NCBI GenBank assembly: GCA_030706385.1
Contig: JAUZOQ010000014.1
Location: forward strand, 1 to 47,960
Length of the DNA: 47,960 bases
Direction: 5' to 3'
Source: Bacteroidota bacterium
GTDB lineage: Bacteria; Bacteroidota; Ignavibacteria; Palsa-1295
Position 1 is the stretch's first letter. The number at the start of each line of letters is the position of its first letter. Shown here in pieces: positions 1 to 47,960 of the stretch. Under the pieces are notes generated by a model. It was given only the letters and a program-made list of their open reading frames with translations, made no database searches and was not told where the DNA came from. Position numbers and translations under genes: made by a program.

Positions 1-1472
1 AGTGCATTTATATCGATCCGCCATATAATACGGGCAATGAGGGATGGAAGTACAATGATAATGTAAACTCACCTACCCAAAAAGCATGGCTTAATAAAGT
101 TGTTGATAAAGATTGTCAGGATAAGCATGATAGATGGTTATCTATGATGACGCCGCGCCTAAAACTCCTGAAAGAACTACTTCGCGACGATGGGGCTATT
201 TTCATTTCCATTGATGATAATGAAGTTGCCCATTTACGGATGCTGATGAATGAAATTTTCGGTGAGGATAATTTTGTAGCCCAGTTTATTTGGCAAAAAA
301 GAGTCACTCGTGAAAATAGAACAGATGTTTCTGTTACTCATGAGTATGTCTTGTTGTATTCAAAAAAACATGATTTCAGTTCTGATTCGGTAGTTACTTT
401 GATGCCAATGGATGAAGCCGCAATTAGTAGATACAAAAATCCCGATAATGATCCTCGCGGACCTTGGACGTCGGTACCCGTAATAGCTCAAGCAGGGCAT
501 GGGACTAAAAGCCAATTCTATACGCTTTTAACTCCAAAAGGAAGGAAAATTGATCCACCCTCCGGTAGTTGCTGGCGGTACACTAAAGAAAAAATGGATA
601 TTGAGATCAAGAAAAATAATATCTGGTTTGGTTCGGATGGGAATGGGGTACCAAGAATAAAAAAATTTCTTAATCAGGGAAGACAGGGTCTTACACCACT
701 TACAATTTTGGAGGCAAAGTTAATCGGGTCAACGGATCAAGCAAAAAGAGAAATTGTAGAATTATTTGAAGGTGAATCTATTTTTGAGACCCCTAAACCT
801 GTTGGTTTGATTCGACATTTATTACAAATAACTACATCTGAGGACGACATCATCCTTGATTCTTTCGCTGGTTCGGGAACGACTGCACATGCTGTACTCT
901 TGCTCAATAAAGAGGATGAGGGTAATCGAAAATTCATACTCATACAATGTGACGAAACGGATACAAAAACGGGAAAGGATAGGGATATCTCCGATAAGAT
1001 TACAGCGGAGCGTGTACGCCGTGTTATTACTGGTGTGAAAACTGCGAAAGACCAAGATTTAAAGAAGGGATTAGGCGGAAGTTTTACGTATTATGAGTTA
1101 GGCGAGTCATTCGACGAGGAGAAATTCTTATCGGGAAAGAATCTGCCGAAATATAATGACATGGCTGGCTTTGTATGGTCAACGCTGACTGGCAATAGTA
1201 TAGATGAGAAAAAGATAAAGGAGAAGAAACAATACATTGGCGAGACGAACAAATTCGAAGTCTATCTGATCTATGAACCCGATAGAGAAAAGCTAAAGAA
1301 AAATGTTGCGCTAACGATGGACTGGCTGAAAAAATTACCGGAATGGGATGGAAAAAAGAAGCGACTAATTTTTGCACCGGTAAAGTGGATGTCGAGTGAC
1401 GTTCTCTATGAATACGGTGTTGAATATGTGCAATTGCCCTATGAAATTTACCGAAGGATAGAAAAAGAATAA
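1..1472 (+). CDS. mod: Type III restriction-modification DNA methyltransferase (Mod), 5' truncated by window edge
   Basis: Adenine-N6 DNA methyltransferase subunit of a type III restriction-modification system; it would methylate one strand of an asymmetric site and give the complex its specificity. The frame is open from base 3, so the start lies outside the window. Visible motifs: the catalytic DPPYNTG at bases 15-35, and the AdoMet-binding DSFAGSGTT at 858-884. The order, catalytic motif before AdoMet motif, is that of beta-class enzymes such as type III Mod proteins. The stop TAA is at 1470-1472, three bases before the GTG of the nuclease gene, so the two are surely co-transcribed. The region between the motifs should hold the target recognition domain, but its site cannot be read from sequence. 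The gene is visibly AT-rich with A-rich codons, unlike the core genes downstream, which suggests acquisition by transfer. Identity is very secure. Confidence 0.95.
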   Translation, partial: CIYIDPPYNTGNEGWKYNDNVNSPTQKAWLNKVVDKDCQDKHDRWLSMMTPRLKLLKELLRDDGAIFISIDDNEVAHLRMLMNEIFGEDNFVAQFIWQKRVTRENRTDVSVTHEYVLLYSKKHDFSSDSVVTLMPMDEAAISRYKNPDNDPRGPWTSVPVIAQAGHGTKSQFYTLLTPKGRKIDPPSGSCWRYTKEKMDIEIKKNNIWFGSDGNGVPRIKKFLNQGRQGLTPLTILEAKLIGSTDQAKREIVELFEGESIFETPKPVGLIRHLLQITTSEDDIILDSFAGSGTTAHAVLLLNKEDEGNRKFILIQCDETDTKTGKDRDISDKITAERVRRVITGVKTAKDQDLKKGLGGSFTYYELGESFDEEKFLSGKNLPKYNDMAGFVWSTLTGNSIDEKKIKEKKQYIGETNKFEVYLIYEPDREKLKKNVALTMDWLKKLPEWDGKKKRLIFAPVKWMSSDVLYEYGVEYVQLPYEIYRRIEKE

Positions 1473-1475
1473 CGA

Positions 1476-3995
1476 GTGAACTTCGAGCCAAAAGAATATC
1501 AAGTCATTACGCTCGATATTGTCGAGAAGTATCTGAGCGCCGTCCGCGAAGTTCGCGATACCATGCCGGACTCGCGGTCAGCAAGCGAAGAGGCATGGAG
1601 AAGAACTGCTCAACGAAAGCATATTTCCTATATTCGTTTTGAAAATGCCCTTCATGAAGACATACCTTTTTTCTGCCTTCGTGTGCCTACGGGTGGCGGA
1701 AAAACCTTTCTTGCCGTAAAGACAATCGATCTTGTTCAAAATATATTGCTGCGCCGCCAGACTGGACTAGTTGTATGGTTTGTTCCCTCCGACCAAATCT
1801 ATACACAAACACTGAAAAATCTTCGAACGAAAGATCATGAATACCGCCTTGCTCTTGAGCGTGCAAGCGGTAAGCGAACTCTCATTGTAGAAAAAGATGA
1901 TCCTATTTCACGCTCCGATATTGCCGGCAATCTTGTCGTACTTGTATTGAAAGTTCAGGCGGTTGCGAGAAAAACAGAATCCGAATTGCGCATCCATAGA
2001 ACGGGAAGCTTCGCAGAATTCCTTCCTGCCGAAGATGATTATCCGGCGCACGAAAGATTACTGAGCGAATTCCCCAATCTAGAAACACAATCGGGCATGT
2101 GGGGAAATCTTATTGTCCCGTCTCTTGCAAATGTTATTCGTCTCTGTAAACCACCGATAGTTTTTGATGAAAGTCATCGCGCCAGAAGCGGATTACGGCG
2201 CGAAATGCTAGAGGGACTGAATCCATCCTGCATGATCGAATTATCGGCGACGCCGGAAAAATCCAGTAACTGCCTTGTCACAATAGGTGGACTTGATTTA
2301 AAGAAGGCGCACATGATAAAGCTGCCTATCAATATTCGTCAAGTACAAGAAGATGGGCATAGCGATATGTTTGAAGCATTGCGTCTTGGAATGAAGCGTT
2401 TGGCGGAGTTAACCGATGCGGCAAAAGAACATGAAGGTTATACGCGCGAATATATTCGACCCATTTGTCTGATTTCGGTTGAACGATCAGGCGAAAAGAA
2501 AGCCGGGCTTATCCATGCCGATGACGCCAAGTCATGGCTTATGGCAAATGGTGTACTAGAAGAAGAAATAAAAATAAAGACAAGCGCTAACGACGAACTC
2601 AAGGAGGTCGATGAAGTTGGTGGCTTGATGTCAGAGCGTTCACCTGTCCGCTATATCATTACAGTCCGAGCGTTGCAAGAAGGATGGGATTGCTCATTTG
2701 CTTATGTTCTCGTACTATTGAATAATCCAAAAACAGAAACAGGGATTACTCAACTTGTAGGACGCGTTATGCGTCAACCATTTGGCAGACGTTCACCTAT
2801 CGAGGCATTGAATGAGTGTTATGTTATTTCGCGGAAGCGAAATAAGCTGTACGAGCAACTAGTCAAAGAACTTCAGAAAGAAGGACTTGAAGAAATTGTC
2901 GGTGATGTTAAGCAATATGAAGATGGCAAAGTTAATTCACGTCTTCAAAAGTACGGCTGGCAATCAAAGTATAAAGAGGCAGGAAAACACTTATTCCTTC
3001 CTGTATTTGCCGTAAGCAACGGAGATGGTTCATTTAGACGATTGGATTATGAACAAGACCTCGCTTGTCGAATTAATTGGGATGAAGCAAATTTAGAGCT
3101 ATTTTTTGAGACATATCATCCCTCCAACCGTGAGAGCAAGGATACTGAATACTCAATAGATTTGACAGAAGTTGGCACAGAAGTTTACGGAAGGAAGTTT
3201 CTTGAAAACACTGCACATGAACCCGAACCTCTACATGTTGCAAAAGACTTGATGGATCTTATTCCAAATCCTTGGGTAGCGTATGGAATAGCCGAACGAG
3301 TACTCGAGCGCCTAAAAAAACTCTATGGCATGGAAGCGATCAAATCCGATTTGTATGCTTGGTCATCACTTCTACGTACGTCACTCACGCTTGAGAAGGA
3401 TTCGCTTGCAAAAAGCGTTTTCCACTCAATGATTCAATCCGGTGAATTAAAGTTCGTCGTCATAACTGACGAATGGGGTGAACGTAGCGAATGGAAGCCG
3501 GCAGAAATAAAACAAGTGCCGAGCGAGATGGCAATTCTTAAAGGGGACGATGGGCAACTTTTAGAATTAACTCTCTTCGATCCGCTGGCCGAAGACGCCG
3601 CGGGATACAACGGCTCGGAAAAAGAATTCGCGCGTGTCGTTGATGATCACAAAAAGATATTTATGTGGTATAGGAATATCGAGCGCGAACGAGATTCATA
3701 TTCTATTCAAGGATGGGCAAAACATAAAGTCTATCCAGATTTCATTCTCGCTTCGAAACATCCTGAGAATCCCGAATCATTTCAACGAGTATATGTGATT
3801 GAAACAAAAGGTGGACAACTTGCAGGGAATCCTCGTTCCACCTATGTTCAAGCGGTCCTCAGCCTTTGTAATACGAAATCCCGCGAGATGTCTTGGGAAG
3901 AATTAAATCTTGCGTTCGAACAGCGTCACGTAAAGTACGAATTTATGCCATTCGACAAATGGGAAAATAGTCTTGCGGCATTACTCAGCGAGTAA
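1476..3995 (+). CDS. res: Type III restriction enzyme Res subunit (SF2 helicase-nuclease)
   Basis: ATP-dependent translocase/endonuclease that cleaves unmodified DNA together with Mod. The start is GTG, three bases after the mod stop. The 839 residues show the SF2 helicase motifs in order: Walker A PTGGGKT near residues 71-77, a DEAH-box variant DESH at 231-234, SATP at 257-260, and motif VI QLVGRVMRQP at about 426-435. A PD-(D/E)xK nuclease site lies near the C-terminus, with Asp near 755 (YPDF) and E-T-K near 776-778, which is the usual domain order of Res proteins. Motifs are intact and there is no internal stop, so the enzyme looks functional. Base composition resembles mod and is more AT-rich than the genes after 10 kb, consistent with a mobile defence module. 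Identity is secure; recognition site unknown. Confidence 0.95.
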   Translation: MNFEPKEYQVITLDIVEKYLSAVREVRDTMPDSRSASEEAWRRTAQRKHISYIRFENALHEDIPFFCLRVPTGGGKTFLAVKTIDLVQNILLRRQTGLVVWFVPSDQIYTQTLKNLRTKDHEYRLALERASGKRTLIVEKDDPISRSDIAGNLVVLVLKVQAVARKTESELRIHRTGSFAEFLPAEDDYPAHERLLSEFPNLETQSGMWGNLIVPSLANVIRLCKPPIVFDESHRARSGLRREMLEGLNPSCMIELSATPEKSSNCLVTIGGLDLKKAHMIKLPINIRQVQEDGHSDMFEALRLGMKRLAELTDAAKEHEGYTREYIRPICLISVERSGEKKAGLIHADDAKSWLMANGVLEEEIKIKTSANDELKEVDEVGGLMSERSPVRYIITVRALQEGWDCSFAYVLVLLNNPKTETGITQLVGRVMRQPFGRRSPIEALNECYVISRKRNKLYEQLVKELQKEGLEEIVGDVKQYEDGKVNSRLQKYGWQSKYKEAGKHLFLPVFAVSNGDGSFRRLDYEQDLACRINWDEANLELFFETYHPSNRESKDTEYSIDLTEVGTEVYGRKFLENTAHEPEPLHVAKDLMDLIPNPWVAYGIAERVLERLKKLYGMEAIKSDLYAWSSLLRTSLTLEKDSLAKSVFHSMIQSGELKFVVITDEWGERSEWKPAEIKQVPSEMAILKGDDGQLLELTLFDPLAEDAAGYNGSEKEFARVVDDHKKIFMWYRNIERERDSYSIQGWAKHKVYPDFILASKHPENPESFQRVYVIETKGGQLAGNPRSTYVQAVLSLCNTKSREMSWEELNLAFEQRHVKYEFMPFDKWENSLAALLSE

Positions 3996-4099
3996 ATTCT
4001 AGTCCAGGCTAAATCCGCTAAAGTTAGTATACCGATTGTGAGATAGAGCAGGTGGTTTTTGAGTTGTCCGGACGAGTCTGATATAGCTAATAGTAGTGG

Positions 4100-4522
4100 A
4101 TGGCAAACACTTTCTCATTATTTATTATTATGCAGATAGCCACAACAATTAGCTTTATAGGACTTGCCATAAGTTCTATTGCATTTTACTTTAGCATTAA
4201 GAGCCATCGAGAGACTACGGGTGTTACCCTATTCCTCGCATTTACTGATCGCTATGAAAAACTCCTTTCAGAACTTAGGCCGATCCTAGAGAAGGACAAT
4301 CCTATATTGAGTGAACCGGATAGCCTAATATTGATACAGTATTTGAATTTATGTTCCGTTGAGTATTTTTCAAGGAAGAAACTTCCAAAGGGCGTCTGGG
4401 AAATTTGGGAGGAGGAAATATGCGAAAATTTACAAAAACCGATTTTTAGGCATTACAAACTGTCTGACTCACAGAAACACTACAACGAGTTCTTTGCATG
4501 GGTGAATGAGAAATTGAAGTAA
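4100..4522 (+). CDS. Small membrane-anchored protein of unknown function in defence island
   Basis: I do not recognise the family. The 140 residues begin with a hydrophobic segment (about residues 8-32), likely one membrane span, followed by a soluble alpha-helical part containing FLAFTDRYEKLLSELR and several aromatic residues near the C-terminus. The layout, a short N-terminal anchor plus a helical cytoplasmic tail, recurs in small hypothetical proteins near restriction genes, but no catalytic motif is visible. An internal ATG at 4130 would also keep most of the membrane segment. There is no convincing Shine-Dalgarno at either start, which is common in Bacteroidota. It lies 104 bases after res and 17 bases before the GIY-YIG gene, in the same direction, so it may be in the same transcript. 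A role in defence is only suggested by position. Confidence 0.6.
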   Translation: MANTFSLFIIMQIATTISFIGLAISSIAFYFSIKSHRETTGVTLFLAFTDRYEKLLSELRPILEKDNPILSEPDSLILIQYLNLCSVEYFSRKKLPKGVWEIWEEEICENLQKPIFRHYKLSDSQKHYNEFFAWVNEKLK

Positions 4523-4539
4523 TATGGAGTGAAACCGAA

Positions 4540-5238
4540 ATGGTAAAAAAAGGACAACTTGTATCTCAATATCTTGAGCGAATATCTGCCGATGTTTTCG
4601 ATGATTTTATCGCAGTCATAAAAGGTTACGTAGGAAGAAGACCAGGAGTCTATGCTCTGTATAAAGGGAATAAGCTGTACTACGTGGGCCTGGCATCGAA
4701 TATGAGTGCGCGCTTAAAGCAACATCTGCGGGATAAACATGAGGGTAAATGGAATAGGTTTAGTGTCTATCTGACAATCGGAGATGCGCACCTGAAGGAA
4801 ATTGAGTCACTCGTCCTTCGAGTAATTCAACCGTCTGGCAATTCCGTGAAAGGTAAGTTTGGTTATGCGCAAAATTTGCATCGTAGGTTGAAGCGAGATG
4901 TCGATTCTCATATGAAGGCGAAAAGAGACAAGCTCTTAGGAATTGAAAGTCGACTTGAGGTCAAAGCGGAAAGTTATGATAAGGATGGACGCTTGCCCGT
5001 GTTATTTCCCTATCGGGGGAGAGTCACGGTTTTGCGAGGGTCATATAAAGGCAAGATAATCAAAGCTAGAGTCCTTCGAGACGGTAGAATCCGATTTAAG
5101 AAGCAAATATTCACTTCCCCATCACTTGCCGCCGCGCGCGCATGCGAGAGCTCCTCTCCAAACCGAAATGGCTGGACTTTCTGGAAGTACGAACGAGCTC
5201 CTGGAGACTGGGTGCCTTTGAATAAGTTAAAGAAGTGA
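4540..5238 (+). CDS. GIY-YIG nuclease fused to a RAMA-like modified-DNA-recognition domain
   Basis: 232 residues with two recognisable parts. Residues about 34-101 form a GIY-YIG nuclease domain: GVY at 36-38, YVG at 48-50, the basic SARLKQH with Arg58, a glutamate at 89 (KEIES) and Asn101, matching the order of catalytic residues in this superfamily. Residues about 155-219 resemble a RAMA (restriction system adenine methylation associated) domain: a basic strand-rich stretch, then DGRIRF, FTSPSLAAA and NGWTFWK, a typical ending of that family. RAMA domains are predicted to read modified bases, so the protein may cut methylated or otherwise modified DNA, or be steered by the Mod methylation next door. 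A GGAG lies 10-15 bases upstream of the ATG. The two-domain reading comes from motif recognition by eye; the nuclease part is the surer of the two. Activity and target are unknown. Confidence 0.78.
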   Translation: MVKKGQLVSQYLERISADVFDDFIAVIKGYVGRRPGVYALYKGNKLYYVGLASNMSARLKQHLRDKHEGKWNRFSVYLTIGDAHLKEIESLVLRVIQPSGNSVKGKFGYAQNLHRRLKRDVDSHMKAKRDKLLGIESRLEVKAESYDKDGRLPVLFPYRGRVTVLRGSYKGKIIKARVLRDGRIRFKKQIFTSPSLAAARACESSSPNRNGWTFWKYERAPGDWVPLNKLKK

Positions 5239-5369
5239 GGCTTATTGACCAACTTAGCACCCATAACACCCAGCTTCACCCCCCAAAAAACACCCAATCT
5301 GAGGTATCCGATGCACGATAGATGTCGTTAAAGGTTATATTACCATTCATGTAATTTATTACATCCATA

Positions 5370-6086
5370 ATGGAAAATAAGAACGACTCTGAGCATACCC
5401 GAAGCAGAACTGCCAGCGATACAACTCACACTAAGAATAGCGACGACAGGGCTAAACCCAAAAGGAAATGGAAAACATCCGATACTTTTGGACTCATTGG
5501 GATTCTGATTGCTGCGGGCTCGCTCCTTGTAAGTTACCGGGCAAATCTCACAGCAAATTCAGCAAAGGCACTGATGGGTCAGGAATATACCTTCTTTGGT
5601 GAAAACCCCGAGAAGTGGACATTTTATGAGGATAAGACCATCGATATGATCGGAGTCGAAAGAATAATTAGATTTCAAAAACCATTCAAACAAAAACCAC
5701 GCGTTTCGATCGGTATCACAAATGCAGGTTTTCGTCCTGTTGAGCTTGTCATGAAAGATCTCCATATACCGCTGACCTATGATGATTCTGTTGCTAGAAA
5801 ATACGCATTCCCTTCGGTTGCTGTTTACCAGGACGATCCGCAAGTCGACCATTACACACTAAGCGTGGGGATGCAGATCCCTCACTATGCAATTAAGGCT
5901 TTCATTGATTCAATGCGAACACGACCTCTTGACGAGAGAGTTGTTGAGAGTCTGGTCAATAGTAAGAACTTACGAAGGCTGAACCCCGGAGAAAAGTATA
6001 ACCCTGATGAAATCTGGACGACAAATTGGCATACACTCGTTGGGACCGTTGATGTAAATTGGACAGCTGAAATAACTGATAATTAG
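5370..6086 (+). CDS. Single-span membrane protein, possible H-type-lectin-like C-terminal domain
   Basis: 238 residues. The N-terminal 38 or so are hydrophilic, rich in Ser, Thr, Asp and Lys. Then comes one likely transmembrane helix (FGLIGILIAAGSLLVSY, about residues 45-61) and a soluble domain. That domain has a pattern reminiscent of H-type lectins (IRFQKPFKQKPRVSIG and a C-terminal WHTLVGTVDVNWTAE), in which a strand-rich fold carries a KPF..xPxV signature and a late conserved Trp. I rate the lectin reading as tentative. It is the last gene before the long repeat region, in the direction of the R-M genes but 131 bases from the GIY-YIG gene, and is AT-rich like them. Which side of the membrane the domain faces is not clear; a positive N-terminal flank (KPKRKWK) suggests the N-terminus is inside and the domain outside the cytoplasm. 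Confidence 0.55.
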   Translation: MENKNDSEHTRSRTASDTTHTKNSDDRAKPKRKWKTSDTFGLIGILIAAGSLLVSYRANLTANSAKALMGQEYTFFGENPEKWTFYEDKTIDMIGVERIIRFQKPFKQKPRVSIGITNAGFRPVELVMKDLHIPLTYDDSVARKYAFPSVAVYQDDPQVDHYTLSVGMQIPHYAIKAFIDSMRTRPLDERVVESLVNSKNLRRLNPGEKYNPDEIWTTNWHTLVGTVDVNWTAEITDN

Positions 6087-6087
6087 A

Positions 6088-6149
6088 ACGGGCTCGATCC
6101 CTCACCCCAACCCTCTCCCAATATCAAATATTATGGAAGGGAGAGGGGG
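6088..6149. repeat. G-rich/C-rich hairpin repeat, copy 1
   Basis: A 62-base unit that begins CGGGCTCGATCCCTCACCCC and ends in GGGAGAGGGGG. The CCCTCTCCC and GGGAGAGGG arms are complementary around an AT-rich loop, so it can form a hairpin. A second copy lies at 6901-6961 and supplies the end of the next gene. It sits just after the stop at 6086. Confidence 0.75.
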
Positions 6150-6412
6150 CAAAAAGGCCAAAATTCTCTGGGATTATCCTCTTTATTCCCAATAACTTAT
6201 CGCTCTGTTGGTAATTTGTTTATAAAAAAGACATAAAATATTTGGAAATCGTCCGAAAATTTCGTATATTTGTAGGGGAAGGTTCGAGGGCAGGGGCGGT
6301 TTCAAGGGTTTTTTGGGGTGAAATTGAGTGGCTTCGGAGGGGTGAGACGGATAGGCGTATGGACGGATAGACGTATCGGGGGAAACGAAAGACATTGGGA
6401 TAGACAAGGACT

Positions 6413-6740
6413 CTCTACCAAACTACCAACTAATAACTACTAGACTGCCCAGAAGGATGGGCGTATTGACGGATAGACGTATGGGGGGAAACGAGAGACA
6501 TTGAGACAATCTACCAGCTACCAGCTAATAACTACCAGCTTACCCAGACCTTCTACCAAGCTACCAACTAATCACTACTAAACTGCCCAAGAGCTACTAG
6601 GTGCTCTGGAGAACAAATGATTTTATTCTTATCTACTGATTTCTCACTCCGGCTTCGCCTCAGTTCGAAATGACAACACTGATTCTGCTAACGACTAATG
6701 ACTAGCGACTACCAGCTACCAAGTAATAACTACCAACTAC
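6413..6740. repeat. Heptanucleotide arrays and half fold-back element in the 6151-6900 gene-free region
   Basis: No gene is apparent from 6150 to 6900. Arrays of 7-base units occur at 6413-6445, 6511-6540 (CTACCAG, CTACCAG, CTAATAA, CTACCAG in register), 6553-6583 and 6686-6740. A right half of the fold-back element (ATTTCTC to TCGAAATGACA) lies at about 6638-6676. A larger motif, GGATAGRCGTAT, recurs at about 6349, 6365 and 6471. Confidence 0.7.
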
Positions 6741-6900
6741 TTTTCGATCGAGCCGGCTTTTGCCGGCTTCGTCGTTTATGGGAGGGGAAATTGCGAGTGT
6801 GCACAACCATATCGTTGATATATAATAACTTCCAGGGGCTTATCGGGGAGTGGGGGAAAGGGGATGGGGTAGTCCGAAGTCTGATGTCCGAAGTCGGGAG

Positions 6901-6961
6901 CGGGCTCAATCCCTCACCCCGACTCTCTCCCAATACTAATATTTATGGATGGGAGAGGGGG
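6901..6961. repeat. G-rich/C-rich hairpin repeat, copy 2, providing a gene 3' end
   Basis: Second copy of the 6088-6149 unit, with the same CGGGCTC and CCCTCACCCC start and GGGAGAGGGG end. The minus-strand gene at 6943-8013 reads into it, and its last residues NPLSHP and stop codon come from this repeat. A heptamer stretch (AAGTCTG, ATGTCCG, AAGTCGG) directly precedes it at about 6870-6899. Confidence 0.75.
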
Positions 6962-8013
6962 TTGCGTGCTTCCTGCTTTCCCTCTGTCTTTGCGAAGAGG
7001 GCACGGCTGATCATTTGCGTTACTGCTTCGTTGGCGTTGAAATACCAGAGATGAATATCCGGATGCTCGTTCTGAAAAACTCTGAAGATCTGATCGGCAA
7101 AGGATTGTCCGATCACTGCCACACCTTCGAAATCGAAGGCCACTTCCTTGAACCTATCGAGCCGTGCCAGCAGTCTCTTTGCCTGCGAACGCGACAGGAG
7201 ATTTTCTTCTCCGATCTGCGCTAATCTCACCGGTATGTGCGTCACCGCAAAGCCATAATCGCTATCGCCGGATGCATATTTATCGAAGACTTCTTTTGTT
7301 GTCCGATCGGAGGAACGTAAAAACTTTGCGGAGACGAGCGTACCGTCAAGTTTATCGTCTTTCAATTCGATCTGCACATCTTCGCTTCCGGCACTGAGGA
7401 AGGTCAATTGATGCGAGAGGATCACGAACCGATCGCTGATACGCGACGAGAAGAAAATGCCTTCACCCGTATGTTTTGCGGGATCGGTCGTTAACTTTCC
7501 CTTCGATAGTTCAAGAATAGCAGCTCGTTCATCCTCAAGCTCAAAGCGCTTCATGATCTTCCGGAATATTCCGACTCCGTTATCCTTGATTGCAATTGTA
7601 ATATAACGCTCGTCGTAGGTTACGGATATAGAAATAACCGAGCCTTCACTATGATCGATAGCATTATTAAAAATTTCGGTGAAAAAATACGCACATCGCT
7701 GCTCAAGATTTTTCGCCACTCCGATCTCTTTGAGTTTCGGCAGCACATCGACTGCATACACCCTATCTTCGGATAGATCGGGACTATTAGCGTAGTCCTT
7801 CGTTTCAAGAATATGTTGAAAGAGTTTGTAGATCTTCGCTCGGGTACTGCCCTCCTCGCTCAAGATCTTTTCTTCGACGAGCTTCCGGATTTGCTTGTTG
7901 ATTGCTTGCCGCGTAAGGTGAAATTTATCGGCCGCCACCGAAGCAATATTGCGCCGATGAGCTTCGACGTTTTCGATGATGAACTGCCTGATTTCCTCAG
8001 ATTTCTTATACAC
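6943..8013 (-). CDS. HTH-HATPase-STAS-like (DUF4325) regulatory protein
   Basis: 356 residues, start GTG at 8013. Residues 1-60 look like a winged helix-turn-helix (VAADKFHLTRQAINKQIRKLVEE). Residues about 95-210 form a GHKL-type ATPase: N-box EIFNNAIDH at 113-121, G1 DNGVGIF at 144-150 and G2 GEGIF at 183-187, as in anti-sigma factor kinases. Residues about 250-340 fit the STAS-like DUF4325 domain (VAFDFEGVAVIGQSFADQIFRVF). Such fusions are known and combine DNA binding with a switch module like the SpoIIAB/SpoIIAA pair in one chain. The ATPase should bind ATP; kinase activity on the STAS domain would need checking. The last six residues derive from a repeat unit, so the natural end may have been replaced. 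No partner gene is adjacent. Three TTGTCAAC-type boxes just upstream suggest autoregulation. Confidence 0.82.
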   Translation of the reverse strand: MYKKSEEIRQFIIENVEAHRRNIASVAADKFHLTRQAINKQIRKLVEEKILSEEGSTRAKIYKLFQHILETKDYANSPDLSEDRVYAVDVLPKLKEIGVAKNLEQRCAYFFTEIFNNAIDHSEGSVISISVTYDERYITIAIKDNGVGIFRKIMKRFELEDERAAILELSKGKLTTDPAKHTGEGIFFSSRISDRFVILSHQLTFLSAGSEDVQIELKDDKLDGTLVSAKFLRSSDRTTKEVFDKYASGDSDYGFAVTHIPVRLAQIGEENLLSRSQAKRLLARLDRFKEVAFDFEGVAVIGQSFADQIFRVFQNEHPDIHLWYFNANEAVTQMISRALFAKTEGKQEARNPLSHP

Positions 8014-8022
8014 GGCTAAAAA

Positions 8023-8094
8023 GTTGACAATAAAGATACCTTATTCATTAAATAGTAACGATATTGTCAACTAATAGTTCCCAATAGTTGACAA
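8023..8094 (-). promoter_or_regulatory. Three GTTGACAA boxes upstream of the HTH-ATPase-STAS gene
   Basis: GTTGACAA occurs at 8023-8030 and 8087-8094, with the reverse complement ATTGTCAAC at 8063-8071. The copies lie 10-80 bases before the GTG start at 8013. The middle copy reads TTGACAAT on the gene strand and could also be a -35 element. Inverted copies of one 8-base box before a gene encoding an HTH protein fit an operator set for self-regulation. This is inference; no footprint-type support is available. Confidence 0.45.
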
Positions 8095-8100
8095 AAGGAA

Positions 8101-8288
8101 GAACGAACCGCCCTGGCGGGCGTCCCACTGGGGAAAGTCCTCGCCGCTACCAGCTACCAGCTATTAACTACCAGCTTCCCCGAAGAACTGAGGATTTTAT
8201 TTTTATTTTATAGATTTCTCGCTCCGGCTTCGCCTCTGCTCGAAATGACAACCTTGATTCTGCTAACGACTAATGACTAACGACTACC
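8101..8288. repeat. Mosaic of palindromic-element fragment, heptamer arrays and half fold-back element
   Basis: Gene-free. 8108-8136 is a fragment of the palindromic element (GTCCCACTGGGGAAAGTCC). 8146-8177 is an ACCAGCT-type heptamer array. 8212-8252 is a right half of the fold-back element, from AGATTTCTCGCTCCGGCTTC to CGAAATGACAA. 8261-8288 is an AACGACT/AATGACT heptamer array. No open frame of note. Confidence 0.7.
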
Positions 8289-8289
8289 A

Positions 8290-8441
8290 TGTCATTTCGA
8301 CCGGAGCCTGACGCGATAGCGGCAGGCGTAGGGAGAAATCTGGCAATAAAGATAGATCCTTATTATTCCCGTTTGAAGAACAAAGGACTTATTTTTTTTT
8401 AAAGATTTCTCGCTCCGGCTTCGCCTACGCTCGAAATGACA
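8290..8441. repeat. Fold-back element copy 1 (152 bp)
   Basis: Begins TGTCATTTCGACCGGAGCCT and ends CGAAATGACA. The outer arms are complementary, and an inner pair, GAGAAATCT and AGATTTCTC, is also complementary. The loop contains GGCAATAAAGATA, ATCCTTA and GTTTGAAGAACAAAGGACTT, which recur in copy 2 at 9340-9511 and in degraded form at 36718-36892. A heptamer array follows at 8457-8490. It carries no coding sequence. Confidence 0.8.
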
Positions 8442-8456
8442 ACCTTATTTCCCCTC

Positions 8457-8490
8457 TGCTAACGACTAAAGACTAATGACTAACGACTAC
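8457..8490. repeat. Heptanucleotide array (AACGACT type)
   Basis: CTGCT followed by AACGACT, AAAGACT, AATGACT, AACGACT in register. The leader CTCTGCTAACGACTAAAGAC matches those at 9309 and 10423, and a shorter TCTGCTAACG leads the array at the end of tsaE (40386). Confidence 0.75.
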
Positions 8491-8570
8491 CCGCCACTGC
8501 ACCTGGCTTTGGGAGAAAAAAATAATTGGCAAATGTTATATTTTCGGTTATTCATTCATTAGGAATAGAG

Positions 8571-9089
8571 ATGAAACGTATTTCATTACCGATAGTCTTG
8601 CTCGGTCTTATTCTTATCGGTTCGGCAGTTTCAGCTTATGCGGCCGATAGTTCTCTTGTTACGATCGGTGCTAGACTCAACTCTCTCGATACATCCGTTG
8701 CTGCATTGCGACAGAAGATCCAGGTGCAGGATCTCTATATCAGCCTTGTGGAACGGACGAATCAGCAGCTTTCGCACGGCATGACTTTTGCGGCGGCCTT
8801 CATCGCAGCGCTCGGAGCCTTGTTTACCATCGGCTCGATCATTGCCGGCGTGATGCTCTTCCGGCAAAGCCGGGATTTTCAGCGGCGGATCAACGATGCG
8901 ATCGAGGATTACCGGCAGATCGTCGATGGATTTATCGAAGAGAAAAAAGTCGAGCTTGCGATGAAAGTCCGGGAGCTGGAGTCGCGTGTTGCGCCGGATG
9001 CCGAATCGCAACGGAACATTGATCGCGAAGTGAAGGATTTGAGCGCCCTTCAGGATTCGCTGACGGCAATCTCCAAAAAGAACCGGTAG
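8571..9089 (+). CDS. Membrane-anchored coiled-coil protein of unknown function
   Basis: 172 residues from the ATG at 8571, which has AGGA ten bases upstream; a TTG at 8526 could extend it by 15 residues but lacks such a site and breaks the signal-like start. A hydrophobic segment (LPIVLLGLILIGSAVSAYA, about 6-24) is probably a signal peptide, ending at an AYA-type site. A second hydrophobic stretch (AAAFIAALGALFTIGSIIAGVMLF, about 76-99) is a membrane span. Between them and after them are Leu- and charge-rich heptad-like helices (RLNSLDTSVAALRQKI; a long acidic/basic helix after residue 100). No enzyme motif is visible. It stands alone between repeat regions. A structural or scaffold role is possible but not shown. 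Confidence 0.7.
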   Translation: MKRISLPIVLLGLILIGSAVSAYAADSSLVTIGARLNSLDTSVAALRQKIQVQDLYISLVERTNQQLSHGMTFAAAFIAALGALFTIGSIIAGVMLFRQSRDFQRRINDAIEDYRQIVDGFIEEKKVELAMKVRELESRVAPDAESQRNIDREVKDLSALQDSLTAISKKNR

Positions 9090-9150
9090 AATGGAAGCCG
9101 TGCCAATCGCTATTTCCTAAAGGGATTGGGTGGCATGGCGTGAGGGGCAG

Positions 9151-9336
9151 GGGAAGTCCGGAGTCTGATGTCCGGAGTCCGAAGTCGGGAACGGGGAAGG
9201 GACTGCATTCAGTGGAACGGACTCTTAGTCCGTTATACGGAGTCGACTTCGTCGGACGGACTGAGAGTCCGTCCCACTGGAGAAAGTCCTCGCGCCACCC
9301 TGTTCCCCTCTGCTAACGACTAAAGACTAATGACTA
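9151..9336. repeat. 186-bp direct repeat, left copy
   Basis: Composite unit containing GTC-type heptamers (AAGTCCG, GAGTCTG, ATGTCCG, GAGTCCG, AAGTCGG in register at 9154-9188), the palindromic element CAGTGGAACGGACT to GTCCCACTGG at 9210-9280, and an AACGACT heptamer array at the end. It matches 10265-10450 nearly base for base in the same orientation, so the pair flanks the lipoprotein gene at 9727. Confidence 0.85.
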
Positions 9337-9339
9337 CCC

Positions 9340-9511
9340 TGTCATTTCGACCGGAGCCTGACGCGATAGCGGCAGGCGTAGGGAGAAATCTGGCAATAAA
9401 GATAAATCCTTACTTTTCGCGTTTGAAGAACAAAGGACTTATTTTTATTTATAGATTTCTCTCTCCGTTTCGTTCTCCCTGCGGTCGAACGAAACTCCGA
9501 TCGAAATGACA
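9340..9511. repeat. Fold-back element copy 2 (172 bp)
   Basis: The first 100 or so bases match copy 1 at 8290 almost exactly, including TGTCATTTCGACCGGAGCCT, GGAGAAATCTGGCAATAAAG and GTTTGAAGAACAAAGGACTT. The right arm is longer (AGATTTCTCTCTCCG, then CGGTCGAACGAAACTCC) and ends CGAAATGACA. No coding content. Confidence 0.8.
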
Positions 9512-9526
9512 ACCCTGATTCTGCTA

Positions 9527-9582
9527 ACTGCTTACTGCATACTGCATACTGCATACTGTCAACTGCCCACTGCCCACTGCTT
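9527..9582. repeat. Perfectly phased heptamer array (ACTGCAT type), eight units
   Basis: Units in register: ACTGCTT, then ACTGCAT three times, ACTGTCA, ACTGCCC twice, ACTGCTT. The first four bases ACTG are constant in all eight and the last three vary. From 9583 to 9726 I see no further repeat; this AT-richer stretch presumably holds the promoter of the following gene. Confidence 0.85.
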
Positions 9583-9726
9583 CCTGTAAAATACTCTTAT
9601 ACAGTAAAGATATTTTCTCTATTTCATATCTGCATTCCGATATTCTGCTTGTTTCTCCGGTAATCCGCTACTGGCATGACTCTTGCACTTTGGGAGCGTG
9701 GTTAACTATCTTGATTTGAATATATT

Positions 9727-10260
9727 ATGAACACGAATAGTAATGCAAGACTTTATATGTATGCTCTATTTTTCTGCATACTTGTTGCAACTCAGCCTGC
9801 TTGCAAAACCGGTACGGAGCCTTCGAATAAAGATTGCAAGCAGGATCTTAATGTCGGAAAACTACAGGTGCTTCATGCTAACGATACGGGAAGCGCCAGA
9901 TACTTTTATTTAGAAACAACTCCTGCCAAGAGTACCTGCGAAGCAGATTATTCGTTTAGTTTTTGGTGGGCGAATCCCGATAGTATGAATTCTACGGTAA
10001 GGCCTCCGCTCGCCGATCTCAGCCATGCCTTCGCTCCCGGCGGCTTGGAGGGGCTTCTGTTCTATTTCCCTCATCCTGTTGAGCAGTATAACAGTAGTCC
10101 TTACATCAAACGATGGGAAATTATTTTTTCTATCGGCAACAAGAATTCAAGTTCGGATACAACAATCTATACGATCTTTACGAACTTAATAGAAGGAACA
10201 CCGCAGAGCGATTCGGTACGCGTCAAAGCTGATATTGTTTTTTCGGGAGTGGGGAAATAG
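9727..10260 (+). CDS. Predicted small lipoprotein/secreted protein of unknown function
   Basis: 177 residues. The N-terminus has a short polar start, a hydrophobic core (YMYALFFCILVAT, about 11-23) and a cysteine at about 27 (TQPAC), which fits a signal peptide with a poor lipobox, so lipid attachment is uncertain. The mature part contains four further Cys/Trp-rich landmarks, SFSFWWANPD and a C-terminal strand-like half ending in VRVKADIVFSGVG, suggesting a beta-rich domain of the outer face. I do not recognise the family. The gene is bracketed by a 186-bp direct repeat (9151-9336 and 10265-10450), so recombination could delete or amplify it. No neighbour shares its strand within reach. Confidence 0.65.
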   Translation: MNTNSNARLYMYALFFCILVATQPACKTGTEPSNKDCKQDLNVGKLQVLHANDTGSARYFYLETTPAKSTCEADYSFSFWWANPDSMNSTVRPPLADLSHAFAPGGLEGLLFYFPHPVEQYNSSPYIKRWEIIFSIGNKNSSSDTTIYTIFTNLIEGTPQSDSVRVKADIVFSGVGK

Positions 10261-10264
10261 ACGG

Positions 10265-10450
10265 GGGAAGTCGGAAGTCTGATGTCCGATGGTCTGAAGT
10301 TGGGAACGGGGAAGGGACTGCATTCAGTGGAACGGACTCTTAGTCCGTTATGCGGAGTCGACTTCGTCGGACAGACTAAGAGTCCGTCCCACTGGAGAAA
10401 GTCTTCGCGCCACCCTGTTCCCTCTGCTAACGACTAAAGACTAGCGACTA
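10265..10450. repeat. 186-bp direct repeat, right copy
   Basis: Same composite as 9151-9336: GTC-type heptamers, the palindromic element at 10325-10395, the spacer GAGAAAGTCTTCGCGCCACC, and the heptamer leader. It begins five bases after the stop of the lipoprotein gene. Differences from the left copy are a few substitutions and one- or two-base indels. Confidence 0.85.
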
Positions 10451-10484
10451 AAAACTACCAGCTACCAGCTATCAACTACCAGCT
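10429..10484. repeat. Eight-unit heptamer array joining two unit types, overlapping the end of the UDG gene
   Basis: Units in one register: AACGACT, AAAGACT, AGCGACT, AAAAACT, ACCAGCT, ACCAGCT, ATCAACT, ACCAGCT. The two apparent families (AACGACT and ACCAGCT) are therefore variants of one unit with constant A at position 1 and CT at 6-7. The minus-strand stop TGA of the uracil-DNA glycosylase gene lies inside the ATCAACT unit at 10472-10474. Confidence 0.85.
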
Positions 10485-11461
10485 TCCCTGTTCCCCACAA
10501 GCTCGTCATACAGCTTCCTGAATTGCTTCAGATCTTCCCAGGCGCCGTGCTTCCAGTTCGGATTGCGAAGCAGTGCTGCCGGATGATAGGTGACCATTAC
10601 TTTAGCATTCATGAAATCAAATACTTTGCCTCTCATCTTGGCAAGCGATTCATCGCCCGTCTTGAGCAAATTGCTTCCGGCAATTCTGCCGACGCAGAGG
10701 ATCATCTTCGGTTTGATGATCTCGATCTGCTTCCAGAGATAGGGTTCGCATGCTGCAACTTCTTCCGGCTTCGGATCGCGATTGCCCGGAGGACGCGACT
10801 TCAAAATATTAGCAATAAAAACTTCTTCACGCGGAAAGTTGATCGCTGCAAGCATCTTGTTCAGAAGCTGTCCGGCCCGGCCGACGAAGGGCTCGCCCTG
10901 TTCGTCTTCATCCTTGCCCGGCGCTTCGCCGATCACCATAACTTTAGCATTCGGATTGCCGACTCCGAAAACGAAGTTCGTCCGAGTCTTATGCAACTCG
11001 CATTTTGTGCATGACGAGATGAGGGACTGCAGAGTAGGCAGATCGGTAGCGGAAAGCCAAGGGGCTGGGGTTTGGGGTGTAGGGTTTGGGGTTTGCGAGG
11101 AGCGGATTTCGGGTTGCGGGTTTCGGGTTGCGGCGGAAGTAGTTCGAGGGGCTGGGATGCCGGCGGCTGGGGGTATGGGCGTATGGGCGGATGGTGGGGG
11201 CGACGGAATGCGGGCAGATGAGGTTTTTGCAGATGCAGTAGTCTTTTTCAAATTATTACTTTTTATTTCCGAAATTGTATGTCTATCGTTCTCGTCGCCT
11301 CTTCCCGAACTCTGCTCTTCGCCTTCCATTCGCCCATCCGCCAATACCCCCATACGCCCATTCCCCCCACTCCCCAGATATATCGTCTGCTCGCCGGTAG
11401 CCAGCCGCTCCTTTGCCCAGAGTTCGATATCGGAAAGTATTTCGTCGCGAGTTCTTTGCAT
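10472..11461 (-). CDS. Family 4 (Fe-S) uracil-DNA glycosylase with repeat-expanded linker
   Basis: Base-excision repair enzyme removing uracil from DNA. I start it at the ATG at 11461, which overlaps the coaBC stop (TGATG), rather than 14 codons upstream. The N-terminal part ([20 protein letters not shown]) is followed by roughly 100 residues of low-complexity Pro/Thr/Ser-rich linker, then the catalytic domain: [24 protein letters not shown] (motif A), [13 protein letters not shown], a second Cys pair (C-x17-C) completing four Fe-S cysteines, and HPAALLR (motif B region). The linker is encoded by 7-base DNA repeats (11068-11134), giving a QTPNPTP-type peptide. The last residues REAGS and the stop lie in another heptamer array, so the C-terminus is repeat-derived. 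All catalytic motifs are intact and the enzyme is probably active. The family call is secure. Confidence 0.92.
11068..11134. repeat. Heptamer repeats inside the UDG coding sequence
   Basis: On the plus strand GGGTTTG, GGGTGTA, GGGTTTG, GGGTTTG are in register at 11068-11095, and TTTCGGG, TTGCGGG, TTTCGGG, TTGCGGC at 11107-11134. On the coding strand the first set reads [10 protein letters not shown]; 7-base units give a seven-residue peptide period. These arrays carry no stop codon in the frame used. Confidence 0.85.
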
Positions 11462-12693
11462 CAATCGATCTCCGCAATGAGTGAAAGAATAATTCTTGCA
11501 CATTCGGTTTTCGACGCAAGCGGTACTTCTTTCTGCAAGCCGCTCTTGGTGAAGATCGTCATCCGATTCGTATCGGAGCTGAAGCCCGAGCCTTTTTGGT
11601 CGAAGCGATTAAGGACGATCATATCGAGTCCCTTCTCCTCGAGCTTCCCTTTTGCATACGAAGTAGCATCGTCGCCGCCTTCAAGAGCAAAGCCGATAAT
11701 ATGCTGCTTCGGTTTGCGAGAGGCCATCACATCTTTTAAGATGTCGCGAGTCGGAGCAAGATCAAGTTTCCAATTCGGTTGCTGCGACTTTTTGATCTTC
11801 GCCTTCGATGGATCGGTTGGACGGAAATCGCTAACTGCTGCATTCATGATGAGGATATCATGTCCTGGAAGCTGCGCGAGAACTGCATCCCGCATCTGGT
11901 CGGCAGTTTCAACATCGATACGATGGACTGATGATGGAGTCGCAACAGCCGATGGGCCCATGATCAGCGTAACATCGGCTCCGAAGACGAGCGAGGCTTC
12001 GGCCGCAAGAGCTGCTCCCATCTTACCGCTGGAGCGATTGCCGATGAAGCGGACGGCATCGATCGGCTCATACGTCGGCCCGGCAGTAATAAGAATTCGT
12101 TTTCCGCCGAGCGGCAGCGGACGTGGCTTGGCAGCTCGCGGAGCAGGAGCTTTGAGCAGCGCTTCGAATTTTTTCACGACTTCATCGGGCTCCGGCATTC
12201 TTCCGAAGCCGGTAAGTCCGCTGGCCAAAGCTCCTTTGACCGGTTCGATGAACTGCACACCTTTGGATTTGAGCCATGCAATATTTTCCTGTACGGCAGG
12301 TTGCAGCCACATCTCTTCATCCATTGCCGGAGCAATAACAAGCGGTGTCGATTCGGGAAGCGATGAAGCAAGGAGCAGAACAGGATTATCGTATATGCCG
12401 CTGCGTAACTTCCCAAGTGTTGCAGCCGAGCAGGGTCCGATAAGCATTGCATCGGCGCTGCGTGCGAGATGCACATGCCACGTAGTGTTCGAAGATGACG
12501 AAAAAATATCGGTGATCGCTTCGTGGCCGGTAAGGATGGAGAGGCTATATGCCGTCGTAAATTTTTGTGCGGAGTTTGTCAGCACGCAATGCACATCGGC
12601 TCCGGAGCGTATCAATTCCCGGGCAACGATCGGTGCCTTCGCCGCAGCGATGGAGCCCGTGATGCAGTAGAGTATTTTTTTTCCTTTAAGCAT
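11461..12693 (-). CDS. coaBC: Bifunctional phosphopantothenoylcysteine decarboxylase / phosphopantothenate-cysteine ligase
   Basis: Two steps of coenzyme A synthesis: 4'-phosphopantothenate is joined to cysteine using CTP and then decarboxylated. The N-terminal half is a flavin-dependent CoaC domain ([18 protein letters not shown] near 11-28, THWH-like [12 protein letters not shown] near 70-81, and PAMDEEMW near 119-126, where most enzymes have PAMNxxMW). The C-terminal half is Coa[18 protein letters not shown] and [12 protein letters not shown] near 194-226. I choose the ATG at 12693, giving 410 residues, the normal length; an upstream ATG at 12726 would overlap the preceding gene. It ends with TGATG coupling to the UDG gene. 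The first residue of the variable Asn in the PXMNXXMW motif is Asp here, a variant seen in some relatives as far as I recall. Function call is secure. Confidence 0.95.
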
Positions 12694-12709
12694 AATGTAA
12701 TGCAGCACA

Positions 12710-13834
12710 TTATTCGAACACGGCATTCACTGCAAGCCGCAGTTCTTCTTCGGTGTTGTAGTAATGCGGCGAGAATCTCAGCTTGCCGCCTCGTACGGCA
12801 ACAATGATATTCCTCTTCAGCAGGCGCTCTAACACCTGATCGGGGTTTTCTATTTCAATGCTGATGATGGCTGCCCGCTCGGCCTCGGCTTCCGGAGTCA
12901 GCACGTTAACTCCGTGAGCCTTAAATCGTGAAATGAAAAATGCAGAGTGCTCGAGTACTCGTTTCTGGATCTCGGCGAATCCGAACTCGCCGTGAAACTT
13001 CAGTGCAGCGTTAAGCGCCGTGATGCCGGGGAAATTCATCGTCCCGTTCTCATATCTTCCGGCATCGGTTCGTAAACGATCGATATCGAAATCGAAAAAA
13101 TTGAATGGCGCCATGACGCTCGATGCACCCATCGATGATTGATGGATCAGCTCCTGGGCCCTGCTGCCGATGTAGACGAATGCCGTTCCTTCTGTACCCA
13201 TCAGCCATTTATGCGATCCGGCTGCAAGGAAATCGATATTCGATTTTTCAACATCGATGTAGGAATGCGGAAGTCCCTGGATCGCATCGACGGCGAAGAT
13301 GATATTATGCTCTCTGCAAAATTTGCCGATCGCTTCAAGATCGGAGCGGAAACCGCTCAGGAATTGCACGAAGCTCAGAGCAAGTAGCCGAGTCTTCGGT
13401 GTAACATGTTTCTTAACGACATCGAGCGTAATGCGATAATCAGCCGGCTCCATAAAATCGATCTCGACTCCGTGCCGCCGCTGATTCAGATAAGGATAGA
13501 CATTCGCCGGATATTCGTAGCGATAGAGCAGGATCCTATCGCCCTCTTTCCAATCGATACCGGCAGCCAGCAAGCTAACGCCTTCGGCAGTGTTAAGCGT
13601 GAAGGCAATGCGATCGGATTTCGTATGCAGCAGATCGGCAATCATGTGCTTCGTCTCAAGGCCGATCTTCACTGCCCAAGGATAGAACTCGATGCCTTTA
13701 AGTGCACGGCGCTCGAGATATTTATCGACGGCATCACGAACGACAAATGGCAGCGGACTAATGGCTGCATGATTGATGTAGACCATATCGGTCCACGTAT
13801 GAGGAAATTGTCCTCGTGCGTCTTCGAGATTCAT
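12710..13834 (-). CDS. Class V PLP-dependent aminotransferase / cysteine desulfurase-like protein
   Basis: 374 residues of fold type I PLP enzyme in the class V group. The early NHAAISPLP segment near residues 21-29 is typical of substrate-binding regions in this group; the AVDAIQGLPH segment (Asp and Gln contacts to the cofactor) lies near 182-191, and the PLP lysine is the K of GSHKWLMG near 209. The late MNFPGITALNAAL segment fits the family. It lacks the mobile Cys loop of dedicated IscS enzymes that I could recognise, so an aminotransferase, kynureninase-like or isopenicillin-epimerase-like activity is as likely; substrate cannot be assigned. Its ATG overlaps the kdsB stop (TAATG), and coaBC starts 16 bases after its own stop, so the four minus-strand genes likely share a transcript. 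Confidence 0.85.
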   Translation of the reverse strand: MNLEDARGQFPHTWTDMVYINHAAISPLPFVVRDAVDKYLERRALKGIEFYPWAVKIGLETKHMIADLLHTKSDRIAFTLNTAEGVSLLAAGIDWKEGDRILLYRYEYPANVYPYLNQRRHGVEIDFMEPADYRITLDVVKKHVTPKTRLLALSFVQFLSGFRSDLEAIGKFCREHNIIFAVDAIQGLPHSYIDVEKSNIDFLAAGSHKWLMGTEGTAFVYIGSRAQELIHQSSMGASSVMAPFNFFDFDIDRLRTDAGRYENGTMNFPGITALNAALKFHGEFGFAEIQKRVLEHSAFFISRFKAHGVNVLTPEAEAERAAIISIEIENPDQVLERLLKRNIIVAVRGGKLRFSPHYYNTEEELRLAVNAVFE

Positions 13835-14568
13835 TATGAATTGTGTTTTAAGATCGCTTCGACTTTTTGTACATCTTCTTCAGTATTCACTTCAACGGAA
13901 TTGTAGTCGACTCGCACAGCACGGATCTTGTATCCATGATAGAGCCAACGAAGCTGCTCGAGCTTTTCAATATTCTCAAGTTCGGTTTCCGCAAGATGCC
14001 GGATCTCTTCGAGAATGCTTCGGCGGAATGCATACAGTCCGATATGTTTCCAATACTTTACTTGATGGGAAGCATCGCGATCATGCGGAATCGGCGAACG
14101 AGAAAAATAGAGAATATCGTCATGAGAATCGGTCACAACTTTGACGATATTGGGATTTTCGATATCCGCTCGATCACGAAGCGGACTGATCGGAGTTGCG
14201 ATCTTCACCTTCTCGTCCTGAAATGCCGCAGCAACCAATTCTATCACGGCAGGATCGATCAGCGGTTCATCGCCTTGCACATTCATGATGACATCATATC
14301 CTTCGGCCAGGTGACGAGCAGCATAGGCAACACGTTCGGTACCATTTACACAATCTTCCGGCGTCATGATCGCCTCGGCTCCGAAGCTATGGACATGCTT
14401 GGCGATCTCATCGCTATCGGTAGCAATGAGAACGGAATCGATGCCGGCAGCTTTCTTGCATTGACGGTAGACTCGTTCGACAAGCGTCATGCCGTCAATC
14501 TGCCGAAGCGGTTTGCGCGGCAGACGAGTCGATCCGAGTCGTGAGGGGATGATTATCGCTGTTTTCAT
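13834..14568 (-). CDS. kdsB: 3-deoxy-manno-octulosonate cytidylyltransferase (CMP-KDO synthetase)
   Basis: Makes CMP-KDO from KDO and CTP for the inner core of lipopolysaccharide; cytoplasmic. 244 residues, the family norm. Motifs: the nucleotide-binding IPSRLGSTRLPRKPL at 7-21, LIATDSDEI near 46-54, the conserved VNGTERVAYA near 74-83, MNVQGDEPLIDP near 96-107 and YFSRSPIP near 154-161. It shows that the organism builds LPS, in line with lptE at 20.5 kb. It is the first gene of the minus-strand run and ends in a TAATG overlap with the aminotransferase gene. Identity is secure. Confidence 0.96.
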   Translation of the reverse strand: MKTAIIIPSRLGSTRLPRKPLRQIDGMTLVERVYRQCKKAAGIDSVLIATDSDEIAKHVHSFGAEAIMTPEDCVNGTERVAYAARHLAEGYDVIMNVQGDEPLIDPAVIELVAAAFQDEKVKIATPISPLRDRADIENPNIVKVVTDSHDDILYFSRSPIPHDRDASHQVKYWKHIGLYAFRRSILEEIRHLAETELENIEKLEQLRWLYHGYKIRAVRVDYNSVEVNTEEDVQKVEAILKHNS

Positions 14569-14793
14569 TACTGCAAATATGCACTATACTTCGTTCGCGA
14601 GCCGATGTTTCTGATTTTCGTCGGCCGAAAAGTGAGCGGCGGGTTTAACAAATTTTTGCTGGAATTTAATGAAGAAAACCAACCGGGATTTGCTTCTGCT
14701 ATTCCACATTGAATTCCAAGAGAATTTGACAAGGTGATTACGTGTTGATAAGGGTGACGTTCCCCTTCCTTCACATAGCAAGTACTTACTCTC

Positions 14794-15471
14794 ATGAACC
14801 ATTCACATATTTGCGTCACAGGTGGAACGGGATTTGTCGGGCAAGAAGTGATCTCAAAACTTCTTGAAAACGGTTATCATGTCCGGGCTCTTGTTCGCAC
14901 CGATCGCTCTTCGAAGAAATTATCGCAAGTCAAACAGCAATACCCTTCGAAACTTGAGTTTGTTCTCGGAGATGCGACAGAACCCAATGATGTCATCCGA
15001 GCACTGGATGGCTGCGATGCCCTCATTCATCTTGTCGGGACGAAACGTGAAGAATCCAAACGCACCGGCCTGAACTATGTTGATGTCGATCTTGCCTCAG
15101 CCCTTGCATCTGCAATAGCGATGCAGCGGAGTGGGATCAAGCGAATCCTTTTTCTATCGGCCGGAGCGATCGGCAATAGCGAGTATATCCGGACCAAGGC
15201 AAAGGCCGAGCAGGCGATCATGGAGCCGAAGTTGGATTGGACGATCTTCCGGCCAGCCTTCATTGTCGGTCCCGGCCAGCAATGGCCTGTTTTGATGGGG
15301 CCTTTTCTCTGGCTGCTGGGCCTTTCGCCAGGCAAATTGGGCGATACGGCAAGACGAGCCGGGAATATCACCCGCGAAGTTCTCGCCCAGTCATTTATCA
15401 TCGCCCTTAAAGATGACCGGACGATCGGGAAAATCCTGGAAGTGCCCGATTTGAAGAAAATGATGGCTTAA
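14794..15471 (+). CDS. NAD(P)-binding atypical SDR / NDUFA9-like epimerase family protein
   Basis: 225 residues with the N-terminal Rossmann signature TGGTGFVGQEVISKLLENGY (about 9-28), then VRALVRTDR and GDATEPNDVIRALDGCDALIHLVG, the hallmark of atypical short-chain dehydrogenases such as the NDUFA9-like and NmrA-like groups. The catalytic YxxxK of classical SDRs is not evident; SAGAIGNSEYIRTKAKAEQ (about 123-141) gives a shifted Y-x3-K. A later RPAFIVGPGQ segment resembles the substrate-binding part. Roles reported for the group include quinone-pathway and membrane-complex chaperone functions, so no substrate is assigned. It is divergent from kdsB with a 225-base gap that probably holds both promoters. 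Reasonably sure of fold, unsure of function. Confidence 0.8.
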   Translation: MNHSHICVTGGTGFVGQEVISKLLENGYHVRALVRTDRSSKKLSQVKQQYPSKLEFVLGDATEPNDVIRALDGCDALIHLVGTKREESKRTGLNYVDVDLASALASAIAMQRSGIKRILFLSAGAIGNSEYIRTKAKAEQAIMEPKLDWTIFRPAFIVGPGQQWPVLMGPFLWLLGLSPGKLGDTARRAGNITREVLAQSFIIALKDDRTIGKILEVPDLKKMMA

Positions 15472-15555
15472 AGCAGGGCATTTGAACTCTAATCGCATGA
15501 CCTCTGTTATTAGCGTCCCAAAATTTTTGAGGATAATTAACTAAAAAAGGATACT

Positions 15556-15807
15556 ATGCCGCAACATAAAGGCGCAGAACGCCGCGTTCGTCTATCGGAG
15601 AAGCGCCGTATTGCAAATAAAGGTACGAAGATCACGATGCGCAAGATGCTAAAGGATTTCGATCCGAAGGCTGAAACAGCCGCTACTTCGCTGAAGAAGA
15701 TCCAGAGTACGCTCGACCGCCTTGCCCGTAAAGGGATCGTCAAGAAAAACTACGCTGCCAACAAGAAATCGAAACTTGCCCGTTCGATCAAGAAGGCTAC
15801 TGCCTAA
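15556..15807 (+). CDS. rpsT: Small ribosomal subunit protein bS20
   Basis: 83 residues, rich in Lys/Arg/Ala, with the S20 pattern: basic N-terminus (HKGAERRVRLSEKRRIANKG), a central acidic helix (FDPKAETAATSLKKIQSTLD) and the conserved terminal part GIVKKNYAANKKSKLARSI. It binds 16S rRNA early in 30S assembly. A purine-rich AAAAAGGA stretch before the ATG serves as ribosome binding site. It stands as a single gene with its own terminator. Identity is secure. Confidence 0.96.
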   Translation: MPQHKGAERRVRLSEKRRIANKGTKITMRKMLKDFDPKAETAATSLKKIQSTLDRLARKGIVKKNYAANKKSKLARSIKKATA

Positions 15808-15826
15808 GCTGTAGGCTGATCTTATC

Positions 15827-15863
15827 AAAGGCTCGTGATCCTGCAAGGATTTCGAGCCTTTTT
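15827..15863 (+). terminator. Rho-independent terminator after rpsT
   Basis: AAAGGCTCG at 15827-15835 pairs with CGAGCCTTT at 15853-15861, with a short inner palindrome in the loop and T residues following. It lies 20 bases after the rpsT stop and just before the convergent MBL gene. Confidence 0.85.
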
Positions 15864-15886
15864 GCATATTGCCGTTTCCTTTGCCT

Positions 15887-16654
15887 CTACTCAAGATTCA
15901 GCACCAGCCCATCATAAGCTAACCGGATATTCGCAGGTAATTTCTCTTCCGCTTCGGAATGCAGCACATCATGATTCATGTGGGTCAGATAGGTCATTGC
16001 CGGTTGAAGTTCTTTCGAAACCGCAACCGCTTCATCGATTGAAAAATGAGTGGGATGTGGCTTGAACCGCAATCCGTCGAGGACAAGAACATCCAGGCCC
16101 TTCAACTTCTCTTTCGATGCAGCACCGATACGATTGCAATCGGTCAGATATGCGAACTTCCCGATCCGGTAACCGAAAATGCTGAGAACTCCGTGATCGA
16201 CAGGTACGGGCTCGACAAGCAATTCACCGACAGTTAACGGCATTCCCCCAATGATCTCAAATGGAATGTTGGGTAATCCTCCGCCTGATTGTACTGCTCC
16301 GCCGAAAGCATAGCCAAACGTCCGCTTGATGACATCGAATGTTTCCTGATTCGTATAGCATATTGGGACCTGAAGATTCAGGAATTGAAATGCACGCAGA
16401 TCGTCAAAACCGGCTATGTGATCGTAGTGATAATGGGTGTAGAGAACTGCATCAAGCCCTCTGACTTTTTGCGAAAGCATCTGCGCACGAAAATCGGCAC
16501 TGGTATCGATGAGGATCTTCGTTGCACCCGATTCGATAAGTGCACTTACTCGCAAACGTTTATCGCGAGGATCGGTGGACGTACAAACTCTGCAGCCGCA
16601 ACCGATCATCGGAACACCTGTGGAAGTACCGGTTCCCAGAAGGGTGACGCGCAT
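15887..16654 (-). CDS. MBL-fold metallo-hydrolase (PhnP/YhfI-like)
   Basis: 255 residues of metallo-beta-lactamase fold. The start LLGTGTSTGVPMIGCGCRVC is typical of the PhnP-like subfamily, with paired cysteines (GCGCRVC) that can bind a structural metal. The metal site is THYHYDHI (about 93-100, HxHxDH), with a later His (PVDHG) and DCN, and the C-terminal THMNHD supplies the last His. Reported members hydrolyse cyclic phosphodiesters such as 5-phosphoribosyl 1,2-cyclic phosphate; related members are thought to act in lipoate-related metabolism. No phosphonate genes lie nearby, so a general phosphodiesterase is the safe call. It is convergent with rpsT and upstream of no clear partner; a 22-base gap separates it from the small gene behind it. 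Confidence 0.88.
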   Translation of the reverse strand: MRVTLLGTGTSTGVPMIGCGCRVCTSTDPRDKRLRVSALIESGATKILIDTSADFRAQMLSQKVRGLDAVLYTHYHYDHIAGFDDLRAFQFLNLQVPICYTNQETFDVIKRTFGYAFGGAVQSGGGLPNIPFEIIGGMPLTVGELLVEPVPVDHGVLSIFGYRIGKFAYLTDCNRIGAASKEKLKGLDVLVLDGLRFKPHPTHFSIDEAVAVSKELQPAMTYLTHMNHDVLHSEAEEKLPANIRLAYDGLVLNLE

Positions 16655-16676
16655 GGATTATTGGGCAGATAAAGAT

Positions 16677-16958
16677 CTAAGCGGCAAGCCGATTCTCCTG
16701 AAGCGCCTTAGCAACTTCATCTTCGATCGCCTCTCGCAGCGCCGGAGAAATGAAGACATTGTCCAAACCGAATTCATGCAGACCCAGGGAAAGAGTCCGG
16801 TTCTTTCGCGGTATCGTTGCGCGGCGATTGATCACAAGCATTTTTTCCTCGCGCAACAGGCAATATCCGCCTTCGAAATTTCCGGTTTCAAAACGGATCT
16901 TCAGACCCATTTCACCGGCAAGAGATTTTAAACCCTCAAAAAGTTCTTCGCTAGTCAT
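16677..16958 (-). CDS. Conserved-looking small protein of unknown function
   Basis: 93 residues; family not recognised by me. The sequence is a mixed alpha/beta layout: N-terminal helix SEELFEGLKSLAGEMG, a strand RFETGNFEGGYCLLREEKMLVINRR with a single Cys, and a C-terminal acidic helix EAIEDEVAKALQE. The EGGYCLL and VINRR segments look like the core of a compact domain. It lies 22 bases before the MBL gene on the same strand and 36 bases after the stop of the next small gene, so the three may be co-transcribed. It overlaps no repeat. Confidence that it is a real gene comes from length, codon usage like the neighbours and tight spacing. Confidence 0.65.
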   Translation of the reverse strand: MTSEELFEGLKSLAGEMGLKIRFETGNFEGGYCLLREEKMLVINRRATIPRKNRTLSLGLHEFGLDNVFISPALREAIEDEVAKALQENRLAA

Positions 16959-16994
16959 TCAATAATTTTTTCTTAAGAGTCCTTCGTCCTATCC

Positions 16995-17285
16995 TCAAGC
17001 TAACTTTCCGGTCGTATCGATACTAACGCCGCCGTGTTCCAACAGATGAAGTTGTTCAGTGATATGGGCGACCACATCTTCGATCGGAAGAGTTTTCGGT
17101 TTGAAGCGCGAACGGGCGACTTGGACTGCTTCCTCCAATGAAGAAAGTTCACCACGCAGATACAACCAAACATGATATCCTAAGCGGTTGCGGTCATTCG
17201 GTTCAACGGTCGGCACGGCACGAACCGATGCATACGCACGCTCGGCTAATGCGACATCTCCCGGAGCTGATACATTTATTGACAT
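16995..17285 (-). CDS. Small protein of unknown function
   Basis: 96 residues, family not recognised. It is Ala/Val rich with MSINVSAPGDVALAERAYASVR at the start and helix-forming stretches (SSLEEAVQVARSRF, VVAHITEQLHLLEHGG). The codon use matches the core genes. It follows the M1 peptidase gene on the same strand by 21 bases and precedes the 93-residue gene by 36 bases, so an operon-like block of four minus-strand genes runs from 19.3 to 15.9 kb. No motif allows a function call. Confidence 0.6.
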   Translation of the reverse strand: MSINVSAPGDVALAERAYASVRAVPTVEPNDRNRLGYHVWLYLRGELSSLEEAVQVARSRFKPKTLPIEDVVAHITEQLHLLEHGGVSIDTTGKLA

Positions 17286-17306
17286 ACTATTTCTCGAATG
17301 TTGATT

Positions 17307-19286
17307 CTATTTCGATACGACAAATTGCCCTTCGCCTACGATGGCATCATTAAACAAGAGAATTGCAAAATATGTCCCGCTCGCCAGAGAAGTCGTATCC
17401 AGCGATGATTCCAATACATGGGTTGAAGAATTCGCGCTAAACGGCCCCGGTTTCATGATTGAAACACTATTGCCGTTCGAATCGAAGATCTGCAGTTCCG
17501 AAGATCGTTGGTTGGTGATGGTAATTTTCTGTCCCGGTAGAGAAAGTGTTACACTCTTCCCATGAGAAGGATTCGGATTGAATTGCAGCCGCATCGGATA
17601 CATATTTTTCGATGCAGCCTTAGAGGGAAGCACTCCGAACTTGATCGGGCCGACGATCTTTTTGATGACCGCTCCATCGGGATCGATGACAAGCGTATCC
17701 GGAATAAAGGAACAGGGAAAAGTTATTTCATTGACGCGAACAGAATCAAGTTGAATTTCATGGCGCTCGATCTTTCCTCCGTTCGCTGCGCGCGATTCGA
17801 CGATTAGTGGCAACCGGAAATAGCCAACCCTTTCCGGATCCTGCGCCTGCACGATATTCATCGTTGCAGTCGTTGCATTTCTCGACCAGATGATATTGAA
17901 GATCGGATGACCCGTTCCATACACCCACTTCTTAAAAAACCAGCTAAGATCCTGATGAGTCGTGCGCACGAAGGCTTCAGCAAGATCGTCGCTTGTTGCA
18001 TTCGAATATGCGTTAACTCTTCCGTATGCCCGAATTGAACTGAAAAAAGCAGTATCGCCGAGAAAATACCGGAGCATTCCGAGAACGGCTGCTCCTTTCT
18101 GATAGATCACCGGCGGATAGTTGTTCCGGGGACTGGTATGGAATGGCGCACCATACAGAGCGATCGTATCTTCCGAAGCGGCAAGGGCACCCAAAATATT
18201 CGAGTGTTGACGAGACCAGTATTTCCCTTCTCCGAAGAAACGCTCCTGAAAAAGAGATTCCGAATACGTTGCAAATCCTTCATTAAGCCATGGATCGTTG
18301 AAATCGGCGCACGTCACCTTATCGCCCCACCATTGATGCGAAAGTTCGTGCACGGCCGTCGTGTTATTCGTATCGATGGTCTGACCTGCAAGCGTGATCA
18401 TTGTCTGATGCTCCATCGATCCGATCGGCGCGACGACATATCCGACTTTTTCGAATGGATATGGAGCATAGAGAGAATCGAAATACACTAATCCCTCGAC
18501 CACCCTTTTTTGCATCAAGTCCCGAAGCTTCGCTGTATCCTTCGCAAAAGCATACACATCGAACGGAATATTCAATGGATTCGGAATGGATAGATGCTTG
18601 AACGGGCCGAAGGCGAATGTCAGTAAGTAGGTTGCGATAGGATGAGAGATCTTCCATTCGCAAAAAGTTGTGCGGCCGTCAGTTTCCACAAGAGATGCAG
18701 TCTGCAATCCATTGGAGACCACTATTCCTGATGTATCTGCAAAAAAACGGAGCGTTACCGAATCTGCCTTATCATCCGGTTCGTCGTAGCATGGTAGCCA
18801 GTGACGTGTGCATGATACATACGGTGCAGTGAAACCCACTCCCATTGCGAACATCATCCCACCTGTATCTTGAACTCCTCCCCATGGATTACTTCCGGTT
18901 TCCGGAGTGCCGTTGCCATGGTAGTACGTTCGCTCGGTAAAGATCGAGCCGTTATGATATGGCGGGAAACCGGTTACAACATAGGTGCCGAATCCCGTAT
19001 CGACAACTTGAATTGCGGATCGAATGCCGCCGACAAATACGCTATCGATCTGAAGAAATTTTGCATGCTGAAGGATGACCGATAGATCTCCCATGGAAGT
19101 CGCCGTCATATCCACCTGGCCGGATATCCTATTCTGCTCGCGGTTAAGCCAGATAGTTGCATCGTAGGAGGTTACATCATAACCTTTCGCTTCAGAATTG
19201 GGAATGGCGACCTGCTGGGCCGGAAGAGAGCCCGAAGCGATCACGACGAAGGCGAATGCAACAAAGAATTGAAAAAAACGTAGCAT
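17307..19286 (-). CDS. Secreted M1-family zinc aminopeptidase with T9SS sorting domain
   Basis: Zinc peptidase predicted to be exported to the cell surface or medium. From the ATG at 19286 (a GTG three codons upstream is possible) it has 659 residues: signal peptide FFQFFVAFAFVVIASGSLPA, a beta-rich N-domain, then the catalytic domain with GSMEHQT (the exopeptidase GxMEN motif with a His in the last position) and HELSHQWWG followed 18 residues later by E in NEGFATY, the HExxH-x18-E zinc site. The last 90 or so residues form a T9SS sorting domain: FNPNPSHGKSVTLSL, a conserved SELQIFDSNG strand and ASGTYFAILLF. N-terminal GSMEH instead of GAMEN is common in exported relatives. It heads the minus-strand block. 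Function class secure; substrate unknown. Confidence 0.93.
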   Translation of the reverse strand: MLRFFQFFVAFAFVVIASGSLPAQQVAIPNSEAKGYDVTSYDATIWLNREQNRISGQVDMTATSMGDLSVILQHAKFLQIDSVFVGGIRSAIQVVDTGFGTYVVTGFPPYHNGSIFTERTYYHGNGTPETGSNPWGGVQDTGGMMFAMGVGFTAPYVSCTRHWLPCYDEPDDKADSVTLRFFADTSGIVVSNGLQTASLVETDGRTTFCEWKISHPIATYLLTFAFGPFKHLSIPNPLNIPFDVYAFAKDTAKLRDLMQKRVVEGLVYFDSLYAPYPFEKVGYVVAPIGSMEHQTMITLAGQTIDTNNTTAVHELSHQWWGDKVTCADFNDPWLNEGFATYSESLFQERFFGEGKYWSRQHSNILGALAASEDTIALYGAPFHTSPRNNYPPVIYQKGAAVLGMLRYFLGDTAFFSSIRAYGRVNAYSNATSDDLAEAFVRTTHQDLSWFFKKWVYGTGHPIFNIIWSRNATTATMNIVQAQDPERVGYFRLPLIVESRAANGGKIERHEIQLDSVRVNEITFPCSFIPDTLVIDPDGAVIKKIVGPIKFGVLPSKAASKNMYPMRLQFNPNPSHGKSVTLSLPGQKITITNQRSSELQIFDSNGNSVSIMKPGPFSANSSTHVLESSLDTTSLASGTYFAILLFNDAIVGEGQFVVSK

Positions 19287-19364
19287 ATGCGGCACGTGTA
19301 AGATAAGAAATCACCCTACCGAACTTACAACTGTATAAAAGAAGTTCTATACTTTCCAAGAATA

Positions 19365-20543
19365 ATGCTGACGGAAACACCATCATCGGATACGCTTCGA
19401 AAACTTCCGCCGCAGATCGTTGCTTCCAGCGACGAGATGCGCGAGTTGCTCGGAGTCGTGCGCGCCGTGGCCCCAACGCTGATCACGGTCTTACTGACCG
19501 GCGAGAGTGGTACAGGGAAAGAAGTGTTCGCGCGCCTGATCCATGATTGGAGCCAACGGGCCTCAGGGCCTTTCGTAACGGTTAATTGCGGAGCTATTCC
19601 GGAAGGCCTGATCGAAAGCGAGCTCTTCGGTCATGAAAAAGGCTCGGTCACCGGCGCAACCGCTGAGCGGAAAGGATTTTTCGAAACGGCAAAAGGCGGT
19701 TCGATCTTCCTCGATGAGATCGGCGAAATGCCGCTCTCGGCACAGGTAAAACTTCTACGAATATTAGAGACCGGAAAATTCACGCGCGTCGGTTCGGCTT
19801 CCGAACGGACGAGCGATGCAAGGGTAATAGCAGCAACCAATCGTGATCTTGAACTTGAAGTTCGTGCAGGCAAATTCCGCGCCGATCTTTACTACCGGCT
19901 TCGCGCCGTTATGCTTCGACTGCCGCCGCTGCGGAATCGGCGCGAAGATATCCCGTTCTTAGTCGATAACATTTTGCGGGACCTCGTTAAGCGTCATTCG
20001 TTTCCGCACCTGCCTCACATCGAGAGTGAAGCGATCGAAGAACTTACTTCACACGAATGGCGTGGTAACATCCGCGAACTTCGGAATGTGCTCGAGCAGC
20101 TTTCCGTCATGGCATATAGTCCTGCAAACAGGTCTTCACAGGGCGTCATCTCGGTAAGTGATGTTCGAAATATTCTTCAGGAACATACGCAAGCAGAGCT
20201 GGGCTATCATAATGTCACGTTGACGCCGCTGACTCATCCACAACCGCAGCAATCCGAATTAGGTCTGATCTACCGTGCGCTCGTGGAACTGCGAAGCGAT
20301 ATCGCAGAATTGAAAGAGCGCCTGCAACCGAAAGGCAATCCGTTAGCTCTTCCGCTCGGGAATTCGGAGGCTCATCCGACAAATGGAGAACTCAATCTTC
20401 ACAAGCATGAAATGGAGCTGATCAATCAGGCCCTTCAACGATTTGAAGGCGATAGAAAGCGCGCAGCCAAAGCTCTCGGAATCAGCGAGCGATCATTATA
20501 TAGGAAACTCAAAGAATTGGAAGAGCAACGAACATCGATATGA
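19365..20543 (+). CDS. Sigma54-type AAA+ transcription regulator with altered GAFTGA loop
   Basis: 392 residues: a short N-terminus without a receiver or sensor domain, an AAA+ domain (Walker A GESGTGKE near 45-52, ESELFGHEKG near 84-93, Walker B IFLDEIGEMP near 115-124, sensor/arginine-finger region RADLYYRL near 168-175) and a C-terminal Fis-type HTH (HEMELINQALQRFEGDRKRAAKALGISERSLYRKL split here; near 347-383). The loop that contacts sigma54 reads GSVTGA instead of GAFTGA, losing the key Phe, so contact with sigma54 may be lost or altered. It overlaps lptE by four bases (ATGA), an arrangement known from Bacteroidota, where this gene pair is conserved. It is likely tied to envelope functions. 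Family secure; sigma54 dependence uncertain. Confidence 0.9.
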   Translation: MLTETPSSDTLRKLPPQIVASSDEMRELLGVVRAVAPTLITVLLTGESGTGKEVFARLIHDWSQRASGPFVTVNCGAIPEGLIESELFGHEKGSVTGATAERKGFFETAKGGSIFLDEIGEMPLSAQVKLLRILETGKFTRVGSASERTSDARVIAATNRDLELEVRAGKFRADLYYRLRAVMLRLPPLRNRREDIPFLVDNILRDLVKRHSFPHLPHIESEAIEELTSHEWRGNIRELRNVLEQLSVMAYSPANRSSQGVISVSDVRNILQEHTQAELGYHNVTLTPLTHPQPQQSELGLIYRALVELRSDIAELKERLQPKGNPLALPLGNSEAHPTNGELNLHKHEMELINQALQRFEGDRKRAAKALGISERSLYRKLKELEEQRTSI

Positions 20544-21046
20544 AAATTTTCAGAACTCCTTCACTTCTCTTGCTGACCGCACTCGTAATTGTGGTTGGCA
20601 GTTGCTACTCATTCACCGGAGCCAGTCTTCCGGCCGGGATCAAGAGTATTGCCATTCCACTTGCTGCGGATAATTCGAATTTTGCCCAGGCCGATGTCCG
20701 CCAGCAGCTTACCGATCAACTCGTGCAAAAATTTACCAGAGATGGCTCCCTTTCGGTCAGGGATCGCTCCGTTGCCGATGCATTGCTCGATGTAACCATC
20801 ACCGGAATAAGCGATCAGCCGATCGGTGTGCGTACGGGTGAGGAGCTAACGAACAAACGTGTCACGATAACCGTCGACGCAAGCTATCGCGATCAGAAGA
20901 AACAGAAAACATTCTGGGAAAAAAGTTTTCAGCAGACTGCCGATTATCCGATCTCGCAGGGGCTCGAAGGCCTGAACGCTGCGCTGAAGAATGCAGAGGA
21001 TAAGCTTTCTAACGATCTGCTTCTTGGTGTGCTCTCCAATTGGTGA
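20540..21046 (+). CDS. lptE: LptE-type LPS-assembly lipoprotein
   Basis: 168 residues. The N-terminal hydrophobic stretch ends in VVGSC, a lipobox with Cys near residue 22, so it is an outer-membrane lipoprotein. The mature part (YSFTGASLPAGIKSIAIPLA, DVRQQLTDQLVQKF, SVADALLDVTITGI) has the pattern of LptE-family proteins, which plug and stabilise the LptD barrel. Position behind the sigma54-type regulator with a four-base overlap matches the conserved order in Bacteroidota. Its last 103 bases overlap the 3' end of the convergent LysE-family gene, so the two C-termini share DNA on opposite strands. A role in LPS export agrees with kdsB at 14 kb. No terminator is visible inside the overlap. 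Confidence 0.88.
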   Translation: MKIFRTPSLLLLTALVIVVGSCYSFTGASLPAGIKSIAIPLAADNSNFAQADVRQQLTDQLVQKFTRDGSLSVRDRSVADALLDVTITGISDQPIGVRTGEELTNKRVTITVDASYRDQKKQKTFWEKSFQQTADYPISQGLEGLNAALKNAEDKLSNDLLLGVLSNW

Positions 21047-21789
21047 GCAGCACCGAATGTTTTTTTCACATCCGTCTTCCATCTATCCTGAACATTATTC
21101 CAATCGGTCTTGAAAATGATCTGATACCCAAAGTACAATCCGAAGGCAAGCATCGCAAATCCTGCAAAGCGATTAATGATATGCAGCGTCCGAGGCTTTA
21201 GTGACGTGCTTCGTTTCGAGAAGTATTTCACCAAGGTGAAGAACCAACCCGCCGTTCCGATTCCTGCTCCGATGGCAAATGCGATCGCATCGGAGAACCC
21301 GATTATCTGCACTCCCTGATTATGCCAGAAGGCACTGATAAAGATCCATTCCGGAACACCTGCAACATTCGAGGCATAGAGCACAACACCCAGAGAAAAT
21401 GAGGCAAAGTAACTTGCTTTCTTAATATGCATCTTCACGACCTGTGCCTGCGCGCGTTTTTCATGCTGCGTGTCTTTCGGAGTCGGCTCGAAAGGATGAG
21501 GCTTCTGTTCGGCTCGGAATGATTTGATGCCCAAGAAAATGAGCAATCCGAATCCCACGATCTGAAAAACAAGATTGATTATCGGCGATCGCAGCAAGAA
21601 GGCATTGATCTGCGTCGCCCCGCCGCAATAAATAATATCCATTGCAGCACCGCCAAGGCCTACAATAAATCCATGTTTGAAGTTGTATTGGATGGTCCTG
21701 GCGATAGCCGCCGCATTGGTCGGCCCGATCGGCATCGAGATCAGCCAACCGGATATGATGCCTACTAATAACGCAATGATCATGAACAA
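20944..21789 (-). CDS. LysE-family multispan exporter, C-terminus antisense to lptE
   Basis: 281 residues from 21789 (an ATG two codons further in is equally possible). Hydrophobic segments occur near 1-20, 35-60, 70-88, 120-140, 160-185 and 205-222, typical of RhtB/LysE-type amino acid exporters. The SMPIGPTNAAAIARTI start is the family signature (PGP-like SMPIGP). The final 35-40 residues are hydrophilic and Ser/Arg-rich, coded opposite the lptE gene, and look like an overrun past the original end of the family domain. LysE proteins export basic or neutral amino acids; the substrate here is unknown. It is divergent from the sugar dehydrogenase gene with a gap of about 190 bases to that gene's likely start. 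Family secure; end uncertain. Confidence 0.88.
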   Translation of the reverse strand: MFMIIALLVGIISGWLISMPIGPTNAAAIARTIQYNFKHGFIVGLGGAAMDIIYCGGATQINAFLLRSPIINLVFQIVGFGLLIFLGIKSFRAEQKPHPFEPTPKDTQHEKRAQAQVVKMHIKKASYFASFSLGVVLYASNVAGVPEWIFISAFWHNQGVQIIGFSDAIAFAIGAGIGTAGWFFTLVKYFSKRSTSLKPRTLHIINRFAGFAMLAFGLYFGYQIIFKTDWNNVQDRWKTDVKKTFGAAHQLESTPRSRSLESLSSAFFSAAFRPSSPCEIG

Positions 21790-21975
21790 AAATACGACCG
21801 GAGATTTTTATCTGGCACATTTTCCAAAAGTCAGAAGCGATTGAGCCTTCTTTAGGTGAGGTCAAGAATTCGTCCACCCTTCTGCGCTGCGAACTTTTCT
21901 CAGACGATGCTTCGTTTTTTCGTCACCCCGGGAAATAGTTTCTATTTGTTGTTCTCACTCTTATTGTTGTCCAAA

Positions 21976-23430
21976 ATGATGAAGTATTTCCTGTTTGCTT
22001 GCGTCTTGACATTGTCCGGTTCGATAGTTCATGCCCAATATGGGATTCAGCGCGCGTATCCGAACCTCGCACCGTTCTCCAAACCGTTAGCGATCGCAAT
22101 GCCTAACGATGGTACCAATCGATTTTTTGTCGCCGAGCAAAGAGGAAAGATCTATTCATTCCTCAACTCCGACACAGTCTCTGTGAAAAAGGTATTTCTC
22201 GATCTGACCGATCGTGTTCCGCAAACCGGAGATGAGACAGGGCTCGTGGGGCTAACATTTCATCCGAGGTTTGCCGAGAATGGATTTCTTTACATCACCT
22301 ATACACAGTACTTTGATACGGTGTTCAAGGTTTTCATTTCTCGATTTAGCGCAGATCCTGCGAATCCCGATACCGTTCTTGCCGGAAGTGAAGAAGTTAT
22401 CCTGACGCTCACCCCTCCCACGAACGAACATCATGCCGGTACACTAGCTTTCGGGCCCGATGGATATCTCTATGCATCGATCGGCGACGGAGGCATGCTG
22501 TACGATCCGCTGAAGATCGCCCAGAATCCTTCGAGCTTATTCGGCAAGATTCTGCGACTCGATGTGAATAAATACGAGTCATCGCACTACTACGGAATTC
22601 CGACCGATAATCCATATATCGATAGCGGAGCCACATATAAAAAAGAGATCTATGCTCTCGGATTTCGCAATCCCTGGAAATTCTCGTTTGACAATGCGAC
22701 TAATTCTCTCTGGGTCGGAGATGTCGGACAAGACTTCTACGAAGAAGTCGATCTTGTCCATCCCGGTGCCAATTATGGATGGAATATTCTTGAAGGAAAA
22801 CACCGGTTCTTTAACTTGCCCGGTGATACGACGAAGCTCACGCTTCCCGTGTGGGAATATCCTCATGAAAATTTTAATCAGTGCGTCACCGGCGGGTACG
22901 TCTATCGCGGAACAGCTATGCCTTCTCTCGTCGGTGAGTACATTTACGGCGATTACGTAAGCGGCAGAATGTGGGCCTTGGATTATTCTTCTCCGGATAC
23001 CATCATCAACAAGATGCTCTATGACGGTTCCAATCCGCGCATTATGATTTCCTCTTTTGGGCTCGACCCGAATAATGAGATTCTTGTTCTTGATTATCTA
23101 TTCGGATCGATCTACAGATTTCCCGCACCTCTGGGAGTCGTTTCCACTACCGTGAGCAGAAATCCTATCGCATTGGATCGCAATTATCTTGACGATCGGC
23201 ATACCCAAACTCAAGCGCATATTACAGTCTCACAGAGTGGGAGGTCTTCTCTTGCTCTCGTTGATCCAGCAGGCAGGGAGGTCACGAAGTATTTCGATAA
23301 GATGCTCACTGCAGGCAACTATGATTTCACGATATCTCGGTTTCTCAATCGCTGTTCGAACGGGATCTACTTTCTTCGCCTGAACACGAGTCAAGGAGTC
23401 TTCACCCAAAAGATCCTGATGATGCAGTAG
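21976..23430 (+). CDS. PQQ-dependent sugar dehydrogenase-like protein with T9SS sorting domain
   Basis: Start at the first of two consecutive ATGs at 21976: signal peptide KYFLFACVLTLSGSIVHAQ follows; the longer frame to 21856 lacks a signal-like start. The body has the six-bladed propeller features of soluble glucose/sorbosone dehydrogenases: PNDGTNRFFVAEQRGKI, GLVGLTFHPRFAENGFLYI, GTLAFGPDGYLYASIGDGG, GFRNPWKFSFD, and YIYGDYVSGRMWAL. It probably oxidises an aldose or related sugar outside the outer membrane, using PQQ; the true substrate is not clear. The C-terminal part (SLALVDPAGREVTK, SNGIYFLRLNTSQGVFTQKI) is a T9SS sorting domain. 484 residues. Monocistronic as far as visible; convergent with the DinB gene. 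Confidence 0.9.
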   Translation: MMKYFLFACVLTLSGSIVHAQYGIQRAYPNLAPFSKPLAIAMPNDGTNRFFVAEQRGKIYSFLNSDTVSVKKVFLDLTDRVPQTGDETGLVGLTFHPRFAENGFLYITYTQYFDTVFKVFISRFSADPANPDTVLAGSEEVILTLTPPTNEHHAGTLAFGPDGYLYASIGDGGMLYDPLKIAQNPSSLFGKILRLDVNKYESSHYYGIPTDNPYIDSGATYKKEIYALGFRNPWKFSFDNATNSLWVGDVGQDFYEEVDLVHPGANYGWNILEGKHRFFNLPGDTTKLTLPVWEYPHENFNQCVTGGYVYRGTAMPSLVGEYIYGDYVSGRMWALDYSSPDTIINKMLYDGSNPRIMISSFGLDPNNEILVLDYLFGSIYRFPAPLGVVSTTVSRNPIALDRNYLDDRHTQTQAHITVSQSGRSSLALVDPAGREVTKYFDKMLTAGNYDFTISRFLNRCSNGIYFLRLNTSQGVFTQKILMMQ

Positions 23431-23437
23431 GAATTTC

Positions 23438-23899
23438 CTATTTACTGACGGTTGCAAGCGTTCTTTCCATCTGCCGCAGATGCTGCATATCATGATCAGC
23501 CATCGTATCGAGAATCCTTGCCGTATCCATCTCTCCGTATCGGGAGTGAATTCCTTTGAGCATGCTTTGCTCCGGAGTCATTCCGCTAACAAGGGCGATC
23601 GTTTGCTTCCGGGCAGCTTTCCATTTCGCAATCCCTTCTTCATACGACTGCTCATTGTAGCGATGTTCCTTCGCTAATGCATCCGGATCGATCTGCTGGA
23701 AGTGGCGATCTGAGGTGTGAAGAAGTTGCTTGATTCGGCGCTGCCATAGTTCTTCAACTTCGAGTAGATGGTAGATGATCTCGTTCGCGCTGAAGGCAAT
23801 GAGATCGGGTTTAAGCGTCACCATTCCCGGTGGAAAACGCTCTGCAAAATCCGTAACGTGTTTTATGGTTTCTTCCAATCGTTTGAGTTTATCTTTCAT
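23438..23899 (-). CDS. DinB-family metal-binding protein
   Basis: 153 residues forming a four-helix bundle of the DinB/YfiT type. The metal triad is visible: His near 44 in IIYHLLEVEE, and His near 134 and 138 in MADHDMQHLRQ. Members are thiol-S-transferases or otherwise uncharacterised metal-dependent proteins; nothing in the sequence selects one. It overlaps no neighbour but its start lies three bases from the stop of the acetyl-CoA synthetase gene on the same strand, so the two are probably translated from one transcript. It is convergent with the sugar dehydrogenase gene, seven bases apart. Family secure; function unknown. Confidence 0.88.
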   Translation of the reverse strand: MKDKLKRLEETIKHVTDFAERFPPGMVTLKPDLIAFSANEIIYHLLEVEELWQRRIKQLLHTSDRHFQQIDPDALAKEHRYNEQSYEEGIAKWKAARKQTIALVSGMTPEQSMLKGIHSRYGEMDTARILDTMADHDMQHLRQMERTLATVSK

Positions 23900-23902
23900 G
23901 AT

Positions 23903-25894
23903 CTATTCTTCTTCGACTTGCCGTAATTTTTCGAGCACGGAAAAATCCTCCAGTGTTGTCGTATCGCCTTTCACATTTCCAGTCGATGCCAGTTCTCGCA
24001 ATAGGCGCCTCATGATCTTGCCGCTTCGCGTTTTCGGAAGAGCGTCGCTGAAATGGATATCGTCGGGCTTGGCAAAACTTCCGATCTCTTTCGCAACGTG
24101 CTCGCGAAGCTGCATCTTGACCTCCTCGCTTCCTGTCGATCCGGATTTCAGTGTAACAAATGCAACGAGCGCCGAACCTTTGATCTCATCGGGCCGGCCG
24201 ACGACAGCCGCTTCTGCTACGCTTTCGAATGCAACAAGCGCGCTCTCGACTTCCATCGTTCCGATCCTGTGGCCGCTCACGTTGATCACATCATCGACCC
24301 TTCCCATGATCCAGAAATACCCATCCTTATCGCGGCGTGCTCCATCGCCGGTGAAATAGATACCGGGAAACTCTGAGAAATATTGTTTCTCGAAACGCTG
24401 GGGATCTTTGTAAATGCCTCGAAGCATCCATGGCCATGGCTTACGGATAATCAGGAATCCGCCCTCATTTGCCTTTACGGGAATTCCCTCTTTCGAAACC
24501 ACTTCCGGTTCGATGCCGAAAAACGGTTTTGTCGCCGAGCCAGGTTTCGTCGCAATGGCTCCGGGAATCGGAGCGATCATGATCGCTCCAGTCTCAGTCT
24601 GCCACCATGTATCGGTGATCGGACATCTTCCGCCTCCGATCGTTTTATGATACCACATCCACGCTTCGGGGTTGATCGGCTCGCCTACAGTACCAAGGAG
24701 CCTGAGCGACGAGAGATCATGGCGCTTCGGGAATTCATCGCCGGCACGGATGAAGGCACGGATCGCCGTCGGTGCTGTATAGAAGACACTGATCTTGCGG
24801 CGTTCGATGATATCCCAGAATCTTCCGAAGTCCGGAAAATTCGGCGCACCTTCATACATCATGACAGTTGCACCATTTGCAAGAGGCCCATATATTACGT
24901 AACTGTGGCCCGTAACCCAACCGACATCGGCCGTGCACCAGAAGATGTCATCTTCTTTGAGATCAAAGATATATTTCGTCGTCAGATATGCTCCAAGCAA
25001 ATAGCCTGCTGTCGTGTGAACAATTCCTTTCGGCTTTCCTGTAGTGCCTGAAGTGTAGAGAATATAGAGTGGATGTTCGCTATCAAGGGGAACGGCATCA
25101 TGCTTATCGCTTGCTTCGTTCATCAGCTCCTGCCACCAAAAATCCCTGCCCTGCCACATTTCAACTTCAGTCCCTGTCCGTTTCAGGACAATAACTTTTT
25201 CAACGGTCGGACATCCGCTGATTCCATCTGTTGAAACAGCTTTCAAAGCATTATCGACATGTTTTTTCAGTTCGATCACGCCGCCTCTTCTGAATGTACC
25301 ATCAGATGTGATGATAACTTTTGCTTCGGCATCGTTGACACGATCGCGAATAGCTTCAGCAGAAAATCCGCCGAAGATCACGGAGTGTGTTGCACCGATT
25401 CTCGCACAGGCAAGGACGGCTATCGTCAGCTCGGGTGTCATGCCCATATAGATCGCAACCCGGTCTCCGCTGCGGACTCCGAGCGATCGAAGCATATTCG
25501 CCGCTTTGCAGACTTCGCGGTGAAGCTGCTGATAGGTCAGTGTGCGCTCATCGCCGAACTCTCCTTCCCAGATGATCGCTGCTTTGTTGCGCCGCCACGA
25601 AGTCAAATGCCGATCGAGGCAATTATAACTTGCATTGATCTTGCCGCCGATAAACCACTGTGCGAATGGAGCCTTCCACTGCATGACCTTCTTCCATTTC
25701 TTAAACCAGTGAAGTTCTTCCGCCTGTTGTGCAAAGAATTTCTCAGGATCCTTAATGCTTGCCTTATAGAGCTTCTCATATTCAGCAAGGCTTCCGATCT
25801 TTGCGGCATCGCTGAATTTCTTCGAGGGTTTGAATACTCGCTTTTCCAGAAGTGCGGATTCGATATGTGTTGAAGCTGCTTTTTTCGTTGGCAT
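23903..25894 (-). CDS. acsA: Acetyl-CoA synthetase (AMP-forming)
   Basis: 663 residues, normal family length. Activates acetate to acetyl-CoA through acetyl-AMP. Visible: N-terminal ACAS segment ([20 protein letters not shown]), P-loop [20 protein letters not shown] near 280-300, substrate region DTWWQTETG near 428-436, the hinge/adenylate motif [20 protein letters not shown] near 510-530 and the acetylatable lysine in [11 protein letters not shown] near 620-630. Because the catalytic Trp (TWWQTE) is kept, acetate rather than a longer acid is the expected substrate. The gene behind it encodes DinB, three bases away. No regulator is adjacent. Secure. Confidence 0.96.
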
Positions 25895-26008
25895 ACGGTT
25901 TACTTCTTGTTGGTGATTTCAGGGATACAAAAATACCGCATGAAATCGGAACCAATGGGAGAATCGATGACATATTCATCTCTAGCGTTCACGATAACGA
26001 CTGTGATC

Positions 26009-26680
26009 ATGAAACATCTCATCCTTCTTTTGGCCGCTCTCCTCTGCTCAGGTACCCTCCTTACCGGTTGCGGCTCAATCTATAGCCCAACTCTTAATCT
26101 ACCCCACGAACCTCTGACAAGAAATCAAGGTATGATCACCGGTACGGCTGCCTTACTGCCTCAGACCGGCATGGGTGATATGGGAATAGCCGGAAGCGGA
26201 GAAGGACAGATATCCTATGCATTCAGCGACAGGTTCTCACTGCAAGCAAAAGCATGGAGCCAATTCTCGGAACTGTATCAGCTGAGATATAACGGAGGCA
26301 CATCTCTTTCGGCCACATTCCTTCTGAACTCGCGAACGGCGTCACTTCCTCTTGCACTCATTGCCACTTCTTCAATGCTGATCGACGGAAGAAGCATTAT
26401 GGCCAACGGCGGATCCCTTCATCTGGCCGGCTGGTTTCCTGCGATCGGAGTTTTCCGACCATACGCGGCAGCAGGGCTAGGAATGATGGTGGCCGACTTT
26501 GCTACGCACGACTGGGGCTACGGCGGAATCATCAATTTCGGAACGTCCATCCAATTCTCTGACGGGCTTTTCGCCAATGTCGAGTTCTTCGGCATCCTTC
26601 AGCGCTACCAATACTATCATACCATTTCCGGCATCCTGGCGCCAAGTTTTAGTGTGAGCTGGCGCTTCAATAATAACTAA
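26009..26680 (+). CDS. Predicted outer-membrane-type lipoprotein of unknown function
   Basis: I start it at the ATG at 26009 because a signal peptide follows directly (KHLILLLAALLCSGTLLTGC with lipobox Cys at 20); upstream frame starts at 25907 lack one. The mature 200 residues are Gly- and aromatic-rich with alternating hydrophobic residues (FSDRFSLQAKAWSQFSELYQ, SGILAPSFSVSWRFNN) and end in Phe-containing strand, which looks like a small beta-barrel or sandwich. That combination of lipid anchor and barrel-like body is unusual but seen in envelope proteins of this group. It is divergent from acsA. I cannot name a function. Confidence 0.7.
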   Translation: MKHLILLLAALLCSGTLLTGCGSIYSPTLNLPHEPLTRNQGMITGTAALLPQTGMGDMGIAGSGEGQISYAFSDRFSLQAKAWSQFSELYQLRYNGGTSLSATFLLNSRTASLPLALIATSSMLIDGRSIMANGGSLHLAGWFPAIGVFRPYAAAGLGMMVADFATHDWGYGGIINFGTSIQFSDGLFANVEFFGILQRYQYYHTISGILAPSFSVSWRFNNN

Positions 26681-26755
26681 AACCCCTCTCCCAGAGCTCG
26701 GTCAGGATCGCATTCCGCCGGGGAAAAAGAGACCCAAAAAATAATATGGGCTCCC

Positions 26756-26818
26756 ATGCAACTCTTTTTTAGGAATTCTGTTTATTTGATCACTAAGTCC
26801 TTGGTTCTCTCGAAGTAA
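26756..26818 (+). pseudogene. Orphan 3' end of a T9SS gene (decayed or copied sorting-domain tail)
   Basis: An in-frame stretch beginning ATG at 26756 and ending at TAA 26816-26818 encodes NSVYLITKSLVLSK before the stop. The terminal KSLVLSK is identical to the end of the large ASH protein at 30168. The DNA from 26795 through the terminator at 26875 matches 30145-30224 at most positions. No intact upstream gene exists, so this is a remnant or a copied tail. Confidence 0.6.
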
Positions 26819-26845
26819 TAATGTTCATAATGATCAAGGGAAACA

Positions 26846-26875
26846 GTGCGTCACGAAAGTGGCGCACTTTTTTTT
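26846..26875 (+). terminator. Terminator of the orphan T9SS tail
   Basis: GTGCGTCAC at 26846-26854 and GTGGCGCAC at 26859-26867 form a 9-bp stem (one G-T pair) around a GAAA tetraloop, followed by eight T residues. It is a copy of the terminator at 30198-30224. Confidence 0.85.
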
Positions 26876-27252
26876 GGTCTAAAATTATGGTGTTGTTAAA
26901 TAATGAGACCGATGTAACTTTAAAGACAGAATTGTGTTTAATGGCTGAACAGAATAGGAAACGCGCAAGAATGGCCATTCAGGCCGCTTTTGATGGGTTT
27001 CCGATCTGTCGGAGCGCAGAAGTTTTTTAAGTTCGTATTTCGCCCTCAAAAAACTTGTCCACACCATGAAACTTCTACGCGTCTTGATTCATCAATAGTT
27101 CGTAAGCTATTGAGTGCTAAGTTTGCTATGCGTAATCCCGTGGAATATTTTCCGATTCCACGTATAATCTGAGAGCCTGTCGCCTTCCCCGGCGTATTCC
27201 TCTTTGGTCTGTGATAGCCATTAGCGTTTCTGAATAATACTAATTGAAAAAT
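26876..27252. other. Gene-free stretch before the ASH protein gene
   Basis: About 375 AT-rich bases without a convincing gene, palindrome or heptamer array. Short frames here have no signal or motif. Some of it may be decayed sequence linked to the orphan T9SS tail just before, and the last part must carry the promoter of the gene at 27253. Confidence 0.5.
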
Positions 27253-30168
27253 ATGAAAACAAACCTACAAACTCTCGTGAAGACGATAGCATGTTGTCTT
27301 CTCGTTTCTTTTCTGATGCTCGGAAGTACTACTTCTTCCGCACGAATCACATCCACGCTACTCTCCGAAGATTTTTCTTCGGCCACCGAAGGCGGTTTCC
27401 CTCCGGGAAACTGGTATACCGATGGCTATGGCTATTGGTACGGCTCGGCATACGGCCCCGATATGGGAACCGGTGATGGCGGCTACAACGGTTCGGCCAT
27501 GTATAACATGAACGGAGTCTGCGGATCGGAGAATCTCTATTCTCCCGTTATCGATGCTTCGGCCTATGGCGGAGCGGGATCGACGGTTACGATCGACTTC
27601 GATTACTGGTGGGAAGCCAACTTCTATGACGCGAACTTCGGCTCGAACACTGTAACGATCTATGCCAACGGTGAATCCGGATCTCTACAACTTTCACAGA
27701 TGTATTCGACTTCCGATTTCAGTTTCGATAATAGCGGAAGCTTCGAATATTTCTACGATCCGCTTACCGATCCAACGCTGTGGAAGCATGTTACCCTCAC
27801 CGTCCCGGCATCGTATGCAACTGCGTCGCTTCAGATATTTTTTAATGCCGATGGATCAGGCGTCTGCGGCGGAAGTGGAAATTTTGGTATCGATAATTTT
27901 GTCGTCACGGGTTCGATCGATCAAAACATCTCGTTTGCTCCGTCATCGCTGGACTTCGGTACGGTGCTCGTCGGAAATCAATCTCAGCCTGTGTGCGTAA
28001 CGCTGACCAATCCCGGACCCCAGGCGATCTCGCTGAATTCAGTGCAGATCACCGGAGCCGGCTCGAGTGAATATGAATTTGTCGGCAACATTCCGGAAGC
28101 GATCCCGGCCGATGGATCAGTCGATCTCTGTCTGATCTTCACACCGGTTGCAGGCGGGCCGCAAGATGGCAATTTGCATATCACCGATAATTCGGACAAC
28201 CTTCCGGTCATCGACGTTCCGTTCATTGGTATCGGAAGTGTTCCGCTGATCGAGATCGATCCTATCGGCACGAAAAATACTTCAACGAGATTATTTAAAG
28301 GTGTTCACACCATGCTTGGCGACACAGTTACGCAATCGCTTATCGTGAAGAATATTGGCTCTGGGAGCCTCGTCATTAGTCCCAACAGTTACATAGATGG
28401 AGAAGAAGAAGATCAGTACATGATCTCGCGGCTTCCGATCAATCCGCTGTTAGCGGGGCAAAGCGATACGCTCAGCGTGAAGTTCTTCCCGAATCGCGAA
28501 GGATCCGATCCTTCGGAGCTCTATATTCTCAGCAATGCGGGGAATACCATCCCTCCGGTCGATCTTCTGGGCATTGGCACGCTTCCAAGAGTGGTGCTCA
28601 CTCCGAGCCCGATGTTCTTCGATTCCGTCGGTATCGGACAAACAGTCTGTCAGAATATCACGATCAGCAATCCTGGCAGCGACACCCTTGTCATTCTGAG
28701 AAATTATCTTTCAAGCAACGATGGCGATTACTTATTGGTCGAATTATCTTCCGAGCAATCACGAATTGCTCCGGGCCATGTTGCGAATGTGACAGTCTGT
28801 TTCACCCCAAAACAGCAGGGCTTGCGCGAAGCACGTTTCACTGTGGCAACGAATATTCCGAAGACATTCGATATTCCTCAGGAAGATACGAGTCTTGTAT
28901 CCGTTGCGATCAGCGGCACCGGTGTTCCGTTCGGCAAGCTCTCCATTATTTCCGGTGTAGCGGTTCTTGATTCGACACTTGTCGGAACGCAGATCTGCAC
29001 GCCGTTCACGATTCTCAATAATGGACAGGCCGATTTGATCGTAACGAGTGCAGGCATCACCGGCGCCCAAGCATCGGATTTCACGATTCAGGGCTTGACG
29101 CTTCCTTTGCATATACCTGCTCAAGGATCGGTGATTCTGAATGTCTGCGCCACACCCGATACTCGCGGCTTGCGACAGGCCTTGCTAACACTGCAAGCGA
29201 CAACGAACGAACAGACGATCAACGGCAACCTTCCGCTTGGCGTCTTCGGCGAGATCGCATGTGCTTCACCGAATCCGCTCGCGCTTTTCAATGCCGAGAA
29301 GATCGTCAAGAATTCTATCGCCACGGAAAGTGTCGTCGTAACCAATTGTGGAGATCTTCCGGCAATCTATACTGCAACGGTCAATGGTGACGGTTACTCT
29401 ATTGTTAGTCCGGTAGGAGGCGTCACAGGCTCGATCGTTCCGGGTGGGACGGCAACATACCAGGTCGCATTCAACCCGACATCGGTCGGAATTAAGAACG
29501 GCAACTTGCTCGTCAGCTCCGCGAATGTTACGAATATGAACATTCCGCTTACGGGCGAAGGAGCATGCGCTACGCTGACTGCTCAGGCTCCTGTGGTCCC
29601 ACAGACCGGAGTCGGTTCCTCGAACACGTTCGATGTAATGGTTACGAATGCCGGTAATCTGGATTGGACACCGGGCAATGGAGTCATGACTCCTGCTGGC
29701 ATCTTCAGTGTTGTTTCGGTAACGCCGACTCCTATTCCCGCCAACGGAACGGGCGATGTGAAGATCCAATTCTCACCGACATCGATCGGACTTGCAACTT
29801 CAGAACTGACATTCCCGAATTCCGGACCGTGTCAGGATGCAAGTGTTGTCATCGATCTTTCGGGCCAGGGAATCGCAAGCGGAGTCAGTCAGCAGGTTTC
29901 TGCCGAAGGTTTTGCTTTAGATCAGAACTATCCGAATCCGTTCACGAATTCGACAACCTTCAACTATATGATTCCGAAGGAATCGATCGTCAGGATCACG
30001 CTCAGCGATATGTCGGGCAAGATCGTGAAGGTACTCGTTAGCGGTGCTATCTCGGAAGGCAACCACTCGGTCACATTCGATGCATCGAAGCTTTCGAGCG
30101 GCACGTATGTCTACTCGCTTGAATGCGGCTCCATGAGATTATCCAAGTCTTTGGTTCTCTCGAAGTAG
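27253..30168 (+). CDS. Large secreted ASH-repeat (choice-of-anchor D) protein with T9SS sorting domain
   Basis: 971 residues from the ATG at 27253, directly before a signal peptide (TLVKTIACCLLVSFLMLGS). Residues about 40-220 form a Gly/Tyr-rich lectin-like or choice-of-anchor J-type domain (DFDYWWEANFYDANFGSNTV). From about 230 to 880 there are around six repeats of the ASH / choice-of-anchor D Ig-like fold, each with a pattern like DFGTVLVGNQSQPVCVTLTN and FTPVAGGPQDG; paired Cys recur in most of them (VCVTL and LCLIF), which suggests a disulphide per repeat. The last 80 residues are a type A T9SS sorting domain: QNYPNPFTNSTTF, LSDMSGKIVK and SSGTYVYSL, ending SKSLVLSK. Likely a surface-exposed adhesin or structural protein. 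Repeat count is approximate. Confidence 0.9.
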   Translation: MKTNLQTLVKTIACCLLVSFLMLGSTTSSARITSTLLSEDFSSATEGGFPPGNWYTDGYGYWYGSAYGPDMGTGDGGYNGSAMYNMNGVCGSENLYSPVIDASAYGGAGSTVTIDFDYWWEANFYDANFGSNTVTIYANGESGSLQLSQMYSTSDFSFDNSGSFEYFYDPLTDPTLWKHVTLTVPASYATASLQIFFNADGSGVCGGSGNFGIDNFVVTGSIDQNISFAPSSLDFGTVLVGNQSQPVCVTLTNPGPQAISLNSVQITGAGSSEYEFVGNIPEAIPADGSVDLCLIFTPVAGGPQDGNLHITDNSDNLPVIDVPFIGIGSVPLIEIDPIGTKNTSTRLFKGVHTMLGDTVTQSLIVKNIGSGSLVISPNSYIDGEEEDQYMISRLPINPLLAGQSDTLSVKFFPNREGSDPSELYILSNAGNTIPPVDLLGIGTLPRVVLTPSPMFFDSVGIGQTVCQNITISNPGSDTLVILRNYLSSNDGDYLLVELSSEQSRIAPGHVANVTVCFTPKQQGLREARFTVATNIPKTFDIPQEDTSLVSVAISGTGVPFGKLSIISGVAVLDSTLVGTQICTPFTILNNGQADLIVTSAGITGAQASDFTIQGLTLPLHIPAQGSVILNVCATPDTRGLRQALLTLQATTNEQTINGNLPLGVFGEIACASPNPLALFNAEKIVKNSIATESVVVTNCGDLPAIYTATVNGDGYSIVSPVGGVTGSIVPGGTATYQVAFNPTSVGIKNGNLLVSSANVTNMNIPLTGEGACATLTAQAPVVPQTGVGSSNTFDVMVTNAGNLDWTPGNGVMTPAGIFSVVSVTPTPIPANGTGDVKIQFSPTSIGLATSELTFPNSGPCQDASVVIDLSGQGIASGVSQQVSAEGFALDQNYPNPFTNSTTFNYMIPKESIVRITLSDMSGKIVKVLVSGAISEGNHSVTFDASKLSSGTYVYSLECGSMRLSKSLVLSK

Positions 30169-30197
30169 TACTGTTTCATATTTATCAAAGGAAACGG

Positions 30198-30224
30198 CGC
30201 GCCACGAAAGTGGCGCGTTTTTTT
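30198..30224 (+). terminator. Terminator after the ASH protein gene
   Basis: CGCGCCAC at 30198-30205 and GTGGCGCG at 30210-30217 form an 8-bp stem with a GAAA loop, then seven T residues. A sister copy with the same loop lies at 26846-26875. Confidence 0.9.
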
Positions 30225-30292
30225 CTGCCATTTTTCTTCGCGAACCATTACGCCCTCTTTTTCGATTGTTTCCCATAATTACAAATTCCAAT

Positions 30293-31006
30293 ATGGAAGA
30301 AAACCAAATCGTTTGGATCACCGGTGCATCGAAGGGCATCGGACTCGCCTGTGCGAAAGCCTTGGCTGCTACGGGCAGAAGGATCGTCATGAGTTCACGA
30401 AACCGCAAGGAGTTGATCGATCGCACCGTGGAGATCCGTGCTACCGGCGCCGATGCGCGAGCCGTGCAATGCGATGTCAGGAACGAAGAAGATGTCGATT
30501 GGGCGATCAAGAGCATTATCAAGGCATTCGGCGAAGGGCCGGATATCCTCATTAATAATGCCGGCATTTCACCCGACTATAGTATCGAAGACATGACACC
30601 GGACATATTCGATAGCGTTATCGCTACGAATCTTACCGGCAATTTTCTTTGTGCAAAAGCCGTGCTTCCGGAAATGATCCGCAAAGGCCGAGGGACGATC
30701 ATCCAGATGCTTTCGATCGCAAGCACGAAAGCATTCGCCGGAGGGGCGGCCTACGGAGCCAGCAAATTCGGAGCGCTCGGATTCACGAATGCCCTTCGCG
30801 AGGAAGTCCGCGATAAGGGCATCAAAGTTGTTTCCGTCATGCCCGGTGCAGTCGAAACTCCTTCGTGGGGCGATGAAGCAGAAGAATATCACGATCGCAT
30901 GATGCAACCGGAAGATATTGCTCTGGCCATCGCCGGTATACTCGAGCAGCCGCAGCGAGCAATGGTCGAAGAGATCGTATTACGACCGATCGGTGGCGAT
31001 CTATAG
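30293..31006 (+). CDS. Short-chain dehydrogenase/reductase (FabG-like)
   Basis: 237 residues from the ATG at 30293; a non-ATG start nine codons upstream is less likely. Classical SDR features: TGASKGIG near 11-18, the NNAG motif (ILINNAG) near 85-91, catalytic Ser in QMLSIAS, and YGASK near 155-159 with Tyr and Lys spaced correctly. NADP preference is suggested by the Arg/Ser after the first strand (SSRNRKE). The substrate is not given by sequence; 3-oxoacyl-ACP reductase, sugar or steroid-type ketoreductase are possible. It lies between the ASH gene terminator and hutU; a 61-base gap to hutU contains a short heptamer array and may or may not split the transcripts. Confidence 0.9.
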   Translation: MEENQIVWITGASKGIGLACAKALAATGRRIVMSSRNRKELIDRTVEIRATGADARAVQCDVRNEEDVDWAIKSIIKAFGEGPDILINNAGISPDYSIEDMTPDIFDSVIATNLTGNFLCAKAVLPEMIRKGRGTIIQMLSIASTKAFAGGAAYGASKFGALGFTNALREEVRDKGIKVVSVMPGAVETPSWGDEAEEYHDRMMQPEDIALAIAGILEQPQRAMVEEIVLRPIGGDL

Positions 31007-31008
31007 AT

Positions 31009-31044
31009 CAATTGTTCAATTGTCAATGAACAATGTGCAATCAA
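31009..31044. repeat. Heptamer array (CAATTGT type) before hutU
   Basis: CAATTGT, one extra T, then CAATTGT, CAATGAA, CAATGTG, CAATCAA in register. CAAT is constant at the start of each unit. It starts three bases after the SDR stop and ends 23 bases before the hutU ATG. A 7-bp unit type not used elsewhere in the window. Confidence 0.75.
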
Positions 31045-31067
31045 GAAATTACACGTAACGAGAATTC

Positions 31068-32729
31068 ATGATGACTCTCACAAGAAGCGGCGCAGTGCAT
31101 GCTCCGCAAGGAACCTCTCTTTCATGCAAGGGCTGGCTGCAGGAAGCAGCATACCGCATGATCCAGAATAATCTCGATCCCGATGTTGCCGAGCGCCCGG
31201 AAGAGCTTGTCGTCTATGGCGGCTCCGGCAAAGCAGCACGAAATTGGGAATGCTACGACGCTATCCTGAAAAGCCTGAAAGAACTTGAAGGCGATGAAAC
31301 ACTTCTCGTTCAATCCGGCAAACCCGTCGGAATCCTGAAGACGTATGCCGACGCTCCACGAGTCATCATTTCAAATTCGCAGATCGTACCTGCCTGGGCG
31401 AACTGGGACGAATTCCGTAAGCTCGAAGCTAAAGGCCTGACCATGTTTGGCCAGATGACAGCCGGAAGCTGGATCTATATCGGTTCGCAAGGTATCGTGC
31501 AGGGCACATACGAAACGTTGATGGAATGTGCACGCCAGCATTTCGGCGGAAGCCTTGCCGGCCATACTGTGCTCACGGCAGGCCTGGGCGGAATGGGTGG
31601 AGCACAACCGCTTGCCGGAAAGATGGCAGGTGCGGCGATCCTCTGCGTCGAGATCGATCGGAGCCGAATTCAGAAAAGGATCGATACCGGCTACTGCGAT
31701 AAGTGGACGGATAATCCCGATGAAGCACTCCGATGGATCGATGCAGCTAAAGAATCGAAAGAGGCTCTCTCCGTCGCATTGCTCGGCAATGCAGCAGAGG
31801 TCCATCCTGAACTGATTAGGCGCGGATGGATTCCTGATATCGTCACCGATCAGACCAGCGCTCACGATCCTCTTCGGGGATACTATCCTGCCGGATACAC
31901 CAAAGAAGAAGCCGATACATTACGAGAAAAAAATCCCGAAAAGTATTTGAAGCATTCGCGCGCATCGATCGCCGAACACGTGAAGGCAATGCTAAAGATG
32001 CAGAAGCGCGGCGCGATCGCATTCGATTACGGAAATAATATTCGCGGCGAAGCGAAATCGAGTGGCGTATCCGATGCATTCGATATTCCCGGATTCGTAC
32101 CCGAATACATCCGTCCTCTTTTTTGCGAAGGCAAGGGCCCGTTCCGTTGGGTTGCTCTATCGGGCGATCCCGAAGATATTCTGACAACGGACCGAGAACT
32201 TCTCGCACTTTTTCCCGATGACAAGATCCTTCATCGGTGGATCCCGCTTGCCCAGAAGCATATTCATTTCCAGGGATTGCCGGCCCGCATCTGCTGGCTT
32301 GGTTTGGGTGAGCGGGCCAAGGCCGGGGCGCTCTTTAATCGCTTAGTCAAAGAAGGCAAGCTCAAGGCTCCGATCGTCATCGGCCGCGACCATCTCGATT
32401 GCGGATCGGTTGCAAGTCCGAACCGCGAAACTGAAGCGATGAAAGATGGCTCCGATGCGATCGCCGATTGGCCGATCCTGAATTTTGCCTTGAACGCGAT
32501 CGGCGGTGCAACCTGGGTTTCCTTGCATCATGGCGGCGGAGTCGGGATCGGGAATTCCATCCATGCCGGAATGGTCGTTGTTGCCGATGGAAGCGATGAA
32601 GCAGCAATCCGCCTTGAGCGATGCCTGACCTATGATCCGACGATGGGAATTCTTCGTCACGCCGATGCCGGTTACGAGAAAGCGATCGAAGTTGCAGAGA
32701 AAAATAACGTCTTGATTCCGATGCGTTAG
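31068..32729 (+). CDS. hutU: Urocanate hydratase
   Basis: Second step of histidine breakdown: urocanate to imidazolonepropionate, with tightly bound NAD+ acting as electrophile. 553 residues is the family norm. Typical segments: [19 protein letters not shown] near 47-65, [20 protein letters not shown] near 125-144, the NAD-binding [20 protein letters not shown] near 167-186, VDIDRSR-like [11 protein letters not shown] near 191-201, [14 protein letters not shown] near 253-266 and the late [11 protein letters not shown] near 490-500. ATG is doubled at the start (31068 and 31071). No hutH, hutI or hutG gene is in the window; the remaining pathway genes may lie elsewhere. Identity is secure. Confidence 0.96.
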
Positions 32730-32736
32730 AAAAGAA

Positions 32737-33231
32737 TTATTCCCTAATCCATTTGATCATCTTCGGAAAACTCGGAGCATTATTTGCCGCAGCATTTTTC
32801 TCATCGAATGTCATCCCTGCCCACTGCAGCATCGGCACTCCGAAATATTTGCCTTGTGCAAAATTCTCGACGATGGAATTTCCTCCTCCATGATATCCAT
32901 CTCCATGAAAGACGATTGCCGGATCGATACCAAGGTGAAGGCAAGCGGCATAAGACCAGGGAATAGCCATTAACTCTCCGGCGACCTCAAGATCTTTTTT
33001 CGGATCAAGAGCGCCATGCATCGCTCTTCGAATCTCCGGCGGTGCAACTGCAAGATGGCCTGCTTCATGAAGAATATCTCCGGGATAGAGCAGGTGATCG
33101 GGATCGATCGCCAAACCGCCATGCTCGATCGTAATGCCCGGAAGAACAGTATCTCCGACTATCCCGCCAATACGCACCGGAATACCGATCGCTTTCACAA
33201 ACTCGATCATGCGAGTCGTTACTTCATCCAT
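32737..33231 (-). CDS. HEAGH-motif putative metalloprotease-like protein
   Basis: 164 residues. HEAGH at 55-59 in GDILHEAGHLAVAP is a classic HExxH zinc signature; glutamates further on (EVAGELMAIPWSY, about 82-94) and His residues (HGDGYHGGGNS) could be the third ligand. There is no signal peptide, so it is cytoplasmic. I do not know a characterised family member; it may be a small protease, or a protein using the metal for another role. Its ATG at 33231 lies inside the end of the beta-hydroxylase gene (8-base overlap), so the two are translationally coupled and probably act together. Convergent with hutU, 7 bases apart. Confidence 0.75.
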   Translation of the reverse strand: MDEVTTRMIEFVKAIGIPVRIGGIVGDTVLPGITIEHGGLAIDPDHLLYPGDILHEAGHLAVAPPEIRRAMHGALDPKKDLEVAGELMAIPWSYAACLHLGIDPAIVFHGDGYHGGGNSIVENFAQGKYFGVPMLQWAGMTFDEKNAAANNAPSFPKMIKWIRE

Positions 33232-33922
33232 TAGTCAACTCCCTGTGCAATAAATCATCGATGATCTTCAAAGCTGCAGGTGTTCCGATGCTTCGTAAAG
33301 CAATGATCATATTCTCGCGATCCTTCTCCGAGCGGATCGATGACAATCCATTCTTCACTATCTCGGGTTCATTCGGAAAGAAAGATTTCAGCCAATCATT
33401 GACTTTACAATCGATCACTAAATGTATCCTGTCGATCTCAGAGTTGTTCTCGACGCTATGCGGAAGTCCTGCATTGATGTACCAGCACTCTCCTTCTTTC
33501 ATTAGAAGGCGCCTGCCGTTGCTCTTGAACTCGATAACATCGTTGGTGATGACGGGAATGTGAAGCCGGACTTCTCCATCTTCAAATGAAAGCGCATTAT
33601 CGGAATGCTCTCTGATCGCCGATCCCCTCTTAAGCCGGAGAAAACGAACCGAAGTAATGCTGCATTGGAAAGTCTCCAATATTTTTTCCACCGATCGAAA
33701 ATGCGGCATCCACGGAGTATCTGCAAACTCCTTTTGCGAGATTGATCCGGGATAAATGCTTCCCAACTTCCCTCCCGGAGCTCGCAGTGCCAGGCCATCC
33801 CAATCCCCTTCATAATAAGAGGTATTGAAATGCGGAAGCCACTCTGCCCCTGCGAAGTTCTCCAGATCACTGAGCAGATCAGCGATCTCAAAGGTAAACG
33901 GCAATCGAAAGCTTTCAATCAT
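33224..33922 (-). CDS. Aspartyl/asparaginyl beta-hydroxylase-family dioxygenase
   Basis: 232 residues, Fe(II)/2-oxoglutarate-dependent double-stranded beta-helix. The metal-binding HxD is EHSDN (His106, Asp108), with RLHIPVITN near 119-127, the late His in LPHSVENN (His155) and a 2-oxoglutarate Arg in RIHLVIDC near 165. These fit the Asp_Arg_Hydrox domain. Substrate may be a peptidyl Asp/Asn or a free amino acid; the bacterial members are poorly known. It overlaps the HEAGH gene, which suggests a functional pair. The first 80 residues carry conserved PGGKLGSIYPG-type turns. No signal peptide. Family secure, function open. Confidence 0.88.
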   Translation of the reverse strand: MIESFRLPFTFEIADLLSDLENFAGAEWLPHFNTSYYEGDWDGLALRAPGGKLGSIYPGSISQKEFADTPWMPHFRSVEKILETFQCSITSVRFLRLKRGSAIREHSDNALSFEDGEVRLHIPVITNDVIEFKSNGRRLLMKEGECWYINAGLPHSVENNSEIDRIHLVIDCKVNDWLKSFFPNEPEIVKNGLSSIRSEKDRENMIIALRSIGTPAALKIIDDLLHRELTNG

Positions 33923-34080
33923 TGCGGCAAATTTACGACTGATCGGGATATCTGCACTCCTCGTGACCGATTTATCATAACTTACGAAGGCGCAATGATA
34001 TTGGCCGATTCGCGGTTCTTAGAGTCCGTTTCCCCGTATTTTTGCAACCCCAATTCAAAGTACACGAGCCGAAACACACG

Positions 34081-35742
34081 ATGACCGATGATTCCATAGG
34101 ACGCGGAGAACGCCAGGCGCGGGCACTGGTGATGCTTGTGCTCGTGATCGAGGCGCTGTGGATCTTCTTCCACAAGTACCTGCCGCTCGACGCTTCGCTT
34201 TGGGCATTGCAGAGCGATGCAGTTCGCGAGCATCTTTCCGGACATGGAAACGACGGACTAAAGATGATTCCGATCCCCGCTGCCAATACGCTCGTACCGC
34301 TCATCTCGGGAATCCTGAGTTTTCTTTTCAGCGGTGAAGTTGTCACCCGGTTGCTTATCGTATTTGTCGGCATTATCCTTCGTGGTTTTGCGATGCTTTC
34401 ACTCCTTCGTGTGATGAGGGTTCGTGAAGAACTAGTCTACTTCCTGATCCCTATCTTCCTTTGGAGCGGTGCGTTTTTCATCGGCTCGCTTCCTTATCTT
34501 GTAGGTGAAACACTTGCTCTGGCACTGATCACGCATTTGCTTCGACAGGATCATCCGCGCAGCGGCACCTATTGGTTTTTGGCAATCGGTTTTGCCGTCG
34601 TTGCGCTCTGTCATGCTCTTGCATTCCTTGCCATCATCGCGCTCGTTCTAAGTGTTGCCAATGAACAACGCCGGAGCGTTCACTTAAGCCAGGGCTGGCT
34701 ATCGAATATCAGAAGTGTTGCCGGACTTATCGTCCCGGGCTGCTTCGTTCTTGCACTTCGTATCTTCTATCCGGCTCCGATCTTCATGCTCAGTTCGAGT
34801 GGCCTTATTCCCGATGGCGGATTGAAGCATCTCGTCTTCGCACTAACGGCCACGCCATTCGTTCGCGAAGCAGCGTTTCCCGGTTCCGATATCCTGGCAA
34901 TCACGATCGCGACGACTGTACTGCTTCTGGTGATCACTTCGCTTGCCCGTGCCTTCCTGCTTCCGATGGAAGAAGTCTCGTGGCAATCGCGCTCGGCAAA
35001 AGGAGCAGGCGGAATTCTCGTCGTTCTCGCTTTGCTCGGATTTGTTCTCACGCCGCTTGGCATCGAAACTTCAGGCTTTATCTGGTTCGCTGCGTTCCTG
35101 CTTGTGGCGGGTTCGTATTCACGCGGCCCGGCAGCAAGGCGAGGTGCAGTCGATCGGATCTTACGCAGCATCGGATTCATCGCGATGATCGCAGCCGGCC
35201 TCTTTAACGGAGTCAGCACGAATCGCGGATCGGAAGCGGCTTCCGAAATTCGCGACGGAGCGATCAAACTCGTTCGCGGAGAATTTGCCTCCGCTAAATC
35301 CGACGATCATCTCGATACCATTGCCATCCGCTTTGTTCTCGATTCGGCGCTCATCGAATCGATGAGTGAATCTCCGATCGGAAGTTTTTCGTATTCGTGC
35401 ACGGCGCCGAATTACATCTACGGCATCGGCAATCCACTCTCGCACCCGTCGCAATTTCAACCGGAAGCAGGTATCTTAGATCGCCAGGATAAGAGTCCGA
35501 GCGGAGCAAGCCCTGCACGTCCTATCTACTTCCCGAGTCCAGAGCAATACTTCGATCCCCGTTTTCGTGTTCTTGCAGCACTTAAACAAGGAGCAGCATT
35601 GTCTTCAAACTTCGGGCCGTACGCCCGATCGTTTACCGATACTACCGGAATTACTGCTGATTATGGTTTGGCAAAATACCGACTCGTGATCGGCAAGCTT
35701 TCCCCACGTCCCGTAATTGGTTTAGCATTAATCTCGAAGTAA
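34081..35742 (+). CDS. Polytopic membrane protein of unknown function
   Basis: 553 residues from the ATG at 34081, preferred over an upstream non-ATG start because the sequence before it is not membrane-like. The N-terminal 370 residues hold about nine to eleven hydrophobic spans (LVMLVLVIEALWIFF, LLIVFVGIILRGFAML, LVYFLIPIFLWSGAFFIGSL, and others), and the last 180 are soluble, without clear motifs. The layout resembles glycosyltransferase-type or O-antigen-type membrane proteins in number of helices, but I see no diagnostic motif (no DxD or early DE pair). It is three bases before the HIT gene, so the two are co-transcribed. It is divergent from the beta-hydroxylase gene. Confidence 0.75.
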   Translation: MTDDSIGRGERQARALVMLVLVIEALWIFFHKYLPLDASLWALQSDAVREHLSGHGNDGLKMIPIPAANTLVPLISGILSFLFSGEVVTRLLIVFVGIILRGFAMLSLLRVMRVREELVYFLIPIFLWSGAFFIGSLPYLVGETLALALITHLLRQDHPRSGTYWFLAIGFAVVALCHALAFLAIIALVLSVANEQRRSVHLSQGWLSNIRSVAGLIVPGCFVLALRIFYPAPIFMLSSSGLIPDGGLKHLVFALTATPFVREAAFPGSDILAITIATTVLLLVITSLARAFLLPMEEVSWQSRSAKGAGGILVVLALLGFVLTPLGIETSGFIWFAAFLLVAGSYSRGPAARRGAVDRILRSIGFIAMIAAGLFNGVSTNRGSEAASEIRDGAIKLVRGEFASAKSDDHLDTIAIRFVLDSALIESMSESPIGSFSYSCTAPNYIYGIGNPLSHPSQFQPEAGILDRQDKSPSGASPARPIYFPSPEQYFDPRFRVLAALKQGAALSSNFGPYARSFTDTTGITADYGLAKYRLVIGKLSPRPVIGLALISK

Positions 35743-35745
35743 GCC

Positions 35746-36084
35746 ATGTCCATATTTGAAAAGATCATTGCCAGAGAGATCCCAGCAACGATCATCTACC
35801 AGGATGATGACGTCATTGCTTTCAATGATATCGATCCAAAAGCTCCCGTGCATATTGTGATCGCAACGATCAAACCGATTCCGACTTTGAACGATCTTGC
35901 CGAGAGCGACGCTACGCTCATGGGCAAAATGATCTTAGTCGCGCGGCACATTGCTGCATCAGAAGGAATCGAGAAGAACGGTTACCGAATTGTCTTCAAC
36001 TGCAATCGCGACGGCGGACAAAGTGTCTTCCATATTCACTGCCATCTTCTGGGCGGCAGACAAATGGATTGGCCGCCAGGGTGA
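35746..36084 (+). CDS. HIT-family (HinT-like) nucleotide hydrolase
   Basis: 112 residues. Histidine triad signature HIHCHLLGG near 96-104 (HxHxHxx), with the early IFEKIIAREIPATIIYQDDDVIAF segment of the HinT group and AFNDIDPKAPVHIVIATIKPI. Such enzymes hydrolyse purine nucleoside phosphoramidates and aminoacyl-AMP. It follows the membrane protein stop by three bases. Its own stop TGA is at the border of the repeat region, in GTGAGGGGG, so the last residues WPPG may be near the original end. Secure. Confidence 0.93.
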   Translation: MSIFEKIIAREIPATIIYQDDDVIAFNDIDPKAPVHIVIATIKPIPTLNDLAESDATLMGKMILVARHIAASEGIEKNGYRIVFNCNRDGGQSVFHIHCHLLGGRQMDWPPG

Positions 36085-36094
36085 GGGGGAGAGA

Positions 36095-36164
36095 AGCTGG
36101 TAGTTGATAGCTGGTAGCTGGTAGAAGCTAGTCGTTAGTCTTTAGTCGTTAGTTGCTAGCAGAC
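36095..36164. repeat. Ten-unit heptamer array
   Basis: Plus-strand units in one register: AGCTGGT, AGTTGAT, AGCTGGT, AGCTGGT, AGAAGCT, AGTCGTT, AGTCTTT, AGTCGTT, AGTTGCT, AGCAGAC. AG is constant at positions 1-2. It is the reverse complement of the ACCAGCT and AACGACT unit types, which again share a single phase. Confidence 0.88.
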
Positions 36165-36177
36165 GATGTAGACGCAC

Positions 36178-36233
36178 TGACTTTCTGCAGTGGGACGGAC
36201 TCTCAGTCCGTCCGACAGAGTCAGACCACTGGC
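36178..36233. repeat. Palindromic GGACTCTCAGTCC element, reverse orientation
   Basis: TGACTTTCTGCAGTGGGACG, then GGACTCTCAGTCCGTCCGAC and a GACCACTGG end. Same family as 9210-9280 and 10325-10395 but inverted and shortened. The core GGACTCTCAGTCC is a near-perfect palindrome. Confidence 0.8.
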
Positions 36234-36606
36234 CACTGCTCGACTCGGATTCGTCGGATTAAGGGATTACTCGGATTATACTTCCTGAAGCAAAGGACTT
36301 ACCTCAGATTGGACTACAACTTCTGCAAACTGCCTACTGCATACTGTTCACTCCAATACTCTCTCCCTTACCGGCAGGACACTCATAGAGCGATCTGTTT
36401 GCCATCCAGATAAAAGCATTATAGAAAACCGTTGAAGCGAACTTCTGAGTACAAAAATACGGAATTTAAATGCCAATTGCAAGGACAAAATTTCACAATA
36501 TTCCCCAGAAAACAGCCAATAAATTATTGAAAAACAATAACTTAAATAAAAAATGCAACTGCCCAAAATGAGCTGGAATCGAGGAAAATGATTTTGGACT
36601 CGAACC
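36234..36606. other. Gene-free stretch with degenerate repeats
   Basis: No gene seen. 36276-36330 resembles the right half of the fold-back element (AAGCAAAGGACTTACCTCAG), and 36325-36345 has ACTGCCT and ACTGCAT heptamers as in 9527-9582. From about 36350 to 36606 the sequence is plain AT-rich without a feature I can name. Confidence 0.5.
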
Positions 36607-36697
36607 CGTAGGGGCACGCTGCGCGTGCCCTCTGACGATTTACGAATCTCTCTGGATACACATAACTTCAGCAGGGCACGCGCAGCGTGCCCCTACG
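36607..36697. repeat. Perfect 25-base inverted repeat with palindromic arms
   Basis: The 25 bases at 36607-36631 (CGTAGGGGCACGCTGCGCGT then GCCCT) have an exact reverse complement at 36673-36697, 41 bases apart. Each arm is itself a hairpin (GGGCACGC and GCGTGCCC). Not coding. May act as a REP-like element. Confidence 0.85.
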
Positions 36698-36717
36698 AAC
36701 ATTGTCGTTACAAACCT

Positions 36718-36892
36718 TGTCATTTCGACCCGAGCGAATAGCGGGAGAAATCTGGCAATAAAAAATAAATCCATATTTTTTAAAATTGTCTTGGTTGCTT
36801 CGCTTGAAGATCTAAGGACTTATTTTCATTAAATAATCTCTCTCTCCGCCTGCCGCTCGTTTTACTCGCGTCAGGCTCCGTTCGAGATGACA
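36718..36892. repeat. Fold-back element copy 3 (175 bp, diverged)
   Basis: Begins TGTCATTTCGACCCGAGCGA, keeps GGGAGAAATCTGGCAATAAA, GATCTAAGGACTTATTTTCA and the inner TCTCTCTCTCCGCC, and ends CGTTCGAGATGACA. Compared with 8290 and 9340 it is more diverged, so it is older or has gained internal sequence. A heptamer array follows directly at 36898-36925. Confidence 0.75.
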
Positions 36893-36897
36893 TGGTT

Positions 36898-36925
36898 AGT
36901 CGTTAGTCATTAGTCGTTAGCAGAA
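36898..36925. repeat. Heptamer array (AGTCGTT type)
   Basis: AGTCGTT, AGTCATT, AGTCGTT, AGCAGAA in register on the plus strand. From 36926 to 37080 there are C-rich imperfect CTCCCAA-like repeats and then a short AT-rich leader before porX. Confidence 0.75.
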
Positions 36926-37080
36926 GTCTTTGAATTTCCCGATACGTTCATACGTCTTCCCCCTTCCCCCTCTCCCAAACTCCCAACTCCAAAACTCCCA
37001 GCTTCCCCCTTCCCCCTCTCGAACCCTTTCTGAATTCTCTCCGTATCATGGCTGTTACCTAAGGCTATAAAAAATATCTG

Positions 37081-38661
37081 ATGGCAAATAAAGGAAATAT
37101 TCTCTGGGTCGATGACGAGATCGATCTGCTTAAGCCGCATATCATGCTCCTGGAGCAGCGTGGATATAGTGTCCGTACTGCGACGAACGGTTCGGATGCG
37201 ATCGCTTTGCATGAAGAATCTCCCGCCGATCTTATTTTCCTTGATGAAATGATGCCCGGTCTGGGGGGATTGGAAACATTGAATGCGATCAAATCGAAAT
37301 CGCCGGCCACGCCAATCGTCATGGTCACGAAATCGGAAGAAGAAGATCTCATGGAGCAGGCCATCGGAAAAAAGATCTCCGATTATCTGACGAAGCCCGT
37401 CAATCCCACACAAGTACTTCTTGCCGTCAAGAAATTTTTGGAAGGAAGGCAGATCCTGGGCGAAGCGATCAGCCGCGACTACACGCAAGAATTTGCGCGC
37501 ATGGCATTCAACTTGCAGAATGCGCAGACAGCACAGGATTGGATCGATCTTTATCTGAAGCTCGTAAGCTGGGAGATGGAGCTTGATGAGCATGGCGGGC
37601 TCGGGCTGGCGCAGACCTTGACCGATCAGAAGCGCGAGATGAATGCTGAGTTCGGAAAATTTGTCGAACGCAATTATAAGAACTGGGTCAATACGATCTA
37701 TAGCCGCGATAATGCCGAGAACCGTCCGGCGCTTTCGCCCGATGTTACTGAAGAATGGGTCTTGCCTGTTCTCAAAGAAGGAAAGCAGAACGTGATCTTT
37801 TTTGTGATCGACTGCATGCGGCTCGATCAATGGCGCATCATGGAGCGCGAGATACGCGATCTTTTCAAGATCACGACGGATTATCATTTCGGTATCATTC
37901 CTTCGGCAACGCCATACGCACGCAATGCAATTTTCAGCGGGCAGTTTCCTTCGGAGTTCGGTAAAACCTTTCCCGATACCTGGACTTCGGGCGACGACGA
38001 GCATTCACAGAATAAAGATGAAGCCCTTATGCTGAAGATGCTGCTCGAGCGCAAGAAGGTGAAGCTCAAAGCCGATCTGAAATATATCAAGATCATCGAT
38101 CGCGATTTCGGCGCCGGCATTGCACAGAATATTACGACATATGCACGCAATCAATTCACGGCGATCGTTGTGAACTTCGTCGATATGCTTGCCCATCACC
38201 GTTCCGATTCTCCGATCTTAAAGGAGATCGCGCCAGATGAAAGCGCATATCGCTCGCTGACGCGTTCGTGGTTTCTGCATTCAAGCCTGCTCGATATGTT
38301 CCAGGCGATTGCGCGTATTCCGAATCTGAAGATCATCATCACGACCGATCACGGCTCTGTCCGCAGTCTGCGCGGAGCGAAAGTTTTGGGCGATAAGGAA
38401 ACATCGACAAGCCTTCGCTATAAATACGGCCGCAACATCAAAGCCGAGGATAAACAGGCAATGTTCATTAAGAAACCGGAAGAGTACAAATTGCCGTCGC
38501 GTGCCGTGACAACGAATTATATCATTGCAAAAGAAGATTTTTATTTCGTCTATCCGACCGAGTATCATAAGTATCTCAATCATTATAAAGATACCTTCCA
38601 GCACGGAGGGATCTCGATGGAAGAATTAATATTGCCAGTTATTACACTTGAAACAAAATAA
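37081..38661 (+). CDS. porX: PorX-like response regulator with PglZ domain, T9SS regulator
   Basis: 526 residues. Residues 1-120 form a receiver domain: acidic D11-D12, phospho-acceptor D55 in IFLDEMMPG, T83 in MVTKS, K105 in YLTKPVN. After a helical linker (about 120-240) comes a PglZ-type alkaline-phosphatase-like domain with VIDCMRLDQW, ATPYARNAIFSG (catalytic Thr region) and TTDHGSVRS, ending in a GGISMEELILPV element typical of the family. In Porphyromonas, PorX works with the PorY kinase and SigP to control T9SS expression, and its PglZ part acts on nucleotide substrates. Here the gene is not next to porY or the secretion genes, but T9SS cargo genes lie at 17-19, 22-23 and 27-30 kb. It has an isolated leader after a long repeat region. 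Strong call. Confidence 0.93.
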   Translation: MANKGNILWVDDEIDLLKPHIMLLEQRGYSVRTATNGSDAIALHEESPADLIFLDEMMPGLGGLETLNAIKSKSPATPIVMVTKSEEEDLMEQAIGKKISDYLTKPVNPTQVLLAVKKFLEGRQILGEAISRDYTQEFARMAFNLQNAQTAQDWIDLYLKLVSWEMELDEHGGLGLAQTLTDQKREMNAEFGKFVERNYKNWVNTIYSRDNAENRPALSPDVTEEWVLPVLKEGKQNVIFFVIDCMRLDQWRIMEREIRDLFKITTDYHFGIIPSATPYARNAIFSGQFPSEFGKTFPDTWTSGDDEHSQNKDEALMLKMLLERKKVKLKADLKYIKIIDRDFGAGIAQNITTYARNQFTAIVVNFVDMLAHHRSDSPILKEIAPDESAYRSLTRSWFLHSSLLDMFQAIARIPNLKIIITTDHGSVRSLRGAKVLGDKETSTSLRYKYGRNIKAEDKQAMFIKKPEEYKLPSRAVTTNYIIAKEDFYFVYPTEYHKYLNHYKDTFQHGGISMEELILPVITLETK

Positions 38662-38667
38662 TCCTGC

Positions 38668-39966
38668 ATGAAGAAAGTATTAATCCCCATTCTATTTCTT
38701 TGCTTAGCCGGCTCTGTTCTTGCTCAGCCGACAGGCAGTTATGTAACTGCGGCAAAGAAATTCTTCGAGAATCTGCAACATGAGAAATTCCACGATGCGT
38801 ACGTGCAGTTCGATTCATCGGTAATGAAAGTCATAACGGAAAAACAAAATGAGGCCGGATGGAAGAAGATCCATGCAAAGCTCGGAGCGCTGAAGAATAT
38901 AACATCGGTCCGTGCCGAAGAAGTGAAGCCTTATATGGCTGTCTATGTGACATGTCTTTACGATAGCGCTCAGCTCGACTGCAAGATCGTGCTGAACGAC
39001 AAACTGCTCGTAATGGGATATTTCTTCGTGCCCACAACGAAATATGCACTGCCCACCTACGCCGATTCGAATGCAACGACGGAACGGAACATCACCGTGA
39101 AGACCGGTAAGTACGAGCTTTCAGGAATTCTCACCCTTCCGAAAAAAGGCGGACCGTTTCCTGTTGTCATTCTTGTGCACGGCAGCGGACCTAACGATCG
39201 GGATGAAACGATCGGCTTGAACAAGCCTTTCAAAGATCTTGCACTCGGCCTGGCAGCAAAAGGTATTGCGACGATCCGCTATGACAAACGAACATATGTA
39301 TATGGCGGAAAGAGCGCTTCCGATCCGAAGCTGGTCACGCTGAAGGAAGAGACTGTCGACGATGCAGTCAGTGCCTTACGCATGGCACAGACGATGAAGG
39401 AGATCGATCCGAAAAAGATCTACCTGCTCGGCCATAGCCTCGGTGCTTTTGCCGCTCCGCGCATTGCGAAGCAAACTCCCTTCATTGCCGGCGTCATCTT
39501 TATGGCAGGTCAAGCGCGCCCATCGGAAGATGTGTATCTGGACCAAATGACGACCTTGCTGCCGCAACAGGCTCCGAAGAAACAGGCCGACTCCCTTCTG
39601 CAAATTGCTACGAAGCAAGTCGCCATGATCAAGAAAAATGATTTCAACGATTCTACGGCTCAGCTTCCTTTGGGACTCTCCGGAGTTTATTGGAAGGATA
39701 TGAAGAATTACGATCAGGTCGAAACGGCAAAATCGCTTTCGGTGCCGATGCTTTTTCTTCAAGGAGAAAATGATTACCAGGTAAGGATGACCGATTTCAA
39801 CTTATGGAAGAAAGCGCTTTCAGGTAAGAAGAATGCGCAATTCATTTCCTATCCGGGATTTTTCCATCTCTTTTTCCCCGGCGAAGGCAAGTATACCGAT
39901 TACCAGAAGCAAGGGCATGTTTCGGAGAAAGTGATCTCCGATATTTCTGCATGGATCAAGAAGTAA
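38668..39966 (+). CDS. Secreted alpha/beta hydrolase with N-terminal DUF3887-type domain
   Basis: 432 residues. Signal peptide KVLIPILFLCLAGSVLAQ at 2-19, then a DUF3887-like domain (about 25-120; FFENLQHEKFHDAYVQFD and similar). The rest is an alpha/beta hydrolase: VVILVHGSGPNDRD near 168-181 (oxyanion side), the nucleophile elbow LLGHSLGAF with Ser near 254, acid in LFLQGENDYQV, and His in FHLFFPGEG. Such fusions of DUF3887 with a dienelactone-hydrolase-like domain are common in Bacteroidota. Ester or peptide substrates are possible. The gene ends 16 bases inside the tsaE gene, so they are coupled; the functional link, if any, is unclear. It starts six bases after porX, so it may be in one transcript with it. 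Confidence 0.88.
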   Translation: MKKVLIPILFLCLAGSVLAQPTGSYVTAAKKFFENLQHEKFHDAYVQFDSSVMKVITEKQNEAGWKKIHAKLGALKNITSVRAEEVKPYMAVYVTCLYDSAQLDCKIVLNDKLLVMGYFFVPTTKYALPTYADSNATTERNITVKTGKYELSGILTLPKKGGPFPVVILVHGSGPNDRDETIGLNKPFKDLALGLAAKGIATIRYDKRTYVYGGKSASDPKLVTLKEETVDDAVSALRMAQTMKEIDPKKIYLLGHSLGAFAAPRIAKQTPFIAGVIFMAGQARPSEDVYLDQMTTLLPQQAPKKQADSLLQIATKQVAMIKKNDFNDSTAQLPLGLSGVYWKDMKNYDQVETAKSLSVPMLFLQGENDYQVRMTDFNLWKKALSGKKNAQFISYPGFFHLFFPGEGKYTDYQKQGHVSEKVISDISAWIKK

Positions 39967-40400
39967 TTTCGCGAAGCGCTGCCGAAACCGTTGCCCTGGG
40001 TAAGGAATTCGCAGCAGAGCTTCACTCCGGCTCACTCGTCCTCTTACGCGGTGAGCTAGGTGCGGGCAAGACGCAGTTCACGAAAGGCATTGCCGAATAT
40101 TTCGGGCTTCATGATCACGAGATCTCTTCGCCGACTTACGCTCTGGTCAATGAATATGATCTTAGCTCATCCGGAAGCATTTCAAAGCTCTATCATCTCG
40201 ATTGCTACCGTTTCGAAAAACCCGAAGAGCTGATCGAGCTGGGCGCCAGAGAGTACCTCTATCCAACCCACGGAATAACGGTGATCGAATGGCCGGAAAG
40301 AATAGAGGCATACTTACCGAAAAAGAGAATTGAAGTCATGATCGAGATCCTTAGTCAGAATGTACGAAAAATTAGCCTATTTTACTCTGCTAACGGCTAA
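39951..40400 (+). CDS. tsaE: tRNA t6A biosynthesis ATPase TsaE
   Basis: 149 residues. Walker A GELGAGKTQFTKGIAEYFG near 34-52, then PTYALVNEY and HLDCYRFEKPEELIELG, and TVIEWPERIEAYLP, all in the family order. TsaE with TsaB and TsaD forms the complex that puts threonylcarbamoyl on A37 of ANN-decoding tRNAs. The start overlaps the hydrolase gene by 16 bases. The C-terminal SANG and the stop TAA lie in a heptamer array (40392-40412), which also forms the 15-base gap to tsaB. tsaD is not in the window. Identity secure. Confidence 0.94.
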   Translation: MDQEVISRSAAETVALGKEFAAELHSGSLVLLRGELGAGKTQFTKGIAEYFGLHDHEISSPTYALVNEYDLSSSGSISKLYHLDCYRFEKPEELIELGAREYLYPTHGITVIEWPERIEAYLPKKRIEVMIEILSQNVRKISLFYSANG

Positions 40401-40412
40401 TGACTAACGACT
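40392..40412. repeat. Heptamer array covering the tsaE stop and the tsaE-tsaB gap
   Basis: AACGGCT, AATGACT, AACGACT in register, preceded by TCTGCT as in the arrays at 8457 and 10423. The tsaE stop TAA (40398-40400) spans the first two units, and the tsaB ATG begins four bases after the array. Confidence 0.85.
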
Positions 40413-40415
40413 AGT

Positions 40416-41120
40416 ATGTTACTCGCCTATAATACGTCGCTTGCAGATCTCGACATCGGATTATTCTCCGATGATGCGAAGCCGCTTGCCAATTTCCATC
40501 ATACGACTTCAAGCGATGACCGCGGAGTCCATGATCGGCTCCTTGCTCAAAAAACTTCAGACCTTCTCAAAGAGCTATCCGCAACTTCAAATGATATTTC
40601 GCTCATCGCCTTCATCAATGGCCCTGGCTCCTTCACCGGCCTGAGAATCGGATTGTCATTCGCAAAAGGATTTGCCTTCGGCCGCAACCCGGCAAAGGAA
40701 AATGTGAGTGCAGCAGAGAAACTCTCTCCGGTGGAACGGACTCTCAGTCCGTTCGGCGAAGTCCGCCTGGCTCCCCTCCTAGCTCATCAAGTTCTTCTCG
40801 CATCGGCAACAAGCAATAATCCTCTCCCCGCCAATTCGGCAATTCTCTATCCGGGATATGAGAAGGATTCAGTCTATATGTCACTCTCCGAAACTCCGGA
40901 GAAGATTCGCTACATTCCTATTGATGAAGTAGCGAAAATGAACTTCGCCGAAGTCGTCTGCACTCCTGAATTGGATTTTATCGGGATTCCGCACCGGATC
41001 ACCTCCATCGATCTGCATACAATGGCAGAAATGGCACTTCGAACGGAATATCAGATATCAGCCCAATCCCTCGGAAATCTGGAGCCATTCTACGGCACGG
41101 ACTTCAAGCCGAATAAGTGA
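40416..41120 (+). CDS. tsaB: tRNA t6A biosynthesis protein TsaB, with palindromic element in coding sequence
   Basis: 234 residues, near the family norm. The first half is typical: LLAYNTSLADLDIGLFSD, NGPGSFTGLRIGLSFAKGFAFG near 68-89. Residues about 100-120 (EKLSPVERTLSPFGEVRLAP) are encoded by a palindromic element that occurs elsewhere between genes (9210, 10325, 36178), so this segment is repeat-derived. The rest, including PANSAILYPGYEKDSVYM and the late EPFYGTDFKPNK, is family-like. TsaB lacks catalytic residues and serves as scaffold for TsaD, so an inserted loop could be tolerated. It is co-transcribed with tsaE. Confidence 0.9.
   Translation: MLLAYNTSLADLDIGLFSDDAKPLANFHHTTSSDDRGVHDRLLAQKTSDLLKELSATSNDISLIAFINGPGSFTGLRIGLSFAKGFAFGRNPAKENVSAAEKLSPVERTLSPFGEVRLAPLLAHQVLLASATSNNPLPANSAILYPGYEKDSVYMSLSETPEKIRYIPIDEVAKMNFAEVVCTPELDFIGIPHRITSIDLHTMAEMALRTEYQISAQSLGNLEPFYGTDFKPNK
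40727..40768 (+). repeat. Palindromic element inside tsaB
   Basis: Core GGAACGGACTCTCAGTCCGT near 40733-40752, flanked by CTCTCTCCG before and CGGCGAAGTCCG after. This matches the inverted orientation of the intergenic elements, for example the reverse complement of 9250-9290. It stays in frame and adds about 14 residues. Confidence 0.8.
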
Positions 41121-41296
41121 GGATAGGCGGAAGGCATTTTATATAAGCAAACAGATCCCGAGAAAGGTATCTCTCGATCACGAGACTCTATATTGCATGG
41201 GAGCCAATAATCCCGAATTTGAAACCTTTTTCCCCGGTCTTTTATTTATACATAGTCACATTTACCATTAATTTCGACAGAAAGACTAATAGACGT

Positions 41297-42175
41297 ATGA
41301 AACAATCCAGAATGTTAGCCTCCGTGCTTGTTCTTGCCGCAATCGTTGGCGGACTCGTTTTCGGAACAGGTTCACTTAGTTCAAATGCCGTACTTGCCGG
41401 GTTCTTTTCCCCCACGGATCCCGTTAAGAAAACACCGGTCGATACCGTAAAAAAGGCGCCAAAAAACGCCATTTTAACCGTAAATGAGGAAACTCATGAG
41501 TTTGGAAAAATCGAACAGAATTCGATCGCCCAGACCGTATTCATCCTCGGTAATACCGGTACCGATACCCTCGAAATTTTCAGTGCAAATCCGTCATGCG
41601 GATGTACTGCTTCCTTCCCGGGCAAGAAGCGCATTCCGCCGGGAGATACCTCGCAACTGAAGATCTCCTTCGATCCTCATAATAAGGCAGAAGGCGATAT
41701 GACGAAGACGATCTCCGTCGTTTCGAACTCCATCAAGGATCCGCAGAAGATCCTGCGCATCCATGGCACGATCTACAAATCCAAGCTTGCTCATGCAGGC
41801 GGTGTCATGCACATGGATGGCGTGTTCCAGGGTAATTGCGCAACATGCCATGTCGATAAAGGCAAAGGCGAACTCGGCGCAAAGCTTTATGACGCAGATT
41901 GCGCGATCTGCCATGGTTCCAAAGTCGATAACAAGCCGGGTCCGGATATCACGGCCGATGGCATGATGAACCACGATGCGAAGCAGTGGAAATCCATCAT
42001 CGCCGAAGGCGTTCCGAACACAAACATGCCGGCATTCGCTTTGAAGCATAAAGGCCCGCTCAATGACGAGGAGATCGCTTCTTTAGTCGATTACCTCGGC
42101 GCATTCAAAAAGAATCTGATCCGCGAGAAGCAGCTCAAGTCTTCGACTGGCGGCGCTCAGGGTTCGATCAGATAA
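41297..42175 (+). CDS. DUF1573 domain fused to a dihaem-type cytochrome c domain, exported
   Basis: 292 residues from the ATG at 41297 (signal/anchor LASVLVLAAIVGGLVFG, then Ala/Pro linker); the frame opens further upstream but the signal starts here. Residues about 58-160 form a DUF1573/ASH-like domain (THEFGKIEQNSIAQTVFIL, and NPSCGCTASFPG with a CGC pair). Residues 165-270 carry two haem-binding motifs: CATCH at 181-185 and CAICH at 202-206, with a late Met in NTNMPAF near 244 as likely sixth ligand, and the cytochrome-like ending DEEIASLVDYLGAF. The two motifs are only 16 residues apart, so it is not certain that both bind haem; the second fits the normal cytochrome c fold. It may act in electron transfer at the periplasmic face. 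DUF1573 proteins in this phylum are usually separate. Confidence 0.85.
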   Translation: MKQSRMLASVLVLAAIVGGLVFGTGSLSSNAVLAGFFSPTDPVKKTPVDTVKKAPKNAILTVNEETHEFGKIEQNSIAQTVFILGNTGTDTLEIFSANPSCGCTASFPGKKRIPPGDTSQLKISFDPHNKAEGDMTKTISVVSNSIKDPQKILRIHGTIYKSKLAHAGGVMHMDGVFQGNCATCHVDKGKGELGAKLYDADCAICHGSKVDNKPGPDITADGMMNHDAKQWKSIIAEGVPNTNMPAFALKHKGPLNDEEIASLVDYLGAFKKNLIREKQLKSSTGGAQGSIR

Positions 42176-42192
42176 GGTTTTTTCGCCGATAG

Positions 42193-42230
42193 AAAAAAGG
42201 GCATTTGCGGTGGCAGATGCCCTTCGGCAT
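42193..42230 (+). terminator. Weak stem-loop after the cytochrome gene
   Basis: GGGCATTTGC at 42199-42208 and GCAGATGCCC at 42213-42222 pair over ten positions with one G-T, after an A-run. The following T-run is poor (TTCGGCATTT), so termination is plausible but not strong. Confidence 0.55.
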
Positions 42231-42256
42231 TTAGGCTATAACTCCGTCCACCGCGG

Positions 42257-43126
42257 TTGGCTATTTTCCTTCGATCAGGTCTTTCTTGTGCATGCTATTT
42301 TCTCCTTCTGGCCTTCAGTTTAAGGAGCAGGGCGCAGTCGCTCCTTCCCGAATCTCCGGTATCGTCGTCGCTTGCGGGTTCTGCTGTTGCCTTGCCTGAT
42401 GCGAGATCGTTTTCAATAAATCCCGCTCTTGCTCAAGCTGATTCCAGCCATTCGCTGCGTGCATCAGTTGCATACGCTCCCTTCGTCGGAGGATTGAAGG
42501 ATGCGGGGCAGAGTGCTGCCGAAGGGATATACTATTCTTCGTTCATCGCCTCATCCATCTCCTTCGGTGCGACCAGCCTCTTCTTAAGCGACCTCTATTC
42601 CGATCTTGTACTCTATGTAGGCCTGAGCAAAGCTTTCTCGCTTTCAGGCGATCGCAAATCATCGGTTGGAATTCGTTTGCGATATGAATCGCTTGCAACC
42701 ACACCGGATTATCCAAGACTACATTTTCTGTTTGTCGATATTGGATTCTCGCTAGATCTTACGCGTGAATGCTCGCTTGCCGGAGTCGCACTGAATCTCG
42801 GTGGGACGAAGTATGAAATTGCCAGCGGCGAAACTGAGCGGCTTGACCGACGCTTCCTCCTCGGCATTGCTTATCATCCGACGGCCGTACCTCTTAAGCT
42901 TTTAACTTCAGTAGACGAAGGACCAGCACAAGAACTTACATTTCGATTCGGTGCCGAATATGACCCCGCAACATTCCTCGCGCTCCGCGTCGGAACATCT
43001 ACGGATACGGGCAACATTTCGACCGGAGTGGGCATCAGCTACGGTAATATCTCCTGCGACGTAGGATCTCGATTCGACAAGGCACTTGGCTCGATCTTTT
43101 CTTTTAGTGCAAGCGGAACATGGTGA
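42257..43126 (+). CDS. Predicted outer-membrane beta-barrel protein (PorV/PorQ-like)
   Basis: 289 residues. The start is a TTG at 42257 in front of a signal peptide (FLRSGLSCACYFLLLAFSLR, then SRAQ); no ATG lies nearby in frame. The mature protein begins SLAGSAVALPDARSFSINPA, the kind of start seen in PorV/PorQ-type outer-membrane proteins, and continues with alternating strands such as SSISFGATSLFLSD, LHFLFVDIGFSLDL and STGVGISYGNISCDVGSRF, ending in SFSASGTW with a C-terminal aromatic. Seven bases overlap the next gene, so the two are coupled and probably act as a pair. PorV and PorQ act in T9SS, but other envelope functions are possible. Confidence 0.78.
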   Translation: MAIFLRSGLSCACYFLLLAFSLRSRAQSLLPESPVSSSLAGSAVALPDARSFSINPALAQADSSHSLRASVAYAPFVGGLKDAGQSAAEGIYYSSFIASSISFGATSLFLSDLYSDLVLYVGLSKAFSLSGDRKSSVGIRLRYESLATTPDYPRLHFLFVDIGFSLDLTRECSLAGVALNLGGTKYEIASGETERLDRRFLLGIAYHPTAVPLKLLTSVDEGPAQELTFRFGAEYDPATFLALRVGTSTDTGNISTGVGISYGNISCDVGSRFDKALGSIFSFSASGTW

Positions 43127-45096
43127 GAGCCTTCGCCATCTCGATCTTCTTCACCCTCCTCCTCTTCGAAAAAACGGGATACGGGCAGATACTTTCGGAC
43201 TCGGCCAACGGCAGCACCGGACTAACCGATCTCTTTGACGCAAGCGAACTATCTAATCAGGTTTTCTTACGAACAAGTGAAGAAATCTTTGGCCAGGAGC
43301 TTCAATTCCTTACCGATGATTTCGAGCGTCTTTCCATGAGTCCAGTTCAAATTAATAACGCTTCCTGGAAAGATCTCCAGCTTCTGCCGGCTTTAAGTGA
43401 TCTTGATCGTTACCGGATACTGAACGATCGGAGGAATGGAGTCTTGCCTGAAACTGAAATATCTGCAGCTTCAAAATATTTCTTATCGGGCTCCGCAAAG
43501 CGCGCGGGGCAACACGTACTCATTCGATCGCGCATCGTGCTCGATCCGGGTGCAGATACACAAGCAGTCTATCGCAGCGGCAGCTATCGCGGTTCACCCC
43601 TAAAAACCGTTTCGCGGATAATCGTAAATACCGATGATATTCTGTTCTCCTTCGTCGAAGCAAAAGATCCGGGCGAGCCTCTCTACTTCGATCATTTGAC
43701 AGGCTGCCTGGCGCTTACTCATTCAATTCCAATAACAGAAAATGTTGCCCTGGCAAAATGTGTATTGGGAGATTATTCGCTCTCCTTTGGCAATGGACTT
43801 CTCTTTGCGAGCGGATACTCGCAGCTTCCGAGCCATGGAGCGAATTTGAATGTTATGCCGCGAGCGGGCGGGATAGAGCCTTACGTTTCCTCAAGCTCAT
43901 TCCGGTATTTTCGAGGAGCTGCCGGAGAGATCTCGGCAGGGATATTTTCTCTCAGCGGATTTTATTCCGAGAGGATGATCGATGCAACGATCGATTCCAA
44001 TGTTGCCACTTCAATTTCATCAACCGGCTACCATCGCACGGCGGCAGAACTTGCCAGAAGAGACGCATTGCAAAGCACTGTCATCGGTGAGCATTTTTCA
44101 ATAACACCCCTAAACAGCAATAACTATTTCTCTATCGGAGCTTCAGGCTATACGCTGAGTTACAATAAGCCTATCATGCCGGTGGATTCAACTTCGCTTG
44201 GATTCAGAGGCATGCACCATTCCATGGTTTCGATCGATATGCACGGAATATTGTCATTCCTCTCCTGGAGCGGAGAGTATGCGCAGATGAACTCCGATGC
44301 CGGCAAAGCACATGCTCTTGCCATCTCGCTTCTTGGCGCACCTCTGGAGATCCTCGAGATATCCATGAACTATCGCGAGCTGCCTTCGACATTCATCTCT
44401 CCGTTCGGAGGCACGTTCGGCATTAATGCTTCCGATGTGCAAAATGAAACGGGATGGTATCTCGGCTCGAAGCTCACGTTACTACCACGAGTACTTTGGG
44501 TTTATGCATCAGGTAATTTTTCGCGTAGCTTATCTATCGGAACGGGAATGCTTCACTATTCCGATTTACGGATCGGAAGTAAGTACTCGATGCATTCGAT
44601 TCCTCTTCAGCTCCTTTTCGAATTGCGAACGTATGGCCGCGGAATGCTCTTTAGCCTTGCAGGTGATAGCCTTTCAAAAACCTCGCTTCGGCTCGATGCC
44701 GATCTGGTTGTTTCAAGTTCTATACATTTAGGTGTCCGCGAGGAGATCGAGCAATTTATTTCGCAGCACGATAATACGAAGAGCAATGGCAACCTTATCG
44801 GAGTGAAGATCAGGTATGCACCCATTCGTGAATTGACTATTGGCAGCGGCATCATATTTTTTCATGCAGATTCTTATGCCGCACGTTTCTATTCGAATGA
44901 AGCTGACTTTCCGGGAGCGGCTGTATTTGTTGCGCTCTATGGAACAGGATATCGCTATTACTTGCAGTGTGCCGGTACGATCCTGAACTCGCTTGTTCTG
45001 GAAGCACGAATAGCCGAGACCGACTATGCATCAATTCCGGGAGGTCAACGACTCCGAAAGATGACGGCTGGAGTTCAGCTTGATCTTGCGTTCTAA
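43120..45096 (+). CDS. Outer-membrane-type protein with N-terminal helix-hairpin-helix-like segment
   Basis: 658 residues, starting at ATG 43120 inside the end of the previous gene. After a signal peptide (RAFAISIFFTLLLFEKTGYG) there is a short segment, MSPVQINNASWKDLQLLPALSDLDRYRILNDRRNG near 68-104 (written here only in part), resembling ComEA-type helix-hairpin-helix motifs: QINNASWKDLQLLPALSD. The remaining 550 residues are strand-rich and aromatic (HLTGCLALTHSIPITENVAL, LSFGNGLLFASGYSQLPS), suggesting a large beta-barrel ending in GVQLDLAF with terminal Phe. A helix-hairpin-helix in front of a barrel could bind DNA or peptide at the membrane; uptake is a possibility but unproven. Family not named by me. 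Confidence 0.72.
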   Translation: MVRAFAISIFFTLLLFEKTGYGQILSDSANGSTGLTDLFDASELSNQVFLRTSEEIFGQELQFLTDDFERLSMSPVQINNASWKDLQLLPALSDLDRYRILNDRRNGVLPETEISAASKYFLSGSAKRAGQHVLIRSRIVLDPGADTQAVYRSGSYRGSPLKTVSRIIVNTDDILFSFVEAKDPGEPLYFDHLTGCLALTHSIPITENVALAKCVLGDYSLSFGNGLLFASGYSQLPSHGANLNVMPRAGGIEPYVSSSSFRYFRGAAGEISAGIFSLSGFYSERMIDATIDSNVATSISSTGYHRTAAELARRDALQSTVIGEHFSITPLNSNNYFSIGASGYTLSYNKPIMPVDSTSLGFRGMHHSMVSIDMHGILSFLSWSGEYAQMNSDAGKAHALAISLLGAPLEILEISMNYRELPSTFISPFGGTFGINASDVQNETGWYLGSKLTLLPRVLWVYASGNFSRSLSIGTGMLHYSDLRIGSKYSMHSIPLQLLFELRTYGRGMLFSLAGDSLSKTSLRLDADLVVSSSIHLGVREEIEQFISQHDNTKSNGNLIGVKIRYAPIRELTIGSGIIFFHADSYAARFYSNEADFPGAAVFVALYGTGYRYYLQCAGTILNSLVLEARIAETDYASIPGGQRLRKMTAGVQLDLAF

Positions 45097-45172
45097 GGCA
45101 TCAACCGTCAATTTTTTTAGGATAAAAAAGAAAGGTTGACTGTTAGCATACCACGTATATTTATCAGAAATC

Positions 45173-45985
45173 ATGTTAAAATCCATCGTCTCTGTTTTTC
45201 TTACATCGGTAGTTGTCATGTTCTTCGCAGTAGCTCCGGCATCTGCTCAAAAGAAAGAGAAGCCGGCACAACAGACAGCACCTCGGCCGGCCAATCCTAC
45301 ACCGAAAGATCCGAAGATAGTCGCCGCCGATGCTCCGCCGCCTCAGCAACCTGCATTGGCGTTGAATGTTCCCGAACTGAAATTCGGCGCGCAAGGCGTT
45401 GGTGTGCAGTCATGCATGTACGTGAATATCACCAATACCTCAGCTGCTGCACAGACGATGATCGCGCTTTCGACTGACGATGAAAAGAACTACAGCATTC
45501 CCTCTCCATCTCATCAGATGCTTCCGATCAGCATTCAACCCCGGACCAATGTGACGATCAGTGTCTGCTTCAAACCGGGAAAGATCGGAGATTACAAAAC
45601 ACGTCTGGTGATCAAGACTCCGCAGGATTCCTTCGTGATTCCAGTCGAAGGCAAGGCAATCAGGCCGGAAGACGTTGGTAAACTTCCGAAGACCGATCTT
45701 TCGATTAGCAAAGGCAAAAAGAAGCGAACATGGAATATTAAACTACAACTTGTTTCTCCCGCGAAGATCACACTTCAGCTTTCAGATGAACTCGGAGCAA
45801 TGAAGATGTCGTTCCTCAGTAATGACTTCAAGAACGAAGGAGCCTATGAGTTTCTCTTCAACGGAACCGACAAAGACAAAAAGAAACTACCTCCCGGCAA
45901 ATACTACTTGCGCTGCGTGATCGAAGATATTGCACGAGGCAACGTCGTCACGAAGTTTACGAAAGTTATCGAAATACCGGATTAA
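45173..45985 (+). CDS. Exported ASH/DUF1573-like protein
   Basis: 270 residues. Signal peptide SIVSVFLTSVVVMFFAVAPASAQ at 4-26, a Pro/Ala/Lys-rich linker to about 62 (KKEKPAQQTAPRPANPTPKD), then an Ig-like ASH domain at 62-165 (VPELKFGAQGVGVQSCMYVN, ISVCFKPGKIGDYKTRLVI) with a Cys pair like those in the large ASH protein. The C-terminal part (about 175-270) looks like a FlgD-type or generic Ig fold (RTWNIKLQLVSPAKITLQL, LPPGKYYLRCVIEDIARG). It has no sorting domain of the usual T9SS form, so it likely stays in the periplasm. It is monocistronic, convergent with der, with the two stops about 35 bases apart. Confidence 0.78.
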   Translation: MLKSIVSVFLTSVVVMFFAVAPASAQKKEKPAQQTAPRPANPTPKDPKIVAADAPPPQQPALALNVPELKFGAQGVGVQSCMYVNITNTSAAAQTMIALSTDDEKNYSIPSPSHQMLPISIQPRTNVTISVCFKPGKIGDYKTRLVIKTPQDSFVIPVEGKAIRPEDVGKLPKTDLSISKGKKKRTWNIKLQLVSPAKITLQLSDELGAMKMSFLSNDFKNEGAYEFLFNGTDKDKKKLPPGKYYLRCVIEDIARGNVVTKFTKVIEIPD

Positions 45986-46018
45986 CTGGTAGCGGGAAAA
46001 CCTGAACTGTCTCGGGAT

Positions 46019-47332
46019 TTAATTCTTCTTTCGAAAAATGAAAGAGACGGGCACGCCCTTGAAGCCATACTTCTCTCGCAACCTGTTCTCAAGATAGCGT
46101 TTGTACGCCTCCGGAATAAGATCTGGATGATTGGAAAAGAAGGCAAAGACAGGAGGTTCGGTATTTACTTGCGTAATGTAATTGATTCGCAAATCTCTTC
46201 CCATCACTGAAGGAGGCGGCACGCGTTCGATCTCAGGAAGCAAGAATTCGTTCAAGTCCCGCGTCTCGATCCGCTTCTTGCGATCTTCGTATACCTGAAG
46301 AGCAACTTCCAGCGGCTTTGTATGGCGCTGATGAGTCAGGGCGCTGATAAAGACGATCGGAATAAAATCGATCGTTCGCAGCATATCGCGGACCTCTTTT
46401 TCGAACTTCACGGCAGTGTTCGTATCTTTTTCGATCGCATCCCATTTATTGACGACGAGAACTAGTCCTTTGCGAGCATCGACAACATCATTTAATATTT
46501 TCGCATCCTGATTATTGACGCCCTGCGTGGCATCGACGATGACCAGAGCAACATCGCATTCCTCGATGGCTTTCATTGTGCGCACGATCGAATATAGCTC
46601 GAGAGCATCGTTAATATATTTCTTCCTGCGAATGCCGGCCGTATCAATAAGCGTGAGCTGCTTGCCGTAATAGGTGTAGCTCGTATGGATCGAATCACGT
46701 GTCGTCCCGGCAACGGGAGTAACGATCGTCCGCTCCTCGCCTAAGAGCGCATTGACGTAGCTGGATTTGCCCACATTCGGCTTGCCAACAATTGCAAGCT
46801 TCATGACACCTTCTTCGTCACCACCTGAGTCTTCGGGAAGGGCTTTATTTAGTTCGTCAAGAAAGTCTCCGACACCTCTTCCGCTGATGGCGCTGGCCGC
46901 AAGCGGTTCGCCAAGGCCTAAGGCATAGAACTCATTCCGCAGCATTTCATCCCGCTCCTGAGTATCGACTTTGTTCGCGATCAGCAAAACTTTCTTTCCT
47001 GATTTGCGCAGCATTTCGGCGATTTCCTGATCGAGCGGATGAATGCCGCTTGTCACATCGACAACAAAGAGGATGACGGCCGCTTCGCTGATGGCGATCT
47101 CGGCTTGCCGTCTGATCTCACGTTCGAAGATATCCTGGGAATCCGGGACGATACCGCCCGTATCGATAACCAGAAAATCTCTTCCGGCCCAATCGGCGCG
47201 GGCATAGATCCTATCTCTGGTAACACCGGAGATCGATTCCGTTATTGCGCGGCGTTCGCCGACAAGACGGTTGAAAAGCGTGGATTTGCCGACGTTAGGA
47301 CGACCGACTATGGCAACGAGCGGCAATGGCAT
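46019..47332 (-). CDS. der: Ribosome-assembly GTPase Der (EngA)
   Basis: 437 residues, normal length. Two tandem GTPase domains: first G1 GRPNVGKS at 10-17 with DTGG and NKVDTQ, second G1 GKPNVGKS near 182-189, DTAGIRRKKYI, and NKWDAI; then a C-terminal KH-like domain (RVPPPSVMGRDLRINYITQV, FFSNHPDLIPEAYKRYLENR). Der acts in late 50S assembly. Its ATG is in TGGCAT context at 47332. Identity secure. Confidence 0.97.
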   Translation of the reverse strand: MPLPLVAIVGRPNVGKSTLFNRLVGERRAITESISGVTRDRIYARADWAGRDFLVIDTGGIVPDSQDIFEREIRRQAEIAISEAAVILFVVDVTSGIHPLDQEIAEMLRKSGKKVLLIANKVDTQERDEMLRNEFYALGLGEPLAASAISGRGVGDFLDELNKALPEDSGGDEEGVMKLAIVGKPNVGKSSYVNALLGEERTIVTPVAGTTRDSIHTSYTYYGKQLTLIDTAGIRRKKYINDALELYSIVRTMKAIEECDVALVIVDATQGVNNQDAKILNDVVDARKGLVLVVNKWDAIEKDTNTAVKFEKEVRDMLRTIDFIPIVFISALTHQRHTKPLEVALQVYEDRKKRIETRDLNEFLLPEIERVPPPSVMGRDLRINYITQVNTEPPVFAFFSNHPDLIPEAYKRYLENRLREKYGFKGVPVSFIFRKKN

Positions 47333-47364
47333 AAAGAAGTAATAACTTTAGTATAATGATTCGT

Positions 47365-47550
47365 TCACCGGAGCTGAACCGGCACGGAGTATTCACTCCA
47401 ACAGATCTCTTCGTACGGATTAATTGCAATAGGCGACCGTTGTAAACAACCAGCGGCCATAAGGAAGAGCAGGGATACAGCCACAATGCCCCTAAAATCA
47501 GCAGATTTGGCAATTACCAACTGCTCACACCGGCTAATCTTGCAAGTCAT
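47365..47550 (-). CDS. Possible small lipoprotein
   Basis: A 61-residue frame from the ATG at 47550 has a hydrophobic core and lipobox (GIVAVSLLFLMAAGC, Cys near 36) preceded by a basic region, then a short tail with one further Cys (PYEEICWSEYSVPVQLR). The lipobox LMAAGC is good. The long N-terminal polar part is odd for a signal peptide, and no homologue is known to me, so the call is weak. It lies between der and the divergent right-edge gene. If it is not real, the gap 47333-47672 is empty. Confidence 0.35.
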   Translation of the reverse strand: MTCKISRCEQLVIAKSADFRGIVAVSLLFLMAAGCLQRSPIAINPYEEICWSEYSVPVQLR

Positions 47551-47672
47551 AGAACACACTTCTTCTGCGAAAAGTACCCTCAAGGTCTTGCAGCATGGGA
47601 TGGTGGAACTTATTAGGTTCATTTCGCTTTGTAAAACAGAGTGCTCTGATAATAATTCTAATCGAGACCGTT

Positions 47673-47960
47673 ATGGAAACACTACAAGCACAACAAGAAC
47701 TTGCATTCATACGCAAGGTCATGGAAGATAGCAGAATTTCCTTCATCGATGACCGGAAGCCAAAACTTTTGTGGGTTGCTGTTACAGCACTGGGATTGCT
47801 CTATACGTATGCGCAAGCTCTGGAAGATAGCGATCTCTATGTAGGATGGATCTGGCTTGCCATTTCGGCCTTCGGATGGGGATATATCTATTGGGTCTAT
47901 CGGCAAAGTTCAAGGACTGTTCATGTGCAGACGCATACGGCAAAGATCCTCGGATCGATC
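47673..47960 (+). CDS. Partial two-span membrane protein, 3' truncated by window edge
   Basis: 96 residues are visible from the ATG at 47673 to the window end. It starts with a helix (METLQAQQELAFIRKVMEDS) and RISFIDDRKPKL, then two hydrophobic spans: LWVAVTALGLLYTYAQAL (about 33-50) and GWIWLAISAFGWGYIYWVY (about 58-76). Proteins with this start are often encoded next to a winged-helix regulator in Bacteroidota, as far as I recall; the adjoining gene would lie past the edge. Function unknown. Confidence 0.75.
   Translation, partial: METLQAQQELAFIRKVMEDSRISFIDDRKPKLLWVAVTALGLLYTYAQALEDSDLYVGWIWLAISAFGWGYIYWVYRQSSRTVHVQTHTAKILGSI

Follow-up and report, generated by a model that had tools for sequence, protein, structure and literature searches.

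Several GIY-YIG nucleases have been described in which the catalytic domain is joined to a small DNA-binding or sensing domain. The enzymes Ahi29725I and Apa233I are GIY-YIG nucleases fused to a winged helix (wH) that reads Gm6ATC; methyltransferases are rarely found near such enzymes and it was argued that modification-specific enzymes should be found alone (PMC11037411). One sentence in the discussion of the same 2024 paper, given with no sequence analysis or assay, mentions fusions of GIY-YIG with a RAMA domain and suggests that they may be used like the wH fusions that read N6-methyladenine (m6A, also written 6mA). CMoRE, or PD-T4-3, is encoded by a single gene and consists of an N-terminal GIY-YIG nuclease, a flexible linker and a small C-terminal domain, the latter being the part that senses 5hmC and having a fold with no known homologue (PMC12923530). 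In addition, PADLOC contains models for PDC-S14, a phage defence candidate derived from guilt by embedding (PMC10855318).

The RAMA domain itself has been studied in two other proteins. The C-terminal domain of the methyltransferase CcrM is a RAMA domain that binds the non-target strand for the enzyme, and it was shown to bind DNA non-specifically through the backbone (PMC6787082). MPND is a eukaryotic MPN-domain protein without a nuclease, the RAMA domain of which contacts the DNA backbone through two serines and one tryptophan (S113, S115 and W135); base contacts were not seen, and binding was neither affected by 6mA nor showed any preference for it (PMC9963953). An earlier proposal that RAMA domains are 6mA readers is cited in that paper.

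Here, a protein with the same two-domain architecture as the fusions mentioned in PMC11037411 was analyzed in a window of 47,960 nucleotides, the whole stretch of DNA under study. Its open reading frame at 4540-5238 (plus strand) starts with ATG, encodes 232 amino acids and is present in single copy in the genome. The product is a predicted GIY-YIG-RAMA nuclease according to Pfam, an alignment of 37 full-length family members (A2), an AlphaFold2 model and fold matches in the PDB. The nuclease domain spans residues about 30-104 (4627-4851, plus strand), as placed by the alignment and the model, with PF01541 matching residues 36-70 (E 2.6e-5, 24.9 bits for a cut-off of 22.6), and the RAMA domain spans residues about 150-232 (4987-5235, plus strand), with PF18755 matching residues 165-232 (E 9.6e-13, 48.5 bits for a cut-off of 35.2). 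DUF4357 gave a weaker match than RAMA over the same region. Both families were matched by all 37 full homologues, in which G36/Y38, Y48/G50, R58, E89 and N101 are invariant. Since the full GIY-YIG catalytic set is kept throughout, an active nuclease is predicted. In the C-terminal part, S193-P194-S195, G211, W212, W215 and W224 show little or no variation across A2, and position 210 is mostly N or D.

A first model, built on 7 sequences, was mediocre (pLDDT 73.7) and was superseded by the model built on the 37 sequences of A2 (pLDDT 85.7, pTM 0.74). In the latter, the C-terminal part (151-232) matched the DNA-bound MPND RAMA 7ydw (Z 10.0, rmsd 2.5 over 75), its apo form 7ydt (Z 9.6) and the C-terminal domain of CcrM 6pbd (Z 9.3), while the best nuclease match of the N-terminal part (16-103) was the GIY-YIG domain of UvrC (Z about 7). 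A preliminary description had read a GIY-YIG signature and a C-terminal RAMA in one chain and had named the PF18755 profile and an AlphaFold fold as checks of the C-terminus. Both domains pass their Pfam cut-offs, both folds are matched and no other fold was found at the C-terminus, which confirms a real two-part protein that belongs to the GIY-YIG nuclease superfamily and carries a RAMA domain.

CcrM could be aligned by sequence with the RAMA domain of one homologue (E 0.003). In the resulting correspondence, which depends on an 8-residue numbering offset deduced from sequence, S193-P194-S195 and N210-G211-W212 of the window protein face S315-I316-H317 and N330-G331-W332 of CcrM, so that S193, N210 and W212 align with S315, N330 and W332. 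The conserved RAMA residues thus align with DNA-backbone contacts of CcrM and, in view of the MPND contacts as well, fit a backbone clamp. No base-reading pocket was identified in the RAMA domain of the nuclease; its conserved residues reveal no m6A pocket and would be compatible with another reading surface.

The layout of the protein recurs in PDC-S14 and CMoRE. PDC-S14 contains GIY-YIG and RAMA-like parts that are matched in the same order, and all 37 homologues match it. However, the PDC-S14 models are longer (280-320 positions) and the window protein matches them in pieces (residues 172-231 and about 34-96), with significant but partial matches to the GIY-YIG and RAMA parts of different models. 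As for CMoRE, the arrangement of an N-terminal GIY-YIG nuclease and a small C-terminal domain, with a flexible linker and in one gene, is the same, but the C-terminus of the window protein is a RAMA domain and its nuclease motif is GVYAL...YYVG. The GIYxY-YIG motif of CMoRE, which has an additional Tyr two residues after that of GIY, is absent from this segment (G36-V-Y38-A-L40-Y41), the leucine located two residues after Y38 being invariant in 37/37 members. CMoRE structures matched only residues 22-98 of the first, 7-sequence model, and the 5hmC-sensing domain of CMoRE is C-terminal.

The statement in the preliminary description that no characterized protein of this kind was known holds for function, as no characterized GIY-YIG-RAMA member was found, and does not hold for architecture, which had been noted in PMC11037411 and is the layout of PDC-S14. 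A literature search that was light on subscription papers found no paper on a linkage of GIY-YIG-RAMA to restriction-modification (R-M) operons of three types. The fusion itself is therefore not new and the R-M context appears to be. A paper on restriction in Zymomonas (PMC8432527) was discarded as a lead, since GIY-YIG is mentioned only in its methods.

The upstream neighbours of the nuclease gene are the mod and res genes of a type III R-M system, as the preliminary description had indicated for Mod. The gene of the Mod adenine methyltransferase (3-1472, plus strand; PF01555 E 6.5e-30, PADLOC MTase_III E 1.6e-110, DPPY and FAGSG motifs) is truncated at its 5' end, where the contig begins. 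The reading frame stays open as far as base 3, the ATG at 144 is merely the first one after the edge and the DPPYNTG motif is encoded upstream of it. The Res restriction subunit (1476-3995, plus strand; PF04851 E 8e-12, PADLOC REase_III E 3e-126) contains the helicase motifs GGGKT and DESH and a PD-(D/E)XK nuclease motif of its own (PDF...ETKG). Between res and the nuclease gene lies a small open reading frame (4100-4522, plus strand) of 140 amino acids, membrane-like by eye, separated from them by 104 bp and 17 bp, respectively. No terminator-like site was seen on the plus strand between res and the nuclease gene, which makes co-transcription possible. Downstream, another frame (5370-6086, plus strand) encodes 238 amino acids with a hydrophobic segment by eye. 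Neither of the two frames matched a family above cut-off and, in the case of the small one, tblastn gave no match near the nuclease homologues. They were both rejected as partners because nothing similar occurs near relatives of the nuclease. Further away, the gene at 6943-8013 (minus strand) encodes a histidine-kinase-type ATPase with a STAS-like DUF4325 and a weak N-terminal winged-helix match in Pfam, probably a regulator near the R-M locus.

The distribution of the family is wide yet sparse. Relatives were present in 8 of 197 related genomes and in 2 of 395 members of a home-phylum sample. Others came from a pattern scan of GTDB contigs titled Deltaproteobacteria, Ignavibacteriae, Oligoflexia, Elusimicrobia, Fibrobacteres, Planctomycetes, Desantisbacteria and Bacteroidetes, and from additional searches of three phyla. 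The nuclease had no tblastn match in plasmid and phage collections and no relative in viral contigs, hence nothing points to carriage by phages or plasmids. Divergent relatives in genomes from the phylum of G504 (L103-L106) have lost the tryptophan of the RAMA NGW motif. Other GIY-YIG relatives (L109-L111) lack RAMA and have a different N-terminus; these three, none of them near a methyltransferase, are too few to count as a control. At L088, the GIY-YIG-RAMA gene is preceded at a distance of about 1.2 kb by a second and different GIY-YIG-like frame (2490-2924; GVYAVF...YVG), and at L092 the nuclease gene (9317-9999) is interrupted by stops and adjoins two DNA methylase genes. An apparent fusion of 994 amino acids at L082 was rejected as a long upstream open frame on a GC-rich contig, overlapping a long frame on the opposite strand.

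Linkage to R-M genes was examined at 41 loci, one per genome (L012 and L029 come from the same genome), using neighbour-built profiles. Most assignments were confirmed by Pfam, and those of the L015 and L092 methyltransferases come from the neighbour-built profiles alone. An adenine-type methyltransferase was found within 6 kb at 21 of the 41 loci, including the window. The neighbours are of type I (L011, L019, L030, L093, L094, L096, L100), of type II/IIG or other Eco57I or N6 methyltransferases (L009, L012, L015, L016, L022, L024, L025, L083, L085), with a BsuBI/PstI restriction enzyme alongside at L009, and of type III or Mod-like (the window, L026, L087, L092, L098). A conserved linkage to type III as such was rejected, since only 5 of the 21 methyltransferase-linked loci are of this type. 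Two more loci, in addition to the 21, have only a restriction-helicase gene nearby (L018, L020), and no methyltransferase is nearby at 20 of the 41, several of which are at contig ends. Matches to PF02384, PF01555 and PF07669 amount to about 3.5 per Mb in the host genomes, an upper bound because the families overlap, and chance would place a methyltransferase in a span of about 14 kb at no more than about 5% of loci. The binomial probability of 21/41 is then about 5e-17, with the loci treated as independent and the clustering of defence genes uncorrected. This clustering is the main weakness of the statistic, and proximity alone could reflect defence islands.

In ten cases the nuclease gene and an R-M gene directly abut in the same orientation, -4 to 86 bp apart. 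The gap to hsdS is zero at L093 and L094, and the nuclease gene overlaps by 4 bases with hsdS at L019 and with a IIG gene at L083. Short gaps to R-M genes were also seen at L025 (5 bp), L026 (11 bp), L011 (14 bp, hsdR) and L024 (56 bp). Elsewhere the R-M gene is downstream of the nuclease, namely mod at L098 (60 bp) and a methyltransferase at L009 (86 bp). The R-M partners that were examined, Res of the window and those of L016, L024, L025 and L083, have a nuclease motif of their own, which argues that the GIY-YIG-RAMA protein is an added nuclease rather than a replacement. The gene beside the nuclease relative of L018 (9905-12244) joins a ResIII-type helicase to a putative amidoligase domain (PF12224), and a protein of 995 amino acids with weak SMC/AAA similarity is encoded just upstream of the nuclease and type III system of L098 (10823-13807, minus strand).

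When the 18 rows labelled by R-M type were followed on the tree of the 37 members, the type changed at least 9 times. For instance, support of 100/95 joins L011 (type I) to L098 (type III) as sisters, and support of 99/96 joins L024 (type IIG) to L096 (type I). Because close relatives have unlike partners, the nuclease gene appears to move between R-M types. Partners of different types most likely differ in sequence specificity, and as the RAMA contact residues stay constant while the type varies, the domain is unlikely to read the partner's site.

Taken as a whole, these data favour a reading in which GIY-YIG-RAMA proteins are second-layer nucleases of R-M loci, gated by a feature of the DNA that escapes the first R-M system, to which we assign a probability of about 0.42. 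It is favoured by the two-domain fold, by the catalytic set and by the linkage to types I, II/IIG and III with switching among them. According to this scheme, RAMA would grip double-stranded DNA through the backbone and the GIY-YIG domain would cut the DNA so held, cutting being gated by the feature of the invading DNA that lets it escape. Gating is the weakest step, and the likeliest gate would be, as with CMoRE, a modified phage base different from ordinary m6A. CMoRE may serve as an analogy in favour of such a gate, being modification-dependent with the same layout of an N-terminal nuclease and a C-terminal sensor (PMC12923530). By analogy with CcrM and MPND, in which RAMA contacts the backbone only (PMC6787082, PMC9963953), a modification reader would be less expected. 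In a tentative extension, put at somewhat less than even odds, the protein would be a mobile nuclease module able to join R-M operons of types I, II, IIG and III alike, as a second cutting activity not described before, with either the R-M complex itself or a modified phage base as its gate. A type IV enzyme that accompanies another defence system, as BrxU does with BREX, offers a further comparison for gating by a phage modification.

Recruitment by the R-M complex leads to the first rival explanation, in which no modification is read. RAMA would be a non-specific clamp and the accessory nuclease would degrade or nick DNA that the neighbouring R-M enzyme has opened, looped or cut. The zero gaps to, and overlaps with, hsdS and IIG genes within operons point in this direction, and so does the best nuclease match, since UvrC is a GIY-YIG enzyme that depends on other proteins to reach its site. 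The alignment of the family-conserved RAMA residues with the backbone-contact residues of CcrM (PMC6787082) is likewise what a clamp would be expected to give. Yet type IIG and PstI-like partners share the nuclease without having a DNA translocase that could recruit it, and half of the loci have no visible partner. Recruitment is a somewhat less likely reading, the modification gate being put slightly ahead of it on the ground that a nuclease acting alone with a non-specific clamp would be harmless only if gated.

A stand-alone type IV enzyme specific for m6A, as suggested for GIY-YIG-RAMA fusions in PMC11037411, is improbable. The wH-GIY-YIG fusions are indeed m6A-dependent (PMC11037411), and RAMA was once proposed to read 6mA, as cited in PMC9963953. 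Generic m6A reading is, however, not what the R-M context of the family suggests. Enzymes of that kind are expected to stand alone (PMC11037411), which this family does not do, being strongly co-located with adenine-type methyltransferases (21/41), and no 6mA preference was seen for MPND RAMA (PMC9963953). Moreover, several methyltransferases of N6 type and D12 type are encoded in the host genomes. The genome of the window has PF02384 on two contigs, PF01555 on two and PF02086 on one, and 17 of 31 host genomes have a D12 (Dam-like) methyltransferase, a count that covers enzymes of any target site and does not settle a GATC-specific reading. With several adenine methyltransferases in the host and others in the same operon in relatives, a generic m6A trigger would be suicidal, and the evidence speaks against any N6-methyladenine being enough to set off the nuclease. 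The suggestion in the preliminary description that the protein is directed to methylated DNA, if any m6A is meant, is undermined by these host and same-operon methyltransferases, by the lack of 6mA preference of MPND RAMA and by the non-specific binding of CcrM RAMA.

Distinctly improbable is a repair or clean-up nuclease that travels with R-M operons and has no part in defence. Vsr, a nuclease carried beside cytosine methyltransferases, is a precedent and the nuclease domain is UvrC-like, but we know of no m6A-specific lesion that would call for a repair nuclease in types I, II and III alike, and the closest models in PADLOC are classed as candidates for defence. Least probable is an additional restriction enzyme of type II-like character that acts at the sites of its partner and is blocked by the partner's methylation, the second suggestion of the preliminary description (a nuclease held off by self methylation), since tree sisters pair with different R-M types and the site would have to change while the RAMA contact residues are nearly invariant, and since the partners keep their own nuclease motif, even if a methyltransferase is adjacent at half of the loci.

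GIY-YIG-RAMA recurs in many bacterial groups beside type I, II and III R-M systems, which suggests a nuclease added to these defences and not one that simply reads adenine methylation. If true, this would challenge the 2024 suggestion that such fusions are m6A-dependent type IV enzymes and would bear on the question of whether any RAMA domain is a reader of N6-methyladenine. The nuclease is small and encoded by a single gene, which makes a direct test easy. If the nuclease does belong to R-M operons, a defence that is among the most common in bacteria would have an undescribed extra effector, shared by systems whose enzymes are quite different.
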